Position numbers and translations under genes: made by a program
Assembly (NCBI GenBank): GCA_028242535.1
Contig: JAOJYB010000001.1
Location: 1 to 64,000, forward strand
DNA from: Candidatus Nitrosopelagicus sp.
GTDB taxonomy: Archaea > Thermoproteota > Nitrososphaeria > Nitrososphaerales > Nitrosopumilaceae
DNA: 64,000 nucleotides
Direction: 5' to 3'
Notes under the pieces: generated by a model
What the model was told of the DNA's origin: nothing
What the model saw: only the letters and a program-made list of their open reading frames with translations
Database searches by the model: none
In this document: positions 1 to 64,000 of the stretch, in pieces
Numbering within the stretch: the first letter of the stretch is position 1
How the letters are laid out: each line of letters opens with the position of its first letter

Positions 1-728
1 AAGGAGAGAATGTTAAAGATTGGCATGCAATTGCTGCAGCATTGATTTCAAATGGAAGATATGAAGAAGCTATCAAATATTATGATCATATTTTAGAAAT
101 CAATCCAGATGATCAAAAGGCATTATTAAACAAAGGTTCAGTGTTGAAAGATTTAGAGAGATATGAAGAAGCTATCAAATATTATGATAAAATTTTAGAA
201 ATCAATCCAAATAATGCAAAAGCATTAGCAAACAAAGGGATTGCATTTGCATATTTACAGGAATACGAAGATGCATTAGTTATGATTGAAAAGGCATTAT
301 TGCTTGATCCAGATAATGAAATTGTTAAAGGTGAAAAAGCAAATTTTTTGAGTGGGGTACCTACAATATCTGCACATGATTCAGTTTATGAAATTAAATT
401 AAGAATTACTGTGAAAGATTCATCTGGATCTTTGATATCAGTTTCAGAATCAACTAATACAAGATATTTACCATATGAGATTACTGATGAAGTATTTGCA
501 AAAGGTTTCGATATGATAGATACAGTGATGATTGAGGGAACATTGTATGAAAGAGTGAAAAAATTTGAAAGTGGAGTAACAGTGGAGGATAGAACTGGAA
601 TGTTTAGTATAACAACAACATTAGATGGTTACCTTATAGATATTTTTCAGGCATTCACACCAATGATAATTATTGAAAAAGATGATGTCGCAATAATAGA
701 ATGGACTATTTTAAAAAAGATTACTTAG
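1..728 (+). CDS. TPR-repeat protein with C-terminal beta-rich domain, 5' partial
   Basis: The reading frame is open to the left edge, and the residues before the first possible start (a TTG at 42) already look like helix A of a tetratricopeptide repeat, so the gene begins outside the window. At least two and a half TPR units follow (R-Y-E-E-A-I-K-Y-Y-D, then I-L-E-I-N-P, in 34-residue steps), then a degenerate one ending near residue 95. The last 120 residues are not TPR; they are strand-rich and contain a G-S-L-I-S-V motif followed by R-Y-L. TPRs mediate protein-protein contact; the partner is unknown. No signal peptide is visible in the part present. The gene overlaps the convergent membrane-protein gene by 8 bases. 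The C-terminal domain resembles the secreted protein at 34166-34690, which also faces a paralogous membrane protein. Confidence 0.8.
   Translation, partial: GENVKDWHAIAAALISNGRYEEAIKYYDHILEINPDDQKALLNKGSVLKDLERYEEAIKYYDKILEINPNNAKALANKGIAFAYLQEYEDALVMIEKALLLDPDNEIVKGEKANFLSGVPTISAHDSVYEIKLRITVKDSSGSLISVSESTNTRYLPYEITDEVFAKGFDMIDTVMIEGTLYERVKKFESGVTVEDRTGMFSITTTLDGYLIDIFQAFTPMIIIEKDDVAIIEWTILKKIT
57..188 (+). repeat. 102-base direct repeat within the TPR gene
   Basis: A 30-base stretch at 57-86 recurs without mismatch at 159-188, 102 bases (34 codons) downstream. Similarity continues into the following 24 bases with few changes. The period equals one TPR unit, so this is a recent duplication of a single repeat, not a mobile element. 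Confidence 0.8.
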
Positions 729-1935
729 GTTTTTTTGAGAAAAACATCGCAACGCCTATGGAGAAAAATACTAGTGTCGGGACAAATCGATAAGGAAGAA
801 TTTCGTAAAAGTATGTAAACATAATCAAAATAGGACTAAAGATTATTGTTCCTGCCAAGAGTGAATGGATGACATCAGTATTAGGATTATTCTTAGATAA
901 AATGTACAACCCAACAGTTACTGGTAATAGCATAATTGTAAATAAAATGTCATATCTAAATTGCATTGCAGTATCTGCAAATCCAAGGAAAAATCGTGAG
1001 TATTCAATTTCAATAACATCAGTATAAACAGATTTACCGAAAAATATTATTAAGAATACAATTAGTATTATGCCCAGATAGGACGCAAATACAAAGTATT
1101 TTTTCTTAGTTTTAATTTCACTGCGATAAGTAAAATATAATGTCATAAGGAAAAATGGGGCAACGTATGCTTTAGTAAATACAGATAAGATGTAGAAAAA
1201 TGGGGAGAATATCCATTTCTTTCTAACTGCATAAAGAGAGATTATGTAAAATAATACCCAGAAATTTTCATAGACAGCAATAGTATCAAAAGTCAAGAAG
1301 ATGTGACTTTGCAAGAGAACTAACATGGAAATTATTCCAGCGAATCTTTTACCCGTTAATTGTACAGTTAGTAGATATGTGAAAAAAACAACTAAAATGC
1401 TAGCAAGAAATGGCAAGATTTTGATATTTTGGAAAATTTTCACGGATGCATCCAATAATGCCAGGCGGACATGACGATCTAATTGTTCATCAATATACGG
1501 ATTAGGGATTTTACTTTCTCCATCAGGCCAATATTCTAACGCTTCTTCCAATATGATATAGTCAGCCCACTGTTCTCTTTCATCCAAGAATAGTTCAGGA
1601 GTACTAAACCCCACATACGTTCCTAGTATTATTATTAAAATTATTACTGAGATTTTTTTGGAAATTTCAAATTGCCTTATTTGGTCAATTTTGGTACCAA
1701 TAAATGGAATTTTGTTTTTGTAGTATGCAAAACCAATTGCAAAGATTACAATATTACCACATATTATAAGATAAGCTTGGTGACCAATCTCAAATTGTGA
1801 TTCAGGTTTATCGGGGTAGTTTCCAAATGAGTGATGATATAGTGCTGGAAAAATAATTGCAGCCAGCGTCATTAATACAACAACAAGTGTGATTAAAAAA
1901 GTGATTTTTGAGATTGTTGTTCTTGTCTTTTGCAT
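721..1935 (-). CDS. polytopic membrane protein, GT-C glycosyltransferase-like
   Basis: A 404-residue protein with roughly nine to eleven hydrophobic segments. After three N-terminal membrane spans comes an acidic-aromatic loop (D118-E119, then Q-W-A-D-Y), followed by an amphipathic stretch and a run of further spans. GT-C enzymes transfer sugars from lipid-phosphate donors outside the membrane and carry an acidic pair in an early external loop, so the layout suggests such a fold, but two extra spans precede the loop and no signature is decisive. It is clearly paralogous to the protein at 34677-35906: both share F-Q-N-I-K-I-L-P-F, the block YENFWVLFY and F-T-K-A. It converges on and overlaps the TPR gene by 8 bases. 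Surface-glycan assembly is an inference only. Confidence 0.6.
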   Translation of the reverse strand: MQKTRTTISKITFLITLVVVLMTLAAIIFPALYHHSFGNYPDKPESQFEIGHQAYLIICGNIVIFAIGFAYYKNKIPFIGTKIDQIRQFEISKKISVIILIIILGTYVGFSTPELFLDEREQWADYIILEEALEYWPDGESKIPNPYIDEQLDRHVRLALLDASVKIFQNIKILPFLASILVVFFTYLLTVQLTGKRFAGIISMLVLLQSHIFLTFDTIAVYENFWVLFYIISLYAVRKKWIFSPFFYILSVFTKAYVAPFFLMTLYFTYRSEIKTKKKYFVFASYLGIILIVFLIIFFGKSVYTDVIEIEYSRFFLGFADTAMQFRYDILFTIMLLPVTVGLYILSKNNPNTDVIHSLLAGTIIFSPILIMFTYFYEILPYRFVPTLVFFSIGVAMFFSKKPK

Positions 1936-2004
1936 GTGTGTGATCTTAGAATCTGGTAATTAAATTAAAATAAAATAAGAAAAAGAGGTTTTGTGAAAAC
2001 GTAC

Positions 2005-2307
2005 CTATAAGGCGGCGTCTTCAGCCCAGCCCTTGATGAATACTCCATTCTTGTGAAGTGGAACTGGTTGACCAGCTGTGTAATTCATTGGTCTCATCCA
2101 GAAAATGGATTTTGTTGGACAAACTCCAATACATGCACCGTCTGAGATGCATCTTTCAGGATAGAAGACAAATGCTTTACCACGTTTCCAACCTTCAACA
2201 GGTTTTACACGGAGTACATCCGGACCAAGAGTTGTACAGATTTCTACACACAGTGCACATCCGATACATCTTTGTTCGTCAATGTCTGGAAGTATTGCTA
2301 TTGGCAT
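2005..2307 (-). CDS. two-cluster ferredoxin with an Asp ligand substitution
   Basis: A 100-residue cytoplasmic electron carrier with two iron-sulfur motifs. The first is C14-x2-C17-x2-C20-x3-C24. The second is C53-x2-D56-x2-C59-x3-C63-P, where the second Cys of the usual motif is Asp. In bacterial-type ferredoxins each cluster takes its fourth ligand from the other motif, so cluster I should be a normal [4Fe-4S] and cluster II a [3Fe-4S] or an Asp-ligated [4Fe-4S], as in the Pyrococcus furiosus ferredoxin with its Asp ligand. About 35 residues follow the second motif and look structural. The gene stands alone on the minus strand with a 112-base upstream gap. Electron partners are not shown by the context; 2-oxoacid oxidoreductases are the usual ones in archaea. 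Confidence 0.9.
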   Translation of the reverse strand: MPIAILPDIDEQRCIGCALCVEICTTLGPDVLRVKPVEGWKRGKAFVFYPERCISDGACIGVCPTKSIFWMRPMNYTAGQPVPLHKNGVFIKGWAEDAAL

Positions 2308-2419
2308 TTTCTTTCATTCTGTTTAGAGTATTTCACTATTTAAACCATGAAGTAGATCGTTAACACCGTTATGAATTAGATCGATAAAATAAAAACAAAA
2401 GAAAACGATTAATGAAAAA

Positions 2420-2632
2420 TTACTTTCTCATTGCATCGATTTGGCCAGATGTTACCCAATCCAATAGTTCTGCGGATGAAGGATTAAGTTCTGGTTTTTT
2501 TGCCATAAGATTTGCTACCCACATCCAGTTAATTTGATTTAATAGGACTTTGTTTGCTTCGTCGCCTGCGCGTACTTTTGCAACCATAGCTGAGTCTTGT
2601 GTGGCTTCCCATTCTGCATAGGTTCTTCCCAT
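2420..2632 (-). CDS. small hypothetical protein (70 aa)
   Basis: A short acidic-neutral protein of 70 residues that I cannot assign to a family. It begins at ATG (M-G-R-T-Y-A-E-W-E) and is predicted to be mostly helical, with tryptophans at residues 8, 37, 39 and 58. There is no signal peptide and no membrane segment. It is codirectional with the ferredoxin 112 bases downstream and divergent from the ribonuclease gene, with 106 bases between. The clean start, the codon use like its neighbours and the lack of a competing frame suggest it is real. Confidence 0.6.
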   Translation of the reverse strand: MGRTYAEWEATQDSAMVAKVRAGDEANKVLLNQINWMWVANLMAKKPELNPSSAELLDWVTSGQIDAMRK

Positions 2633-2738
2633 AATTGATCAAAAGTTAGGTTCCACTAATTAAAGCTATTGTCTATTGTATGTACTGAGGAATATTAGAA
2701 ATGATAAGACTATAAACCAGAGATCAAAAACTTCATGA

Positions 2739-4007
2739 ATGGATATTAAAGTTTTAGGTGCAGCTGGTGAGGTAGGGCGATCAGCTTTTCAAGTTAATTG
2801 TAATGGAACAAATTTTTTGTTAGATTATGGAGTAATGTTTGGAAAACCGAGGGGTGCACCACCTACATACCCACTTCATGTAAAACCACGAGATATTGAT
2901 TCAGTGATAATTACTCATGCACACTTGGACCATTCGGGATGTGTTCCGTCATTGTTTGTCAGTGGTAATTGTAATGTGTATGCAACAGCACCAACATTTG
3001 ATCTCAGTAAATTGCTAATCCAAGATATGATAAAGATTGAAAAAAATTCTCATTCTTTTGGAGTTCCTGAGATTGAGAATATGATGCAGAAATCAAAGAT
3101 AATAGGATTCAAAGAAAAAATCACCAGAGGGAATGCAACATTTGAACTACGTTCATCAGGACATGTTGTGGGCGGAAGCACCGTAGTGGTGGAATCAGAA
3201 AATAAAAGATTATTCTACACAGGAGACATCAATTTGAGAGGTTCAAGGTTATTACCTTCTGCAGATTTGGATATAGGTGAAATGGATATGGTGATCACAG
3301 AAAGTACATATTCACAAGAGAATCAGATGCCAAGAAAAGAATCTGAAAAAGGATTGATTGACTTTGCAAATGAGGTCATGGATAGAAAAGGTATACTTTT
3401 CATTCCATCATTCTCAGTAGAACGTTCACAGGAAGTAGCCAGTGTACTGATTAGTTCAGGATTTAAGCACAAAATAATCATGGATGGAATGGCATTGAAG
3501 GTAAATGAAATACTTCTCAGATATCCAGAATATTTGAGAAATCCAGAGATTTTTAAAGATGTTATCGACAGAGTTGTAGCCATAAATGATCATAAAGAAA
3601 GAAAACGGGCATTAGCAGAACCATGTGTTGTAATCTCACCTGCAGGAATGTTAGTTGGAGGAAATGCGGTATACTATTTACAACAATTAGCATTTAATGA
3701 TAAAAATGGAATTGCGTTAGTATCGTATCAAGGAGAAGGAACTCCTGGAAAAAAATTGCTAGATACAGGGAAAGTTGAGACACGTGGAAGAGATCTAAAT
3801 GTTACAGCAGAAGTAAAACAATTTCAATTTTCAGGTCATGCAGACAGAGATAGTCTTTTTGAAATGATTAAAAATCTAAAAGGAGATCCAAAGATCATGA
3901 CCGTACATGGTGATGATGAATCATGTACAAGATTTGCTGAAGAGATACATGAAAAATTTGGATTTGATGCACATGCTGCTAAGTTAGATGAAAAAATTAC
4001 CATCTAA
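2739..4007 (+). CDS. beta-CASP metallo-beta-lactamase ribonuclease (aCPSF2-like)
   Basis: A zinc-dependent RNase of the metallo-beta-lactamase/beta-CASP superfamily, which processes RNA 3' or 5' ends in archaea. Motif II is H60-A-H62-L-D64-H65. The motif III His lies in S-G-H-V-V-G-G, the motif IV Asp in Y-T-G-D-I, and the C-terminal beta-CASP motifs in F-S-G-H-A-D and V-H-G-D. The length of 422 residues without N-terminal KH domains fits aCPSF2, not the KH-bearing aCPSF1/FttA; aRNase J is the other possibility. The start is the ATG at 2739, and an earlier ATG at 2735 is out of frame. The 3' end overlaps the OGG1-type glycosylase gene by 20 bases, so the two are likely co-transcribed. Confidence 0.88.
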   Translation: MDIKVLGAAGEVGRSAFQVNCNGTNFLLDYGVMFGKPRGAPPTYPLHVKPRDIDSVIITHAHLDHSGCVPSLFVSGNCNVYATAPTFDLSKLLIQDMIKIEKNSHSFGVPEIENMMQKSKIIGFKEKITRGNATFELRSSGHVVGGSTVVVESENKRLFYTGDINLRGSRLLPSADLDIGEMDMVITESTYSQENQMPRKESEKGLIDFANEVMDRKGILFIPSFSVERSQEVASVLISSGFKHKIIMDGMALKVNEILLRYPEYLRNPEIFKDVIDRVVAINDHKERKRALAEPCVVISPAGMLVGGNAVYYLQQLAFNDKNGIALVSYQGEGTPGKKLLDTGKVETRGRDLNVTAEVKQFQFSGHADRDSLFEMIKNLKGDPKIMTVHGDDESCTRFAEEIHEKFGFDAHAAKLDEKITI

Positions 4008-4848
4008 ATTGAAAAATAATTTTGAAACAAATCTCAGTGATACAATAAATAGTGGTCAAGTTTTTTTATGGAAAGAATTTGATTCAAAATGGTATGGAGT
4101 AAATGGTAAAAAAGTCCTCATTTTAGAAGAGAAATTAGATAAAAACAATAAATATATTCATAATTTTTTTAGATTTGATGATAATTTTCAAAAGATCAAG
4201 AATCAATTATCTAAAGATAATGTAGTTAAAGATGCAATTGAAAAATTTCCTGGAATGCGAATTTTGAGACAAGACCCATTTCAATGCTATATTTCATTTA
4301 TTGTCTCATCAAATTCAAATATTCCAAGCATTCAGACCCGACTTGAAAAATTATGTCATACATTTGGTGAAAAGAAGATGATACAAGATAAGGAATTTTT
4401 CTTGTTTCCTGAACCAAAAATATTAGCTGATGCATCTATTGAAAACATTGCAAAGTGTGGTTTAGGATATAGATCAAAATATGTAAAAGAGGCTGCGATT
4501 GCGGTAGATAAAGGAATTATAGACTTTCATTCTCTAAAAAAACTAGATTATCAAGATGCAAGAGATACTTTATGTCAGGTTTTTGGAATAGGTAAAAAGG
4601 TTGCAGATTGTATATTGTTATTTTCACTTGATAAATTAGAAGCAGTTCCATTAGATAGATGGGTGTTACGTATTTTACAAAAATATTATTCAAAGGAATT
4701 TCAAATTACAACCAAAACAATAACAGATAACACGTATGATAATTTACATGACAAAATAGTTGAACATTTTGGAAAATATGCAGGATATGGACAACAATTT
4801 TTGTTTAAGAATGAAAGAGATAGCTTTGAGAAAAAGTGGTTAGGATAA
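3988..4848 (+). CDS. ogg: 8-oxoguanine DNA glycosylase/AP lyase, OGG1 type
   Basis: This enzyme excises 8-oxoguanine from DNA and nicks the abasic site (base excision repair). The 286 residues align along eukaryotic OGG1: S-G-Q-V-F-L-W near residue 22 matches the OGG1 S-G-Q-S-F-R-W, Q-D-P-F-Q-C near residue 95 matches the start of the second domain, and the helix-hairpin-helix G-I-G-K-K-V-A-D-C carries the Schiff-base lysine K204. The catalytic Asp is D223 in V-P-L-D. The family is full-length OGG1, distinct from the short archaeal Ogg2 and AGOG forms. The start codon lies inside the ribonuclease gene (20-base overlap), so translation may be coupled. Confidence 0.93.
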   Translation: MKKLPSKLKNNFETNLSDTINSGQVFLWKEFDSKWYGVNGKKVLILEEKLDKNNKYIHNFFRFDDNFQKIKNQLSKDNVVKDAIEKFPGMRILRQDPFQCYISFIVSSNSNIPSIQTRLEKLCHTFGEKKMIQDKEFFLFPEPKILADASIENIAKCGLGYRSKYVKEAAIAVDKGIIDFHSLKKLDYQDARDTLCQVFGIGKKVADCILLFSLDKLEAVPLDRWVLRILQKYYSKEFQITTKTITDNTYDNLHDKIVEHFGKYAGYGQQFLFKNERDSFEKKWLG

Positions 4849-4851
4849 CGA

Positions 4852-4860
4852 TTAATATTG
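4852..4860 (+). promoter_or_regulatory. probable TATA element of tRNA-Arg
   Basis: The AT-only stretch TTAATATT lies 21-29 bases before the first base of tRNA-Arg, the usual archaeal TATA distance. It falls just after the stop codon of the glycosylase gene. Confidence 0.4.
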
Positions 4861-4880
4861 CAATCTACTGGCAAGTTTTT

Positions 4881-4955
4881 GTGCGGGTAGCTCAGCATGG
4901 ATAGAGTGTCGGACTTCTAATCCGATGGTCGAGGGATCGAAGCCCTCCCCGCGCG
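4881..4955 (+). tRNA. tRNA-Arg (anticodon TCT)
   Basis: All four arms fold. The acceptor is 4881-4887 with 4948-4954 (one G-U pair), the D stem 4890-4893 with 4904-4907, the anticodon stem 4909-4913 with 4921-4925, and the T stem 4931-4935 with 4943-4947. The anticodon loop CTTCTAA gives anticodon TCT at 4916-4918, decoding AGA/AGG. The discriminator is G4955 and no CCA is encoded. The T loop is ATCGAAG, with A where T54 is usual. There is no intron. C56, the target of the Trm56 enzyme encoded at 62835, is present. Confidence 0.96.
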
Positions 4956-4962
4956 CTCTAAA

Positions 4963-4973
4963 GTTTTTATTTT
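4963..4973 (+). terminator. oligo-T terminator after tRNA-Arg
   Basis: A T5-A-T4 run begins 8 bases after the tRNA discriminator. Archaeal RNA polymerase terminates at such oligo-T stretches without needing a hairpin. Confidence 0.5.
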
Positions 4974-4994
4974 CAATGAATTGTTTAACAATTA

Positions 4995-5345
4995 TTGAAA
5001 GATATTGAGATAAAAATAGATAACATGAAAATCAAACCACATGAAGAAATAACAGGTCACATTACAGTAAATTATTCAGGATTATATGATGGCGTTGTCA
5101 TAAACACACAGATTCTTGGTTCAAATGAATTAGTTGTATGGCGTGAATACAACGGAAAGAAGATTACACAAAATGTTTCAAGATTATTTGTAAACAAGGA
5201 TGTAATGCCAGATAATAAAGTGGACTTTACTGCAACAATTGAGTTTGAACCAAATGAAGAACATGATGTGAAATTTCGTGCATCAATAATTCAACAACAT
5301 AAAGAAGTAGAAAATGCTCAACTCTTTGTTAATTATTCAGCCTAG
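4995..5345 (+). CDS. hypothetical all-beta protein, possibly arrestin-like fold
   Basis: A 116-residue protein without a signal peptide or membrane span. The alternation of hydrophobic and polar residues predicts about seven beta strands. The opening pattern (I-E-I-K-I-D, then I-K-P-H-E-E-I-T-G) resembles the first strands of arrestin-N-like sandwiches, but I do not see enough to name a family. The TTG at 4995 is preferred because the first strand would be lost with the ATG at 5025; an in-frame stop at 4986 rules out a longer form. It is read towards the cupredoxin gene and overlaps its stop by 4 bases. Confidence 0.6.
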   Translation: MKDIEIKIDNMKIKPHEEITGHITVNYSGLYDGVVINTQILGSNELVVWREYNGKKITQNVSRLFVNKDVMPDNKVDFTATIEFEPNEEHDVKFRASIIQQHKEVENAQLFVNYSA

Positions 5346-5839
5346 AATCTTGATTTAGTAATTTCAACAGTTCCTACCATCCATGGATGTGGATCACAGT
5401 GGTATGGAATTACTTTGGCTCCGTTTGGTGGTGCATCAGTAAATAGAAATTCATAATCTTCACCTGGCATAATTACTCCAGTAGAACCAAATTCTCCACT
5501 ATAAGGATCAGTTATTTCATCTCTATCATGACTGTCAGGAGTAACCGTATGCGGCGTAGTATCAATATTCTTCCATATGACAAGATTATCAATCGTTAAT
5601 TGTACTTGAATCAGTTTTGGCATGTAATTGTCTTTTTGATCAGGACTTGATGAACCGTCAATAATGTTTACAATTGTTTCCCCATTTGGATGTAGGATAT
5701 GCTCATCTACGAAAACTTTTTGATTTTCTTCAGGTAACCAATACATTGTATACCAACTAATAGTGACGCCAAGTGCTACAATGACCACTAGAATTCCGAT
5801 TCCGTAACCATGACTGGATGAAGTTTCAGTGGTACTCAA
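5342..5839 (-). CDS. membrane-anchored cupredoxin (plastocyanin-like)
   Basis: A type 1 copper electron carrier of 165 residues. Residues 12-34 form a single membrane anchor with the copper domain outside. Ligands are H97 in T-P-H-T-V, C148, H151 and M154 in the C-terminal C-x2-H-x2-M loop. The gene lies 42 bases downstream of cytochrome b in the same direction, and the order Rieske, cytochrome b, cupredoxin implies it takes electrons from complex III on the outer face of the membrane. Copper proteins replacing c-type cytochromes are a hallmark of ammonia-oxidising archaea. The direct acceptor, probably a terminal oxidase, is not in the window. Confidence 0.92.
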   Translation of the reverse strand: MSTTETSSSHGYGIGILVVIVALGVTISWYTMYWLPEENQKVFVDEHILHPNGETIVNIIDGSSSPDQKDNYMPKLIQVQLTIDNLVIWKNIDTTPHTVTPDSHDRDEITDPYSGEFGSTGVIMPGEDYEFLFTDAPPNGAKVIPYHCDPHPWMVGTVEITKSRF

Positions 5840-5881
5840 TAGCTAGCTTGGTTTTTGGAAGTCTTATAAAGCTTATTTAGT

Positions 5882-7522
5882 TTATTGTGGTTTTTTTAGA
5901 TCCGACATGCCAGAATTGGTGTCTTTTTTTAAATCCAAGTCAGCAGTATTTGCCTTGATTTCAGGTGCATCTGGTTTAGGAGTTGAGTTTTCAGTAGATT
6001 TTATTTTTTCTTCAATTTTTTCTGTTAGTTCTTCTTTAGCATCTACATTTACATTTACATCACCATCAGAGGAAGTTTCACCGTCACCAGATGGAAGTTC
6101 TTTCTGTGAGCCAATCATGGATTTAGTTACTCTGATTTTTGCACCTGATGGAGGTGGAGGAACAGGCTTTACTTGACCCATGGCATATCTATAGACATGG
6201 AACATTCCTGCAAAGACTATCAAAATTAATCCTGCAAAGAATAGTGACATATTATTCATGCCACTTAGTGCAGCATTGTATGCTGCCAAGTTTAAGAACA
6301 CCTGAAATGCAATTAGCGCTACAATAATCCAATTTATCCATTTTTCAGAAAATTGAATTTTTGCTACATTCTTTGGTCCCTTGTCTTTTGCTAGTTTGGC
6401 TTTTCTTTCAGCCTCTTTAGCCAAGTGGATCATCATGTAACTAAATCCAATTCCTAGTGGAATAAGCAAGATCATCACCAGATAGAGATTGATTGGATCT
6501 ATTACTAACCTCTCAACTAATGGCATAGTAGAGTCTGGTGAAATATAGAATCCCCAGTATGTTGTAACCAATATTTGTGCAAGTCCAACAATTCCAAATG
6601 ATGTAACCCAAGGTCTGTCTTTCCATGAGAATTTCTTGTATCTATCTAAGAACGGAACAAGCGCAATCGCGGCTATGAAAAGCCCAGGCCACAATACACC
6701 AGTGACAAATTTATCATATTGTGTCCGCAGAAATGCGTAAAGTCCAGTCAGATACCATTCAGGCACTGTAATACCAGGCGGTACTGTAGGTTGGAACTTG
6801 AATCCCAAATCAACCGGAAACACACCACCCGTAATTAGAATTGCACCTGAAATTGCCATCACCATTGGTACATCAAATACTAAGAATCTTGGGAAGTGAA
6901 CTGCCATTAATCCGAGCATGACGATTGGTAGAATAAACACGTGTTGTGTGTAGAATCTCAATACAAAGTCATGGAATCCACTTCCAAACGCCATATCACG
7001 AATCGTCGGCCCTGCTACCGGTATTGAATTTGTAAGTGACGCCGCAATACTAATTGCAAGTTCTGCACGCTCACTAAAAATAATATCATAACCTGTAAAT
7101 GCTTCAAGAATTGTTACAGTTCCTAAAATGACTCCAGTAATCCATAAAATTTCATTTCTAATTTTATAACGTCCACTAAAGTATTGATAATACATGTGAA
7201 GTAATGCAAGCATTACCATTGCATTTGAACCATGATAGTGTATGTTACGAATATGGAATCCAAATGGAACCTCATTATTGATAAACTCTACACTATCCCA
7301 CGCTCTATCAAGAATTGGCTCATAATAGAACATGAGTAATGCACCTGACACTCCAAGAATAATGAATGTGATGAACGTGAGCATTCCCAAAAATCCAAAT
7401 GGACTTACAAATCTTGCAGGGAACGAGAACTTTATTGCAGTAAAGATAGTTCTATCAAGACCATCCCAAATCCAATAGATTAAGGCAAGAGTGCCGTTGC
7501 GTCTATTTAGGGAAACGGCCAT
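5882..7522 (-). CDS. cytochrome b/b6 subunit of complex III
   Basis: The membrane diheme subunit of a quinol-oxidising bc/b6f-type complex. Helix B supplies H95 and H109 (13 residues between) and helix D supplies H194 and H209 (14 residues between); the 14-residue spacing is typical of b6, not mitochondrial cytochrome b. The Qo-site motif P-E-W-Y is at 254-257. N-terminal (b6-like) and C-terminal (subunit IV-like) parts are fused in one 546-residue chain. The last 95 residues are hydrophilic, proline-rich and then strongly charged, an extension absent from most relatives. The start overlaps the Rieske gene by 20 bases, so translation is probably coupled. Confidence 0.95.
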   Translation of the reverse strand: MAVSLNRRNGTLALIYWIWDGLDRTIFTAIKFSFPARFVSPFGFLGMLTFITFIILGVSGALLMFYYEPILDRAWDSVEFINNEVPFGFHIRNIHYHGSNAMVMLALLHMYYQYFSGRYKIRNEILWITGVILGTVTILEAFTGYDIIFSERAELAISIAASLTNSIPVAGPTIRDMAFGSGFHDFVLRFYTQHVFILPIVMLGLMAVHFPRFLVFDVPMVMAISGAILITGGVFPVDLGFKFQPTVPPGITVPEWYLTGLYAFLRTQYDKFVTGVLWPGLFIAAIALVPFLDRYKKFSWKDRPWVTSFGIVGLAQILVTTYWGFYISPDSTMPLVERLVIDPINLYLVMILLIPLGIGFSYMMIHLAKEAERKAKLAKDKGPKNVAKIQFSEKWINWIIVALIAFQVFLNLAAYNAALSGMNNMSLFFAGLILIVFAGMFHVYRYAMGQVKPVPPPPSGAKIRVTKSMIGSQKELPSGDGETSSDGDVNVNVDAKEELTEKIEEKIKSTENSTPKPDAPEIKANTADLDLKKDTNSGMSDLKKPQ

Positions 7523-8105
7523 ATCCTACAACTCCATTTTTGTTTGGTCCCCATGTTGGCGGTGTGACAAATAGATAACCTTCAGCATCAGATTCAAAAT
7601 TTAATTCCGGTAAAGTGTTAGATGGTGGTGCTTGTAATGATGCAGGTCCTGCAAATGCAGTACCAGTAACAGGATCATACATACTTCCATGACATGGACA
7701 TTCACCACGCATACGTCCCTCTTGTGGCCAGTATTTCCATACACACCAAAGATGAAGACAAATCATACTGTAAGCTCTAAATGATGAAATATTATTTTTG
7801 TCTCCTCCAAATTTTTTAGGTAATCTAATGAATTGCCATTTTCGAAATGCTTCTTCGTCAAGTACGGCATCACCTGTTTCGGGATAAGTAATGATTTCAG
7901 CATGATTAACAGGAAAAGTGAAAGTGTTTGCTTGAGAACCGTCTGGTAAAATTACCGGTACTCTTTCAGCAGCAGAAGAAGATGGATTTGGGAGAAAAGT
8001 TCCCCAAGGAACAAATGGTGCAAAGGCAAGACCAGTACCTGTAGCACCCATTAATTTAAGAAAATCACGTCTGGATAAAGATTTTTTTTCAGATGATGCC
8101 GACAA
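7503..8105 (-). CDS. Rieske [2Fe-2S] protein with TAT signal
   Basis: The iron-sulfur subunit of complex III, transferring electrons from quinol at the Qo site. A twin-arginine signal (S-R-R-D-F-L-K) precedes a hydrophobic segment at about 17-35, so it is exported folded and stays anchored. Cluster ligands are C116 and H118 (C-L-H-L-W-C) and C136 and H139 (C-P-C-H-G-S); C121 and C138 form the usual disulfide. The length of 200 residues is standard. It is the first gene of a three-gene unit (Rieske, cytochrome b, cupredoxin) and overlaps cytochrome b by 20 bases. Confidence 0.96.
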   Translation of the reverse strand: MSASSEKKSLSRRDFLKLMGATGTGLAFAPFVPWGTFLPNPSSSAAERVPVILPDGSQANTFTFPVNHAEIITYPETGDAVLDEEAFRKWQFIRLPKKFGGDKNNISSFRAYSMICLHLWCVWKYWPQEGRMRGECPCHGSMYDPVTGTAFAGPASLQAPPSNTLPELNFESDAEGYLFVTPPTWGPNKNGVVGYGRFPK

Positions 8106-8145
8106 CTTAAGTTCAAATCTTGACGGATTGGTTATAAACCTTATT

Positions 8146-11100
8146 TCAATTTTTTTGAGGAATTTTTGATTTTTGTTTTAAAACAACTAAAACAGAAACG
8201 ATCGCAATGACAATTATTCCAATAACAATTATCAGTAGATAATTAGCACTACTTTCTGCAATTTGAGATGACGTAGTGGAGATCAAAGGTTTTGCGGAAT
8301 CAATTATTGAATGATCAATTTCAAACATAATTTTTGAAGATATGCTATTTTTAGCCTCATCTTGTGCAAAGATACCAATTGAAAATTCTCCTTCTTCCAA
8401 GTCACTTGTATCAAATGAATATGATTTTTGATCAACAATACGTTCTCCGTTAGGCAAAAGAAGTGAAAGATAATCAGATTTTGGGAGATTTTGATCATCC
8501 ACAGATAATTGTATGTCTAGACGATTTGAAACTGCAGTATTATTCTGTGATAGTAATTCAATGATAGGAGATTTAGTGTCTACAACAAAATCAAATGTCT
8601 GTGAACTTTGCAGTCCAAATTTGTCAATTGCATTTATGATTAGAGTATGTGAACCATCTTCTAGTGTTGATACATCAATGCCAGAATCATCTATTTGAAT
8701 TTGATTTCCATTTAACATGTACACTGTACTAGATGGATTATCTTCAATAATTTCAGGAATTATCACATCATCAGACTTTATGAATTTATTTATCTCAAGT
8801 ATGATTTGAGGAGGTGATTGATCTGCAGTCAGTGTAGAAAATTTTGCAACCAGTGTAAGTGGTTCAGTAATATCTTGTCCATCAAATAAGGTTGAATGAA
8901 CAAGTAAAGAATGAGTTCCTGTTTGATTAATTGGTGCAAAGATTAGTGTAGAAGTAGTGTCTTTATTTTTTACTGGAAAGAATCCTCCACCTTGACTAAA
9001 CGGAGAATTTCCAAGCCAGTCTAGAGATGCCCAATTCATAAAGTGACCAAATACGCCGGTTGGCATATTAGTTCCAATGATTTTACCGTGAGGATCTAAA
9101 ACAAAAGCTGAAAAATTTGTATGATCATTTTCCCATGAAAGTTCAAATGATGCAGTGTTAATTGTGTTGTCTTCTACATCAAGATAAAATTGTCTCCAAT
9201 CACCAGCCATGTATCGATTTGACATATCAAAAGCGCCTTTGACATATTCATTACCAAAGTTAACATCATCATCACTTCCAACAAATGTAAACGGAATGTC
9301 CTTTTGGATTTTTTCTACAATAACATATGAAACAGGGACATTTGCCGTGTGATGCTCACCTTCAAATGTTAAGAACCCATCATAAATTCCTGTCTTCTGT
9401 TCATCGGTTGTTGATATTTTTGCATCTATCTCTACAATTTGTTTTGGAGGAATTGTAACAACTTGTTTTTCAACGGTTACATCATTCCAATTATTTTTTT
9501 CAAAATAACTAGCAGATAATGTATAATTCATTGATGTTGAATTTTGATTAATTGAACCACCCCAATACGAATATCTTTCAGGAACAGGATAGATACCTAC
9601 GACCATCTCATTTTCAAATTGATTTGTGGGTTTGGTAATACGTAATTCTTGGTTAGTTCCCCATGAACCACCTCTGTTAACAAGTGACAATTCATCGCTG
9701 GATATTTCAGAATTATCATCTTTATCATTCCAATCATAGATATACAAAGATGAGATTTTTAGATCATCTGCATAGATTGGGTTTGTTTGATTCATGAATT
9801 GATCAAAAGAAAAATTTGCATTTAACACAAGTAATGTCGAATTGTCAGGAACGTCCATGTTAGAATTAGATACATTGTTCCCAGAAATTGTCATATTTCC
9901 AAGAGAGACGTAATTTGGTCTGTATGTGTCAGTTTCATTGAAATATGAATCCTGTAAACGTGGTTCAGTAAATCCATCATATGTGAATTTTTCAATTAAC
10001 TCTAATTTTTGAGGAGTAATTTTGATACTTAGTGTTTTATTTGTAGGATTCTCAATTTTGAAAGTTGCCTTCGAATCATCTCCAGAATTCAATCTACCAG
10101 CAAACCAACTAGTTTGATTAATCTTATCTAAGGAAATTGAAGGATGTGACATTCCAAAAGCAGTGTAATTCAGATTTTTGAGGGGTGCTTCCAATATGGA
10201 ATTGAGGTTTTTAGATGATGCATCGTTATAGACTTGAAAGACACCTCCTTCTCCATGAACAAATCTAACAGCATCTAGAGAATCAACCATTCCAGAACCT
10301 TGTGTAAAAGGATCATTTTGCATATCTTTTGCAGTTGACATTAAGATATTTTTTATATCAAAAGGAGAAAATTGCTTTGAGTTATCATTAAGACTTTGGA
10401 TTACTAATGCAGCTGTTCCAGATACAATTGGAGCAGACATGCTAGTTCCTCCAAACATTCCAAATGGATCTTGTTTGTAATCCTCTGATGGTTTAGTAAC
10501 AGAAGATGGAGTGAAGCTGTATGCACCAACACTCATCAAGTCAGGTTTTGGATCACCAATTATGGTTGGACCTCGGCTTGAAAAATCAACTACATGATCA
10601 GAATGTTTTGTAGAGTTTCCAAATCTTGGTTCATCTTTGAAAGGTCCAAATCCTACAAAAATGTTATTTGTAGTGGCACCAACACTAATTCCTGTTGGAG
10701 ATGCATTTGGCAAACCAATTGTTCCATAACCATGACCTGAGTTTCCAGCACTAGATACCATTAAGACCCCAGGATAATCTTCATTAAAAGAACCAGGTAG
10801 ACTAAGAGTTGTCATTACTAGAGACAATAGATCAAAGCCAGGTGCATATTCAAAATTAGGAAATGTTGAAACACCCCAACTGTTAGAAATTATATCTGCT
10901 CTAGTACTTCCAGAAAAGTTCCATTCTACATCGTCATTATCAAATCCTGCAGACCATAGCCATGCATATAAAATATCACCAAACCATAATGCCTTAACAG
11001 GAATTATTTTTGCATCAGGTGCAATACCTTTAATGTGAAATTTTTTTGTGTTATTGTATATATCGTATTCCTGTAATCCTTTAGAAACAATTGTTCCTGC

Positions 11101-12387
11101 ACTAGCAGTACCATGACCCAATACATCAGTCATTACACCAAAAAATTGTCCACTTTGGTCAATTGGAGGAAGTAAAGTACCATTGATTGCACCAAAATTT
11201 TTATCAATGTTTGATTTTTTGTTGATTGCACCATAGATGTCTAATACTTGAGCACCAAGTGTGCCTGCGCTATAATCAAATTTACCATCATCATCATAAT
11301 CATAAACGAGAAACTCATTTCCATCTCCTATAACATGTAAAACATCATCAGTGAAATCAAAATCAAATTCAGGTTTTTCGTTGTCAGATGTATTTGTAAA
11401 GTCTTGCCAAGAAGTTGACATGTCAGGGATAATTGTATCATAAATACCAGATATTTTTGAATCAACGACTAAAACAGGAACCACCTGTGGTTGTCTTGGA
11501 GTTCCTTGAAACATTACACCCAGATGGTAAACACCACTTTTTGATTCAATATAGTCATGCTTGTCTTTTCCAATTTTCATATCTTCACTTAGTGTTCCAT
11601 TAAGTAACGGAGTGTTTCCATACATTGGAAACATTGAATTGTAAACTAACAAACTAGTTTCATCACCATTTTGTGCTATATTCAAAAAAACACCACCATC
11701 TCTAGATTTTACATAAACATCAGAAGTTGTTTCATGTTTTGCAGATTTTGTAAAATTTTTAATTGTTCCATATTGATCAATATTTGCTGCAAAGGTTGCA
11801 TTGGTTAAAATCAATCCTTGCCCATCGGGGTCTAACATTATAGGGATATTTTGCTCATCACGTGCAACTGAATGTTGTATATCTAGATTTGAGAAATCAA
11901 CACCAGTGTCAATGATAGCAATTTTTACATTCTTTCCTGTAACATTGTAAAGTGAATGTACACGTTCTGAATTTGCAATGTTTCCAATAGTAGAAATCTG
12001 ACTAATATTATCTTTTGAGATGTACTTTGAATGAAAATCTAACTGAAAATCTTCCATAACATGGAATCCTTTAGACTGGAAAATGGAGATGGTGTTTTCA
12101 GGAATAACAACTATTGAAAAAAATCCATTTGATGAAGATATAGAATAATCTGTTTTTATATTTCCAAGTTCAGATGAGGAACCTTTTCCAAAAATGAGAT
12201 AACGCTTTAGTTGTTGTTCGTTTGGTGATTCATTAAATTTTATAATTTGAGATTCATGGCTTGGTGAAACATGAGAATAATTTTCAAAGTTTTGATCAAT
12301 CATATCACCATTTAAAAAAGAGAATGACTCGGAAACTAGCGCAGGAACTGTGATTAAAAATGCCAGTATAAGTATTGATTTAATCAT
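8146..12387 (-). CDS. large membrane-anchored subtilisin-like protease (S8)
   Basis: A secreted serine protease of 1413 residues. An N-terminal signal peptide (about 1-22) is followed by a subtilase domain with catalytic D160 (A-I-I-D-T-G), H425 (G-H-G-T) and S649 (G-T-S-M-S-A-P), and the oxyanion Asn N549. Some 265 residues separate Asp and His, where subtilisin has about 32; tripeptidyl-peptidase II and pyrolysin have insertions here. The C-terminal half holds several beta-sandwich domains, then one membrane helix near 1388-1408 and a basic tail, so the catalytic part is outside the cell. It sits in the same strand block as a second anchored surface protein and the S-layer gene, which suggests a role in cell-envelope processing; that is inference. 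Confidence 0.93.
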   Translation of the reverse strand: MIKSILILAFLITVPALVSESFSFLNGDMIDQNFENYSHVSPSHESQIIKFNESPNEQQLKRYLIFGKGSSSELGNIKTDYSISSSNGFFSIVVIPENTISIFQSKGFHVMEDFQLDFHSKYISKDNISQISTIGNIANSERVHSLYNVTGKNVKIAIIDTGVDFSNLDIQHSVARDEQNIPIMLDPDGQGLILTNATFAANIDQYGTIKNFTKSAKHETTSDVYVKSRDGGVFLNIAQNGDETSLLVYNSMFPMYGNTPLLNGTLSEDMKIGKDKHDYIESKSGVYHLGVMFQGTPRQPQVVPVLVVDSKISGIYDTIIPDMSTSWQDFTNTSDNEKPEFDFDFTDDVLHVIGDGNEFLVYDYDDDGKFDYSAGTLGAQVLDIYGAINKKSNIDKNFGAINGTLLPPIDQSGQFFGVMTDVLGHGTASAGTIVSKGLQEYDIYNNTKKFHIKGIAPDAKIIPVKALWFGDILYAWLWSAGFDNDDVEWNFSGSTRADIISNSWGVSTFPNFEYAPGFDLLSLVMTTLSLPGSFNEDYPGVLMVSSAGNSGHGYGTIGLPNASPTGISVGATTNNIFVGFGPFKDEPRFGNSTKHSDHVVDFSSRGPTIIGDPKPDLMSVGAYSFTPSSVTKPSEDYKQDPFGMFGGTSMSAPIVSGTAALVIQSLNDNSKQFSPFDIKNILMSTAKDMQNDPFTQGSGMVDSLDAVRFVHGEGGVFQVYNDASSKNLNSILEAPLKNLNYTAFGMSHPSISLDKINQTSWFAGRLNSGDDSKATFKIENPTNKTLSIKITPQKLELIEKFTYDGFTEPRLQDSYFNETDTYRPNYVSLGNMTISGNNVSNSNMDVPDNSTLLVLNANFSFDQFMNQTNPIYADDLKISSLYIYDWNDKDDNSEISSDELSLVNRGGSWGTNQELRITKPTNQFENEMVVGIYPVPERYSYWGGSINQNSTSMNYTLSASYFEKNNWNDVTVEKQVVTIPPKQIVEIDAKISTTDEQKTGIYDGFLTFEGEHHTANVPVSYVIVEKIQKDIPFTFVGSDDDVNFGNEYVKGAFDMSNRYMAGDWRQFYLDVEDNTINTASFELSWENDHTNFSAFVLDPHGKIIGTNMPTGVFGHFMNWASLDWLGNSPFSQGGGFFPVKNKDTTSTLIFAPINQTGTHSLLVHSTLFDGQDITEPLTLVAKFSTLTADQSPPQIILEINKFIKSDDVIIPEIIEDNPSSTVYMLNGNQIQIDDSGIDVSTLEDGSHTLIINAIDKFGLQSSQTFDFVVDTKSPIIELLSQNNTAVSNRLDIQLSVDDQNLPKSDYLSLLLPNGERIVDQKSYSFDTSDLEEGEFSIGIFAQDEAKNSISSKIMFEIDHSIIDSAKPLISTTSSQIAESSANYLLIIVIGIIVIAIVSVLVVLKQKSKIPQKN

Positions 12388-12419
12388 GATTAGAAAAAAT
12401 GTATTCTGAATAATTATAG

Positions 12420-13418
12420 CTATCTTCGTCTAGCAATAATTACTATTTGTAATGCCAGAATTATTGCGATTGATGCAACAATTGGAAATAGTAATGCGTT
12501 TAGTTGAGATGAACCTTCCTCTATATTTGCAATAGAACTGGAGATTAGATTAACACTTCCCTCAAGATTTGAACTTGCATCTTCTAATGTAGTATCAAAA
12601 TTAGATGTTTCTTGTTTTAGAGTTGAGAGTTCATTTTTTGTCTCTTCTAAAATTGTATTTAATTCTAAAATTTGTGCAGAAATTCCTCGAATATCTTGTG
12701 TTAAAACATTTGTTGCAGCAGAACCATGAGAAATATTTCCTTCATCAAAAGCTACCATATGAAAAACATAGATTCCTTCAAGTGCAGGTAAAAAGTCTAC
12801 GTAGTATAGTCCCTGATGTATTGTTTTAAGATCATCTCCTAGACTTACTAATTGACCATTTGGCAGATGTACATGAGAGGTTCCCAAAATTGTATTAGGA
12901 TCATTTCCAATTAAAAGACCATCACTAGAAGTTTGAACAAAGACTCGGAAGTCTCTACCCACCGCACCAGTTTCAGGAGCAAAAACTTTAGTGTTTACAA
13001 CTCTTTCAATTGGAATTTTTATAAAATCAGAAGTTGAAGAAAATTTTAATTCAAGTTTTTTTGATATTCCACCTTGTTGATTAGAAATTACCTCTAGGAT
13101 GTAAGTTCCATATGGAAGATTAGTTGTTGGTTTATCCCACTCCATTAGAAAATGTTGAAAAGAACCATCATTGTTAGTCATCAACTGTTCAAACTCTGCT
13201 ATAGTGCCATCAGGAGTAAAGAGTCGAATTATTATTGGTTCTTTTTGAATAGCTTTTCCGTGAACAAATATTGGATCACCAGGAGCATATACCAATTGAT
13301 TTGTATAAACATCCAAAGTTCCTATTATATCTCCATCAAAAACCTCAGCGTTTACAAACGATGTAGGCGCTAAGAATAATACTAAGAACAAAGGAATTAT
13401 CGCAAATAGTCTCATCAT
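12420..13418 (-). CDS. membrane-anchored beta-sandwich surface protein
   Basis: A 332-residue protein with an N-terminal signal peptide (about 1-24), a first Ig/MG2-like sandwich (residues 33-130, with Y-A-P-G-D-P and P-D-G-T), a second strand-rich segment to about 245, a coiled coil at about 245-300 and a C-terminal membrane helix ending in A-R-R-R. The arrangement puts two beta domains on a coiled-coil stalk outside the membrane. I do not recognise a named family. It lies between the subtilase (32 bases away) and the S-layer gene, all on the minus strand, so it may help anchor or assemble the S-layer (inference). Confidence 0.7.
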   Translation of the reverse strand: MMRLFAIIPLFLVLFLAPTSFVNAEVFDGDIIGTLDVYTNQLVYAPGDPIFVHGKAIQKEPIIIRLFTPDGTIAEFEQLMTNNDGSFQHFLMEWDKPTTNLPYGTYILEVISNQQGGISKKLELKFSSTSDFIKIPIERVVNTKVFAPETGAVGRDFRVFVQTSSDGLLIGNDPNTILGTSHVHLPNGQLVSLGDDLKTIHQGLYYVDFLPALEGIYVFHMVAFDEGNISHGSAATNVLTQDIRGISAQILELNTILEETKNELSTLKQETSNFDTTLEDASSNLEGSVNLISSSIANIEEGSSQLNALLFPIVASIAIILALQIVIIARRR

Positions 13419-13500
13419 TTATTTTTTGATTATCTGGTAGATATCAATTATGAAAATTTTGTTTGAGAAAATTGTCTATAACTTTCGTTAAGAGGTGTTC

Positions 13501-13516
13501 AAAAAAAAGAAAAAAA
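13501..13516 (-). terminator. oligo-T terminator of the S-layer gene
   Basis: On the minus strand the sequence reads T7-C-T8 starting about 25 bases after the S-layer stop codon. It is the strongest oligo-T run near a gene end in the window and fits a highly expressed transcript. Confidence 0.6.
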
Positions 13517-13540
13517 GGGAAAGTTTGATGTCTAATTACC

Positions 13541-16500
13541 TTATACGACTCGGATACTTGTTGAAACAGTATCAGATAGAGCAGTTGGATTATCTACGCT
13601 CTCCCATACAAAGACAGTTGCCTCATATGTTCCTGCTGAAGATGGTATCCATGACAATGCTGGACTGAATGATTGTCCGGCAGCCAGTTGACCTGTAATC
13701 CATGCTAGTGAAACAGTTACTCCGTTGCCATCCTGAACCTGTACTAAGTAAGCAAATGATTGATCTTTATCCTGACCGTTTACCAAATCTGCTTCAATCT
13801 GTACTTGTTGGTCAACTGATACCTCACTTAATGAGTTACCAAATGAATCAACTACTCTTGCGTTTGCTGCTGGAGCGCGCTCAAGAGGAGGTACGACTGT
13901 GCCGATAATGGATGTGCCAGTGATTGAAAGACTATCACCTGATGTGTAGTCTGGTCCTGGAAGTGTGTTATCATCGTACTCGACAGTGATTGTGTCACCT
14001 TCTGCGACTCTGAGTCTGTGACCAGATGATTCGTCGTCAACTGTAAAGGTTACAGTGCCTTCGAATGTTCCGGTTGCCTCATTTGTCTCAGTAATTGTTA
14101 CAGAAACACCACCTTGATCGGATGATGACCATACGTCAACGTTGAAATTGTCTACATTTTCTGGATCCCAGTTCATATCTGGGTCAACTACTCTTATGAC
14201 TCCGCTAGATCCTGCTGGATATGAAGATTCTAGCCATTGTGCTTCACCGATATTCCATCTGACTAATGCAGATCCTACAATTACCTCATCCTCGTTAAAC
14301 TCGTATGAGACTGTAAGTCCGTCGTCGTCAGTTGATTTAATCGCACCATCTGTTGGTCCAGTGCCAGAGGCAGAGGAGATTGAAGTTACATCATAACCGC
14401 TTGAATCACCAGTGTCTGGGTCACCATCAGCGTCGTAGTTGTATCCTTTGAGGATAACTTCGCCGCTAAAGATTCCAGTATCTGATCCAGTCTCTGCTAG
14501 AGTGTATCCAGTGAGTTTCTGTGTTCTGGTTTGTACGATTAATGGGTCGTCGTCAGTATCACCAATCTTGTCAACGAGTCCGCTGTCAAAGTTGTGATCT
14601 GGGGCGACTATTGTGATGTATACTTTATCTGTCCATGTGTAGACCTTTTGGTCTAGTTCAATGGTTGCACCAAAGTTTGATGTGTATACGGTTACGCCAA
14701 TGTCTGATGATTCTTCACCAACATATTTAGCTCCACTTGGAGAATAGTCAACGTATTCTAGATCGATTTGTTCACCTCTGTCTAGAGCAGTACCAGCAAG
14801 TGTTGATGGTACTTCGATAACAATCTGGAAGATTCCAGTGCTGTCACCTGTTTCTCTAAAGTCAGATGGTTCTGGGTCGAAGGTAGATGCGTATGAAGTA
14901 CCAGCATCGCCGGAATTACCCATTGCTGTGGTCTTTGCATCTGAGTCCCACTCGATTAGATCGAGGTCCCAGGTTTCTGATTCGTCAGATTCCAAATTAA
15001 GGTCTGGTTCAATCAAGGTCATGATAATATCACTTCCAATGATGTAAACAGACTTGTCTGTTTGTAATACGCCGTTTCTCATGTCAAATGTTGCTGAGTC
15101 GAATGCTACGCCTGTGTTACCTGATGCATCGTTCTGGTCAGTATATTCTACAGTGATTACATCACCTTGCAAGATACAATGATATTGTGAACTTGCTGTT
15201 GATGCAAATCTGTTTCCTGATCCTGTTCCAGTTGATCCGTCAGTAGCAGTATATGATGAAGTCTTAGATGGGCAATCTGCGCTGTCAGGACCGTCAGTAT
15301 ATTTGACTGTCATGTCCAGTTCGAATACTCCAGAATCTGGAGCAGTCTCTGAGATTGGACCAAGTTCACGTGTGCCGTTAGACACACCACCGTCAACTAC
15401 GGTTGTAGTTGCTGTGATAACACCATTTTTGGTATTATCTGCACCGGCTGTTGCGAGTACTACTGCTTCACTTCCTCTGGAAACGTAGATCTTTAGAGGT
15501 CCACGGTTTGAGGATGAAGTAGTGTTCTCTGCAATTTGATCTTCACCTGTTGCTGATACATCATAATCTGGGTCATCTACACGTATGTGAATGGTTAAGT
15601 CACCATTACCAAGTGTTTCAGATGCTGCGTCAAGATATGATCCGCTAATTCCAGTCGCGTGGATTGGGAATACGGATCTACCGTTTGGATTTTTCTTAGA
15701 GGTTTCTGCTGTGAAATCACTAATTTGTCCAAATGGTACAGGGTAAACAGTTCTGTCTAGTGAGACTGAACCAGTGTTTGCTCTGATGCCTGCGCCGTCA
15801 CCTACTTCGATGATTTCGCCAGATGCGTCTCTGTAATCTACATAGTTAACTTCGAGATCTTTACCTAGTGTTGATGTTACTGTACATGTTCCGCTACTTC
15901 TTGCACCATACTGTGATGGTATTTGGAAGTCACCAGTGAATACACCAGTGTCTACTCCAGTTTCTACTAGAGTAAATCCGGAATTGTACAGACCATCAGT
16001 CACACCAGAATCCAAATTGCTACTACATGCGGCATTGCCGTCGGTAGTACTATCTGAATCTAGCCATAGCTCATCATCAATTGTGATGTCTAGCATTCGA
16101 CCGTTGTTTGCGCCTACGGAGTTTTGTCCGTAACCGTCTTTACCTACTTGGTCATGTGCTGGATCTCCCAAATCATTTACAACAGTGTAAATGTTAATGA
16201 GTTCTGGTTCTGTGTTAAGATCTGAGTCAGTTAATGTAACTGTTACAGTGTCTGCTTCTTTGTAACTGTCGTTGTCAAACTCTACAACACCTGAGTGTGT
16301 TGGAGCTGCTAATTGATCTGATATTTGTGTTTCTACGCCATCTGCGCCGAGGTCGAGGTAAGATACACGGATCTCATCTTCGTCAGTACTGTCATTGTGG
16401 ACAATCATGACGACCTGGTCACCGTATGCAACTGTGGAGTTGTATGTGTTAGTGTTGTTTACGTTAAGTTGGTTTAACATTACGTATTCAACATTAGCAT

Positions 16501-18790
16501 CGAACAAACCACTGTCGTTGCCAGATCCATTTGGTGAATCTTCTTCTACTTCTAATCGGTAGATTGCGTTATTGTGTCTGTCTGAGGAATTTACGCCGTC
16601 TTCTGATTGACCCCATGTTACAATATCAAGCGATAATGGAGTTGCGTCACCAACTGCTTTATTTACAGTGGAGTCAACTGCCAAAAAGGTTGCTATTACA
16701 CGTAGGGCGTCTCCGCCGGTTAGTGAACTTGTTCCTGCAAGTTTGTACAATGGATGGTTCAACAATGCATTACCAACTAAGCCTTCAGTGTAGGCAATTC
16801 CTACATGAGAGTTAGCTGCTGTGCCGATAGTGCCAGAGGTTGTGCCGTAGAGTCCTACGTCGCCAATAGCACCACCTGCGAATGATGAGTCACCAATTGT
16901 AAAGTTCATCTTGAAAGATAAGTTATCACTTCCACCGTTTAATCCTCTGAAGTCATACTGCACATATGTATATGCAGCAGTTCCGTTTGCATTACTGATC
17001 AAGTCAGTTAGTGTGCTAACGGTTGTATCAGAAGAGTGGGTGAATATTAGCTTGTCAGATGCAGCGAATGCTGCTGGTTCTGCTGCTACTGTGATAATTG
17101 ATCGTTCACTATATTTCTCATAACACGATGTATATGATGTAGCAGTACTTGATGCGTAATCTGAACTACATTGATTTTCTAAATCACTATCCCATGTAAC
17201 AATAGCCTCGTTACCTGTAGATTGCAATGTTGTTAGTGTTTTCAATGTAATTGGAGATCCGATCTTGATTGCTGGTACAATAGATGATGTTGATGCAACT
17301 GTCATGACATCCTCTGATCTATTATCAAAGTTCATGTCTGGGTCAAATATCTCTATTGAGACTACTTCACCAGAATTCCATTCTGCACCTATGTCATCTG
17401 TAAGATACTCGATTGTTGCAAACTGTGGCATATGCAATACACCGTATTTAACCTCATCAAATTCGAATACTGCTTGTGAGCCTCTTTTGGCGTCAGTATT
17501 GATTAACATGTTGGCGGTTAAACCTTCATCCCAATTGACGAACACACCAGTGTTTGCACCGGCTTCTGTGAGTGTAATTGGTTGATCTGCAGCATTGATA
17601 TCAGCAGTTGGACATAATCCAGATGCTGCTGTACATATTGTATCAGCATTATCTTGGAAGTTAACTACTGCATCAGTTGTTGCGTCGGATGTAACTGTAT
17701 CACCGTTTCTATCAATTGACAATGTACCTGCTGGGAGAATATCTCCTATTGTTGCAGTTGTGAATGCGAATGCATTACCACCGGCACCTGAGGTACCTTG
17801 GGTGGATGCATCAGCAGCACCGTTTTCATCGTATAATTGATAGTAAGCAGTTTGATTTGTTGGAAGTGTTCCAAAGGTCCAAACGTCTTCGTCGGTTGGA
17901 TCAATGTTTGCATTCCAAGCATTGAGTGTCATACCTACTTCGTGTTTAAGTCCGTAAATGTCCTTATCAAAGGATAATCCTTCTGCACCGTCAGTATAAA
18001 CGAGTGATACAGTTTCATCTGCACCTGCTCTGTTATATACAATATCGACGTTTCCGTCACCTGAGAAATCCAAGAGTTGAATCATAGGCCACAAGTTTGC
18101 ACCGAGTTTGATATTACCATACTCGTTGATACTTGTACCATTAGACAAAGCTGGTGGTTCTCTTACGACGTTCATTATCTGGTTGCTGGTACTATTTTGT
18201 CCTGCACTTATGTTGATGGTGTGGTTAGCTGCAGTGATTGTACATGCTGTTGTTACGTCACCTTGTGAGTAAGCTGATGTACCTTCTGCGTCTGTTACAC
18301 TACCGTGGTCGTTTGGAATGAAAACACCTTGTGTTTCTGATGCAGCAAGTCCGGAGACTGCTTCATCGTCATTCTTGTAAGTGAGGTCAGTTGCTGGACC
18401 ACATAATTTACCAAAGTCTCCACCACTTGAACCACCTGCAGATTCCTGCGTGTAGTAAGCGTCGAGGGCATTGGCAGAGTCTGCGTCTGCAACGTATGCA
18501 TACCATGCTCCATCTACGGCTTGCGCCATGAGGATGGATGATCCATTAATGGATACGTCCGGCATACCGTAAGCAGTATCAAGATCTGCAATAGATCCTT
18601 CTGATACTACAACTTCGATAACTTGTGCTTTAGTGAATGATCCTTCAGCTTCCGCTGAGACATACAAATGCTCGTTAGCTGCCTCGGCCTCTGGCATAAA
18701 TGTGCTTGAGAAGCCCATGGCAGCTGACCATGTTAGCATTATAGTCATTAAGGTTAGACTAGTTATTTTTCGTCCTAATTCTTTATTCAT
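13541..18790 (-). CDS. S-layer protein, Nitrosopumilus type
   Basis: The main surface-lattice protein: 1749 residues, very acidic, with an N-terminal signal peptide (cleavage likely after A-E-A at about 36-38). The N terminus and length match the S-layer protein I know from Nitrosopumilus maritimus. The body is a chain of Ig-like domains. A motif of the form E-T-G-x-D-T-G-x-F recurs at about residues 412, 943, 1150, 1315, 1433 and 1575, often preceded by an acidic motif (D-P-D-M-N and variants) that could bind divalent cations. The C-terminal 110 residues form a distinct domain without a membrane anchor. Codons use more G and C than the neighbours, as expected of a highly expressed gene. It has its own promoter and terminator. 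Confidence 0.93.
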   Translation of the reverse strand: MNKELGRKITSLTLMTIMLTWSAAMGFSSTFMPEAEAANEHLYVSAEAEGSFTKAQVIEVVVSEGSIADLDTAYGMPDVSINGSSILMAQAVDGAWYAYVADADSANALDAYYTQESAGGSSGGDFGKLCGPATDLTYKNDDEAVSGLAASETQGVFIPNDHGSVTDAEGTSAYSQGDVTTACTITAANHTINISAGQNSTSNQIMNVVREPPALSNGTSINEYGNIKLGANLWPMIQLLDFSGDGNVDIVYNRAGADETVSLVYTDGAEGLSFDKDIYGLKHEVGMTLNAWNANIDPTDEDVWTFGTLPTNQTAYYQLYDENGAADASTQGTSGAGGNAFAFTTATIGDILPAGTLSIDRNGDTVTSDATTDAVVNFQDNADTICTAASGLCPTADINAADQPITLTEAGANTGVFVNWDEGLTANMLINTDAKRGSQAVFEFDEVKYGVLHMPQFATIEYLTDDIGAEWNSGEVVSIEIFDPDMNFDNRSEDVMTVASTSSIVPAIKIGSPITLKTLTTLQSTGNEAIVTWDSDLENQCSSDYASSTATSYTSCYEKYSERSIITVAAEPAAFAASDKLIFTHSSDTTVSTLTDLISNANGTAAYTYVQYDFRGLNGGSDNLSFKMNFTIGDSSFAGGAIGDVGLYGTTSGTIGTAANSHVGIAYTEGLVGNALLNHPLYKLAGTSSLTGGDALRVIATFLAVDSTVNKAVGDATPLSLDIVTWGQSEDGVNSSDRHNNAIYRLEVEEDSPNGSGNDSGLFDANVEYVMLNQLNVNNTNTYNSTVAYGDQVVMIVHNDSTDEDEIRVSYLDLGADGVETQISDQLAAPTHSGVVEFDNDSYKEADTVTVTLTDSDLNTEPELINIYTVVNDLGDPAHDQVGKDGYGQNSVGANNGRMLDITIDDELWLDSDSTTDGNAACSSNLDSGVTDGLYNSGFTLVETGVDTGVFTGDFQIPSQYGARSSGTCTVTSTLGKDLEVNYVDYRDASGEIIEVGDGAGIRANTGSVSLDRTVYPVPFGQISDFTAETSKKNPNGRSVFPIHATGISGSYLDAASETLGNGDLTIHIRVDDPDYDVSATGEDQIAENTTSSSNRGPLKIYVSRGSEAVVLATAGADNTKNGVITATTTVVDGGVSNGTRELGPISETAPDSGVFELDMTVKYTDGPDSADCPSKTSSYTATDGSTGTGSGNRFASTASSQYHCILQGDVITVEYTDQNDASGNTGVAFDSATFDMRNGVLQTDKSVYIIGSDIIMTLIEPDLNLESDESETWDLDLIEWDSDAKTTAMGNSGDAGTSYASTFDPEPSDFRETGDSTGIFQIVIEVPSTLAGTALDRGEQIDLEYVDYSPSGAKYVGEESSDIGVTVYTSNFGATIELDQKVYTWTDKVYITIVAPDHNFDSGLVDKIGDTDDDPLIVQTRTQKLTGYTLAETGSDTGIFSGEVILKGYNYDADGDPDTGDSSGYDVTSISSASGTGPTDGAIKSTDDDGLTVSYEFNEDEVIVGSALVRWNIGEAQWLESSYPAGSSGVIRVVDPDMNWDPENVDNFNVDVWSSSDQGGVSVTITETNEATGTFEGTVTFTVDDESSGHRLRVAEGDTITVEYDDNTLPGPDYTSGDSLSITGTSIIGTVVPPLERAPAANARVVDSFGNSLSEVSVDQQVQIEADLVNGQDKDQSFAYLVQVQDGNGVTVSLAWITGQLAAGQSFSPALSWIPSSAGTYEATVFVWESVDNPTALSDTVSTSIRVV

Positions 18791-18815
18791 GTGATTAGCA
18801 TTTTTTCCAATTTTT

Positions 18816-18824
18816 ACTATTTAA
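18816..18824 (-). promoter_or_regulatory. probable TATA box of the S-layer gene
   Basis: On the minus strand TTAAATAGT lies 26-34 bases before the ATG at 18790. Transcription would then start a few bases ahead of the start codon, giving an almost leaderless mRNA. Confidence 0.45.
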
Positions 18825-18934
18825 CCTTAATGGACGAATCGTACAGTTTTCTACAAAACTTTATGATCCTTTGATGATCTCTTCTGATCTATTGTAATTA
18901 TTAGATCAAAAGTTGTAATTATTTCAATTCGTGC

Positions 18935-20266
18935 CTAAGCACTGATTGATTTTGTGCCTAGGAGACTCTTGTATAGAGAGATGGCATCCTCTTCATTACT
19001 AGGACCCACGACTACAGCCGAGCCCTTCTTCATGAAACTGACTGAGAGATCATTTGTACGCATGGATAATCCCAAGTCCCCCTGATTTTCCACTTTAAAT
19101 CCCCTCTCTTTTGCTATTGTAGTAACATCTGCAACATCAAGATTCACCTCATATGTAGGAGTGATTGAAAAGGTTCTTTTTCCCATGTTTCTGCCACATA
19201 ATTCTTCTAAGATTAATTCCTGTTTTGGAGTATCTATCTTTTTGCCAGACCCACAAACAGAACATTCTTCTTGTCTGAAGGTTTTAACAGATGAAAATTC
19301 TAAATTCTCCAAGTCAATAGATAGAAATTTTTCTGAGGACTTTGGTTTTTTTCCAATTAAAACATCAACTGCTTCGTACACTTCTATTCCACCAACAATA
19401 GAAAGTATTGAAGGATGTACACCTTGTATACTACAAGTTGGCATTGCATCTTCATCCAATGCAGGAAACATGCAATGATAACATGCAGTTTCATTTGGTA
19501 AAACTGTAAAGACTTGACCTGTAACACCAACTGCAGCACCTGTAACAAACGGAATGTTTTTTTCAACACATGCTTTGTTTAATGAGTAGCGTGCATTAAC
19601 ACTGTCAAGTGCATCAATTACAACGTCACATCCATCAATGATGTCAGCAGCATTGTAATCATTTATAGAAACAGGTAATGCTTCAATTTCTACATTAGGG
19701 TTTAATTTTTTTAATTTTTTTTCTGCAACTTCAACTTTAACTTGTCCAACATCATCTTCGTTAAACATTGTTTGTCTATGTAAATTAGATAATTCAATTA
19801 CATCTCTATCAACAATTCTTAGTTTCCCAACACCCATTGCTGCAAGTCTAGTTGTTATTGGATTACCTAAACCGCCAACACCAACAACACAAGCTTTGGA
19901 GTTTTTTAATTTTAATTGTCCGTCGTAACCAATTTGTTCCAACATTACTTGACGTGAATATTGATCTAATTCTTTTTCAGACAGGTCTGAACCGCCAGCA
20001 ACAGCAGGCAAAATGTAAACTTCGTCATTTTCATTTAGCGGAGTGTCAAGACCATTATCAAACGCTGCATTTTTTCCATTGATGTAAATGTTAATTAGAG
20101 AACGTGGTGAACCGTCTGCTTCCAAAACTTTTCTCTTAAAGTCATCACCCATAATTTCAGAAATTTTTTCAAAGGATTCTTTGAGGGTGGATGCGTCTAG
20201 TTCTGTTTTTTTCTCACCACCACCAGCATTAAGTACAGATGGAATTGTGAAGGTAATTTTTGTCAT
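18935..20266 (-). CDS. MoaD/ThiS-like domain fused to an E1-like (MoeB/ThiF) enzyme
   Basis: A 443-residue fusion. Residues 1-92 are a ubiquitin-like sulfur carrier of the MoaD family ending in V-A-G-G (G91-G92). Residues 93-345 are an E1-like adenylyltransferase: nucleotide loop G-V-G-G-L-G-N (129-135), the D-x-I-E-x-S-N-L-x-R-Q motif around 155-165, zinc Cys pairs C262-x2-C265 and C335-x2-C338, and candidate catalytic C278 in M-P-T-C. Residues 346-443 are an extra unassigned domain. E1 enzymes adenylate the free C-terminal glycine of a carrier; here the diglycine is internal, so it cannot be used unless the chain is cut. The gene follows the threonine-synthase-like gene by 9 bases on the same strand. 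Molybdopterin, thiamine or cysteine/homocysteine sulfur transfer are all possible. Confidence 0.88.
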   Translation of the reverse strand: MTKITFTIPSVLNAGGGEKKTELDASTLKESFEKISEIMGDDFKRKVLEADGSPRSLINIYINGKNAAFDNGLDTPLNENDEVYILPAVAGGSDLSEKELDQYSRQVMLEQIGYDGQLKLKNSKACVVGVGGLGNPITTRLAAMGVGKLRIVDRDVIELSNLHRQTMFNEDDVGQVKVEVAEKKLKKLNPNVEIEALPVSINDYNAADIIDGCDVVIDALDSVNARYSLNKACVEKNIPFVTGAAVGVTGQVFTVLPNETACYHCMFPALDEDAMPTCSIQGVHPSILSIVGGIEVYEAVDVLIGKKPKSSEKFLSIDLENLEFSSVKTFRQEECSVCGSGKKIDTPKQELILEELCGRNMGKRTFSITPTYEVNLDVADVTTIAKERGFKVENQGDLGLSMRTNDLSVSFMKKGSAVVVGPSNEEDAISLYKSLLGTKSISA

Positions 20267-20275
20267 TTTATCTAA

Positions 20276-21496
20276 TCATCCTATTACTGCTGAGATTTTT
20301 GCAACATCAGCCTGCATTACTTGTGGTTTTGTGAGTACGCTCATTATTGATTCAGTGGCTTTGAGACCATTACCAGTTACATAACAAACAGTAGTTTCAT
20401 CCTTGTCAATCTTTCCTTCTTCAACCATTTTTTTCAATACAGAAACAGATACACCGCCGGCAGGTTCTGTGAAGATTCCTTCTGTTTTTGCTAAAAGTAA
20501 AATTGCGTCTAAAATTTCTTTGTCATTTGTCTCTTCTGCAAATCCGTCATATTGTTTCAGTCTTTTTAAAACATAACGACCATCACCAGGATCACCAATT
20601 GCCAAACTCTTTGCAACAGTTTCTGGTTGCTCTACAGGAATTACTTTATCAGAATTTTTCTTAAATGCATCAACTATTGGTGCACATCCATGTGGTTGTG
20701 CACAATGCATATGCATTGAAGATAGATCATCAAGTAAAGAAACAGTTTGTAATTCTTCAAAGCCTTTACAAATTGCATTCAACATAGCACCGCTTCCAGT
20801 GGGAACTATAAGATGATTTGGAGTGTTCCAGTCTAGTTGTTCTGCAACTTCGTAGCCCAAGGTTTTGGAACCTTCAACATAATATGATCGCATGTTAATG
20901 TTAACTATACCAACACCTTTTCTGTCACCAATCTGTGCTGCAATTCTATTTGCTTCATCATATGTACCGTCAACTGAAATGTATTCCGCACCATAAGACA
21001 GTGCTTGTGCAATTTTTGCAGTTTCAATATCACTTGGTGCAAAAATGTAACAAGGTAAACTTGCTTTTGCTGCATGTGCAGCTGTTGCAGATGCTAGATT
21101 TCCAGTTGATGCACAACCAACTGACTTTAATCCAAATTCTTTTGCCTTTGAGATTGCAACTCCTGCAGGTCTATCCTTGAAAGAAAACGTTGGATTGACA
21201 GAATCATTTTTTATGTAAAGATTGTTTAGTCCCAATTCCTTTCCCAATTTTTCGGCTTTGATAAGAGGAGTCATTCCTGCCTCAATGCTTACAATATTAT
21301 TTTTGTCAACTATAGGAAGTAATTCAAAATAACGCCAGTATGTGTTTTCACGGTCTTTGAAGGTATCTTTGTTTACAGAGGGAAAATCATACTTTACGTC
21401 TAGAGGACCAAAGCACTCGTCACAAATATACTTGAAAGTAGGCTCGTATTCTTTCTTACATTCCCTACACTGAAGGTGATTTTTCCCCATATTCAT
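20276..21496 (-). CDS. thrC: threonine synthase family PLP enzyme
   Basis: A fold-type II PLP enzyme of 406 residues; by family it converts O-phosphohomoserine to threonine. An N-terminal zinc ribbon (C-R-E-C and C-D-E-C, residues 10-33) is typical of long archaeal and plant-like threonine synthases. The PLP lysine is in S-F-K-D-R-P, the phosphate loop in S-T-G-N-L-A-S and a glycine loop in G-S-G-A-M-L. Two in-frame ATGs (21496 and 21490) are possible starts. It heads a two-gene unit with the MoaD-E1 fusion. That pairing recalls the mycobacterial CysO-CysM system, where a related PLP enzyme takes sulfur from a ThiS-like carrier, so a sulfur-transfer role is a reasonable alternative. Confidence 0.85.
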   Translation of the reverse strand: MNMGKNHLQCRECKKEYEPTFKYICDECFGPLDVKYDFPSVNKDTFKDRENTYWRYFELLPIVDKNNIVSIEAGMTPLIKAEKLGKELGLNNLYIKNDSVNPTFSFKDRPAGVAISKAKEFGLKSVGCASTGNLASATAAHAAKASLPCYIFAPSDIETAKIAQALSYGAEYISVDGTYDEANRIAAQIGDRKGVGIVNINMRSYYVEGSKTLGYEVAEQLDWNTPNHLIVPTGSGAMLNAICKGFEELQTVSLLDDLSSMHMHCAQPHGCAPIVDAFKKNSDKVIPVEQPETVAKSLAIGDPGDGRYVLKRLKQYDGFAEETNDKEILDAILLLAKTEGIFTEPAGGVSVSVLKKMVEEGKIDKDETTVCYVTGNGLKATESIMSVLTKPQVMQADVAKISAVIG

Positions 21497-21536
21497 GATC
21501 TGAATGTCGTTTGTTCATAAAATGTCCTAATATTAA

Positions 21537-21553
21537 ATTAAGTAATACTTAAT
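21537..21553 (-). promoter_or_regulatory. palindrome upstream of thrC, possible operator
   Basis: ATTAAGT and ACTTAAT form a perfect 7-base inverted repeat around AAT, 41 bases before the thrC ATG. A TATA-like TTTAATATTA follows it immediately on the minus strand, placing the palindrome where archaeal Lrp-type activators bind, next to the BRE. Confidence 0.35.
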
Positions 21554-21727
21554 TTTGTTATCCAAAATTAGAATGATTTCCTCAGCAAAATTATGTAATT
21601 TTTTGGGAAAAAAATGTAAAATATGAAGATTCAAAGCAGAATCAAAAAAATAATGCAAAATTATAAAGAATATTTGAAAAATGCAAAGCTAAGAAAGTTT
21701 TATAGAATTAAGAAAAATTGAAAAAAT

Positions 21728-22270
21728 ATGAATAAAAGTGTTGGAATTGCCATAGCAGTTGGAATTGTAATAATTATCGGAGTGATAGGTTTTCAGATTT
21801 ATGATACAACATATCAGAAAAGTACTGTAGAAGAATTTCATAAAGATCAAGTGGGCATAAAGAATGTGGTTTATCAAGAGAATCCACAATTTTTACATGG
21901 ATTAAAAATTAACAAAGACAAGTATCTTGTTGGGGAGAAGATTTTTTTCAGTGTGCAAGGCATTCCAATGGGATTGAAAGATGCAGTTAGTTTCTACACA
22001 CCAGAAGGAATTTTGTTTATACAATATCCATTTGATGGAAACGAAAAAACTAATTTCAAACATTACTGGAAGCCATCATTGAATAAAAGATTGAATATTT
22101 GTGATGTAGAACAACTTGTTGGAGAATGGACTGTTTTGTTTGCAGGATTACCTAATGAGAAATTACATTTTCAAGTAACAAATGAGATATTACCTGGTTA
22201 TGAAGAATATTATGTTACATGTAATGAAATAGCATTGGAAATGCCAATAATGACTGATCCTACACCATAG
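21728..22270 (+). CDS. single-pass membrane protein with beta-sandwich domain, unknown
   Basis: A 180-residue protein. Residues 5-24 form a membrane anchor or uncleaved signal, and the rest is predicted to be a beta-sandwich outside the cell with two cysteines (in N-I-C-D and V-T-C-N) that could pair. Phrases such as L-V-G-E-K-I-F-F and T-P-E-G resemble the sandwich domain of the protein at 12420-13418. I do not recognise a family with known function. It is divergent from thrC over 231 AT-rich bases and convergent with hisF. The upstream gap holds the thrC palindrome and no other gene that I can see. Confidence 0.65.
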   Translation: MNKSVGIAIAVGIVIIIGVIGFQIYDTTYQKSTVEEFHKDQVGIKNVVYQENPQFLHGLKINKDKYLVGEKIFFSVQGIPMGLKDAVSFYTPEGILFIQYPFDGNEKTNFKHYWKPSLNKRLNICDVEQLVGEWTVLFAGLPNEKLHFQVTNEILPGYEEYYVTCNEIALEMPIMTDPTP

Positions 22271-22277
22271 AAATTAG

Positions 22278-23081
22278 CTAGTATCTAACCTGAATTCCAT
22301 TTTCTTTGATCATTTGTTTTACACGATATACTGAATGTGTTTCATAATGAAAGATTGATGCAGCAAGTGCAGCACTGACTTGAGTGTTTTGGAAAACATC
22401 AATCATGTCTTCAGGTTTTCCACAACCACCTGATGCAATAACAGGTATCCCAACTCCTTTAACAATTTCATTTGTTAACAAGATATCATAGCCATCCTTT
22501 GTTCCATCTCTATCAATACTGGTAAGTAATATTTCACCAGCCCCCAATTCTTCAATTTTTTTTGCCCAATCAACTACATCTAATCCAGTTTCTTTTTTTC
22601 CACCATATATGAAAACTTCAAACCAAAATTTTTTTCCTTTTTCAGAAAAGATATTTTTTCCTTTTTCTATGTTGTAATTACGTCTGGAATCAATCGCAAC
22701 AACTACACATTGTTTTCCAAATAATTCCATTAATTCAGTTATAACTTCTGGATTTTTTACGGCGCCAGTGTTTATAGCTACTTTGTCAGCACCATTCAAT
22801 AGAATATCTCGTGCATGCTGCAATGTTTTAACTCCACCACCAACTGTAAATGGAATGTCAATTACTTGTGCAATTTTTTTTACAAGAGATTTGATTGTCT
22901 CGCGTTGTTCAGATGAAGCAGTGATGTCTAAAAAAACTAATTCATCTGCGCCTTCGTTACTATACTTTTCAGCTAGTTGAACCGGATCACCTGCATCTTT
23001 GATTGATTCAAAATTTAGTCCTTTTACAACACGACCATTTGCAACATCAAGACATGGAATGATTCTTTTAGTTAGCGTCAA
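22278..23081 (-). CDS. hisF: imidazole glycerol phosphate synthase cyclase subunit
   Basis: HisF uses ammonia from HisH to convert PRFAR to imidazole glycerol phosphate and AICAR. The TIM barrel of 267 residues begins T-K-R-I-I-P-C-L-D with catalytic D12; the second catalytic Asp is in V-A-I-D-S. Phosphate-binding segments are V-G-G-G-V and A-S-G-G-C-G. A short insertion around residues 135-150 makes it slightly longer than usual. It overlaps hisA by 14 bases and is the last gene of the histidine operon. Confidence 0.96.
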
Positions 23082-23796
23082 TTTTTTTTGCCCCCTCTAT
23101 TGAAACTAGCCCTTCATAAAGTGCCTTTCCCAGAATAACTCCAAAAGGATTTATTTTTTTTACTTCACTAACATCCTCGATTTTTGATATTCCACCACTA
23201 GCAATCACATTACAATTGTTAATTTGACAAATTTTCTTCAATGATTCAAGATCAGGTCCTTGTAAAGTACCATCTTTAGATACATTTGTAGTAAGAAATT
23301 CAGTAAAACCATATTTTACAAATTCATTTGTTGCTTCATAGAGATCCACACCAGTATTATTTTGCCATCCATGAGTTACTATTTTCCCATCTATATGATC
23401 AATTGAGATTACTATACGCTCATTTCCAAATGATTTAATGAAATCATTTAGGATGTTTTCTTGTTCACTTTCTTTTAATTGCATTGCGATTGTACCAATT
23501 ACAGCACGAGATGTAAAATCTAAGACCTGGGAAATTTTTTCTTCGCTTCTCAATCCACCAGCAATTTGAATTGGGGTAGATATATTTTTAGAAATATCTT
23601 CAATTATCTTGATGTTTTCACCACGCCCTAGAGTTGCATCTAGATCAACAATGTGTATCATATCAGCTCCAGATGATTCCCATTTTTTTGCAATTTCTAC
23701 AGGATTATCACTGTAAATTGTTTTATTTTTTGGATCGCCCTTGTAGAGACGAACTACATTTCCATCCATCAGATCAATTGCAGGGATAATTTTCAT
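23068..23796 (-). CDS. hisA: ProFAR isomerase
   Basis: HisA isomerises ProFAR to PRFAR, the substrate of HisHF. The 242-residue TIM barrel starts M-K-I-I-P-A-I-D with the catalytic Asp at residue 8; the second acid is in I-V-D-L-D. Phosphate loops A-G-G-L-R and A-S-G-G-I-S are present. It overlaps hisH by 4 bases and hisF by 14. Confidence 0.95.
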   Translation of the reverse strand: MKIIPAIDLMDGNVVRLYKGDPKNKTIYSDNPVEIAKKWESSGADMIHIVDLDATLGRGENIKIIEDISKNISTPIQIAGGLRSEEKISQVLDFTSRAVIGTIAMQLKESEQENILNDFIKSFGNERIVISIDHIDGKIVTHGWQNNTGVDLYEATNEFVKYGFTEFLTTNVSKDGTLQGPDLESLKKICQINNCNVIASGGISKIEDVSEVKKINPFGVILGKALYEGLVSIEGAKKIDAN

Positions 23797-24401
23797 TTAG
23801 TACACACTCTAAGAAAGTTTTTGATCATTATCGAGCCTACTTTACCAGACTTTTCAGGATGAAATTGTGTCCCAAAAAACAATCCATTTTCCACAACAGC
23901 AGGCACTTTAATTCCATAATCTGCATTTGCTACGATAATTTTTTCATCATTTGGTTTTGCCCGATAAGAGTGAACAAAATAAACCCATGAATTATTGTCA
24001 ACACCTTCTAGAATTTTACTATCGTTAGTAATCTCTAGATTATTCCATCCCATATGAGGGATTTTCATAGTATTTGGAAGTAATACAACTTCACCACTCA
24101 TTACATCAAGACCACTTTCTTTTCCTTCTTGACTTTGTTGAAAAAACATTTCCATTCCAAGACATATTCCTAAAACAGGTATTTTGTCTTTAACAAAATC
24201 ATGAAATCCTAATGCCGAATAATCCCTAATACTTCTAATTGCAGGATCAAAATTTCCTACACCTGGCAACAACAAACCATCATATTTTTTTGATTGATCA
24301 AAGCTTGTGATAATATCAACATTGGCACCATTTTTTTCAAGCGAAGTCTTTAGACTAAAGATATTTCCAGCTCCATAATCAAAGATTGCAACATCTACCA
24401 T
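23793..24401 (-). CDS. hisH: imidazole glycerol phosphate synthase glutaminase subunit
   Basis: A class I glutamine amidotransferase of 202 residues that supplies ammonia to HisF. The nucleophile elbow is G-I-C-L-G-M-E and the His/Glu of the triad lie in F-H-P-E-K-S-G. The N-terminal D-Y-G-A-G-N and L-P-G-V-G are family motifs. The start overlaps the hisB stop by one base and the end overlaps hisA by 4. Confidence 0.96.
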   Translation of the reverse strand: MVDVAIFDYGAGNIFSLKTSLEKNGANVDIITSFDQSKKYDGLLLPGVGNFDPAIRSIRDYSALGFHDFVKDKIPVLGICLGMEMFFQQSQEGKESGLDVMSGEVVLLPNTMKIPHMGWNNLEITNDSKILEGVDNNSWVYFVHSYRAKPNDEKIIVANADYGIKVPAVVENGLFFGTQFHPEKSGKVGSIMIKNFLRVCTK

Positions 24402-24988
24402 TACATTGCGCCTTTGGTACTTGGTATTCCTTTTTGTTTTGGATCATTTGATGCTGCAATTCGTATTGCCACAGCCATTGATTTTATTGCAGCCTCAACT
24501 TTGTGGTGGTCATTATCTCCATACTTTACAGTAACGTGAATACAACAATTGAGGTTTTGTGCTAGAGAAAAGAAGAAGTGTTCTAAATCTTCTTTTGACA
24601 TTCCTTCAATCTTAGTTCTTTTAGTTAAGAGAGTTATTTTATGATGTTGTCTTTTTACTAGATCAAGTGATGTTTCAGCTAGAGATTCATCCATAGGTAC
24701 AGATGAGAAGCTAAATCTTGTGATTCCACTTCTATTTCCCAAAGCCTTGTCAATTGCACTTCCTATAGTAATTCCTACATCTTCAATCAAGTGATGTTCA
24801 ATTCCATCTTTTGATTTTGCTTTTACAGTCAAGTCAATCATCGAGTGTTTTCCAAATGAACCAATTAGATGATCTAAGAATTTGATTCCAGTATTGATTG
24901 TAGTTTTTCCAGTTCCATCTAGATTGATGATAACTGAAACATTGGTTTCTTTTGTTTCTCTTTTAAGGGTGGTTTTTCTTGGTTTCAT
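24401..24988 (-). CDS. hisB: imidazoleglycerol-phosphate dehydratase
   Basis: HisB dehydrates imidazole glycerol phosphate to imidazole acetol phosphate. The 195 residues are the monofunctional form. Metal-binding His motifs are visible: F-L-D-H-L near residue 37, E-H-H near 65, and H-H-K near 143 and 160. No phosphatase domain is fused, so histidinol phosphate must be hydrolysed by another protein; the HAD protein one gene upstream is the candidate. Confidence 0.95.
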
Positions 24989-25009
24989 GATATACTTGTT
25001 TGATTTCCA

Positions 25010-25972
25010 TCATACCAGATTTAATGCCTTCGGAAGTTCTTGAATTGATTTGAGAATGAAAGAGGCATTGTTTTTTTGAAATAATTCATATTTTAATTCA
25101 GGCTCATCACTTGAACCATAAATTGCACAAAATGATACATCAAAACCACGTTCTTTACATTTTTCAACCATCATCAAATCCTCCATTGAATCACCAATGT
25201 ATAAAGAACATTTGGAATTAATTCCGGAAATTGATTCTATTAGAGATTCAGGATTAGGTTTTGCTAGTTTCAAAGGACGATCCTCTAAAAATACAGAATT
25301 TTTTACATCGAAATTATCTAGAAAATTTTTCATTGAGTAGGAGAATGCAAATTTTCCTCGACCAGTAACTGTAGAAATTTTGGTTCCGAATCTATCATTT
25401 AATTTAGACATAAGATTTTCATCTAAAATAACATTATCCAAATCAATTAATGGATTATCAGAATATTGAGATTTTTCATTAAAGATTTCTTCATACAATG
25501 AAGATCCATAAAATAATTGATTAAAAATTCTGCGTATGTAGCTTTCTTTACTAGAGTTATTATAATCTAATTTTAATTTAATTTCAGTCAGATCAATATT
25601 TTGGTTATTAAAATAATTATCAACGGAATTTATTCCAGACTCATTTGCATTTTCAATTACATTAATGATTAGTTTTTCAAATTGAATGTTGGCTTTTTTG
25701 GATGCAACTAATGTCATTACAGTAGCATAAACTACTGCAACTTCATCATTAAATCCACCAGTAGATTTTAGACCATGTAATATTTTTGAGGTTACAACAT
25801 CATTAATCACATCATCAAATAATTCTTTCATGATTGCAGAGATTGTTTTGTTAATTGCATTATCATATGACTGTCTTATATCAACTAAAACACCATCACA
25901 ATCAAAAATGATTGAATCAAATTTTTGGATTTTCTGAATTATATCATCAGAAATATAAAATTCTTTGTTCAT
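25010..25972 (-). CDS. HAD-superfamily phosphatase, candidate histidinol-phosphatase
   Basis: A 320-residue haloacid-dehalogenase hydrolase. Motif I is D24-C-D26-G-V-L-V-D, motif II the Thr in T-V-T-G-R, motif III the Lys in A-K-P-N-P and motif IV G-D-S-M-E-D. About 175 residues between motifs I and II form a large helical cap, longer than in typical subfamily IA enzymes. It sits between hisC and hisB and overlaps hisC by 4 bases. The operon has no PHP-type or HisB-N phosphatase, so hydrolysis of histidinol phosphate to histidinol is the likely role; this rests on context, not on a recognised signature. Confidence 0.8.
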   Translation of the reverse strand: MNKEFYISDDIIQKIQKFDSIIFDCDGVLVDIRQSYDNAINKTISAIMKELFDDVINDVVTSKILHGLKSTGGFNDEVAVVYATVMTLVASKKANIQFEKLIINVIENANESGINSVDNYFNNQNIDLTEIKLKLDYNNSSKESYIRRIFNQLFYGSSLYEEIFNEKSQYSDNPLIDLDNVILDENLMSKLNDRFGTKISTVTGRGKFAFSYSMKNFLDNFDVKNSVFLEDRPLKLAKPNPESLIESISGINSKCSLYIGDSMEDLMMVEKCKERGFDVSFCAIYGSSDEPELKYELFQKNNASFILKSIQELPKALNLV

Positions 25973-27036
25973 TCTAAAAGATCACGTATTGCTAGTAAAA
26001 ATTTCGAGTTCATATCAGGAGTTCCAATTGTTACACGTAAACATCCTTTGTGTGATGCTAATTTTCCAAGTTTTCTAATAGATATTCCTTGTTCAATTAG
26101 TGCATTATACACACGTGTATCAGCACCTTTAGCATCAAATAATACAAAATTTGCATTAGAATCAAAGACATCAAAAGCATCATATTTTTTTAGGTTTTGG
26201 ATAATTCGTGTTCTTTGTTTTTTAATAATTTCAAAGATTGGAATGATTTGTTTAGATTTTTCTATAGCCAAAATCCCACATTCGATAGCGAGTGTATTTA
26301 GTGGATATGGGTATTGGATAACATTTGAAAAAACTTCTGTTAATTTTTTATCTGCAATCATATATCCAACGCGTAATCCAGCCAATCCAAATGCTTTGGA
26401 TAAAGTTTTTACTAAAATTACGTTAGGGTATTTTTTTACTAAACTAAGAACAGATGAATTTGAAAATTCTCCATATGCTTCATCGATTATGATAGGGCCT
26501 GAGAAAGATTTGATTAATTTTTCCATGTCTTTATTAGAAAATTGGAAGCCGGTCGGATTATTTGGAGAATCAAGATAGATCATATCAACAAACTTTGCTT
26601 TTTTGATAAAATCTTCAATACGTAAATCCATATTTTTTGAGAATGGAATTTTAACTTGATTTATTGAGTAAAGTTTGCATCTTTCTTCAAAGAATCCAAA
26701 TGTTGGAACAGATGTTAAGATTTTTGTTGATTTTGTACAAAGATTTGCTAAAATTAGATCAAGAATTTGATCAGAACCATTTCCAACTGAAATCATATTT
26801 TTTGGTACTTTCAAATATTTTGCAAGTGAATTAATAAAATTCTCAACTCCACCAAGAGGATATGTTCGAATGTCAGAACGTTTTTGAGCTTCACGAATTA
26901 ATTCTGTTTGGAATTCTTTTTTGATTGCAAGATTTTCGTTTGAATCTAGTTTCAATACATCATTAACTTTAGCTGGTTTTTGATATCCAGAAAGTTTTCC
27001 TAACTCATTTAATCTCTTTTCAAATTTTTTATTCAT
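25969..27036 (-). CDS. hisC: histidinol-phosphate aminotransferase
   Basis: A fold-type I PLP aminotransferase of 355 residues that makes histidinol phosphate from imidazole acetol phosphate and glutamate. The PLP lysine is in T-L-S-K-A-F-G-L-A-G. N-P-T-G and D-E-A-Y-G-E line the cofactor, and the last Arg lies in L-R-V-T-I-G. Overlaps of 4 bases with hisD and with the HAD gene show tight coupling. The related protein at 51245-52339 is the cobalamin-pathway counterpart. Confidence 0.94.
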   Translation of the reverse strand: MNKKFEKRLNELGKLSGYQKPAKVNDVLKLDSNENLAIKKEFQTELIREAQKRSDIRTYPLGGVENFINSLAKYLKVPKNMISVGNGSDQILDLILANLCTKSTKILTSVPTFGFFEERCKLYSINQVKIPFSKNMDLRIEDFIKKAKFVDMIYLDSPNNPTGFQFSNKDMEKLIKSFSGPIIIDEAYGEFSNSSVLSLVKKYPNVILVKTLSKAFGLAGLRVGYMIADKKLTEVFSNVIQYPYPLNTLAIECGILAIEKSKQIIPIFEIIKKQRTRIIQNLKKYDAFDVFDSNANFVLFDAKGADTRVYNALIEQGISIRKLGKLASHKGCLRVTIGTPDMNSKFLLAIRDLLE

Positions 27037-28286
27037 TTTAATCTCCTTTCCACAGCTTTGTAGTGATTTGGTAATCCTTCCGCATCAGTAAGTGTCTTTA
27101 AATTATCAGAAATTTCAGTTAAATCTGATTTTTTAGCCTTCACTATAGTTTGTAATTTTAGAAAGTCCAATACTGATAATCCTCCCCTGGTTCTACCAAA
27201 TCCATTAGTTGGGAGTATGTGATTTGTGCCTAAAAGATAATCACTAGCAGATGATGGAGTATTATTTCCAATTAAAACTAAACCAGGACCAGTAATCTTT
27301 TTGGATAATGTTTTAGCATCTTTCACCATCAATTCCATGTGTTCCGGTGCAATTTTATTTGCTAATTCAATTACATCATTTTGATTCTTACATACTGCAA
27401 TGAATCCATTCTTTGATATGCTTTGTTTTACAATAGAACTTCTCTCTACATCTGGAATTAATTTTTCAAGTGATTTTTGAATTTGTTTTGCCTTGGATTT
27501 TGATGTCGTAATAACAAAACACATTGTATCATTGCTGTGCTCTGCTTGAGATACAAGATCATATGTAATTAATTCAGGATCAGCACTTGAATCTGCTATA
27601 ATTCCAAGTTCGGTTGGTCCTGCAATCATATCAATGGAAGTTTCTTCACTTACAATTGCCTTAGCAATGCTAACGAACTTTCCTCCAGGTCCAACAATTT
27701 TATCTACTCTTGGTATTGATTTTGTTCCATATGCAAGTGCAGCAATTGCTTGTGCTCCACCTGCTTTGTAAATTTCTGCACCACAATTTTGTGCAACGGT
27801 GATTGTCATTGGATCAATTTTTCCATCAGAACTAGGTGGTGAAACAACTACAATTCTCTTGACTCCAGCTTCAGCAGCAGTAATTACAGACATTATTGCT
27901 GAACTTGGATACCTAGCCTGACCTCCAGGTATGTAACAACCTACACTAGGAATTGGTATAAAAGAAATGTTTGGGATTTTCTTGACTGATTCAATTAATC
28001 TCCTTTTGAGATTTTGCTGAGCCTTAGATAGTTTTATGGCAGATAATTGTAGTGCAGAAAATTCTGCATCAGTAATTTTTGCATTTTTAGACTCTTGTTT
28101 ATTTACACGCAACTGTGTTGTTTTTTTTCCATTGAATTTCTGTTCATATTTCTTTACAGCAATATCCCCATTCTTTCTAACATCATCTAGTATTGCTTGT
28201 ACAATTTTTCTATCTTTTTGTGAGGTTTTTTGACGCCTGGATTCTACGAATGTATCGACGTTACGAACCTGTAATATCTTGATCAA
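27033..28286 (-). CDS. hisD: histidinol dehydrogenase
   Basis: HisD oxidises histidinol to histidine in two NAD-dependent steps with a zinc ion. The 417 residues match the family length. A-E-H-S-N-D and P-E-H-M-E-L hold the zinc and catalytic residues, and Y-I-P-G-G near residue 118 is the conserved N-terminal signature. It overlaps hisG and hisC by 4 bases each. Confidence 0.95.
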   Translation of the reverse strand: MIKILQVRNVDTFVESRRQKTSQKDRKIVQAILDDVRKNGDIAVKKYEQKFNGKKTTQLRVNKQESKNAKITDAEFSALQLSAIKLSKAQQNLKRRLIESVKKIPNISFIPIPSVGCYIPGGQARYPSSAIMSVITAAEAGVKRIVVVSPPSSDGKIDPMTITVAQNCGAEIYKAGGAQAIAALAYGTKSIPRVDKIVGPGGKFVSIAKAIVSEETSIDMIAGPTELGIIADSSADPELITYDLVSQAEHSNDTMCFVITTSKSKAKQIQKSLEKLIPDVERSSIVKQSISKNGFIAVCKNQNDVIELANKIAPEHMELMVKDAKTLSKKITGPGLVLIGNNTPSSASDYLLGTNHILPTNGFGRTRGGLSVLDFLKLQTIVKAKKSDLTEISDNLKTLTDAEGLPNHYKAVERRLK

Positions 28287-29260
28287 TTCTCTTCGTCACG
28301 TTTTATCTCCTCTAATTGAAGAATTTGCCGTGGTTCATGTACAACGATTCCTTGAGCAATCTTTCTAAGTTTTGGTATTAGCTTGTGGAAATCAGTTTTT
28401 AAGATTACAGTATTTACACCCAGCCAACCTTTTTGACTTAAAGGACTAACAGTTGGTCTCTTTAGTGAAGGAAGTTCCTTGAGAAGTTTTTTCAAATTAT
28501 TTTCTTTAATGTTAAGATACAAGTGTAAATATTTTTTTCCTTGAACCGCACCACTCATCAAAGTTACAATATCAAAGATTTTTTCACGTTTGTTCTTATC
28601 TTTTAGGGATTGTTTGTTTGCAATCAAATGTGCACTAGATGTCATTACAGTATCTATAATTTTAAGTCCATTTTGTTTCAGAGTTGTTCCAGTTTCTGTA
28701 ACATCCATGATTGCATCTACATCTTCTGGAGGCTTTGCTTCTGTAGCACCAAATGATAAGTGAATTTGGACATTTTTGTTGGTTCCAACTCTCAGCCAAG
28801 GAGTGATGATCATTGGATCTTTATTTCCAAATGCTTTTTTGTATGATTTACAACTCTTGATAAATTTTGAAGCATTTGTTAAATATTCAGAAGATAAACG
28901 AAGAATTTTTTTCTTTTTGGCATATTCCGCAACCATTTGATCAAAATTTTTGAATCTTAATGTGTCCGGAATTGCAATTACTAATTTTATTTTTCCATAT
29001 TCAAGATCAAGTAGTGGATCAACATCTGATTTTGTTTCATTAATCCAATCTTTGCCAGTAATACCTACATCATATAATCCATCAGCAACCAAATTAGGGA
29101 TCTCTTGTGGTCTAAGCATTTTAACCATAATTTCAGGATCATCTAGAAAAACTCGATAAGTTCTACTCTTTCTACTAACCTTGGTCCACGAGTTTTCAAG
29201 AAGCTTGAAAGTAGCTTCTTCTAGACTGCCTTTTGGGATTGCGAATTTTACTTTGGACAT
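28283..29260 (-). CDS. hisG: ATP phosphoribosyltransferase, long form
   Basis: The committed step of histidine synthesis, joining ATP and PRPP. The long 325-residue form contains the two catalytic lobes (D-V-G-I-T-G-K-D near residue 65; the PRPP loop in D-V-T-E-T-G-T-T-L) and a C-terminal ACT-like regulatory domain of about 100 residues, so feedback inhibition by histidine is expected and no HisZ is needed. It is the first gene of the operon and overlaps hisD by 4 bases. The last 15 residues are an acidic tail. Confidence 0.95.
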   Translation of the reverse strand: MSKVKFAIPKGSLEEATFKLLENSWTKVSRKSRTYRVFLDDPEIMVKMLRPQEIPNLVADGLYDVGITGKDWINETKSDVDPLLDLEYGKIKLVIAIPDTLRFKNFDQMVAEYAKKKKILRLSSEYLTNASKFIKSCKSYKKAFGNKDPMIITPWLRVGTNKNVQIHLSFGATEAKPPEDVDAIMDVTETGTTLKQNGLKIIDTVMTSSAHLIANKQSLKDKNKREKIFDIVTLMSGAVQGKKYLHLYLNIKENNLKKLLKELPSLKRPTVSPLSQKGWLGVNTVILKTDFHKLIPKLRKIAQGIVVHEPRQILQLEEIKRDEEN

Positions 29261-29281
29261 TTCTGTACGAACAACTATACG

Positions 29282-29290
29282 TAATATAAT
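29282..29290 (-). promoter_or_regulatory. probable TATA box of the histidine operon
   Basis: On the minus strand TTATATTA lies 22-30 bases ahead of the hisG ATG, so the operon mRNA would start at or close to the start codon. No attenuator or riboswitch fits in the 71-base gap. Confidence 0.45.
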
Positions 29291-29331
29291 GGCTGGTTAA
29301 AACACGTAGAAAATTTTCTTTGTGTATATTG

Positions 29332-30492
29332 TTAGGAATTACTTGCCTGCTTCCTAGCGTGTAATTTCATATGTCCCTTTTGTATTCCTTCAGTAACCAG
29401 AGCACGCATTGCAGCAAAATTCTGTGCCAGACCAGTGGCAGCCATTATACAAGCTAGATCTTGGACATTTGTTAATTTTAGAATTTTAGTACATATTTTT
29501 GCTATAGGATGATTATTTGTAACGCCTCCAACAATTCCAACAGATAACGGAATCTCAAATTTGCCAACCAGATTTCCTGAATTGTCTTTTTCCCATTTAG
29601 TTAATGAACGATATTTTCCAGTACGTGATGCATATGCGTGAGCTGCTGCTTCTATAGCTCTACTATCTTGTCCAGTTGCATTTGCAACTGAAATTGTTCC
29701 ATTCATTACGCCTTTGTTATGAGTTACAGCACGATACACATCATTATCAGCAAATTCAAACGCAGAAATTATGTCATTTACAACTTGTTCTCCTCCAACT
29801 GCTTCTTTATCAAATATACCTGAAACAGAAACCATTCGTTTTGTTGAATAGTTGGAAAGAATTCTTAATAATGTTTTACCGCCAGTGATTTTTTCTATTA
29901 ATGGGGCTACAGTTTCACACATTGTATTTGTAACATTTGCACCCATTGCATCACCTACATCAATCATCAATTCTACAATTAGCATTGAGGATGTAGATGT
30001 CTTGATCTCTTTACAATGAATTTGTTTTGCACCTTTTCCCAGTTTTGGTAATGTTTTACTAGCAGAATTTGCTAATTCGATAATTTCATTTGAATTAGAA
30101 TTTATAGCAGAAATTGATTTTTGTATATTTATATCTAAGACCTGAACTTGCCCAATACTGATATTTCCTTCTACAGTTGCAGTAAAACCACCATGAACTC
30201 TGGCAATTTTTGCAGCTTTTGATGCAGCTGCAATTACAGATGGTTCTTCGATAACCATAGGGACAAGATAATCTTTATTATTAATTTTAAAATTTGTTGC
30301 AATTCCGAGTGGAAGGGAAAATGTTCCAATTGCATTTTCAATCATTTTATCTGCGTGTTCAAAGTCTATTCCACCTGTTGCATTTTTTAGATGATTTACC
30401 TCATCATAAGTTAGGTCAGAAAAATTACAAATTATGTCTAGTTTTTCCTCATGGGATTTTTCAAAGAATTTTGGGATTGATGAATCAGTCAT
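29332..30492 (-). CDS. HMG-CoA reductase, class II type
   Basis: Reduces HMG-CoA to mevalonate, the entry to archaeal isoprenoid lipid synthesis. The 386-residue soluble form has the catalytic Glu in E-E-P-S-V, the Lys in H-N-K-G-V, the Asp in G-Q-D-S-R-A and the His in K-G-H-M-K-L-H-A-R near the C terminus. The D-A-M-G-A-N segment binds cofactor. The pattern follows class II enzymes (Pseudomonas mevalonii and Archaeoglobus), whereas many archaea have class I. It lies one base downstream of the sugar dehydrogenase gene on the same strand. The UbiD protein at 56294 may act later in the same pathway. Confidence 0.93.
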   Translation of the reverse strand: MTDSSIPKFFEKSHEEKLDIICNFSDLTYDEVNHLKNATGGIDFEHADKMIENAIGTFSLPLGIATNFKINNKDYLVPMVIEEPSVIAAASKAAKIARVHGGFTATVEGNISIGQVQVLDINIQKSISAINSNSNEIIELANSASKTLPKLGKGAKQIHCKEIKTSTSSMLIVELMIDVGDAMGANVTNTMCETVAPLIEKITGGKTLLRILSNYSTKRMVSVSGIFDKEAVGGEQVVNDIISAFEFADNDVYRAVTHNKGVMNGTISVANATGQDSRAIEAAAHAYASRTGKYRSLTKWEKDNSGNLVGKFEIPLSVGIVGGVTNNHPIAKICTKILKLTNVQDLACIMAATGLAQNFAAMRALVTEGIQKGHMKLHARKQASNS

Positions 30493-30493
30493 G

Positions 30494-31591
30494 TTATTTC
30501 AATATCCTCAGTAATTTATCATCATCTGGTGCTGGAAATGCTTTTCCATCAGTATTTGTTGTTATGATGTATATGTAGCCATCAGGACCTTGTGCTACAT
30601 CCCTAATCCTACCTACTCCACTCAATAACCTTTCAAGGTTTGCATCATTGTCTGTAATTTCAACGTTGAAGAGATTAGTAGCCTTTTGTGAAGCAAGAAT
30701 CATGTTGTTTCCAATATCTAATTTATCTCCAGAATAGAAAATAATTCCACCTGGTTCAAGTTCAGGATCAAAACACTCTAGTGGATTTACAAAAATATCA
30801 TTTTCGGTATAACATTGAACTTCAGGCCAGCCATAGTTTGAACCTGGAATTATCAAGTTTATCTCATCATTTTTTGTTGGACCAGATTCAGTTTCATACA
30901 TCATACCTTGCATGTTCCATGCAAGTCCAGTTGGATTTCGATGTCCATAAGAAAATACGTATGATTCTGTGAATGGATTATCGACTGGGATTGTGCCATC
31001 ATCATTTAGCCGAAGAATTTTTCCTATAAGAGAATTAAGGTTTTGTGGTTCATCTGAAGAGTCAGATACAGAACCTGTTCCAACATATAATTTTCCATCA
31101 GGTCCAAATTTTATTACTCCACCGTTACTAAATGCAGATCCAGGGATTTTATCTAGGATTGTAATAATTTCGGTAGCCTTGTTATCTTCTTCTGTGATTC
31201 TAATTATCTTATTCCATAGATTATCATTTTCTTCATATGTATAATATGCATAAAGAAAATGATTATTTGAAAAATCAGGATGTGTTGTTATTCCAAGTAG
31301 CCCTCCACCAAAAATCTCAGGAGTACGTAATGTGATTAAGGGAGAATCAAGTAAGCCAGATGGAGTAACTACACGAATTTTTCCAGATTTTTCTGACACA
31401 AATATTCTTTCATCAGCAAAAGCAATTGACCAAGGTTTTTCAAAATTTGTTGCCACAATTTCTACAGATTCTGTTGAAACATTTTTGATGATAGGTTCAG
31501 GAAGTGGAGGTGGATTTGAAGGAGAGGTTAAAATTACTGCAGAAAATATTAAGGCACCAACAATTCCTATAATTTGAAATTTTCTAAGCAT
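30494..31591 (-). CDS. secreted PQQ-type sugar dehydrogenase (GSDH family)
   Basis: A 365-residue beta-propeller of the soluble glucose/sorbosone dehydrogenase family. A signal peptide or anchor covers residues 8-23, followed by a proline-rich linker, so it acts outside the cell. Family motifs are T-T-H-P-D-F with the presumed base H104, F-G-P-D-G-K-L-Y, and S-Y-G-H-R-N with R218, which contacts PQQ in relatives. Ser-Asn-G-G stands where many members have His-x-G-G. The substrate cannot be inferred, and PQQ synthesis genes are not in the window. It precedes the HMG-CoA reductase gene by one base, probably a transcriptional convenience. Confidence 0.82.
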   Translation of the reverse strand: MLRKFQIIGIVGALIFSAVILTSPSNPPPLPEPIIKNVSTESVEIVATNFEKPWSIAFADERIFVSEKSGKIRVVTPSGLLDSPLITLRTPEIFGGGLLGITTHPDFSNNHFLYAYYTYEENDNLWNKIIRITEEDNKATEIITILDKIPGSAFSNGGVIKFGPDGKLYVGTGSVSDSSDEPQNLNSLIGKILRLNDDGTIPVDNPFTESYVFSYGHRNPTGLAWNMQGMMYETESGPTKNDEINLIIPGSNYGWPEVQCYTENDIFVNPLECFDPELEPGGIIFYSGDKLDIGNNMILASQKATNLFNVEITDNDANLERLLSGVGRIRDVAQGPDGYIYIITTNTDGKAFPAPDDDKLLRILK

Positions 31592-31641
31592 ATTAAAAAA
31601 TCAATTAGAATCCTTTTATTCATTTCCGAATTTGAAACGCG

Positions 31642-31647
31642 TATATA
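31642..31647 (+). promoter_or_regulatory. TATA box of the initiator tRNA
   Basis: TATATA lies 22-27 bases before the first base of the mature tRNA, within GCGTATATACC, the best-placed TATA element in this gap. Confidence 0.55.
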
Positions 31648-31668
31648 CCTCATAAGGAATTTTTGTTC

Positions 31669-31743
31669 AGCGGGGTGGGGAAGTCAGGTCATCCCGTCGG
31701 GCTCATAACCCGAAAATCAGTAGTTCAAATCTACTCCCCGCTA
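31669..31743 (+). tRNA. initiator tRNA-Met (anticodon CAT)
   Basis: The acceptor AGCGGGG pairs with CCCCGCT (31669-31675 with 31736-31742), the D stem is 31678-31681 with 31692-31695, the anticodon stem 31697-31701 with 31709-31713, and the T stem 31719-31723 with 31731-31735. The loop CTCATAA gives CAT at 31704-31706. The A1-U72 pair and the three G-C pairs closing the anticodon loop are initiator signatures and exclude elongator Met and Ile2. The discriminator is A and CCA is not encoded. It sits just beyond the 3' end of tiaS. Confidence 0.95.
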
Positions 31744-31751
31744 TTATGATT

Positions 31752-33071
31752 TTAAAAATTAGAGATCCATAAGGAATGTGGATTAAATTTTTCAATTTTG
31801 GTCTTTTGTTTCATTCGTTGAATAGGTTTTGTGAGATGACGGTGAGCAGAAACATCTGGAATGTAAAGTTGTTTTTTAAGTGAACGTGGAATGAATTGAC
31901 GAGTTTTATGAGAAGAAGTGTTTTTGCAATGTACACATTGAAAACCTTGATTTTTACCCTTTGATTTCATATGTTTTTTGCACTTTTGGCAAAAAGGATT
32001 TACTAGTTTAGATTTTTTCTCAAGTTTTAGAATTTTAATAAACTCTAGATTTAGTATTCTTGGAAGTGTTTTTGTTGCTTTTCTAATACCACCACCTACT
32101 TTGATTATATCTCCTATAATCAATTCATTTGCAATGTCAGTAATTCGTGTTGGTTTGTATACTGCACAATGAATTGTTATACTCTTTGATACAATTGAAA
32201 AGAAAACATGACCGCCTTTAGTTACAATTGGTTTTGAATCAACAATTCCTTGTAATGTACCAGAGGTGTAAGGCAGAAAATTATTTACATCTATTTCATT
32301 TTTTAGATGATCACCAGTTCCTTGATTTGTTTTGAATATAAGATGGCCAGCAAGTTTTTCTTTTGGTTGAATCATTTTTGATGCAGAAATTAACGTCTTT
32401 GAATTTTCACCACGAACTCCATAAAAGACAGGATCCGGACCATGTGGCATTAGAAGGATTTTGTTTTTCTTGGAATCAAAACTGTTGAAGGTGTTTGGAT
32501 ATGTTTTTTCTTGCATCTGTTTTACCTTAGATTTATCTAAAGATCGTTTTTTGCCAAAGTGAGATGATTTTCGATAAGATAATAATTCGTATGTTTGATC
32601 CTCAAAATTGTAGCCTATAACACTGGTAGCACCAACTAATCCTTGCCCATTCCCAAGATAAAAGAAATCAAGATTGTGTTTTACTAATATTTTTTTAGCA
32701 GAATTTCTATTAATTAATTTCCACATTGCATCTGAACTAAATTTGGAGAAATCATCAGGAATGTTTTCATCTTGACAGAATACAAGACCAGGATTTGCTC
32801 CATTTTTTACATCAGAGTATTGTTTAACAAATTTTTTTACTAGATTTTTAATTTTTTTAGGATGAGAAGTGGATATTTTGAATCCAACTGCTCCATTACC
32901 TCTAGTTTTCCAAGGTATGTTGGGATTAAATCTAACTAAATTTGGAAAATCAAGAAAATCTACGTTTTCTTTTTTTAATCGAGAGATGATTTTGTAGGCA
33001 AGAAATGTAGTACACATTCCTTTAGCAGAATCAGTATCATCAATACCAATATGGAGTATTTGTTTGGGCAT
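31752..33071 (-). CDS. tiaS: tRNA(Ile2) 2-agmatinylcytidine synthetase
   Basis: TiaS attaches agmatine to C34 of tRNA-Ile(CAU), so that it reads AUA and not AUG; this is essential in archaea. The 439 residues begin with the family N terminus (H-I-G-I-D-D-T-D near residue 6) and K-T-R-G-N-G-A. An OB-fold region follows at about 275-350 and a zinc ribbon (C-Q-K-C and C-V-H-C) at about 365-390. The basic C-terminal tail is RNA-binding in character. It converges on the initiator tRNA gene. Confidence 0.93.
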   Translation of the reverse strand: MPKQILHIGIDDTDSAKGMCTTFLAYKIISRLKKENVDFLDFPNLVRFNPNIPWKTRGNGAVGFKISTSHPKKIKNLVKKFVKQYSDVKNGANPGLVFCQDENIPDDFSKFSSDAMWKLINRNSAKKILVKHNLDFFYLGNGQGLVGATSVIGYNFEDQTYELLSYRKSSHFGKKRSLDKSKVKQMQEKTYPNTFNSFDSKKNKILLMPHGPDPVFYGVRGENSKTLISASKMIQPKEKLAGHLIFKTNQGTGDHLKNEIDVNNFLPYTSGTLQGIVDSKPIVTKGGHVFFSIVSKSITIHCAVYKPTRITDIANELIIGDIIKVGGGIRKATKTLPRILNLEFIKILKLEKKSKLVNPFCQKCKKHMKSKGKNQGFQCVHCKNTSSHKTRQFIPRSLKKQLYIPDVSAHRHLTKPIQRMKQKTKIEKFNPHSLWISNF

Positions 33072-33151
33072 GTATCATGTATGAAATATAGGGATTTTAG
33101 TGATTTGCTAAAGAGTTTGGTTTAAATTCAAAATGACACATTTTAGAACAA

Positions 33152-34156
33152 ATGATAGTAATTGATGAAAAGGCAATTTTTGATGTAATATCTCTAAAAA
33201 AACCAGTTACAGTAGCACTAAATGCACCGGATGGCATGTTACCTCAGGTTCAACAAACTGCTATGAACATTACAAAGAAATTCGATATTCCGGCATTTGT
33301 TTTGGCCGATACTACTTGGGGAACATGTGATCTTAATTCAAATGGAGCCAAAGTGTTAGGTGCAGAAATTTTATTCAATATTGGTCATACAAATAAACTT
33401 GAAACATTTCCTGGAACACAAGATAATGTAATTATGATTGATGCATTTGATGACATATCTTTTGATCAAGTAATACCAAAAGCAATAGAAATTTTCGAGG
33501 GAAAAATAATTTCGTTAATTACAGATAGCCAACATCTTCACCAAATTGATACGGTAAAGGAAAAATTAGAAAAACACGACATTATCGTAAAGATTGGGAA
33601 AGGAAAAGGACAGCTTAATGATGGACAGGTTTTTGGATGCGAATTCTATCCCGCAATGGAGACTAGAGAACAAGTTGACGCAAATTTATTTTTAGGCCAG
33701 AGTAATTTTCATGCAGCAGGAGTAGCACTATCAACTAGAATTAGAACATACATTTTAGATCCATATTTTAATGAAGTTAGAGATGTTACTGATTTTGCAA
33801 AAAAAATAGAAAAGAGAGCAACATTGAAGATTTACAAAGCGACGGAAGCAAAGGTTTTTGGAGTGATTGTAGGTCTTAAAGAAGGTCAATTTGCAAAAAT
33901 CACTGCCTTAAAATTTAAAAAGGAATTAGAAGAAAGAGGTAAAGAAGTACAGTTGTTAGCCTTGACAGATATTACAAATGATAGATTAAAGAATTTTACA
34001 GGAATTGATGCTTTTATCCAAGTTGCATGTCCAAGGATTTCCACAGATAATGAATTCGACAAACCAATGCTATCAACTCCACAAGCTAATGCATTACTGA
34101 AAATGTTAAAAAATGAGAAATTAGATAATTATTTGGAGATACCACATTGGTTGTAA
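33152..34156 (+). CDS. dph2: diphthamide biosynthesis protein Dph2
   Basis: A non-classical radical-SAM [4Fe-4S] enzyme that transfers the 3-amino-3-carboxypropyl group of SAM to a His of elongation factor 2, the first step of diphthamide formation. The three cluster cysteines are C59 (G-T-C-D), C163 (F-G-C-E) and C293 (V-A-C-P); C59 and C163 fall at the same numbers as in the Pyrococcus enzyme. The length of 334 residues is normal. It is divergent from tiaS with 80 bases between, and the secreted-protein gene follows after 9 bases. Confidence 0.95.
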   Translation: MIVIDEKAIFDVISLKKPVTVALNAPDGMLPQVQQTAMNITKKFDIPAFVLADTTWGTCDLNSNGAKVLGAEILFNIGHTNKLETFPGTQDNVIMIDAFDDISFDQVIPKAIEIFEGKIISLITDSQHLHQIDTVKEKLEKHDIIVKIGKGKGQLNDGQVFGCEFYPAMETREQVDANLFLGQSNFHAAGVALSTRIRTYILDPYFNEVRDVTDFAKKIEKRATLKIYKATEAKVFGVIVGLKEGQFAKITALKFKKELEERGKEVQLLALTDITNDRLKNFTGIDAFIQVACPRISTDNEFDKPMLSTPQANALLKMLKNEKLDNYLEIPHWL

Positions 34157-34165
34157 CATATTAAA

Positions 34166-34690
34166 ATGAAAAAAATTTATATTATTATTTTTTCAGTTCT
34201 AATAATCCCAGTTTTAGTTTCAACTGTTAATGCACAAACACTAGATGTGGATGTACATGTAGGCGATTTGAAGGATATTGAAGAATCAAAATACAAAGCT
34301 TCAGGAGTAACTATAGTAAGAAATGCTGAAGGAGAATTAATCAGTGTTGTAAAAGTAGATGCATCAAGATATCTTGATGATCCAATAATTGATGAATACT
34401 TAACCACTGCACCAACTGCGACTTTGATAAAAAAAGGGATGCTTGGAACAGATGCAGTAAGTCATTACAGGATTGTTGTAGGATATATGAATCCAGATTG
34501 TTCAGAAATTTTATTTGATGTTCCAGGATTTAATGATAAATGTGATTGGTATCAATCTGTTTTTTCAACTTTATTTATGATAGCAGATGAAGAAGTAGAA
34601 CACACAATTTTTCGTGGGTTAAATCATAATTTTATAGTAAAATCAGGATATGATATCACAACATACTGGGATGTTTTTACTCGTGATTAG
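34166..34690 (+). CDS. secreted protein of unknown function
   Basis: A 174-residue protein with a clear signal peptide (M-K-K-I-Y, hydrophobic core, cleavage likely after V-N-A at about 23). The mature part is strand-rich with two cysteines 11 residues apart (P-D-C-S and K-C-D), which could pair outside the cell. The segment G-E-L-I-S-V followed by R-Y-L, and a late strand pair, resemble the C-terminal domain of the TPR protein at the left edge. Like that protein it converges on a GT-C-like membrane protein, here with a 14-base overlap. No family recognised. Confidence 0.65.
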   Translation: MKKIYIIIFSVLIIPVLVSTVNAQTLDVDVHVGDLKDIEESKYKASGVTIVRNAEGELISVVKVDASRYLDDPIIDEYLTTAPTATLIKKGMLGTDAVSHYRIVVGYMNPDCSEILFDVPGFNDKCDWYQSVFSTLFMIADEEVEHTIFRGLNHNFIVKSGYDITTYWDVFTRD

Positions 34691-35906
34691 TTTTTTTTGA
34701 GAGAATAATTCCTATTCCAATTGCAGCAAATATTACAAATGGGATGAAACGGTATGGTAAAATAAAATAAAAATCAGTTATTAAAGAAATTAAAGGTCCT
34801 GCAAGGATAGAACCTGCAAGGATTATTAAAACTGAATCTGCTTGTTTTAGCCCCTTTAGGGATTTGATAAACAAGCCAACAGTCAATGGTAAAATGCACA
34901 ATACAATTAGTGGATCTAACTGCATTGAATTTCCCCATCCTGTAAATCCATCTAAGAATGCATCAAAGTCATAACGAATTATATCATCATAAATTATACT
35001 TCTTCCACTTTCAAAGATCCAATACATAATTCCAATGACGGTGCCGTATAAGCCAAAAAGCACAAGTTTTGATTTTGTTGGAATTTCTGCACGATAAATA
35101 AAAAAGAAGTTCATCCAAAAATATGTTGCAGTAAACGCTTTTGTAAAGATAGACAGAAGAAATGTAATCGGAGATGCTAGCCACCATTTTTTATTAATGG
35201 AATATATTGATATGAGATAAAATAAAACCCAAAAGTTTTCGTATACTGCAACAGTATCAAAATCTGTAAAAGTAACACTCTGAAGTAAAACAATCATGGC
35301 AATAATTCCAGCTAATCTTTTTTTTGCAATTTGAATAGCAATTAATGCAGTAAAAATTACAGTTAGTATACTTGCAACAAATGGAAGTATCTTTATGTTC
35401 TGAAAGAATTCTTGTGAGAAATCAAGTAAAATCATTCTAACATATCGAGTATTTTGTTCTTTGACATACACATTCCAACTGTCAGTAGAAGGCCAAATTT
35501 CTAATGCACTAGATAAAATATTATAATCACCCCACTGGTCAGCCTCATCAATTAGAAGTTCAGGGATGGATAGTCCAACGTAGATAGATAAGATAATGAT
35601 ACCAATTATTATGGCAGTTTTCTTTGAGATTTCAAAACTTAAGATATTATCGATTGTGTTATGAATTCTAGTGGGTAATTTTTTTCTCAGATAGAGGAAA
35701 CCAATTGTAAGTAAAATTAGAGATGAAATTATTATTGGAGATAACCATGGACTGGCTTCAAAAGGATCAACTTCTAATGGGAAGTCATATGTGGAAGTTA
35801 TTATCAATGCTGGAAATGAAATTGAGACAAGACTAATGCCAATTACTCCAAGTGTTAACAAAAAAACAAGATATGTGACCAATCTGCTTGATTTTTGCTC
35901 ACTCAT
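34677..35906 (-). CDS. polytopic membrane protein, GT-C-like, paralogue of 721-1935
   Basis: A 409-residue membrane protein with about ten spans. After the third span comes an external loop with D120-E121 and Q-W-G-D-Y, then a region shared nearly residue for residue with the protein at 721-1935: F-Q-N-I-K-I-L-P-F, R-L-A-G-I-I and YENFWVLFY. The acidic pair and topology suggest a lipid-phosphate-sugar-dependent glycosyltransferase, without proof. The gene overlaps the secreted-protein gene by 14 bases tail to tail and is divergent from csl4. Confidence 0.6.
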   Translation of the reverse strand: MSEQKSSRLVTYLVFLLTLGVIGISLVSISFPALIITSTYDFPLEVDPFEASPWLSPIIISSLILLTIGFLYLRKKLPTRIHNTIDNILSFEISKKTAIIIGIIILSIYVGLSIPELLIDEADQWGDYNILSSALEIWPSTDSWNVYVKEQNTRYVRMILLDFSQEFFQNIKILPFVASILTVIFTALIAIQIAKKRLAGIIAMIVLLQSVTFTDFDTVAVYENFWVLFYLISIYSINKKWWLASPITFLLSIFTKAFTATYFWMNFFFIYRAEIPTKSKLVLFGLYGTVIGIMYWIFESGRSIIYDDIIRYDFDAFLDGFTGWGNSMQLDPLIVLCILPLTVGLFIKSLKGLKQADSVLIILAGSILAGPLISLITDFYFILPYRFIPFVIFAAIGIGIILSKKTNHE

Positions 35907-35985
35907 AGAATGAGAAAATCATGCTGATTTATCAATTATGTGGAACCCTAAAAACAATTAATAACAAAATTTTATTGGATTACAC

Positions 35986-36534
35986 ATGAATGAAAAACAA
36001 AAGATTCCTGGTGAGAAGATTGCATTAATTGAAGAATATTTGCCTGGTGAAAATACATTTGAGGATGAGGATTCAATTAGAGCCACTGCAATTGGAGAAA
36101 TTCGTTTAGATTCTACTGAAAGATTAGCATCAATAGAAAGACAGAAGCAAATTACAGTTCCAAAAGTAGGCGATATTATCATAGGTGTTGTAGAGGCAAA
36201 TTTGCCATCAATGATTGCTATAATGATTAAATTTGTCAATGGTAAAAAAGCAAATTCAGATTTAGAATGTATTTGTGTTACAAGACACCTTAGGAAAAAG
36301 AATGTTGCATTAGCTAAAGATGTGGTAAAAGTAGAGATAATTAGCCATATCAATGGGACCATTCATTCAACTATCGATTCACCAGAATTAGGAGTATTAT
36401 TCACAAAATGTAGAAAATGTTATGGTACAGTTGTGAAAATGCGAGATGCAGTAAAGTGTAAGGATTGTGGATGGATTGATGATAGGAAATTATCCTTAGA
36501 TTTTGGAAAAAGTGAATTCATGACTCAAGATTAA
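35986..36534 (+). CDS. csl4: exosome RNA-binding subunit Csl4
   Basis: A cap protein of the archaeal RNA exosome that binds substrate RNA and recruits DnaG. The 182 residues show the three expected domains: an N-terminal barrel with P-G-E-K-I-A and Y-L-P-G-E-N-T, an S1 domain (V-G-D-I-I-I-G-V-V-E to about 125) and a C-terminal zinc ribbon with C142-x2-C145 and C158-x2-C161. The prephenate dehydratase gene follows after one base. Confidence 0.94.
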   Translation: MNEKQKIPGEKIALIEEYLPGENTFEDEDSIRATAIGEIRLDSTERLASIERQKQITVPKVGDIIIGVVEANLPSMIAIMIKFVNGKKANSDLECICVTRHLRKKNVALAKDVVKVEIISHINGTIHSTIDSPELGVLFTKCRKCYGTVVKMRDAVKCKDCGWIDDRKLSLDFGKSEFMTQD

Positions 36535-36535
36535 G

Positions 36536-37351
36536 ATGAACAAAGTATCTTTTCAAGGTGAACATGGTGCATATAGTGAGAGTGCTGCAAGAAAATTTTT
36601 TGGAGAAAAAATTGAAGCAGTTCCATCTAAGACATTTGAAGATGCATTAAAAAATACTGAGAATGATAATAGTAAATATTCAATTTTACCTGTAGAAAAT
36701 TCTATTGAGGGTAGCGTGGGGCAAAGTATTGATGTCATTGCAAATACAGATTTACATTCAATAGGAGAGGTGTATTTTAAAGTAGAACATTGCCTAATAG
36801 GTACTGGAAAAATTGATGAACTTGAAACAGTGTATTCACACCCTCAGGCACTAGGACAGTGTAGTGATTTTATTCAAAATAAAAAATTGAAGACTGTGCC
36901 TACATATGATACAGCAGGTAGTGTCAAAATAATAAAAGAGATGGGAGACATTCACTCTGCATCAATAGCAAGTAATTATGCAGGAATACTATATGATGTA
37001 CCCATCATCAAACAAGGAATTGAAAATAATTCAAATAATTATACACGTTTTTTGATATTTTCAAAAGGTAATTCTGTTGCAGGGGAAAATGACAAAACTT
37101 CAATAATTTTTTCAGTAAAACATGAACCAGGTGCCTTGTATCAGATTCTGAAAGAGTTTAATGATAATGATATTAATCTGACAAAGATTGAGTCAAGACC
37201 TAATAAGAATACAAATTGGGAATATAATTTTTTTGTTGACATTTTAGGACATTTTTCAAATGATAAAATTCAATCAATATTGAAGAATATCTCTGAGAAT
37301 GTATTATTTCTTAAGATAATTGGTTCATACCCAATTGCAGATTTAGATTAG
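36536..37351 (+). CDS. pheA: prephenate dehydratase
   Basis: Converts prephenate to phenylpyruvate in phenylalanine synthesis. Residues 1-180 are the PDT domain: G-E-H-G-A-Y-S-E near the start, P-V-E-N-S-I-E-G-S-V, and the catalytic T-R-F in N-Y-T-R-F. Residues 190-265 are an ACT domain with P-G-A-L-Y-Q-I-L and K-I-E-S-R-P, the phenylalanine-sensing motif, so feedback inhibition is expected. At 271 residues it is the monofunctional form without chorismate mutase. It follows csl4 by one base and overlaps the next, convergent gene by 4. Confidence 0.96.
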   Translation: MNKVSFQGEHGAYSESAARKFFGEKIEAVPSKTFEDALKNTENDNSKYSILPVENSIEGSVGQSIDVIANTDLHSIGEVYFKVEHCLIGTGKIDELETVYSHPQALGQCSDFIQNKKLKTVPTYDTAGSVKIIKEMGDIHSASIASNYAGILYDVPIIKQGIENNSNNYTRFLIFSKGNSVAGENDKTSIIFSVKHEPGALYQILKEFNDNDINLTKIESRPNKNTNWEYNFFVDILGHFSNDKIQSILKNISENVLFLKIIGSYPIADLD

Positions 37352-37818
37352 AAACCTTTGGGTTTTTTTGCACTAAATCCAGCACTAAATCCGATTATTA
37401 CAACTCCAGCAATAATTACTAGAATTGAATAAGTAAAGAATAATGGATCACTATCTAATTCAAATTTGTAATCTTCAGTAAATTCAGAATCACCAGTATT
37501 TTGTATTAAGATTATTGTTTCACCAGAAGTAATTGAAGTCCATGAAAAGCTTGCTTTACCTTTGAAACTTTCATTTATGTCATTGCTTGGATCAGGAGTT
37601 GTGATTTTGATATCAAATGAGTCACCAGTTACAGTTAATGATTGAGAGGAATTTTCCGGCGCATTAAACTGAATTTTATCCAAACCGCCAACTCCAAATG
37701 TTGCAGAATCCTCTTGTATTTCATTTGGATTACTAAGAGAATCAATAATCGAAGATGCGCCAAGAATCGAGATTATACTTCCAATTACAAGACCAATTAT
37801 AGTGAATTTGTTTAACAT
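37348..37818 (-). CDS. membrane protein with extracellular beta domain, unknown
   Basis: A 156-residue protein with two membrane helices: residues 6-26 and about 128-150. The 100 residues between are predicted to form a beta-sandwich outside the cell, without cysteines. The C terminus is short and basic. The architecture suggests a small surface protein, but no family is recognised. It lies between convergent pheA (4-base overlap) and the guaB gene upstream on the same strand. Confidence 0.6.
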   Translation of the reverse strand: MLNKFTIIGLVIGSIISILGASSIIDSLSNPNEIQEDSATFGVGGLDKIQFNAPENSSQSLTVTGDSFDIKITTPDPSNDINESFKGKASFSWTSITSGETIILIQNTGDSEFTEDYKFELDSDPLFFTYSILVIIAGVVIIGFSAGFSAKKPKGF

Positions 37819-37852
37819 GAAAAATCTGGATTTTAAATCAATAAAAGATTAG

Positions 37853-39289
37853 CTATACGACATCAACGTCATGAGGTTGACTTTCTGCAAATCCAGCTCG
37901 TGACATTTTAATAAATTCAGCATTATTTTGCATTTGTTTAATATTATGACCACCACAATAACTCAAACCAGAACGTATTCCGCCAGTAATTTGTACAAGA
38001 ATATCAGTTACAGATCCCTTGTATGGAACCATTGCCTCTACACCTTCTGCAACATAGTCATTTAGATCATCATCCATCTCACTTTGTGTATTTTCTTTTG
38101 ATTTTCTTCTTCTAGCAGCACCCAAAGATGCCATACCGCTATAAAACTTGAATCGTTTTCCATTTTTTGTAATTGTTGAACCTGGACTCTCGTCTGTACC
38201 ACCCAACATACTTCCTAACATAACAGATGAAGAGCCTGCAGCTAAAGCCTTAGTAGCGTCACCAGAAGTTCTTGTTCCACCATCAGAGATGATTGGAATA
38301 TCATATTGTTTTCCAATTTCAGCGCAATCCATTACAGCAGTCAGTTGTGGAACACCGGAACCTGTGATTACCCTAGTAATACAAATCGAGCCAGAACCAA
38401 CCCCAACTTTTACTGCATCAACTCCTGCCTTAATCAAATCTTCAGTACCTTGAGCAGTTGCTACATTTCCAGCTATTAATTCACAATCAGGAAATGCTTT
38501 TTTGATATGCTTGATAGTGTTTATTGCATTTTCGCTATGGCCATGTGCAATATCAACAACAATTGCATCTACACCTGCAGCAAGTAATGCCTCGGTTCTA
38601 TCCAGGAAATCCCCTTTTACTCCAACCGCAGCGCCAACAAGAGGTCGTCCTTTTTTATCTTTTGATGCATTAGGGAAATTTTCTATATTCAGTATGTCTT
38701 GTGTAGTATACAAGCCGGCAATTTGATTTTTATCATTAACAAGAGGTAACTTTTCAATTCTGTGACTTTTCAGAATATCTTTTGCGTCATCCAATGTTGT
38801 ATTTTCATTTGAAGAGATTACATCTTTGGTCATTAATTCAGAGACAAGTTTCTTGGAATTAATGGACTCAAAAAGTACATCACGTTCAGTTAAGATGCCC
38901 ACAAGTTTAGAATCTGAATCAACTACTAGTAATCCAGACACCTCTTTTTCATTCATCAAATCAATAGCGTCTTCAATTGATTTATCACCAGAAATTTGAT
39001 ATGGATTATCAATCATCACACTTCCGGAACGTTTGACTTTTAGAACTTGATTTGCTTCTTCTTCTATTGTCAAGAATCTGTGGATTATTCCAATTCCGCC
39101 TTGTCTAGCCATCGTTATAGCCATAGTAGATTCAGTTACAGTGTCCATATTTGCACTAACTAGAGGAATGTTGAGTTTTATATTTCGGGAAAGGTTTGTG
39201 GAGAGATTAGTTTGTGAACGACTAGTGATGTCTGAAAATTTGGGAACAAGTAGAACATCATCAAAAGTGAATCCTTCTCTTATTGTCAA
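37853..39289 (-). CDS. guaB: inosine-5'-monophosphate dehydrogenase
   Basis: Oxidises IMP to XMP, the committed step of GMP synthesis. The 478 residues form a TIM barrel with two CBS domains inserted at about 92-205, which bind adenine or guanine nucleotides. The active-site Cys is in G-S-I-C-I-T-R; the phosphate loops D-G-G-T-R and G-S-M-L-G-G and the flap around K-G-S-V-T are present. GMP synthase, the next enzyme, is encoded at 41580, 2.3 kb away on the other strand. Confidence 0.96.
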   Translation of the reverse strand: MTIREGFTFDDVLLVPKFSDITSRSQTNLSTNLSRNIKLNIPLVSANMDTVTESTMAITMARQGGIGIIHRFLTIEEEANQVLKVKRSGSVMIDNPYQISGDKSIEDAIDLMNEKEVSGLLVVDSDSKLVGILTERDVLFESINSKKLVSELMTKDVISSNENTTLDDAKDILKSHRIEKLPLVNDKNQIAGLYTTQDILNIENFPNASKDKKGRPLVGAAVGVKGDFLDRTEALLAAGVDAIVVDIAHGHSENAINTIKHIKKAFPDCELIAGNVATAQGTEDLIKAGVDAVKVGVGSGSICITRVITGSGVPQLTAVMDCAEIGKQYDIPIISDGGTRTSGDATKALAAGSSSVMLGSMLGGTDESPGSTITKNGKRFKFYSGMASLGAARRRKSKENTQSEMDDDLNDYVAEGVEAMVPYKGSVTDILVQITGGIRSGLSYCGGHNIKQMQNNAEFIKMSRAGFAESQPHDVDVV

Positions 39290-39319
39290 ATGAACCTCCT
39301 ACCAGAGAAAAAAAATCTG

Positions 39320-40198
39320 TTATAAGCCTTTCTTGGATTTTTTTGTGAGTAATTCTGTGAATTTGATAACATCAGAGGTTACTTTTGGATTGTGAGTTCG
39401 AATGATGGACGCACCATTAATTATAGATAACATTTCAGCTATTGCAGTTTCGGTATTTCGATCAGTAGGATTATCTTTTCCAAGTAGTTTTCCCAAAAAT
39501 GATTTATTGGATATCGAGATCAAGATAGGGAAATTAGTTTTCAATAATTTCAGTTTTTTAATAATTTCAATATCCCGCTCAGCCCAGTTAGAAATGATTT
39601 TTGTGTAAGGAAGTTTATTTTTAACATCAGAAGAACGACGGAAAAAACCAATGGCAGGATCAACTACGATTTTTTCTTTAGAGATGTGAGCATTTAGTGC
39701 AATCTTTATGCTTTCATTCAAAAGTTTTTTTGTTTCGGAAATAGGATTACCTTTTACAGTATTTTTACTATAAGGGCATAAAATTAAAGAGGGATTGTAT
39801 TTTTCTATAATTTTTGGCATATTCTTATCATACTTTAAACCAGAAATATCATTAATTACATCAATACCTAATTCAAGTGCAGTATTTGCAACTGTTGCTC
39901 TACATGTATCAACAGAAATTGGAATGTTTGATGAATTTTGTATTATTTTGATAGCCTTGGTTACTCTCTCAGATTCAACTTTTTCAGAAACAATTGTTCG
40001 TAAATATGGAGCAGTAGACATTCCGCCAATATCAATAATTTCAGCACCATTTTCTTCCATTTCTGATACATGTTTTGATATTTGAGATTTTGTAGTTTTT
40101 ATTGAGTTTTTATAAAATGATTCAGGACTGATATTCAGAATTCCCATAACGGTGATTTTATTTTTTTTTCCTACTACAAGACTACCTAGTTTGGTCAT
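39320..40198 (-). CDS. folP: dihydropteroate synthase family enzyme
   Basis: A TIM-barrel enzyme that joins a pterin pyrophosphate to an aminobenzoate-type acceptor. Motifs are M-G-I-L-N-I-S-P-E-S-F near residue 18, D-I-G-G-M-S-T near 57, and S-V-D-T-C near 96. R-T-H-N-P at the C-terminal end supplies the phosphate-binding His. The length of 292 residues is normal. The start codon faces that of mptE with only 33 bases between (using the ATG at 40232), so the two pterin genes share a regulatory region. In archaea the acceptor may differ from p-aminobenzoate itself. Confidence 0.88.
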   Translation of the reverse strand: MTKLGSLVVGKKNKITVMGILNISPESFYKNSIKTTKSQISKHVSEMEENGAEIIDIGGMSTAPYLRTIVSEKVESERVTKAIKIIQNSSNIPISVDTCRATVANTALELGIDVINDISGLKYDKNMPKIIEKYNPSLILCPYSKNTVKGNPISETKKLLNESIKIALNAHISKEKIVVDPAIGFFRRSSDVKNKLPYTKIISNWAERDIEIIKKLKLLKTNFPILISISNKSFLGKLLGKDNPTDRNTETAIAEMLSIINGASIIRTHNPKVTSDVIKFTELLTKKSKKGL

Positions 40199-40202
40199 AT
40201 CA

Positions 40203-40210
40203 TTTATGAT
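40203..40210 (+). promoter_or_regulatory. probable TATA box of mptE
   Basis: TTTATGAT lies 22-29 bases before the ATG at 40232, which favours that ATG as the start over the TTG at 40223. It sits in the 33-base gap between two divergent pterin genes. Confidence 0.4.
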
Positions 40211-40231
40211 AAGGTAATCTATTTGAGTGAT

Positions 40232-40969
40232 ATGACAATGTATGGATGGAAAACAAAATTCAAAGAGATTAGGAAAGAATTTGGATATAGAGAAAAAGAC
40301 GATTTTCTTTCTGCAAAGAAATTAAATTCATTATTAGAAAAGAGATTTTCAAAAAAACAATTACAAGAAAAGATTACTGACAAGACAGTTTTCATTATTG
40401 GAGCAGGACCATCATTATCAAAATCTCTAACATATATCAAAAAATGTAAAAATGTTACAAAAATTGTAGCTGATGGAGCTGTAGAAGCATTATCTAAAAA
40501 AGATATCAAACCAGATATTTTAGTCACCGATCTTGATGGAGATCTGAATAGTATTAGAAAAATTGGGCGGACGAAGATTCCCATAATAGTTCATGCACAT
40601 GGCGATAATCATGATAAATTAGAAATTGTTAAGGAGTTTGCAAATGTAGTCGGAACTACTCAAACAGAGGAATTTGGGAAGATGAAGAATTTTGGAGGAT
40701 TCACAGATGGAGATAGATGTGTATTTCTTGCAGAATTTTTCAATGCAGATAAAATTGTTTTAATTGGAATGGATTTTGGACAAAAAATTGGAAAATATTC
40801 AAAGCATAAAGTGATCAATCGTAGGACAAAGCTTAAGAAATTAAAATTTGGAAAAAGAATTCTGGAGTGGTTTGCAATAAAATCAAAAGCAGATTTGTAC
40901 TCAACAAAAAAGATCAAGGGTTATAAAATGATTAGATTGGTTGACCTACAATGTATTGAAAACTTTTAG
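40232..40969 (+). CDS. mptE: 6-hydroxymethyl-7,8-dihydropterin pyrophosphokinase (MptE type)
   Basis: A DUF115-family enzyme that pyrophosphorylates 6-hydroxymethyldihydropterin with ATP, preparing the pterin for dihydropteroate synthase. The family core is visible: I-G-A-G-P-S-L near residue 55, A-D-G-A near 80, D-L-D-G-D near 100, and H-A-H-G-D-N near 118. The frame is also open to a TTG at 40223, three codons upstream, but the TATA position supports the ATG at 40232. Being divergent from folP confirms the pathway. Archaea use MptE in place of bacterial FolK. Confidence 0.9.
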   Translation: MTMYGWKTKFKEIRKEFGYREKDDFLSAKKLNSLLEKRFSKKQLQEKITDKTVFIIGAGPSLSKSLTYIKKCKNVTKIVADGAVEALSKKDIKPDILVTDLDGDLNSIRKIGRTKIPIIVHAHGDNHDKLEIVKEFANVVGTTQTEEFGKMKNFGGFTDGDRCVFLAEFFNADKIVLIGMDFGQKIGKYSKHKVINRRTKLKKLKFGKRILEWFAIKSKADLYSTKKIKGYKMIRLVDLQCIENF

Positions 40970-41005
40970 AATGTGTTTTAATACTGAATAAGTTTTCTAA
41001 TAATT

Positions 41006-41575
41006 ATGCAGTATACTGATGAACAGATTCAAAAGATGATAGAACTAAAGGACTCAATCATCGACAAGATGACAAAACATCAAGAAGAATTAGACTTTCT
41101 AGAAAGAAATTTAGAGATACTTGATGTGATTCTAAAAGGTTCTAGTTTTACCAAAGCTTCTTCATTACCAAGAAAAGAAGAACCAAAACAAGAGATCAAG
41201 ATTGAAACAAAAGATGAACCAGAGTCAATTCCAATTAAGAAGAATAAAGATGGAGAGATTATTGCTAATGCATTTGTCACTCCTGAACAGGTTTCCATAA
41301 TCTTAAGTGAAGGGATTGGTCTTACTGATGAAATACCACCGCTTAGATCATTTTTTATTGAGAGGATTATTGGTGAGATGAAAAAAACAGACAGTATAGA
41401 TGTCAAAGATGGAAAGATTGATGAGAGTGCAGTAATTGATTGTGTGATAAACAAAAATGGTCCTTCAATAAGAGAAATAATTATTAAAAATTACAGACAA
41501 AAAGAAAGATTAGATGAAATAATCAATACAGCAACATGGTCATTAACAAGAATGCTAGAAAATTCAGTAAAATAA
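41006..41575 (+). CDS. hypothetical protein with N-terminal coiled coil
   Basis: A 189-residue soluble protein that I cannot name. Residues 5-45 form a coiled coil. A charged low-complexity linker (K/E/P-rich) covers about 53-85, and the rest is a compact helical domain from V-T-P-E-Q onward with the segment P-P-L-R-S-F-F. There are no cysteines, signal peptide or membrane span. guaA begins 4 bases after its stop, so the two are co-transcribed; a link to GMP synthesis is not otherwise supported. Confidence 0.65.
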   Translation: MQYTDEQIQKMIELKDSIIDKMTKHQEELDFLERNLEILDVILKGSSFTKASSLPRKEEPKQEIKIETKDEPESIPIKKNKDGEIIANAFVTPEQVSIILSEGIGLTDEIPPLRSFFIERIIGEMKKTDSIDVKDGKIDESAVIDCVINKNGPSIREIIIKNYRQKERLDEIINTATWSLTRMLENSVK

Positions 41576-41579
41576 GAAA

Positions 41580-43103
41580 ATGGAAAAAATAATTGTTTTA
41601 GATTTTGGTTCCCAATACAGTCATTTAATCTGTAGAAGAATTAGAGAATTTTCTGTCCATGCAGAATTAGTTCCATATGACATAACTCCTGAAGAATTAA
41701 AGAAGATGAATCCAAAAGGGATTATTTTTTCAGGAGGACCATCAAGTGTTTATAGTGAAAATGCACCAAAGCCAGATGAAGAATTATTCAATTTTGATTT
41801 ACCATTACTAGGAATTTGTTATGGTCATCAATTGATTGTAAATAAATTTGGAGGTAAAGTGAAACGTGCAAACAAAGAATATGGCTCGTCACTTCTTACA
41901 ATGGATAAGAATTCAGGACTGCTAGAAGGAATTGGCGGGTCAATACGTGCATGGATGAGTCATGGAGATGAAGCAGAAGAGATTCCAATAGATTTTGAAG
42001 TTATTGGTCATACAGAAAATTCACATGCTGCAGCTATAGCAAATACTAATCGTACTGTGTTTGGAATTCAATTTCATCCAGAAGTGGTTCATACAGAACG
42101 AGGGACTGATATTTTGAAGAATTTTGTTTTGAATGTCTGTAAAGCAAAACAAGAGTGGACAATGGAGGGATTTGTGGAGAAAACTGTTAAGAAGATTTCA
42201 GAAATTGAAGGAAATGTTTTGTGTGGTGTTAGTGGAGGAATTGATTCAACAGTTGCCGCATTATTGATACATAAGGCAATTGGAGATAGATTAACGGGCG
42301 TTTTTGTAGACAATGGATTATTACGATTAAAGGAATCTGAAGAGATTGAAGATATGTTTGAGAAGAATTTTTCATTAAATTTTCATAGAATTGATGCAAG
42401 CGAAAAATTTCTTTCAAAATTAAAAGGAGTCACTGATCCTGAGCAGAAGAGAAAGATTGTTGGAGAAGAATTTATTCAAGTATTCACTGATTTTGCAAAA
42501 GAGAAAGGTCCGTTTAGATGGTTAGCACAAGGCACACTTTATCCAGATGTAATTGAGAGCGGAGTATCAAAAGGTCCTGCTGCAGTTATAAAATCTCATC
42601 ACAATGTTGGAGGATTACCAGATTGGTTAAATCTAGAAATTTTAGAACCATTAAGAGAATTGTATAAGGATGAAGTAAGAGATGTTGCAAGAATTCTAGG
42701 AGTCCCAGAAAGACTACTGAAAAGACATCCGTTCCCAGGACCAGGACTATCAGTCAGAATTATTGGTGAAATCACTCCTTCAAAATTATCAATTTGTAGA
42801 AAAGCGAGTAAGATTGTTGAGGATGAATTATTGGATGCCGGAGTTTATGATAAGGTTTGGCAAGCATATGCTGCAGTAGGTGATGATAAAGCCGTAGGGG
42901 TGGTAGGAGATGAACGAAGGTATGGAAGAATTGTTACAGTTCGAGTTGTTGATTCAATTGATGCAATGACTGCAGACTGGACAAGACTTCCAGATGGAGT
43001 ATTAGAAAAAATTAGCAATAGAATTACCAATGAGATTGATGAGGTGACTTGGGTTTCATATGTAATTTCTAGCAAACCACCTGCTACAATTGAGCCTCAA
43101 TAA
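41580..43103 (+). CDS. guaA: GMP synthase (glutamine-hydrolysing)
   Basis: Converts XMP to GMP with glutamine and ATP. Unlike many archaea, which split the enzyme in two, this is a single 507-residue chain. Residues 1-190 are the glutaminase with nucleophile C79 in G-I-C-Y-G-H and F-H-P-E-V. The ATP pyrophosphatase follows, with its P-loop S-G-G-I-D-S-T near 221. The C-terminal dimerisation domain includes H-P-F-P-G-P-G and ends in the usual P-P-A-T-I-E. The last codons stop 2 bases before the convergent ROK gene. Confidence 0.97.
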   Translation: MEKIIVLDFGSQYSHLICRRIREFSVHAELVPYDITPEELKKMNPKGIIFSGGPSSVYSENAPKPDEELFNFDLPLLGICYGHQLIVNKFGGKVKRANKEYGSSLLTMDKNSGLLEGIGGSIRAWMSHGDEAEEIPIDFEVIGHTENSHAAAIANTNRTVFGIQFHPEVVHTERGTDILKNFVLNVCKAKQEWTMEGFVEKTVKKISEIEGNVLCGVSGGIDSTVAALLIHKAIGDRLTGVFVDNGLLRLKESEEIEDMFEKNFSLNFHRIDASEKFLSKLKGVTDPEQKRKIVGEEFIQVFTDFAKEKGPFRWLAQGTLYPDVIESGVSKGPAAVIKSHHNVGGLPDWLNLEILEPLRELYKDEVRDVARILGVPERLLKRHPFPGPGLSVRIIGEITPSKLSICRKASKIVEDELLDAGVYDKVWQAYAAVGDDKAVGVVGDERRYGRIVTVRVVDSIDAMTADWTRLPDGVLEKISNRITNEIDEVTWVSYVISSKPPATIEPQ

Positions 43104-43105
43104 AA

Positions 43106-43975
43106 TTATAACAAACAAGCACCAAATACTCCTGCTGAATCGCCAAGCTTATTTTTTACAATTGGAGTATCAATTATATCACTGAATACTTTCTCATAGA
43201 CCAAATTTTTTCCTTCATCATATAGAAAATCAATATTTGATACACCGCCACCCAAAATAATCATGTCTGGATCCAAAATGTCAATAACGTTTGCTAAGGA
43301 TAATCCAAAATTATCGAGAAATGTTTTTTTCCAATTGACAAAGTTTGGATTATCTGTATTTTGTATTATTTCAGGAAGACTTTGATTTAGACTAGATAGT
43401 TGTGACCAGTTTTTTTCTAGTGCAGGACCACTGATGTATGTTTCAACACAACCTCTATTTCCACAGTAACAACCATTTCCTTCATTATGTAAACAATGAT
43501 GACCCCATTCTCCAGCAATGTTTGTTCTACCATGATGAATTTTTCCATCAATAATTATTCCTCCACCAACTCCAGTTCCCATTATCACACCAAATACTAT
43601 ATTCGAGTTTTTGCCTGCGCCAAGTCTTGCCTCCGCCAATGCAAAACAATTAGCATCATTTTCAATTGATACATCATGATCTAGAATATTTCGTAAGTCA
43701 TTTCGAAGATCTTTTCCAATCAGACACTGAGTATTACTATTTTTTATCAGACCAGAATTAAGAGATAATGCACCAGGAGTACATATTCCAATTGAAAATT
43801 TTTCATCAGATTCACGAGTAAGTTCAAGAATTAGATTTTTGATTGAATCTAAAATAGAATCATAACCATAATCTTGGTTTGTGGGAATGCGCTTTCTTTC
43901 AATGGTTTCAAAAGTTTCATCAACTAAAATACCTTCAATTTTTGTTCCGCCCAGATCAATGCCAATTTTATTCAT
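43106..43975 (-). CDS. ROK-family sugar kinase
   Basis: A 289-residue sugar kinase of the ROK family, probably acting on glucose or N-acetylmannosamine. The N-terminal phosphate loop is D-L-G-G-T-K. The ROK zinc motif is C-Y-C-G-N-R-G-C-V-E with a preceding G-H-H in E-W-G-H-H, and the catalytic Asp is in E-N-D-A-N-C. G-T-G-V-G-G-G is the second nucleotide loop. The length is that of kinases and there is no DNA-binding domain, so it is not a repressor. It is downstream of the thermosome on the same strand across a 215-base gap that holds a long hairpin. Confidence 0.88.
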   Translation of the reverse strand: MNKIGIDLGGTKIEGILVDETFETIERKRIPTNQDYGYDSILDSIKNLILELTRESDEKFSIGICTPGALSLNSGLIKNSNTQCLIGKDLRNDLRNILDHDVSIENDANCFALAEARLGAGKNSNIVFGVIMGTGVGGGIIIDGKIHHGRTNIAGEWGHHCLHNEGNGCYCGNRGCVETYISGPALEKNWSQLSSLNQSLPEIIQNTDNPNFVNWKKTFLDNFGLSLANVIDILDPDMIILGGGVSNIDFLYDEGKNLVYEKVFSDIIDTPIVKNKLGDSAGVFGACLL

Positions 43976-44045
43976 GTAATGCTTAGAAACTGATGTTTTT
44001 TGAGTATTTTCAAAGAAAATGAACCATGGATAAGTTCTCAGTGGA

Positions 44046-44054
44046 TTTTATATC
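44046..44054 (+). promoter_or_regulatory. TATA-like element ahead of the hairpin RNA candidate
   Basis: TTTTATATC lies 25-33 bases before the first paired base of the hairpin at 44079, the spacing expected if transcription starts at its base. Confidence 0.4.
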
Positions 44055-44077
44055 TAAAAATTAGTTAAGTTAGTCAT

Positions 44078-44184
44078 GAAAAGCGGTTCTAAGAACAACC
44101 TACAAAATTTTTGTCGTCATAGCCAACCCTTACAAGAAATGTCATTTTGTGTGTAGGACTTTTGTTGTTAAGAACCGCTTTTTG
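44078..44184 (+). ncRNA. candidate structured small RNA (long imperfect hairpin)
   Basis: The ends pair perfectly over 12 bases (AAAAGCGGTTCT at 44079-44090 with its complement at 44171-44182). Inside, AACAAC (44094-44099) pairs with GTTGTT (44164-44169) and CTACA (44100-44104) with TGTAG (44152-44156), with a further A/T helix beyond, leaving a loop of about 35 bases. On the plus strand a TATA-like element stands at the right distance and the 3' arm ends in TTTTT, as a terminated small RNA would. On the minus strand the same structure would form the 3' end of the thermosome mRNA, starting within 10 bases of its stop. No C/D or H/ACA boxes are evident, and it is not SRP or RNase P RNA. The strand and function are undecided. 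Confidence 0.4.
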
Positions 44185-44190
44185 AAAAAT

Positions 44191-45822
44191 TTATCCCATT
44201 GGAGGCATTCCAGGAGGCATTCCACCACCAGAACCACCAGAAATTGCAATTACATCATCGATTCTTAGAATCATTGATGCAGCTTCTGTAGCAGATTTGA
44301 TAATCTGTTCTTTTACTACAACTGGTTCTACAATGTTTAGAGATAACATATCAGCAACTTTTCCTTCTCTTGCATTAATTCCTGTCCATTTTTTGCCTTC
44401 GCTTTGTTTTGCACGTAATTTAACCATAGTATCAATAGGATCCATTCCTGCATTTTCAGCAATTGTTAATGGAATAACTTCTAGTGCTTCAGCAAATTTG
44501 TTAATAGCTAATTGTTGTCTACCTTCAAAACGTTCAGACCAATCTTTCAAAAATGATGCTAGTACTGCTTCAGGTGCACCACCACCAGCAACAATTTCTG
44601 GTTTTTCAATTACATCTTTTACGACCATTAATGCATCATGTATGGAACGATCAACTTCATCAACTACACGTTGAGAACCACCACGTATCAATAATGTTAC
44701 AGATTGTGGATTTTTACAACCTTCAATGAAAACCCATTTATCGGATTCAACTTTCTTTTGCTGAACCAAGTTAGCTGCCCCTAGATCTTTTTCAGAAATA
44801 TCTTCAATGCTTGAAGTAATACGTGCACCTGTTGCTTTTGCAAGTTTAGTCATATCACTTTCTTTTACACGTCTAACTGCCAAGATTCCATGCTTTGACA
44901 AAAAGTGTTGTGCCATGTCATCAATTCCCTTTTGACAGATTACAACATTGGCTCCAATTGAATGAATTTTATCCACCATGGTTTTTATCATTCTATTTTC
45001 TTCTTCTAGAAACATTTGCATTTGTGTTGGATCATTAATTCTAATTTCTGCACTCATCTCTGTTTTTTCAATTTCCATTGCAGTATTCAATAATGCAATT
45101 TTAGCTTGTTGAATTTTTGTTGGCATTCCAGAATGAACTACTTCTTTATCCAAAACAATTCCTTTGATTAAGGTAGTATCTTGAATTGAACCACCAGCCT
45201 TTTTCTCAACTTTAAGGTTATCAAGATCTACAGACGGTTTATCATTAGTTGTTTCTGTTATGTTCATAATAGCATCAACAACAATTTTTGAAAGAGGTTC
45301 ACTATCTTCAGAAATTAATTTTGATTCCATACTGGTACTTGAGATTTTTAACAAAGTTTCTCTATCATTAGGAGTTACTTTTTTTGAAATTTCAGATAAT
45401 ATTTCTAGTGCTTTTTCAGATGCTGCTTGAAATCCTTCGATGATAACTGAAGAATGAACGTCTTTTTTGAGTAATTCTTCAGCCTTTGCTAACAATGTTC
45501 CAGCAAATATAACAGATGAAGTAGTTCCATCTCCAACTTCACTATCAATTGTTTTTGAAATTTCAATCATCATTTTAGCAGCTGGATGTTGTGCATCAAT
45601 TTCTTTTAGAATTGTAGCACCATCGTTTGTAATTGTTACATCGCCTAAGGAATCAACTAGCATTTTATCTAAACCGCGTGGACCCAAACTTGATTTTACA
45701 ATGTCACAAACCATTTTTGCAGCCATGATATTGTTTTTTTGAGCGTCTCTACCTTTTTCTTGTAAAGCACTTTCCTTTAGGACTAAAACTGGTCCATTTG
45801 GTGTTTGTTGAATTGAGGCCAC
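44191..45822 (-). CDS. thsA: thermosome (group II chaperonin) subunit
   Basis: An ATP-driven protein-folding chamber subunit of 543 residues. Conserved pieces are G-P-R-G-L-D-K-M near 47, the ATP motif G-D-G-T-T near 97, N-D-G-A-T near 66 and G-G-G-A-P-E near 413. The C-terminal tail is the usual Gly/Met-rich repeat. The start is GTG at 45822; the family N terminus and a TATA box 25 bases upstream support it. The 3' side is followed within 10 bases by the long hairpin. The gene upstream, adenine deaminase, ends 26 bases before the start, so the thermosome promoter overlaps the end of that gene. Confidence 0.97.
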
Positions 45823-45844
45823 GAAATATTTTCGTTAAATCCCC

Positions 45845-45852
45845 TTTTTATA
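45845..45852 (-). promoter_or_regulatory. TATA box of the thermosome gene
   Basis: On the minus strand TATAAAAA followed by GGGG lies 23-30 bases before the GTG start, the closest match to a canonical archaeal TATA box in the window. It overlaps the last codons of the adenine deaminase gene. Confidence 0.6.
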
Positions 45853-47620
45853 CTGTAGTCTGGATCGTTGGTATGAATTTTCTTGCTTTTACATCTACAA
45901 TTCCACTATACATTATTCGAATGTCTGGTAATGCCAAAAAAGGCAAGAATAGAGGTATAAGATGTGGTTTCTTAAATTTACAGCCAGAATCTAATAAAAC
46001 ATCATTAATTTTTGTAAAGTTAGTAGTTACTTTGTCAATTGAATCAGTGGATATTATTCCACCCATTTGGAAAGGTAATGATGCCAAAGTTTTTCCATTT
46101 TTTACAACAATTAATCCGCCTTGTGATTTAACAAGTTTGTTGGCTGCATCAGCCATGTCCTTCTCATTTGAACCAATTACAATCATATCATTCTCATGAA
46201 AACTCCATGTGGATGCAAACGCACCGACATCAGCACCAAAATTTTTCAAAAAACCAATTGTCTTAGTTTTACTACCAAACGTCCTATCCATTGCAGTCAC
46301 CTTCCAAATATCTTTATCATATGATGCCATAACATTAGAATCTTTAACACTCAAATTTGTAGTATCTTTTTTTGTTACAATTTCAGTTTTCATTGAAATT
46401 ATATTCACAGTTTCAGTATTGTTTTTTGAAGTAAGAATGAAATTTTCAGTTGTTAATTTTGGAAGCTTAACAGTTTTTTGTATCCAAGTTGGTATTTTAG
46501 GGGAATGAATTATTTCTAAAATTTTTCCATTAGAAACAACAATTTTCCCACCAAGGATTACTTTGTTAATTTTTATTTTTTTATAATCATCTAAAATTAA
46601 AATGTCAGCAATTTTTCCAGGACCAATTCCACCAAATTCAGCTCCCATTTTATAATAATCAAAGCAATTTTTTGAAGCCATGGAAATAGCATCAATTGGA
46701 TTCATTCCAAGTTTAATTGATTCTCTAACACAATGATCAATATGACCAATATTCGATATGTCAAATGGATCTAATCCATCTGAACAAAACATTAATCTAT
46801 TTTTGTATGTTCCATGAGATAATACAAGTGGAATAATATCTTTTAAGTCTCTACGAATTGAACCTTCTCGAATCATTATCCACATTCCAAGACGTAATCT
46901 CTCTAGCACTTGATCAAAATTTATCGGTTCATGACAAGATAGGATACCAGATGAAACATAAGAATTTAATTTTTTACCACTTGCCCCAGCAGTGTGACCA
47001 TTAATTATACAATTATTTTCATGCATTTGCTTTAATGATTTTATGGTTTTAGGATCTCGCTTGGTTACCTTAATCCAGGAAAAAACTTCACCTAATCCAA
47101 CAACAGAACGTAAACCAATTGCATCTTTTTCCTCTTCAATACTGAGAGTTTTTCCATGACTGAATTTTCGATCAACAGGTAAACCTCCAGGTATTGTATG
47201 AAAAAATCTCATTGGGAGATTTTCTGTTTGCCGTAAAAATTCCTTAAATCCACGATAACCGCATACACTCACAATATCAATAGAATCTGGAAAAAGTGAA
47301 GTCACCCCACACAGTAATGATTTTTTAACAAATTCTGCTGGAGTCAAAAAATGATCAATGTGAATATGTGGATCAACAAAACTGGGACAAACATGCTTAT
47401 TTTTTATATCTAAAACTTTGGTTTTTGGACCACGAGTATGAGACGCATCAACACCGACAAATGCAATTCGATCATTTTTGATTGATATCTGAATTTTTTC
47501 TTGAATTTCATTTGTATAGACATTGATTAAAGAACAATTCTCTAAAATCAGATCTGCAGGATTATCTCCAATGGCTACTGAATTAATTTCAGAAAATACT
47601 GATGAAAATTTAGAATGCAC
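45848..47620 (-). CDS. ade: adenine deaminase
   Basis: A metal-dependent amidohydrolase that converts adenine to hypoxanthine for purine salvage. The 590 residues carry the metal motif H-I-H-I-D-H near 95, the N-G-H-T-A-G His near 207, and the metal Asp in C-S-D-G-L-D near 282. The C-terminal domain includes the F-Q-M-G-G-I-I-S segment characteristic of Ade. The length matches the family. It is divergent from rpl44e. Hypoxanthine formed here can be salvaged to IMP, the substrate of guaB in this window. Confidence 0.93.
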   Translation of the reverse strand: MHSKFSSVFSEINSVAIGDNPADLILENCSLINVYTNEIQEKIQISIKNDRIAFVGVDASHTRGPKTKVLDIKNKHVCPSFVDPHIHIDHFLTPAEFVKKSLLCGVTSLFPDSIDIVSVCGYRGFKEFLRQTENLPMRFFHTIPGGLPVDRKFSHGKTLSIEEEKDAIGLRSVVGLGEVFSWIKVTKRDPKTIKSLKQMHENNCIINGHTAGASGKKLNSYVSSGILSCHEPINFDQVLERLRLGMWIMIREGSIRRDLKDIIPLVLSHGTYKNRLMFCSDGLDPFDISNIGHIDHCVRESIKLGMNPIDAISMASKNCFDYYKMGAEFGGIGPGKIADILILDDYKKIKINKVILGGKIVVSNGKILEIIHSPKIPTWIQKTVKLPKLTTENFILTSKNNTETVNIISMKTEIVTKKDTTNLSVKDSNVMASYDKDIWKVTAMDRTFGSKTKTIGFLKNFGADVGAFASTWSFHENDMIVIGSNEKDMADAANKLVKSQGGLIVVKNGKTLASLPFQMGGIISTDSIDKVTTNFTKINDVLLDSGCKFKKPHLIPLFLPFLALPDIRIMYSGIVDVKARKFIPTIQTTV

Positions 47621-47692
47621 ACCACAAGATAGCCTCAGATATTATTATACATTGAAGCGATGTTTAAATTACGGTCAGCGAGGCGAAATACT

Positions 47693-47974
47693 ATGAATTT
47701 ACCAAAAGAGACTAGATCATATTGTCCAAAATGTAAGAGTCATCAAATAATGAAAGTATCAATTTACAAAGCTGGAAAAAGAAGAGGTTCAGCAGCAGGT
47801 GAGAGAAGACATGCTCTAAGGAAAAAAGGATATGGTGGACAAAAATTCCCAAAACTTGCAAAACCTGCTAAAACTACTAAAAAAGTTACATTAATTGAAA
47901 CATGCACCACATGTAAAAAGAAAATGATGAATAAAGGAATTAGAATTAGAAAGTTTGAGTTGATTGCCGTATGA
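47693..47974 (+). CDS. rpl44e: 50S ribosomal protein L44e
   Basis: A zinc-binding protein of the large subunit near the E site. The 93 residues begin M-N-L-P-K-E-T. Zinc pairs are C-P-K-C near 11 and C-T-T-C near 71, and the G-G-Q near 54 is conserved. A longer frame opens at 47660, but the family N terminus begins at the ATG at 47693. The stop overlaps the rps27e start by 4 bases, the classical archaeal L44e-S27e pair. Confidence 0.96.
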   Translation: MNLPKETRSYCPKCKSHQIMKVSIYKAGKRRGSAAGERRHALRKKGYGGQKFPKLAKPAKTTKKVTLIETCTTCKKKMMNKGIRIRKFELIAV

Positions 47975-48168
47975 AAAAAGATCATGTTTTGGTTCCCGAG
48001 CCAAATAGCAAATTTAACAAAGTAAAATGTCACGAATGTGAAGAAGAACAAATAGTATATTCTCACAGTTCTACACAAGTAATTTGTAATTCCTGTGGAA
48101 ACATTTTATCAAAAGCTACAGGTTCAATTGCTCAAATAAATGGCAAAATTTTAGAGACTGCTGAGTAA
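47971..48168 (+). CDS. rps27e: 30S ribosomal protein S27e
   Basis: A small-subunit zinc-finger protein of 65 residues with C-x2-C (C-H-E-C) and C-x2-C (C-N-S-C) separated by 14 residues, as in the family. It is translationally coupled to rpl44e by a 4-base overlap, and its 3' end overlaps the convergent cobY gene by 18 bases. Confidence 0.96.
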   Translation: MKKDHVLVPEPNSKFNKVKCHECEEEQIVYSHSSTQVICNSCGNILSKATGSIAQINGKILETAE

Positions 48169-48735
48169 ATCAAAATCAGTTTTTGTGTTTACATTCAAAC
48201 ATACACGCTTATCGTTGATAATTAGATAATCTTCTTTTACAGATTCTAAATTTTTAATTTCACTTGCATTAACAATAGAGATGCCTGTATGTACATAAGA
48301 TTCATCATTAAATAAAATAATACATTCAGGATTTAGACCCAAAGATGATTGAAAGGATTTTGTAGTAACAATACTAGTCCATGTTTTATCAGAATTTACA
48401 GTATCTACTATTTGTTCTACTATACTTTCATCTAAAAGAGGCAAATCACCAGAAGTGACAAACACATAATCATCCAATTTTTTTAGAATATAATTTAGAT
48501 CTGCAACAAAATTTTCTCCTAGAGTTTCAAATACAGTTACATTATTTTCAGCTATAATTTTTTGGGTTTGTGGAGAATTTGGACTAGTTGCAGCGATAAT
48601 TTTTTCAAAACAATTAGAGCCTTTTAATGCATCAATAACATGCAAAACAAGTGGCTTTTTGTATTCAAGTAACAGCTTTTCTTCATTACTTTGCATTCTG
48701 GTTCCTTTCCCACCAGCCATGATAAGGCCAATCAT
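48151..48735 (-). CDS. cobY: GTP:adenosylcobinamide-phosphate guanylyltransferase
   Basis: CobY activates adenosylcobinamide phosphate with GTP for nucleotide-loop assembly; archaea use it in place of bacterial CobU. The 194-residue nucleotidyltransferase fold starts with the signature M-A-G-G-K-G-T-R-M, and T-S-G-D-L-P is the metal-binding motif. The start overlaps cobS by 4 bases. It is the last gene of the cobalamin operon, and its 3' end overlaps rps27e on the other strand. Confidence 0.9.
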   Translation of the reverse strand: MIGLIMAGGKGTRMQSNEEKLLLEYKKPLVLHVIDALKGSNCFEKIIAATSPNSPQTQKIIAENNVTVFETLGENFVADLNYILKKLDDYVFVTSGDLPLLDESIVEQIVDTVNSDKTWTSIVTTKSFQSSLGLNPECIILFNDESYVHTGISIVNASEIKNLESVKEDYLIINDKRVCLNVNTKTDFDLLSSL

Positions 48736-49457
48736 AGTGAGACAAAGATTAGTAATGATGAGAGTCTTGTTATTTCATTACTTGCACCCATTACATCACC
48801 AGTAATTCCACCAAAACTCCTAGTAGATAATCCAACCAAAAACATTGTGATAGCAATTCCAATTGCAAAAACTATGAATCCACTCATTTCGCCGATAATA
48901 ATGAATGGAATAATTGTAATGATTCCAGCTGTCAATAGACGTTTCTTGTCTTTCATAGAGTCCATGAAAGGAGAGTTTGAACCGATGGAGGCAGAATTCC
49001 CTAATCCAGCCATCAAAACCATTGAAAATTTTGCCATAATTTCACTAAGTAATATTATCTTGAATAATTCCATTCCACTGCTAAGCGATAATGCAATGAT
49101 TACGCCTATTGCATACAATACTATTGAAAATATTCCAGCAGAGCCTACAGAGAGATCCTTCATAGCTTTGCGCTTTTTTTCTTTTGAACCTTTAGTCATT
49201 AGTCCGTCTGCAAAATCAGCAAGACCATCAGTATGGTGTATTCCAGTGATTACTGCTAGAGATGCAACCACAATCAAGGAAACAACTAAGGGTTCTAAAT
49301 AGAGAGATAGCCCATAACCTAGAGAACCGATAATAAGTCCAATTACAATTCCTACAATTGGAAAGAGGTACATGTGTTTAGCAATAAAATCAAGATTGGA
49401 ATTAGATGTTGGAATAATTGTCAGAAATGAAAAAACAGCCCCAATTTGTTTAAGCAA
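48732..49457 (-). CDS. cobS: adenosylcobinamide-GDP ribazoletransferase (cobalamin synthase)
   Basis: The membrane enzyme that joins adenosylcobinamide-GDP with alpha-ribazole. The 241 residues have about six spans. The acidic signature is H-H-T-D-G-L-A-D-F-A-D near residue 84, with nearby G-S-K near 105. It overlaps cbiB by 8 bases and cobY by 4, so the last cobalamin steps are co-produced. Confidence 0.95.
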   Translation of the reverse strand: MLKQIGAVFSFLTIIPTSNSNLDFIAKHMYLFPIVGIVIGLIIGSLGYGLSLYLEPLVVSLIVVASLAVITGIHHTDGLADFADGLMTKGSKEKKRKAMKDLSVGSAGIFSIVLYAIGVIIALSLSSGMELFKIILLSEIMAKFSMVLMAGLGNSASIGSNSPFMDSMKDKKRLLTAGIITIIPFIIIGEMSGFIVFAIGIAITMFLVGLSTRSFGGITGDVMGASNEITRLSSLLIFVSL

Positions 49458-50421
49458 TCAAAATCGACTCCATTAATGAAATAAATAAGATTATAGGAAT
49501 AGATACAATTCCAAAGAAAAGCAATGATGTAACTTTCATCAATGCAATTGCATCTGTTACTTTTTTTGAAGTAATCTCTTGATTACCAGATCCTAATGAA
49601 TAATGTTCAATTTTTTCAAATGTTGTACCTAATGCACCAGCTAAAGCAGCCATGGGATAACCTGCATTTGGACTATCTGTTTTTTTACCATCACGTTTGA
49701 AGATTGCATAACAATTTTTCCAATCATGGCCTAATAGCATTGCACCTAATACCATTGTTAATCCAGTTAATCGTGAAGGAATATAATTTAAGATATTATC
49801 ACAATTTGCCCCAAACCAACCCAGATTTTTGAACATGTGAGTTTTGTAACCAACCATAGAATCAACAGTGTTCACAATTCTATATGCAAATGCTCCAGGT
49901 AAACCAAATAAAGCAAAATAAAACATTGGGCCTGTAATCCCATCCACAATATTTTCACTTAGACTCTCCAAAGTTCCGGAGAGTATATGATTTTTATCTA
50001 GATTTTTTGTATTTCTTTTCACGATCATTGATAGGTTTTTTCTTGCTTGTGTTAGATCATTTTTTTGAATAGAATCCAAAACAGCTAAAGCATGAAGTTC
50101 CATTCCTCTTATTGCAATAGTCATTTTGAATAGGATTATTCCAAAGATTATAGAGATAACAACTGACCAAAATTCAGCATTTATAAAATCAATACTAAAG
50201 TCTAGACCAAACAAAACAATGTAAGAAATAGAAACAGGGATTAAAACGATGAAAATGCCACCAAATTTTTCTAGAGTTTGGCTTTCATTTTTCATACAAG
50301 TTGTTATAGATCCAATAAAATTTCCAATCCATGCAGTAGGATGATAACGATTTTTTGGATCTCCAAATATTAGATCTAAAATTATCGCAAAGCCAATTAT
50401 AATAATTGATTCAAGAATCAT
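49450..50421 (-). CDS. cbiB: adenosylcobinamide-phosphate synthase
   Basis: A polytopic membrane enzyme that condenses adenosylcobyric acid with aminopropanol phosphate. The 323 residues open with the family motif D-P-K-N-R-Y-H-P-T-A-W-I-G. The segment E-S-L-S-E-N-I-V-D-G and Y-R-I-V-N-T-V-D-S-M near the middle are diagnostic. It overlaps the cobQ-like gene by 4 bases and cobS by 8. Confidence 0.95.
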   Translation of the reverse strand: MILESIIIIGFAIILDLIFGDPKNRYHPTAWIGNFIGSITTCMKNESQTLEKFGGIFIVLIPVSISYIVLFGLDFSIDFINAEFWSVVISIIFGIILFKMTIAIRGMELHALAVLDSIQKNDLTQARKNLSMIVKRNTKNLDKNHILSGTLESLSENIVDGITGPMFYFALFGLPGAFAYRIVNTVDSMVGYKTHMFKNLGWFGANCDNILNYIPSRLTGLTMVLGAMLLGHDWKNCYAIFKRDGKKTDSPNAGYPMAALAGALGTTFEKIEHYSLGSGNQEITSKKVTDAIALMKVTSLLFFGIVSIPIILFISLMESILIA

Positions 50422-51260
50422 TTCAAAAGTTTCTCCATTTTACGAATATTAAGACTTGACTTAACAACTTTTGCGATTTTGTTTATCTCAATGTCTAATT
50501 TTTTTAAATTTGAGGTATTCCAATTAAGATTTTTTGGTGAAGTGCCAATAGAATCCTCATCAGGTATTTCAAACTTAGTCATAGGAATTGTACCAAATAT
50601 TGGCAGACCTGTTTTTCGTTGTAATTTTCTATAACCTGGTTCAAGAATTTCAATATCGCCCCGAAATTTATTTATGACAAATCCTTTAACAAGTTCAAGA
50701 TATTTTTTTTCAATTAATTCCATTGTACCTACAATACTCGCAAATGCACCACCTCTTTCAATATCAGTGATTAGTAAAACAGGTGATTTTGTTTTTTTAG
50801 CAATTTTCATATTTGTAATATCAAATTTCTGTAGATTAATTTCAGCAGGAGATCCAGCACCTTCAAGAAATATAATTTCATGTGATTGTGCAATTTTATT
50901 GAAAGATTCTACAGCTGCTTTAAAACCACTTTTTAGAACAAAGTTTTCATAGTAATTACTTGCATACATTTTTTTGAAGAATTTTCCATTTACAAATACA
51001 GAACTACGATAATTTCCTAATGGTTTTAGTAGAATTGGGTTCTGAAGTGGAGTTATACTGGTTCTTGCAGCTACCGCCTGTATAGCCTGCGCTCTAGAGA
51101 TTTCAAAGTTTTTTCCAACATATGAAAAATTTGACATATTTTGTGCTTTGAATGGAGAAACTGTGTAACCCAGATCAGAAAAAATTCTACAAAGGGCTGT
51201 AACAAGTATTGTTTTTCCAGCACCAGAAGATGTTCCTTGTATCATTAGTGATTTGACCAT
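50418..51260 (-). CDS. cobQ: cobyric acid synthase-like protein lacking the glutaminase domain
   Basis: Cobyric acid synthase amidates four side chains of adenosylcobyrinic acid a,c-diamide. The N-terminal ATP-binding half is intact: P-loop G-T-S-S-G-A-G-K-T (9-17), F-K-A-Q-N-M-S-N (38-45), E-G-A-G-S-P near 154 and D-I-E-R-G-G near 186. The usual enzyme has about 490 residues with a C-terminal class I glutaminase; here the protein stops at 280, after P-D-E-D-S-I-G and a lysine-rich helix. The downstream cbiB gene starts within the last codon, so there is no room for a lost domain. Ammonia must come from another subunit or directly from solution. Confidence 0.85.
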   Translation of the reverse strand: MVKSLMIQGTSSGAGKTILVTALCRIFSDLGYTVSPFKAQNMSNFSYVGKNFEISRAQAIQAVAARTSITPLQNPILLKPLGNYRSSVFVNGKFFKKMYASNYYENFVLKSGFKAAVESFNKIAQSHEIIFLEGAGSPAEINLQKFDITNMKIAKKTKSPVLLITDIERGGAFASIVGTMELIEKKYLELVKGFVINKFRGDIEILEPGYRKLQRKTGLPIFGTIPMTKFEIPDEDSIGTSPKNLNWNTSNLKKLDIEINKIAKVVKSSLNIRKMEKLLK

Positions 51261-52339
51261 TTTATATCTCCAAGTGTTTTGACTAGTATTTGATTTTCTT
51301 TTCTATTTTTTATAGCTATTCGAATATAATTTTCATTAAGACCACAAAAAGTGCTGCAATCTCTAACAAGAATATTTTTTTTAAGCAGTTTCTTTTGTAG
51401 AATTTTTGAATTTATTTTTGTCTTGATGAGAATAAAGTTAGTAGAGGAATTAAAACAAGACAACCATTCTAATTTTGATAGAGAATTCATTAAAAATAAA
51501 TTTTCTTTTTTTATATTTTTTCGAGATTTCTCTAGAAAATCTGAGTAACATAATGCTGCACTTGCCGCAGTTTGTGCAACATAATTTACATTCCAAGGGA
51601 TTTTAATTCTTTGAAGAATGCCAATTATTTTTTTGCTTCCAAGACCATAACCAATACGTAATCCAGCTAATCCAAATGATTTTGTAAAGGAACGTAGAAT
51701 GAATAAGTTCTCATGAGATTTTATAGTTTTTACAAGTGATGGAAAAGAATTCGGCACGAGTTCAATAAATGTTTCATCAACAAATACCAATGTGGATTTT
51801 TTTTCAGCAGTTTTTATAATTTTCTCCATATTCTTTTTTGGTAGAATTTCACCTGTGGGATTATTTGGATTGCAAAAGAAGACAATTCCTTTTGTTGGTA
51901 TTTTTGCTAGAAATTTTTCAAGATCTTCATTAAAATTCAAAGATTTGAAGTTGATGATTTTCCCACCAAAAAATTTCGCTGCTTTTTCATATTCTGAAAA
52001 AGTTGGACATGGAATCAAAACTTTGGATTTTTTATTTACAAACGTACTACAAAAATTATAGATTATTTCAGTAGCACCATTACCAACCAAAATTTGTGAT
52101 TTATTGATTCCTGTAAACCATTTTAAATTTGAGCGTAATTTTGTTGATTCAGAATCTGGATAAACATTGATTTGATTTAATTGTTTTTTCAGATATTTTT
52201 TTACACCTGGATGGCATCCTAGCGGATTAACATTTGAGCTAAAATCAATTATTTTTTTATTTGGATTCTTAATTGAAAATATACCTCCGTGAGAAGCTGG
52301 AATATGTGAAATTGCGTTGATATTTGGGTTTATTTCCAT
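51245..52339 (-). CDS. cobD: threonine-phosphate decarboxylase-like PLP enzyme
   Basis: A HisC-like PLP enzyme of 364 residues, here most likely making aminopropanol phosphate from threonine phosphate for CbiB. The N-terminal S-H-G-G motif is typical of CobD, not HisC. The PLP lysine is in S-F-T-K-S-F-G-L-A-G, with N-P-N-N-P-T-G and D-E-T-F upstream. It is the first gene of the cobalamin operon and overlaps the cobQ-like gene by 16 bases. An aminotransferase role cannot be excluded on sequence alone, but the true hisC lies in the histidine operon. Confidence 0.85.
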   Translation of the reverse strand: MEINPNINAISHIPASHGGIFSIKNPNKKIIDFSSNVNPLGCHPGVKKYLKKQLNQINVYPDSESTKLRSNLKWFTGINKSQILVGNGATEIIYNFCSTFVNKKSKVLIPCPTFSEYEKAAKFFGGKIINFKSLNFNEDLEKFLAKIPTKGIVFFCNPNNPTGEILPKKNMEKIIKTAEKKSTLVFVDETFIELVPNSFPSLVKTIKSHENLFILRSFTKSFGLAGLRIGYGLGSKKIIGILQRIKIPWNVNYVAQTAASAALCYSDFLEKSRKNIKKENLFLMNSLSKLEWLSCFNSSTNFILIKTKINSKILQKKLLKKNILVRDCSTFCGLNENYIRIAIKNRKENQILVKTLGDIKWSNH

Positions 52340-52423
52340 AGTTTGAAATAAACTAATTCACTATAGTATTCTTTTGGTTATTTTTCTAAAGGAATATTAA
52401 CTGAAAATTGCCAAATTGGATCT

Positions 52424-53497
52424 ATGAAAAAAAGAGTTGCCATAGTCGGTGTTACAGGTTCTGTGGGTCAAGAATTTGTACAATCATTAGATAATCATCC
52501 ATGGTTTGAAGTAACTCAAATTGCAGCATCTGAACGTTCAGCAGGAAAAATGTATCTTGATGCAATTAGAGATTCTAGTGGAATTATTGCATGGGATGTG
52601 AGTGGACCAATTCCAGAATATATCAAAAATATGAAAGTTTTAAAAATAGATGAAGTTAATGTTCAAGAATTAGATTTAATCTTCTCAGCAGTAGAATCAG
52701 AAGCTGCTAGAGATATAGAAACTAAATTTGCAAAGGATTTGCCAGTAATTTCAACATCATCTGCCTATAGATATGAAGAAGATGTGCCAATTCTAATTCC
52801 TGGAATAAATGATGAACAAGCTGAATTATTAGAGATTCAGAAAAAGAATAGAAATTGGAAAGGATGGGTTGCGCCACTTCCAAACTGTACTACTACAGGT
52901 TTAGCAATTACACTAAAGCCATTACTAGAAAAATATGGTGCAAAAAAAGTATTGATGACTTCAATGCAAGCAATTTCAGGTGGAGGAAAAACTGGAGTGT
53001 CAGCAATGGGAATTACAGATAATATTTTGCCATACATACCAAAAGAAGAGAACAAAGTTAGAATAGAAACTAGAAAAATTCTTGGGAAACTAAAAGATGG
53101 AAAGATTGAAGATGCAGACATCAAAGTGAGTTGCACTTGTACAAGAGTTCCAGTAATTGATGGACATACAGAATCAGTATTTGTCGAGACAGAAAAAGAG
53201 ATCGACCCTAGTGCAGCAAAAGATATGTACAATGAATGTAACAAAGAAATTTCAGTTTCAGGATTGCCTTCTGCACCAGAAAAATATTATGCATTTCACG
53301 AAGATCCAACAAGACCACAGCCTAGAATGGAAAGAGAAGTTGGGGGTGGTATGACTACTTCAATTGGTAGAGTTGAAAAAGAAGAATTATTTGAAAATGG
53401 ACTAAAGTATATGTTATTTTCACATAATAAAAAAATGGGCTCTGCAAAAGGAGCAGTTCTTTTGGCAGAGATGCTTTACAAGAAAGAGAAGATTTAA
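52424..53497 (+). CDS. asd: aspartate-semialdehyde dehydrogenase
   Basis: Reduces aspartyl phosphate to the semialdehyde for threonine, methionine and lysine synthesis. The 357 residues match the archaeal/fungal subclass. G-V-T-G-S-V-G-Q binds NADP, the nucleophile is in P-N-C-T-T-T, and the catalytic His is in I-D-G-H-T-E. It is divergent from the cobalamin operon (84 bases) and 71 bases ahead of an Lrp-type regulator. Threonine made downstream of Asd could feed CobD with threonine phosphate. Confidence 0.95.
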   Translation: MKKRVAIVGVTGSVGQEFVQSLDNHPWFEVTQIAASERSAGKMYLDAIRDSSGIIAWDVSGPIPEYIKNMKVLKIDEVNVQELDLIFSAVESEAARDIETKFAKDLPVISTSSAYRYEEDVPILIPGINDEQAELLEIQKKNRNWKGWVAPLPNCTTTGLAITLKPLLEKYGAKKVLMTSMQAISGGGKTGVSAMGITDNILPYIPKEENKVRIETRKILGKLKDGKIEDADIKVSCTCTRVPVIDGHTESVFVETEKEIDPSAAKDMYNECNKEISVSGLPSAPEKYYAFHEDPTRPQPRMEREVGGGMTTSIGRVEKEELFENGLKYMLFSHNKKMGSAKGAVLLAEMLYKKEKI

Positions 53498-53568
53498 TCT
53501 AGAATTTTAGAAATTTTCCAATAATATCTTTATTAAAGGTAGTAATTTCTAAGATGCCGGTGAATTAA

Positions 53569-54024
53569 ATGGCAAAGATAGATAATCTTGATTTAAAAAT
53601 TCTTTCAGAATTGAGTAATGATGCATCAGTATCAGTTCCAAAATTATCAAAGAAAATTAATGTCAATTCATCTGTTGTTTATAGTAGAATTAAACGTCTT
53701 TTAAAACAAAAATTAATTCAGAGATATACAATAGATGTTAATGATAAAGAATTAGGATATGTAGTAAAATCGGTTACAGGAATTAATATGGATTCCAAAA
53801 AGCGGGACACAATAATTGATGAGTTGTTCAAAATTGATGGTGTTAGAGAGATTTCAGAAGTTACAGGACGATTTGACATTATGGTTACAATGCATGCAAG
53901 ATCATTAAATGAGATGCACAAGGTGGTTTCGGAGAATATTGGTAAAATTGAAGGGATCTTAGGTTCTGAGAGCTTCATAGAGATGAAAAGAAGGACAAAA
54001 CCAATGCCTTACATGCCAAAGTAA
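53569..54024 (+). CDS. Lrp/AsnC family transcriptional regulator
   Basis: A 151-residue regulator: an N-terminal winged helix-turn-helix (residues 5-60, with L-D-L-K-I-L and S-S-V-V-Y-S-R-I in the recognition helix) and a C-terminal RAM/ligand domain (65-140, with V-T-G-R-F-D near 101). Such proteins form octamers and respond to amino acids. The ligand is unknown. It lies between asd and ctaB; asd may be a target by proximity. Confidence 0.92.
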   Translation: MAKIDNLDLKILSELSNDASVSVPKLSKKINVNSSVVYSRIKRLLKQKLIQRYTIDVNDKELGYVVKSVTGINMDSKKRDTIIDELFKIDGVREISEVTGRFDIMVTMHARSLNEMHKVVSENIGKIEGILGSESFIEMKRRTKPMPYMPK

Positions 54025-54061
54025 ACGCGTGATATTTATTTTTCCGAGGAAAAGAGATTAC

Positions 54062-54991
54062 ATGCAAGAAACAACTACAAAAATCAAAATAAAAACATAC
54101 TATGAATTAACAAAACCAAAAATTTGGTATCTCTTAGTTTTTACAGCATTTGGAACTGCAATAACTGCATCAAATATCTATAATATTGAGATATCAATTG
54201 CAACTTGGGCCTTAATGCTATTTGGAGTTGCTGCAGGTTCTGCAGCAGCAAACACATTGACAAATTATCATGATAGAGATATTGATGAAATTATGGAGAG
54301 AACAAAAGAGAGACCAATTCCAAGTAAGAGGATTTTCCCTGCTGAAAAAGCAAGAGACTTTGGATTAGTATTAGCAGCAATTTCGATTGCATGTGCATTT
54401 GGAATTGCATTTACTACATCATTTTGGAATGGAATGTGGTGTGGTATTTTTATGGTATTTGGTTTGGCAGATAATATTGTCATTTACAGTCACGCATTAA
54501 AAAGAAAAAGTCAACTTAACATCATACTAGGAGGATTTTCTGGAGGTGCACCTGCAATGATTGGATATGCTGCGGTAACACTAACGGGATTGTGGGATTT
54601 TGGATTGATCATGGCAGGGCTAGTATTCATTTGGATCCCAATGCACATTTGGGCATTAACATTACACTTTAGAGATGATTATCGAAAAGTTAAGGTTCCG
54701 ATGTTAACTGCAGTATTATCTGAAAAGACATCAGCTAGAGTAATTGCTGCAACTACAGTAATGATGGTGTTGTTTAGTGTTGTACCGTTCTTTTTGACAA
54801 CTGATACAGGTGAACCAGTAATGAGTGAAGTTTACCTATACACTGCAATAGCATCAGGTATCTTGATGGTTGTACTTAGTGCATGGGTTGTATCAAAACC
54901 AACTGAGAAGGCATCATGGGTTTTGTTCAAATTTTCTAGTCCATATCTAGCAGTACTATTTATAGCATTAATGGTAGATTCCGCACTTTAA
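54062..54991 (+). CDS. ctaB: heme O synthase (protoheme IX farnesyltransferase)
   Basis: A UbiA-superfamily membrane prenyltransferase that adds a farnesyl (or longer) group to heme B for terminal oxidases. About nine spans are visible. The acidic prenyl-binding motif is N-Y-H-D-R-D-I-D with K-E-R-P-I-P-S shortly after, and the second region has L-H-F-R-D-D-Y. The frame opens at a GTG at 54029, but the ATG at 54062, preceded by GAGG and lying 37 bases after the lrp stop, is the likelier start and gives the usual N terminus. It supports a heme-copper oxidase downstream of complex III. Confidence 0.93.
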   Translation: MQETTTKIKIKTYYELTKPKIWYLLVFTAFGTAITASNIYNIEISIATWALMLFGVAAGSAAANTLTNYHDRDIDEIMERTKERPIPSKRIFPAEKARDFGLVLAAISIACAFGIAFTTSFWNGMWCGIFMVFGLADNIVIYSHALKRKSQLNIILGGFSGGAPAMIGYAAVTLTGLWDFGLIMAGLVFIWIPMHIWALTLHFRDDYRKVKVPMLTAVLSEKTSARVIAATTVMMVLFSVVPFFLTTDTGEPVMSEVYLYTAIASGILMVVLSAWVVSKPTEKASWVLFKFSSPYLAVLFIALMVDSAL

Positions 54992-55037
54992 TAAAAAAAA
55001 CGTATAACTTTTTAATACCAAATTCGGTCGTTCTACC

Positions 55038-55214
55038 ATGGTTATAGAATTAGTTTGTAAAGACTACGGACATGACTGTAATTTTGTCGCCGAAGGTGAA
55101 AATGTTGAGGATGTTATGAAAGAGTTTGGTAAGCATTCGGATGAAGAACATGGATTATGGTATTCGGATGAATCACTAAAACAGATTGTTCAAAACAAGT
55201 ACAATATAAAATGA
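55038..55214 (+). CDS. DUF1059 small protein (58 aa)
   Basis: A short intact gene beginning at the ATG at 55038. The 58-residue product fits DUF1059: an N-terminal C-K-D-Y-G-H-D-C-N-F motif with C7 and C14, then E-G-E-N near 19, and H33 and H38 in a helix ending H-G. The Cys and His positions suggest metal or redox chemistry, though the family has no settled function. A TATA-like CGTATAACTT at 55001 lies 28-37 bases upstream, so it is probably leaderless. It ends 2 bases before the convergent MDR gene. Confidence 0.85.
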   Translation: MVIELVCKDYGHDCNFVAEGENVEDVMKEFGKHSDEEHGLWYSDESLKQIVQNKYNIK

Positions 55215-55216
55215 TT

Positions 55217-56287
55217 TTAAGGTTTTAAAATAATTTTTCCAACTAATCCTTTTCCGTTAAGCATTTTTTTATGAGCATCTACTGCATTCTCAAATGTAAA
55301 AACAGAATCAATAATTACCTTAATCTTTCCTTGACCCATCCAGTGAAAACCTTCTTCCAACTCTGCACGTGTTCCCTGTGTAGAACCTAAAATATTAATT
55401 CCTTTGAAAAAGATGTGACGTAAATCAACTGGTGCATCATATCCAGTTGTAGCACCAGTTGTTACTAGTGTTGAGCCATATTTCAAAAGTGTAAGTTCCT
55501 TGTTGAAATGAGAACCGCCAATGTGTTCAAAAATTACATCAATTCCGGGTGATCCACCATTTAGTTTTACAATTTCTTTGGTAATTGCCCTGACTTCTTT
55601 ATGCCAATCATCTTTTCTATGATCAACAGCATAATCTGCTCCTAATTCTTTTAGTTTTTCTAGTTTTTCTGGGCTTGCAGTTGCAATAACTGTACAACCA
55701 TACAATTTTGCAATTTGAATACCAAATATTCCAACCCCAGAGCTACCACCCATTACAAGAACAATTTGTCCAGGTCTGATTTTTGCCCTTCCAACTAGCA
55801 TATGCCATGAAGTAAGAAGAGTCATCGAAGCCGCTGCCGCTTCATCATAACTAACATTATCAGGAATTTTTATAACATTGATTTCTGGTAGATGTGCAAT
55901 TTCACAATATCCACCCCAAAGTGGACCAGTTTCAAATCCCCAAATTTTTCTGTCCCTACAATCATATTCTCTTCCAGAAGTGCATGCTGAACAAACACGA
56001 CATGACATATTTCCATGTGAAACAACTCTGTCACCAACTTTGATGTTTTTTACATTTTCACCAACGGCGATTACTTCACCTGCTGCATCAGTTCCAGAAA
56101 TATGTGGTAGTGGAACAGCCAAAGGTTTACCTCTCATTCCCCAAATATCATCATAGTTTAGTGCAGCAGCTTTTACACGAAATAATACTTCATTTTGTTT
56201 TACATTTGGTTCAGGAATATCTTTTAGTTTTAGAATTGATGCAAAATCATTATCCTTTGCATATTTTTCATAAACTAGTGCTTTCAT
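55217..56287 (-). CDS. MDR-family zinc-type oxidoreductase
   Basis: A medium-chain dehydrogenase/reductase of 356 residues using NAD(P)H; the nucleotide loop is G-G-S-S-G-V-G near 178. The structural zinc lobe C-x2-C-x2-C-x7-C near residue 98 is complete, but the usual catalytic zinc ligands are absent: N-Y-D-D replaces the C-x-x-D segment and S-G-T-D replaces G-H-E. That mix points away from simple alcohol dehydrogenation and towards enoyl reduction as in quinone or acryloyl-CoA reductases. The substrate cannot be inferred. The UbiD gene starts upstream on the same strand, 6 bases away. Confidence 0.85.
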   Translation of the reverse strand: MKALVYEKYAKDNDFASILKLKDIPEPNVKQNEVLFRVKAAALNYDDIWGMRGKPLAVPLPHISGTDAAGEVIAVGENVKNIKVGDRVVSHGNMSCRVCSACTSGREYDCRDRKIWGFETGPLWGGYCEIAHLPEINVIKIPDNVSYDEAAAASMTLLTSWHMLVGRAKIRPGQIVLVMGGSSGVGIFGIQIAKLYGCTVIATASPEKLEKLKELGADYAVDHRKDDWHKEVRAITKEIVKLNGGSPGIDVIFEHIGGSHFNKELTLLKYGSTLVTTGATTGYDAPVDLRHIFFKGINILGSTQGTRAELEEGFHWMGQGKIKVIIDSVFTFENAVDAHKKMLNGKGLVGKIILKP

Positions 56288-56293
56288 TTTTTA

Positions 56294-57622
56294 TTAATAA
56301 TCATTCAAAGATATTTTATCAAGTTTTGGGATTTTTGCAATTTCAAAACCTTCTTTTCTTTTATTCAGAGGTCTCGTTGCATCAATTCCGAGTTTAGCAG
56401 TCTTAAGATTTTTCTGATCACTAGAAGGATCCAAGCTCGAACCACGAACATTTTTTATTAATACAATATCCTTATCAGCCTGAAATCTAGTTGCCATTGC
56501 ATATTCAACCTGGTCAGAGCTTGATGGATCAATATCATCATCAACAACTGTAACCATTTTTAGAGAACGATGAGATGCAAAAATTTCATTAATTATTTTT
56601 TTTACATTTGTAGAAGGTGTTTTTGATATTTGTGCTACAGCGTGAAGCCAATGTGAACCTCCATTAGACAATATTACTTGGTTAGTTCTAGGGAACTTTT
56701 TCTTTATTATTCCATTAAGTTTTGATTCGATCGGCATTCCCATTAACAAATGATGTTCTCCAAATCCAGATAAAATATCATGAAAAATTGGATTATTTCT
56801 ATAGTACATTTTTTCTAATTCAAAGAGTGGTTGTTCCCTTGGATGATCATATGTACGCAACATTTCAACCATCCATTCTTTATCAGTTCTATCTTGGAGT
56901 ATTTTTCCTTCCATAACAATTTCAGTGCCTGATGGGACATGCATTCCAGAATATGGACATTTTGAGAGGGTCAATTTTTTGCCTAATAATGAATTTGCTA
57001 TATTTAGTTCATCTTTTCCCCAGTCTGCCTGATAAGCACCTGCAATGGATATTGCTGGATGAACGCCTACAGTAATTGCAACTTTAAGATCTTCACCATG
57101 TTCTTTTGCATTAATGAAATTTCTATGTGAATGGCGTCCCTCAACCATTCTAATTGAGAAATGTTTTCTATCAACTGGCATTAATCTATGAAATGCAGAA
57201 TTCTGTGTTTTGAATTCATAGTTTTGAGAATAAACTATAGCAGATGTGATAAATGGGCCAGATTCTTTCTCAAAATGTGTAACAATAGGAAGTTCTGAGA
57301 GATCATTTGAAAAGTTTTCAAAAAATTTCCCATCGGATATGATTTTTGGTTTTTTTGCATTTTTGATTGAAGAGTAAATTGATTCATGTATTTTATTTTC
57401 TTTTGCATTTACTGCTAGCGCGAATCTTTTTCGCGTACCAACTAAATTACTAACTAATTTGAAATTATTTTGTTTTATATTTTCAAAAAGTAATGCTGAA
57501 CTTTTATCGGCTTTTGCAGTAATTCCTGCGATTTCAAATTTTGTTGAAACCTTTTTTTTGATGATTTTTAGTTCTTTAGATTTTTTTAGTTTGGATATGT
57601 ATTCACGTAAGTCTCCAGTCAT
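56294..57622 (-). CDS. UbiD-family decarboxylase
   Basis: A 442-residue prenylated-FMN-dependent decarboxylase. Recognisable pieces are L-R-E-Y-I near the start, V-G-T-R-K-R near 60, the R-M-V-E-G-R-H cofactor region near 157, G-V-H-P-A near 184, and E-I-V-M-E-G near 232, which holds the catalytic Glu. The length fits the family. In archaea one UbiD clade is anhydromevalonate-phosphate decarboxylase of the modified mevalonate pathway; since this genome encodes HMG-CoA reductase (29332) and needs isoprenoid lipids, that is a strong candidate role. It overlaps the 110-residue gene upstream by 4 bases, implying joint expression. Confidence 0.9.
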   Translation of the reverse strand: MTGDLREYISKLKKSKELKIIKKKVSTKFEIAGITAKADKSSALLFENIKQNNFKLVSNLVGTRKRFALAVNAKENKIHESIYSSIKNAKKPKIISDGKFFENFSNDLSELPIVTHFEKESGPFITSAIVYSQNYEFKTQNSAFHRLMPVDRKHFSIRMVEGRHSHRNFINAKEHGEDLKVAITVGVHPAISIAGAYQADWGKDELNIANSLLGKKLTLSKCPYSGMHVPSGTEIVMEGKILQDRTDKEWMVEMLRTYDHPREQPLFELEKMYYRNNPIFHDILSGFGEHHLLMGMPIESKLNGIIKKKFPRTNQVILSNGGSHWLHAVAQISKTPSTNVKKIINEIFASHRSLKMVTVVDDDIDPSSSDQVEYAMATRFQADKDIVLIKNVRGSSLDPSSDQKNLKTAKLGIDATRPLNKRKEGFEIAKIPKLDKISLNDY

Positions 57623-57951
57623 TGAGTAATTTCTCCCATTATTTCATGCATTAATTGTTTTGTAGTATTATTATCTAATGATCTTTCAAAATTCGCAGTA
57701 ACAAGACATATGCCTTTTAAAAAAGATGAAATTTTTTCAGATAATAATTTCAAAAAAAGTTCTTCGGATTTAGTCGGTATAATAATGGAAGTTGATGGGA
57801 CAGGTCCAGAGCTAATGGATATTAGCATTGGACCAATTTTGGGAGAATTTTCAGAGATGGAGATTATCATTCCATTTTCAAAATTTAGCATGTTAACTAG
57901 GAAAGTGCGATTCTCGTATGCAATTGTCTTTGTATTACAACCAGTTTCCAC
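57619..57951 (-). CDS. small protein overlapping ubiD, possibly PAC3/PAC4-like
   Basis: A 110-residue soluble protein. The predicted order is strand-strand-strand (with P-K-I-G-P-M-L-I-S-I-S near 37), strand (I-I-I-P), long helix, strand (I-C-L-V-T-A-N) and C-terminal helix. This succession, and the G-x-M at the turn, resembles the small proteasome-assembly chaperones PAC3/PAC4, but identity is low and I hold it as a suggestion. The TGA overlaps the ubiD start as ATGA. No cysteine pattern or membrane span. Confidence 0.6.
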   Translation of the reverse strand: METGCNTKTIAYENRTFLVNMLNFENGMIISISENSPKIGPMLISISSGPVPSTSIIIPTKSEELFLKLLSEKISSFLKGICLVTANFERSLDNNTTKQLMHEIMGEITQ

Positions 57952-57967
57952 AACAAGACTTTTTCAA

Positions 57968-58405
57968 TTATGCCTTTATTGCTATCGGTTCAGACTTTGC
58001 GTCGAATGCGTCTTTGATTAGATCTCTTGCCTTTTTGATAGTTATGCGTTCTTCAGATTTTCTGAGTTCTTCAACAGTCTTTGTTTTTGTCCATCCTTCA
58101 GAGACAGCAGTTTCTAATGTTGTTTTAACAAAATCAGATGATTCTACTGAAACTGTTGCAACTTGTGCCACCTCAATAGTTTGAGATTTAATAGCTGCGT
58201 CAGCTTCAACTCTTGCTCGGAGTTTTGCTTTATATTTCAAATTACGTGGTTTGGTTCTTAATCGGTAACCACAGCATGGGCACCAAAGTCCTTCCCAGTT
58301 AATGAATATTTCACAGATTTGACAACGTCTTTGACCAGATGCATAACGCCCAGTGCCTACTGGTTTTTGTGCTTTGTATCTAGAACAGATTCCCTTACAT
58401 GTCAT
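57968..58405 (-). CDS. lineage-specific zinc-ribbon protein
   Basis: A 145-residue protein. C3 and C7 come first; then C28-x2-C31 and C42-x2-C45 form a zinc ribbon with aromatic residues between, followed by a strongly basic stretch to about 70. The C-terminal 70 residues are helical and end A-I-K-A. The conserved look of the N-terminal 60 residues recalls a family I associate with Nitrosopumilales, without known function. The basic ribbon suggests nucleic-acid binding. A TATA-like TTTTATATAG lies about 30-40 bases upstream of the ATG. The 169-base gap upstream of it is very AT-rich and shows no gene. Confidence 0.7.
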   Translation of the reverse strand: MTCKGICSRYKAQKPVGTGRYASGQRRCQICEIFINWEGLWCPCCGYRLRTKPRNLKYKAKLRARVEADAAIKSQTIEVAQVATVSVESSDFVKTTLETAVSEGWTKTKTVEELRKSEERITIKKARDLIKDAFDAKSEPIAIKA

Positions 58406-58574
58406 TTTTTATCTAAATATTGTAGAATTTACAACTATATAAAACAGATCTAACAATTTTTTACAAAAAAATTGATTTTTAATGTAAAAAATTTATTGAT
58501 TTATATAGAAAAATGAATCAATTTCAAAAAAAATGGAATTATCTATAAATATCTTTGTGTTTTTGGACTTTGTA

Positions 58575-59212
58575 CTAACCGGTAATTGAGAGTGGTAAAA
58601 CAGATTTTGGAATTCCACTTCTTTGTGAAATGAATTGGGCAGATAACATATCCCTTTTTCCACGTTGGTTATGATTTTTAATTTTGAATGTAGTACTTGA
58701 TTCATCAACAAATTCAATTTCAAACTTGGAACAGAATTTCAAATTTAACATTTGAAGAATTCTATTAGCAGTTTTCATATCACCATTGCCAATTTTAACA
58801 ATCTTTCTAGAAGCTGGTAATTCAGCCAAAATGGAAATCAAGTACTGGATCAATTTATCAAGTGAAACAAAAAATGCTCTAGCAATTTCATTTTCTAAAT
58901 ATGTTACAGAAACACCAATTCTCTGACCAGGGTCAATTCCTAGAACTAGCTTACTATAGTTGGTAGATGAATTGAGCATTTTTGTTATGATTCCTTTTAC
59001 AACAATTGGATCTTTACTAATAATTTCGTCAAATAGTATGGGTGTTGAGATTTGTTTTGGGGCCTCTTTTTCAGTAGTGACTATCAAATCACCGTCAAAA
59101 TCATCAATTTCACTAGGTAATATTGAATCAAATGGAATAGATAATTCCTTGAAAATTTTGGATAGTTTGAAATAGGGTTTTCCATACTCTGTAGCTATTC
59201 CAATTTTTGCAT
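58575..59212 (-). CDS. RuvX/RuvC-like RNase H-fold protein with disrupted 5' end
   Basis: The catalytic part has the RuvC/YqgF pattern: L-G-I-D-P-G-Q with the first Asp, V-D-E-S-S-T with the acidic second motif, and K-R-D-M-L-S-A near the C terminus. The first standard in-frame start is a TTG at 59087, but the frame remains convincingly coding for about 40 codons further upstream (K-I-G-I-A-T-E-Y-G-K-P onward). The ATG at 59212 would start this segment if the run of five A after ATGC were six; as read it is out of frame. A TATA-like TATAGTTATA lies about 26-35 bases ahead of that ATG, which supports it as the ancestral start. Sequence error, slippage or a true mutation are all possible. The role is probably in nucleic-acid metabolism. 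Confidence 0.65.
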
Positions 59213-59341
59213 TTTCTATACGAATAATACTTTTGGTATAACTATAACAAATTTAGTAGTTTTGGGCGTAAATTTTCTACATAATTTGTCAAAAATTCTT
59301 CTAAAATAGAAAGATTGTATTGTAAAAGTGAATAAAAGATT

Positions 59342-59671
59342 TTAGGCTTTTAGAATTGTCTCTACAGCACCATCTACAGCAGAATCAAAGTTAGAATCAA
59401 TGTTTTTTTGAATTTCACTAATTTTTGATTCTCCATCTTGGGCAATTTTCTGAGATTCAGATTCTGCTTTAGATTTAGAGTCAGAAACAAGAGATTCTGC
59501 CTCAGAATTGGCCATTTTTCGTGTTTGTTCAAGAAGGGAATCAATCTCTTTTTGAGCAATAGAATTTAGTGATTTTTTCATATCAGCCAAACTAAGATTT
59601 ACAGAGTCAATTTCAGATTCTAGTTCCGATAAGGATTTGATAATTACATCAACTTTGGTAGTTTGGCTCAT
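59342..59671 (-). CDS. coiled-coil protein, possible A-type ATP synthase stalk subunit
   Basis: A 109-residue protein that is helical almost throughout, with heptads from about residue 10 to 95 and many Ala, Ser, Lys and Glu. The C-terminal phrase ending A-V-E-T-I-L-K-A resembles the end of the peripheral-stalk subunit H/G of A/V-type ATPases. No other ATPase gene is near, so the assignment is weak. It lies 35 bases after the NAC gene on the same strand. Confidence 0.55.
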   Translation of the reverse strand: MSQTTKVDVIIKSLSELESEIDSVNLSLADMKKSLNSIAQKEIDSLLEQTRKMANSEAESLVSDSKSKAESESQKIAQDGESKISEIQKNIDSNFDSAVDGAVETILKA

Positions 59672-59706
59672 TTTGATTTTTTCCTCTTATTCCATTATTA
59701 AAATCT

Positions 59707-60054
59707 TCAATTCGTGGTAAGTAGTAGGATCGCTCTTGCTAGATCGCCTTCAGATTCTGCTAATGCATTTTTGGCTGCTTCTTCATCAACATTTGCCTGC
59801 TGACATACAAGTGATATATCATCATCGCTGAAAATTTGTACCTCTAATTCCTTTTCCTCTATGTTTTCAGCCACTACTTGAAATATTGAATTATCTTTAG
59901 ATTTCATTTCAGTAACTGAAGGTTTGCTAATTATGATCTCTTTTTTGTCAGTCTTGATGATTACTTCTTGAACATTTTGAACCTCTTCCATATCAAGACC
60001 CATTTTATCCATCATTCTTCGCATTTCGCGATTTCCGCCACGTCCACCCATCAT
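59707..60054 (-). CDS. nac: nascent polypeptide-associated complex protein
   Basis: The ribosome-associated chaperone of archaea, which forms homodimers. The 115 residues contain the ribosome-contact segment (R-E-M-R-R-M-M-D-K-M-G), the NAC beta domain (about 25-75) and a C-terminal UBA domain (about 80-113, with A-L-A-E-S-E-G-D-L-A-R-A). The length matches archaeal NAC. The start overlaps the PUA gene stop as ATGA. Confidence 0.95.
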   Translation of the reverse strand: MMGGRGGNREMRRMMDKMGLDMEEVQNVQEVIIKTDKKEIIISKPSVTEMKSKDNSIFQVVAENIEEKELEVQIFSDDDISLVCQQANVDEEAAKNALAESEGDLARAILLLTTN

Positions 60055-60527
60055 ATTTTATCACCATCATTCTGAGATTTTAAACTATCCCGAACTCTAA
60101 TTGCCATACCTCTAGATTGAGTCTTTATCATATTTGAAGAAAGAATTGATTTTCCAACAGCGATTATCTGTTTTTTGAAAAATATAGGCACGTCTGAGCC
60201 GATTTCTATCTTTGAACCACATTTTTTGACATGTTGACAAAAAACTGATTTTCCTTGTTCAACAAATGGCTTTGAATCAGCATCAACTTCAATGCAATAA
60301 TTATCCACGAATTTTTTATTTTTTGAAAAACGTTCAGCACAGTAAATGGACATTGCAATTCCACCATCTGTACGTGGAGTAAAAAATAACAAACCATTAT
60401 GATATACTGCTCGAATTCTTCCGGTCTTTTTTGACATTTTGAAATCAATATCCTTTGGAATGTTCTTTGAAACTCCATTTCCAAATAATGCATCAACTGA
60501 ATGAGATATTTTTTCAAATCTGTCCAT
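60051..60527 (-). CDS. PUA-domain RNA-binding protein
   Basis: A 158-residue protein with an N-terminal domain of about 75 residues and a C-terminal PUA domain (about 76-150). The PUA signature is V-E-Q-G-K-S-V-F near 89, D-V-P-I-F near 113 and R-G-M-A-I-R-V near 140. PUA domains bind tRNA or rRNA. Its overlap with nac (4 bases) is a common archaeal arrangement and suggests a ribosome-linked role. There is no catalytic domain. Confidence 0.85.
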   Translation of the reverse strand: MDRFEKISHSVDALFGNGVSKNIPKDIDFKMSKKTGRIRAVYHNGLLFFTPRTDGGIAMSIYCAERFSKNKKFVDNYCIEVDADSKPFVEQGKSVFCQHVKKCGSKIEIGSDVPIFFKKQIIAVGKSILSSNMIKTQSRGMAIRVRDSLKSQNDGDKI

Positions 60528-60701
60528 GGGATTTGGGAATTATTTCGTAAATATTAGTCTAAGAGAAAAAATGATACAAAAGTATGAAGTTAGGCACAAA
60601 AAATGGCTCAAAATGATATTAATCGCACATTAAAACACATAGATCACAAAAAAAGACATGTTTTTGACAAAAAACCATATATTTATTAATTCTATATAGT
60701 A

Positions 60702-61754
60702 ATGCGGATTATGACAGATAAGGGTCAAATAAGAAAAATCCAGTTTACAGGAAAATCATCTTACATTGTATCATTACCAAAAGATTGGATTAAAGAACAA
60801 GGTCTAAAACAAGGAGACCAAGTTACAGTTGAAAGAAATGGAAGTACTGTTTTAGAAGTAAAGCCAGTCAATTTTGGAAAATCATCAGGAGATGAATCTT
60901 CTAATCTTATAATTTCACCTGAAGATGATAAATCATCCATAGTTAGAAAACTCATAGCGTTATACTTTTTGAATTCAAAAACAATCAATGTAAAACCGAA
61001 AACAGGGACACGAATTTCTCCAACTCATAGAATTGCAATCAGAGACGCTGTCAAAAAGGTCCTAATGGGTTCTGAAATTACAGCAGATTCTACAGATGGA
61101 ATAACGGTTCAAGTGTTAATCAATTTAGTGGAATTATCAGTTGATGGGGCTTTCAAAAGAATGCTATCTATGGCAAAATCTATGCAAACAGATGCTTTAC
61201 TATCTCTAAAAGAGAACAACGATGAACTGGCACAAGAGGTCATCAACTCAGATGACGATGTAGATAGATTTGGTTTCTATATAATTAGACAATTAACAAT
61301 AGCCATTGAAAATCAACACATGCTTGAAGAGATGGGCTTCAAAAATTCAAGAGATTGTTTGGGATATCGTGTCATTGTAAAAAACATAGAAAGAATTGGA
61401 GATCATGCAGTAACCTTAGCACAAGATGCCATAGATATCAAAAAACCAATCAAAGGTAAGATAATGATCAGCATTGAAAAAATGAATGAATTTGCACTAA
61501 CAGTTGTGGATAATGCATGTTTGGCTTTATTCAAAAATGATTATCTAGAGGCGGAAAATGCAATCAGCGAATCAAGTAATATCAAAAAATATGAAGATGG
61601 TGTTCTAAAAGCCCTAGAGCAATCAAAGAACTCTGAAGAGGTTTTTAGAGTTAGAAGAATTGCTGAAAATATACGAAGAATTGCCGAATATGCAAGCGAT
61701 ATTGGAGAAATTGTTCTAAACATGAATATTGAGAAAGCTATCAAGAAAAACTAG
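60702..61754 (+). CDS. phoU: AbrB-PhoU phosphate uptake regulator
   Basis: A 350-residue protein joining an N-terminal SpoVT/AbrB DNA-binding domain (about 8-55, with S-L-P-K-D-W and Q-G-D-Q-V) to a PhoU domain of two three-helix bundles (about 115-340), which holds E-x-x-x-D motifs for metal binding, one in R-I-G-D-H-A. This fusion is common in archaea and controls phosphate-transport or related genes. The ATG at 60702 or the one at 60711 could be used. A TATA-like CATATATTTA lies about 20-30 bases ahead. It leads a run phoU-hflX-trm56-tfe. Confidence 0.9.
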
Positions 61755-61762
61755 AGAAAATT

Positions 61763-62830
61763 TTGAAATCATGCATTTTAATCACATATGTGAATGAAAA
61801 TATCAGTTCAGAGGCAAAATCCCTGTGTGAGGCAGCCCAATATAACATACTTTACACGATAAAAGTAGAAAATTTACAAAAAAGACAATACGGGATTAGC
61901 GAATCAAAAATTGAGGAATTAGAAGAGAAAATTGAGAAATTAAAACCAAATGTTATAGTATTTGATGAACTTTTGAAACCAAATCAAAATTACAGACTTG
62001 CAGAAAAATTAAAGATAGAAATTGTAGATAGAGAATCCTTAATTTTAGAAATTTTTGAAAATAGAGCAAGTAGTGCAGAATCAAAGTTGCAAGTAAAATT
62101 AGCACAGCTACGATATGAAAGGGCTAGAGCTAAAGAACGAGTCAGATTGGCAAAAGGTGGGGAACAACCTGGCTTTATGGGAATTGGAAAATATGATATT
62201 GATGCATATTATGATGACATTAAAAATAGAGGTAAAGTAATTAAAGGAAAATTAGAAAAAGCAGGAAAACAAAGAGCGTTACACAGACAAGGAAGAGACA
62301 GATTAGGATTTAAAACAATTTCATTGGCAGGTTATACATCTTCAGGAAAAACTACTCTATTCAATAGTGTAACTGGAGAGACAAAAGAAAGAAGTGCATC
62401 ATTATTTACGACATTAACAACTACAACACGAAGATTAAAGCTTGGAAGAGAAATTTCATTGATTACAGATACAGTAGGTTTCATCAGTAAATTGCCTGCA
62501 TACATGATTGATGCATTCAGATCTACATTAGAAGAATTACTTTTTACAGACATAATTTTGTTAATGATAGATTCATTAGATGATGATGAATTAATGAAAA
62601 AGAAATTTTCTACCTGTTATAAAACACTAGTTGAACTAGGAGTAGAAAGGAAAAATATGGTTTTTCTATTTAACAAATCAGAATCAATAGATGATAAAAA
62701 AATATTACATATTATGAATAATTTAAAAATTGAGGAAATTGAGAACTGTTTAGACATATCAGCACTTACTGGAAAAAATCTTGTAGAACTAAAACAATTA
62801 TTACAAGAAAGACTTTATGGGAAAAATTAA
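61763..62830 (+). CDS. hflX: GTPase HflX
   Basis: A ribosome-associated GTPase of 355 residues. The N-terminal HflX domain (1-165) ends in a coiled coil and the R-L-A-K-G-G segment before G-F-M-G-I-G. The G domain starts near 190 with G-Y-T-S-S-G-K-T-T (G1), D-T-V-G-F-I (G3), and N-K-S-E at G4, where N-K-x-D is usual. The start is a TTG at 61763, since no ATG or GTG lies near the expected N terminus. It follows phoU by 8 bases. Confidence 0.92.
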
Positions 62831-62834
62831 TAAA

Positions 62835-63353
62835 ATGAAAATCGAAGTTTTAAGAATTGGTCAGAGAGTTATACGAGATGACAGAGTTACAACTCATGTT
62901 GCATTAGTTGCTAGAGCATTTGGAGCATCAAAAATTTACATGAATGAAGTTGATCCTGAGATTGAAAATACAATTAAAAAAATGAATAAGACATGGGGAG
63001 GTGAGTTCGAGGTTGAATTTTTTGAGGATTGGAAAAAGGTTCTAAACTCAAAAATTCATGAATTCAAAATTGTCCATTTGACAATGTATGGAGAGAAAAT
63101 TGATGATGTTGCAAAAGATATTAGAAAAAATCAAAATATTTTGATTGTGGTAGGGGCAGAAAAGGTGCCTAGAGCAATATATGATAAATCTGATTATAAT
63201 GTCTCAGTTTCAAATCAGCCACATTCAGAAATTAGTGCATTGGCGATTGTTTTAGATCGATTATACAAAGGAAAACAATTTGATATTAAATTCAAGAATT
63301 CAATACGAAGAATCATCCCTACTAAAAAAGGGAAAAAAGTGATTTCAAAGTAA
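62835..63353 (+). CDS. trm56: tRNA (cytidine(56)-2'-O)-methyltransferase Trm56
   Basis: A SPOUT methyltransferase that 2'-O-methylates C56 in the T loop of archaeal tRNAs. The N terminus M-K-I-E-V-L-R-I-G-Q-R and D-D-R-V-T-T-H-V are diagnostic; V-V-G-A-E-K-V-P is the knotted SAM site, and the S-N-Q-P-H-S-E segment is typical. The start is the ATG at 62835, four bases after the hflX stop; a frame opening at 62817 would add six residues inside hflX. Length 172. Confidence 0.94.
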   Translation: MKIEVLRIGQRVIRDDRVTTHVALVARAFGASKIYMNEVDPEIENTIKKMNKTWGGEFEVEFFEDWKKVLNSKIHEFKIVHLTMYGEKIDDVAKDIRKNQNILIVVGAEKVPRAIYDKSDYNVSVSNQPHSEISALAIVLDRLYKGKQFDIKFKNSIRRIIPTKKGKKVISK

Positions 63354-63379
63354 AAATAGAGGGCAGAATGTGAGGAAAT

Positions 63380-63904
63380 ATGGTTGACAAGTATGAAGAT
63401 CCTTTTGTAAAGATTGCAGCAATGATTGGAGGAGATGAATATCTCAAAGTTGCACGTTCTCTGTTAAAGACAGAAGATGCAACAGATGAAGAAATTGCAA
63501 GTTCAACAGGTCTTAGAATTAATATGGTTAGAAGAGTATTGTACGATTTGTTTGGAAAGGGTTTGATTACAGGTGTTCGTGTAAAAGATGAAAGAAAAGG
63601 TTGGTTTGTCTATAGATGGCGCTCAAGAAGAGATGAGGTTGAAAATTTTATAGAAAATCAGAAAAAGAAAATCCTCAATAGATTACAACAAAGATTAGAT
63701 TATGAAAACTCTTCAGACTTTTACCATTGTGGTAATGGAGATTGTTCAAGAGCAACATTTGAAGATGCACTAGACCAATTTTTCAAATGTCCATCATGTG
63801 GACAAGTTCTGAAACGTGATGATTCAGATATAAGGAAACATGAAAAAATGAGGAAAAGCTTTTCAAGAAAAATTGATAATATGAAAGGCGACTTACGAGT
63901 TTAA
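63380..63904 (+). CDS. tfe: transcription factor E (TFE alpha)
   Basis: Assists promoter melting with TBP and TFB. The 174 residues contain an N-terminal winged helix (about 5-85, with S-S-T-G-L-R-I-N-M-V-R-R), a charged helix and a zinc ribbon (C-x4-C in H-C-G-N-G-D-C, then C-P-S-C) at about 115-140. The C-terminal basic tail is usual. It is the last gene of the phoU run and converges on the next gene with a 4-base overlap. Confidence 0.95.
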   Translation: MVDKYEDPFVKIAAMIGGDEYLKVARSLLKTEDATDEEIASSTGLRINMVRRVLYDLFGKGLITGVRVKDERKGWFVYRWRSRRDEVENFIENQKKKILNRLQQRLDYENSSDFYHCGNGDCSRATFEDALDQFFKCPSCGQVLKRDDSDIRKHEKMRKSFSRKIDNMKGDLRV

Positions 63905-64000
63905 AGCGTATAGTTTAAGACAATTTCATTTGTGTTTTTTTGAACTTTTTTTAATTTAAAAGATGATAAGGTTTTAGTTGGTTTTAAAATTCCTTCAAAT
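63901..64000 (-). CDS. C-terminal end of a convergent gene, partial
   Basis: Reading the minus strand from the right edge gives an open frame of 32 codons ending in a TAA at 63903-63901. The residues (F-E-G-I-L-K-P-T-K-T-L at first, then lysine-rich, ending N-Y-T-L) look coding, and the stop overlaps that of tfe in TTAA. The remainder is outside the window and no family can be named. Confidence 0.5.
   Translation of the reverse strand, partial: FEGILKPTKTLSSFKLKKVQKNTNEIVLNYTL

Follow-up and report, generated by a model that had tools for sequence, protein, structure and literature searches.

On the reverse strand of the window (the whole 64,000-nucleotide stretch of Candidatus Nitrosopelagicus DNA analyzed here), a 406-aa protein annotated as threonine synthase is encoded (20276..21496, -) 9 bp upstream of an ATG-started gene for a 443-aa protein on the same strand (18935..20266, -). 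The open reading frame, its translation, and Pfam matches to ThiS and ThiF identify the latter as a Ubl-E1-TBP fusion, which we read as a pro-carrier joined to an E1 enzyme. Its closest relatives in the database belong to Candidatus Nitrosopelagicus (93% identity), which marks the window as DNA of an ammonia-oxidizing archaeon (AOA). Residues 1 to 92 (19991..20266, -) constitute a Ubl domain of the ThiS/MoaD/SAMP1 type. Pfam ThiS matched residues 21 to 92 up to the final position of the profile (36.9 bits; cut-off, 22.5), and the NCBIfam models SAMP1 and moaD_arch scored 43 and 41 bits, both under their cut-offs. The AOA domain is 32% identical to a MetO-like Ubl from Nonomuraea. With a beta-grasp fold, a diglycine end, and a Pfam ThiS score above the cut-off, the domain is a ThiS/MoaD-type Ubl whose diglycine lies inside the fusion gene: the tail reads LPAVAGG, and V89-A90-G91-G92 is contiguous with S93 and then the E1. 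The diglycine (19991..19996, -), directly after which we predict a cut, is followed by a linker (residues 93 to 102; 19961..19990, -), and an AlphaFold model of the fusion gave a pLDDT below 50 at residues 88 to 93, i.e., at this boundary. An earlier note, made from the sequence alone, had described a MoaD-like domain running through V-A-G-G straight into an E1, and the Pfam ThiS/ThiF boundaries and the conservation of glycines 91 and 92 bear this out.

The E1 domain (residues 103 to 336; 19259..19960, -) is of the MoeB/ThiF adenylation type according to Pfam ThiF (255 bits over exactly these residues), residue counts, and Foldseek, which returned ThiF and MoeB as top matches; the complete E1 spans about residues 103 to 340. 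The domain scored below the NCBIfam equivalog cut-offs. Its catalytic residues are intact in the fusion. The ATP-site residues and C278 are invariant across 68 to 69 alignment rows, and three of the four zinc cysteines are invariant as well, the exception being C338 (S or N in four rows). Pfam detected no rhodanese domain in the fusion, which is therefore not of the MoeBR/MoeZ/Uba4 type, and assigned the final 100 residues to no family. When this C-terminal part (about residues 344 to 443; 18938..19237, -) was folded alone with 17 orthologues, AlphaFold returned a mean pLDDT of 83, and the best PDB matches were archaeal TATA-binding proteins, at a moderate TM score of 0.50 and E values of about 0.01, none reaching 0.001. 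C357 in this domain is invariant among orthologues. A rhodanese or a novel fold was thus rejected in favor of the TBP-like tail already known from archaeal E1s (PMC2948915); the extra domain of the earlier note is real, and its supposed novelty is not. A scan for sigma-70 promoters and terminators yielded nothing over shuffled sequences, the sigma-70 model being unsuited to archaea.

The fusion itself is known. Makarova and Koonin described in 2010 (PMC2948915) the Ubl-E1-TBP fusion of Thaumarchaeota, its TBP-like E1 tail, and a Ubl-Cgi121 (KEOPS) fusion. Of 98 Thaumarchaeota assemblies in a 2024 survey (PMC11237513), 61 have a MoaD-MoeB fusion, which is listed there under molybdopterin biosynthesis and has bacterial counterparts in NC10 and Rokubacteria. 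The present gene has the same architecture (Ubl, E1 core, TBP-like domain) and lineage and belongs to this group. The earlier note missed these published descriptions, as well as the strand of the gene and the MetM-like nature of its neighbor. In the passages of the two papers considered here, the fusion is placed in a molybdenum-cofactor or general Ubl context, with no processing mechanism and no MetM-like partner mentioned. What is new here is the case for diglycine conservation and cleavage, the absence of a free Ubl from a sister species whose genome is complete, and the MetM-like partner.

To assess conservation of the diglycine, we aligned 75 rows, both fused and split; 64 of them carry the Ubl and 58 of these 64 the fused tail-to-E1 pattern. 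Both G91 and G92 were identical in all 64 Ubl-bearing rows, within a tail motif (xLPAV[A/S/G]GG) found throughout, which argues against a chance tail; the loss in orthologues that would have spoken against a functional diglycine did not appear. Among orthologues, GG and the E1 motif [FY]SRQ are separated by as few as 10 and as many as 48 residues. Outside AOA, the operon occurs unfused, in the order ThrC-like gene, Ubl ending exactly in GG or GGG, and E1 (L058, L059, L065, and L072), and the Ubl of L100 is also GG terminal. The genus g21 contains both fused (L054 and L062) and split (L063 and L064) loci, the latter with 7 to 14 extra residues beyond GG. In L062, a Ser/Asn-rich low-complexity stretch of 48 residues separates GG from the E1, and where L062 has this stretch, the Ubl and E1 frames of L063 and L064 are separate and almost overlap. 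To judge by these sequences, the g21 loci look like fusion and fission in progress. Since split relatives, including those within one genus, keep GG, the covalent link is dispensable, unlike the diglycine. An invariant GG, a linker of variable length, and outgroup Ubls that end at GG together make it most likely that the chain is cleaved after G92 and the carrier thereby released. The origin of a standalone E1 by internal initiation was rejected, because no start codon is conserved between GG and the E1 core.

Which protease could make this cut was addressed by a search for JAMM genes. The genome of the window (81% complete; most genomes compared are MAGs) encodes one E1, two Ubl domains, and two JAMM proteases, so that the search proposed in the earlier note returned two genes with a catalytic motif. 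Both JAMM-A (contig C22:37283-37687) and JAMM-B (L004:1447-1845, -, contig C20) have an intact H-x-H-x7-S-x2-D motif. The best named family of JAMM-A is the haloarchaeal desampylase, at 57 bits and thus under the cut-off of 130, and Pyrococcus JAMM1 is among its relatives in the PDB. JAMM-A was found in 130 of 132 listed genomes with a full fusion, and the two genomes without a match are fragmented MAGs of about 140 to 180 contigs. On the basis of this co-occurrence and family resemblance, JAMM-A is the best candidate protease and JAMM-B an alternative candidate; a JAMM could also act on sampylated proteins alone. The four genomes of family f7 lacked a JAMM of the Prok-JAB family, and there the Ubl is a short separate frame in all four, ending exactly at GG in the three that were read. 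As f7 is a single clade, this pattern is only suggestive.

The second Ubl of the genome is internal, too: it forms a fusion with Cgi121, a subunit of KEOPS (L002:985-1755, -, contig C6), and the HGG at the boundary is kept in 13 of 13 genomes (our own and 12 further Nitrosopumilaceae). G046, the complete single-contig genome of a sister species in the same genus, encodes no product of up to 160 aa that ends in GG, by which an overlooked free Ubl was rejected. The AOA genomes examined yielded no free carrier, nor, at the sequence level, the separate MoaD doing all the work that the earlier note had envisaged as a counterargument. A MoaD-MoaE fusion with an internal PPVSGG at its boundary (L101, in the Nitrosopumilaceae genome G139) brings the kinds of Ubl fusion in the family to three.

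The order of partner and fusion gene is kept across the order, in most relatives, from the outgroups to AOA; the GG-ending carrier beside the partner is a separate gene in f7 and f11 and a fused domain in AOA. A giant S-layer-like gene (13541-18790, -, in the window, and orthologues) often lies downstream of the operon. About 40 Nitrosopumilaceae MAGs seemed to have lost ThrC and Ubl-E1 together, which we considered as a natural control and rejected as most likely an assembly artifact: several MAG contigs break inside the operon, so that the genes only seem to be lost in fragmented genomes, and no single-contig Nitrosopumilaceae genome lacked the two genes.

The partner scored above two threonine synthase cut-offs (TIGR00260, 292 versus 167 bits; NF006050, 313 versus 303 bits), and it may therefore be a true threonine synthase. 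Its closest match among those listed from a plasmid collection came from Nonomuraea (45.8% identity; at most about 38% for the rest). A SAM riboswitch (RF00162 of Rfam; 68.7 bits; gathering score, 44.4) precedes this Nonomuraea gene and a 91-aa Ubl ending in IIPAVAGG follows it; the gene was named MetM-like by riboswitch and neighbor. In Nonomuraea gerenzanensis (NZ_LT559118.1; L204:4816-6506, +), the unannotated riboswitch, the ThrC-like gene, and the Ubl gene stand in series and, to judge by this order, are likely a metM-metO operon in a non-Streptomyces actinomycete. In a tree with long branches, the Nonomuraea protein fell into one group with the enzymes of the operon (100/99 support), apart from canonical ThrC. 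The members of this group have in common 26 residues that canonical ThrC lacks, some of them in the STGN and NPYR regions. AOA have a second ThrC homologue, which scored above the thrC cut-off and grouped with an annotated thrC from Bacillota; in the genome of the window, this 447-aa protein (L118:1156-2496, +, contig C20) is probably the true AOA threonine synthase. No Rfam match to a SAM riboswitch was found between positions 12000 and 25000 of the window. According to PMC12172450, which cites Hasebe 2024, MetM of Streptomyces is a homocysteine synthase with O-phosphohomoserine as its substrate and lies under a SAM riboswitch, a description of the metM-metO genes that the Nonomuraea arrangement matches. 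The riboswitch upstream of MetM-MetO, present in Streptomyces, is reported to be absent in Microcystis. Synteny and the grouping with the Nonomuraea protein suggest that the AOA partner is MetM-like, with a predicted role as homocysteine synthase.

Such a role would fit the methionine supply of these organisms. A full-length enzyme of PF01053 (MetB, MetC, MetY, and MetZ) was missing from 12 of 13 genomes searched, AOA included; partial matches in these 12 genomes reached at most 40 bits over at most about 160 of 381 positions, compared to a full-length match of 448 bits in the relative G203. Methionine synthase is present in AOA, which reportedly synthesize their own amino acids (PMC8397731), so that in the absence of PF01053 enzymes their homocysteine must have another source. 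When G046 was scanned with a crude motif for the NIL/ferredoxin partner of the DUF39 route, the only hit was one small two-cluster protein, which resembles NuoI. In the PALP family, the two Nitrosopelagicus genomes (our own and G046) lack the CysK/CysM-like protein of about 335 aa found in other AOA; Nitrosopelagicus has a diverged 513-aa protein (L125) with partial similarity to cysteine synthase.

Drawing on the observed architecture, conservation, operon, split relatives, gene absences in the tested genomes, and grouping of the partner, we consider it reasonably probable that the locus encodes a homocysteine-forming sulfur relay, MetM-(proMetO-E1), in which a pro-protein joins the carrier to its own E1. 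Translation would yield the sulfur-carrier Ubl joined to the E1, and a JAMM metalloprotease, with JAMM-A as the best candidate, would cut after G92 to release the first 92 residues as a carrier with LPAVAGG at its end. The E1 part would then adenylate the terminal glycine of the carrier, and a thiocarboxylate would be formed on it through C278 and perhaps C357. In the last step, the MetM-type PLP enzyme encoded upstream would use the thiocarboxylate to convert O-phosphohomoserine to homocysteine, the precursor of methionine. As only one E1 was found, its carrier is likely to supply tRNA 2-thiolation by NcsA as well.

This last activity could instead be the main one, with the cleaved carrier serving the 2-thiolation of wobble uridine in tRNA (NcsA), sampylation, or both, next to a true threonine synthase to which it is linked only historically. 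An NcsA/TtuA-type protein in nine of nine genomes tested, the supply of tRNA thiolation by Ubls in Thermococcus (PMC11323500), and the threonine synthase scores of the partner all favor this explanation. However, the partner groups with a riboswitch-linked MetM-like protein and not with canonical ThrC, another ThrC is present, the gene order has been kept from outgroups to AOA, and PF01053 enzymes are missing; we therefore regard it as unlikely, although it deserves more weight than the two readings that follow. A pairing of MoaD and MoeB for molybdenum-cofactor synthesis, suggested by automatic annotation and by the placement of the fusion under molybdopterin biosynthesis in PMC11237513, is highly improbable because MoaE is absent from the genome of the window, at its 81% completeness, and from 10 of 13 others, including the complete G046. 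Moreover, in two of the three MoaE-bearing genomes inspected MoaE has a Ubl of its own, as a MoaD-MoaE fusion in G139 and as a free Ubl adjoining MoaE in G093. The label "MoaD-like" of the earlier note thus holds for the ThiS/MoaD type of the Ubl and fails in its molybdenum-cofactor sense.

It could also be that the fusion is never cut and that the Ubl is a built-in regulator, a pseudo-substrate in the E1 active site, or a scaffold of the E1. Linkers as short as about 10 residues, the retention of the covalent link in nearly all AOA, and the conserved GG are in line with this, but E1 chemistry requires a free carboxylate, as established for MoeB, ThiF, and E1 enzymes, the genomes contain no other carrier for the E1 to activate, and the contrast between L063/L064 and L054/L062 shows that one genus can do without the link. 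An uncut fusion is accordingly improbable. Among cleavage, regulation by substrate mimicry, and a different mode of sulfur transfer, the options raised in the earlier note for the buried diglycine, the conserved GG, the split relatives, the JAMM genes, and the lack of a free MoaD best support cleavage after G92, and the regulator is less favored.

If the partner is MetM, the relay would give a name to the missing methionine step, testable with two proteins and the carrier, and it would correct the automatic annotations threonine synthase and MoaD/MoeB. The puzzle of the buried diglycine would become a step of pro-protein maturation with a named protease candidate. More tentatively, and as a joint reading that we regard as possible rather than probable, AOA may make methionine by a Ubl-thiocarboxylate route (MetM-MetO-E1) while all Ubls of the cell are N-terminal fusions, to E1, to KEOPS Cgi121, and in some species to MoaE, which are matured by JAMM proteases. 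If true, this would be a prokaryotic parallel to the ubiquitin-ribosomal protein precursors.

Ubl thiocarboxylates are used as sulfur donors for amino acids, together with a JAMM protease and an E1, in the CysO-CysM-MoeZ-Mec system of actinobacteria and in HcyS-HcyD-HcyF of Wolinella; these systems differ from that of AOA in having separate genes and other PLP enzymes. The Streptomyces metM-metO operon, as described in PMC12172450, likewise places a ThrC-like PLP enzyme beside a small diglycine-terminated sulfur carrier. Compared by description, AOA, whose activity is predicted, differ in that the carrier is fused to the E1 and the SAM riboswitch is absent. Campylobacter-type Ubl-ThiF fusions (PMC1779556) also join an N-terminal Ubl-like domain to an E1 but typically share their operons with a separate ThiS, whereas no free carrier accompanies the fusion in the AOA examined. 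For the proposed maturation, the closest likenesses are SAMP1-MoaE of Haloferax, for which a JAMM cut exactly after the Ubl glycine has been proven (HvJAMM1; PMC4443979), and MoaD-MoaE of Deinococcus, which DRJAMM cleaves and activates (PMC8832034). In both, a Ubl joined through its C-terminal glycine to a partner enzyme is freed by a JAMM protease; in AOA, the fused partner is the E1 itself.
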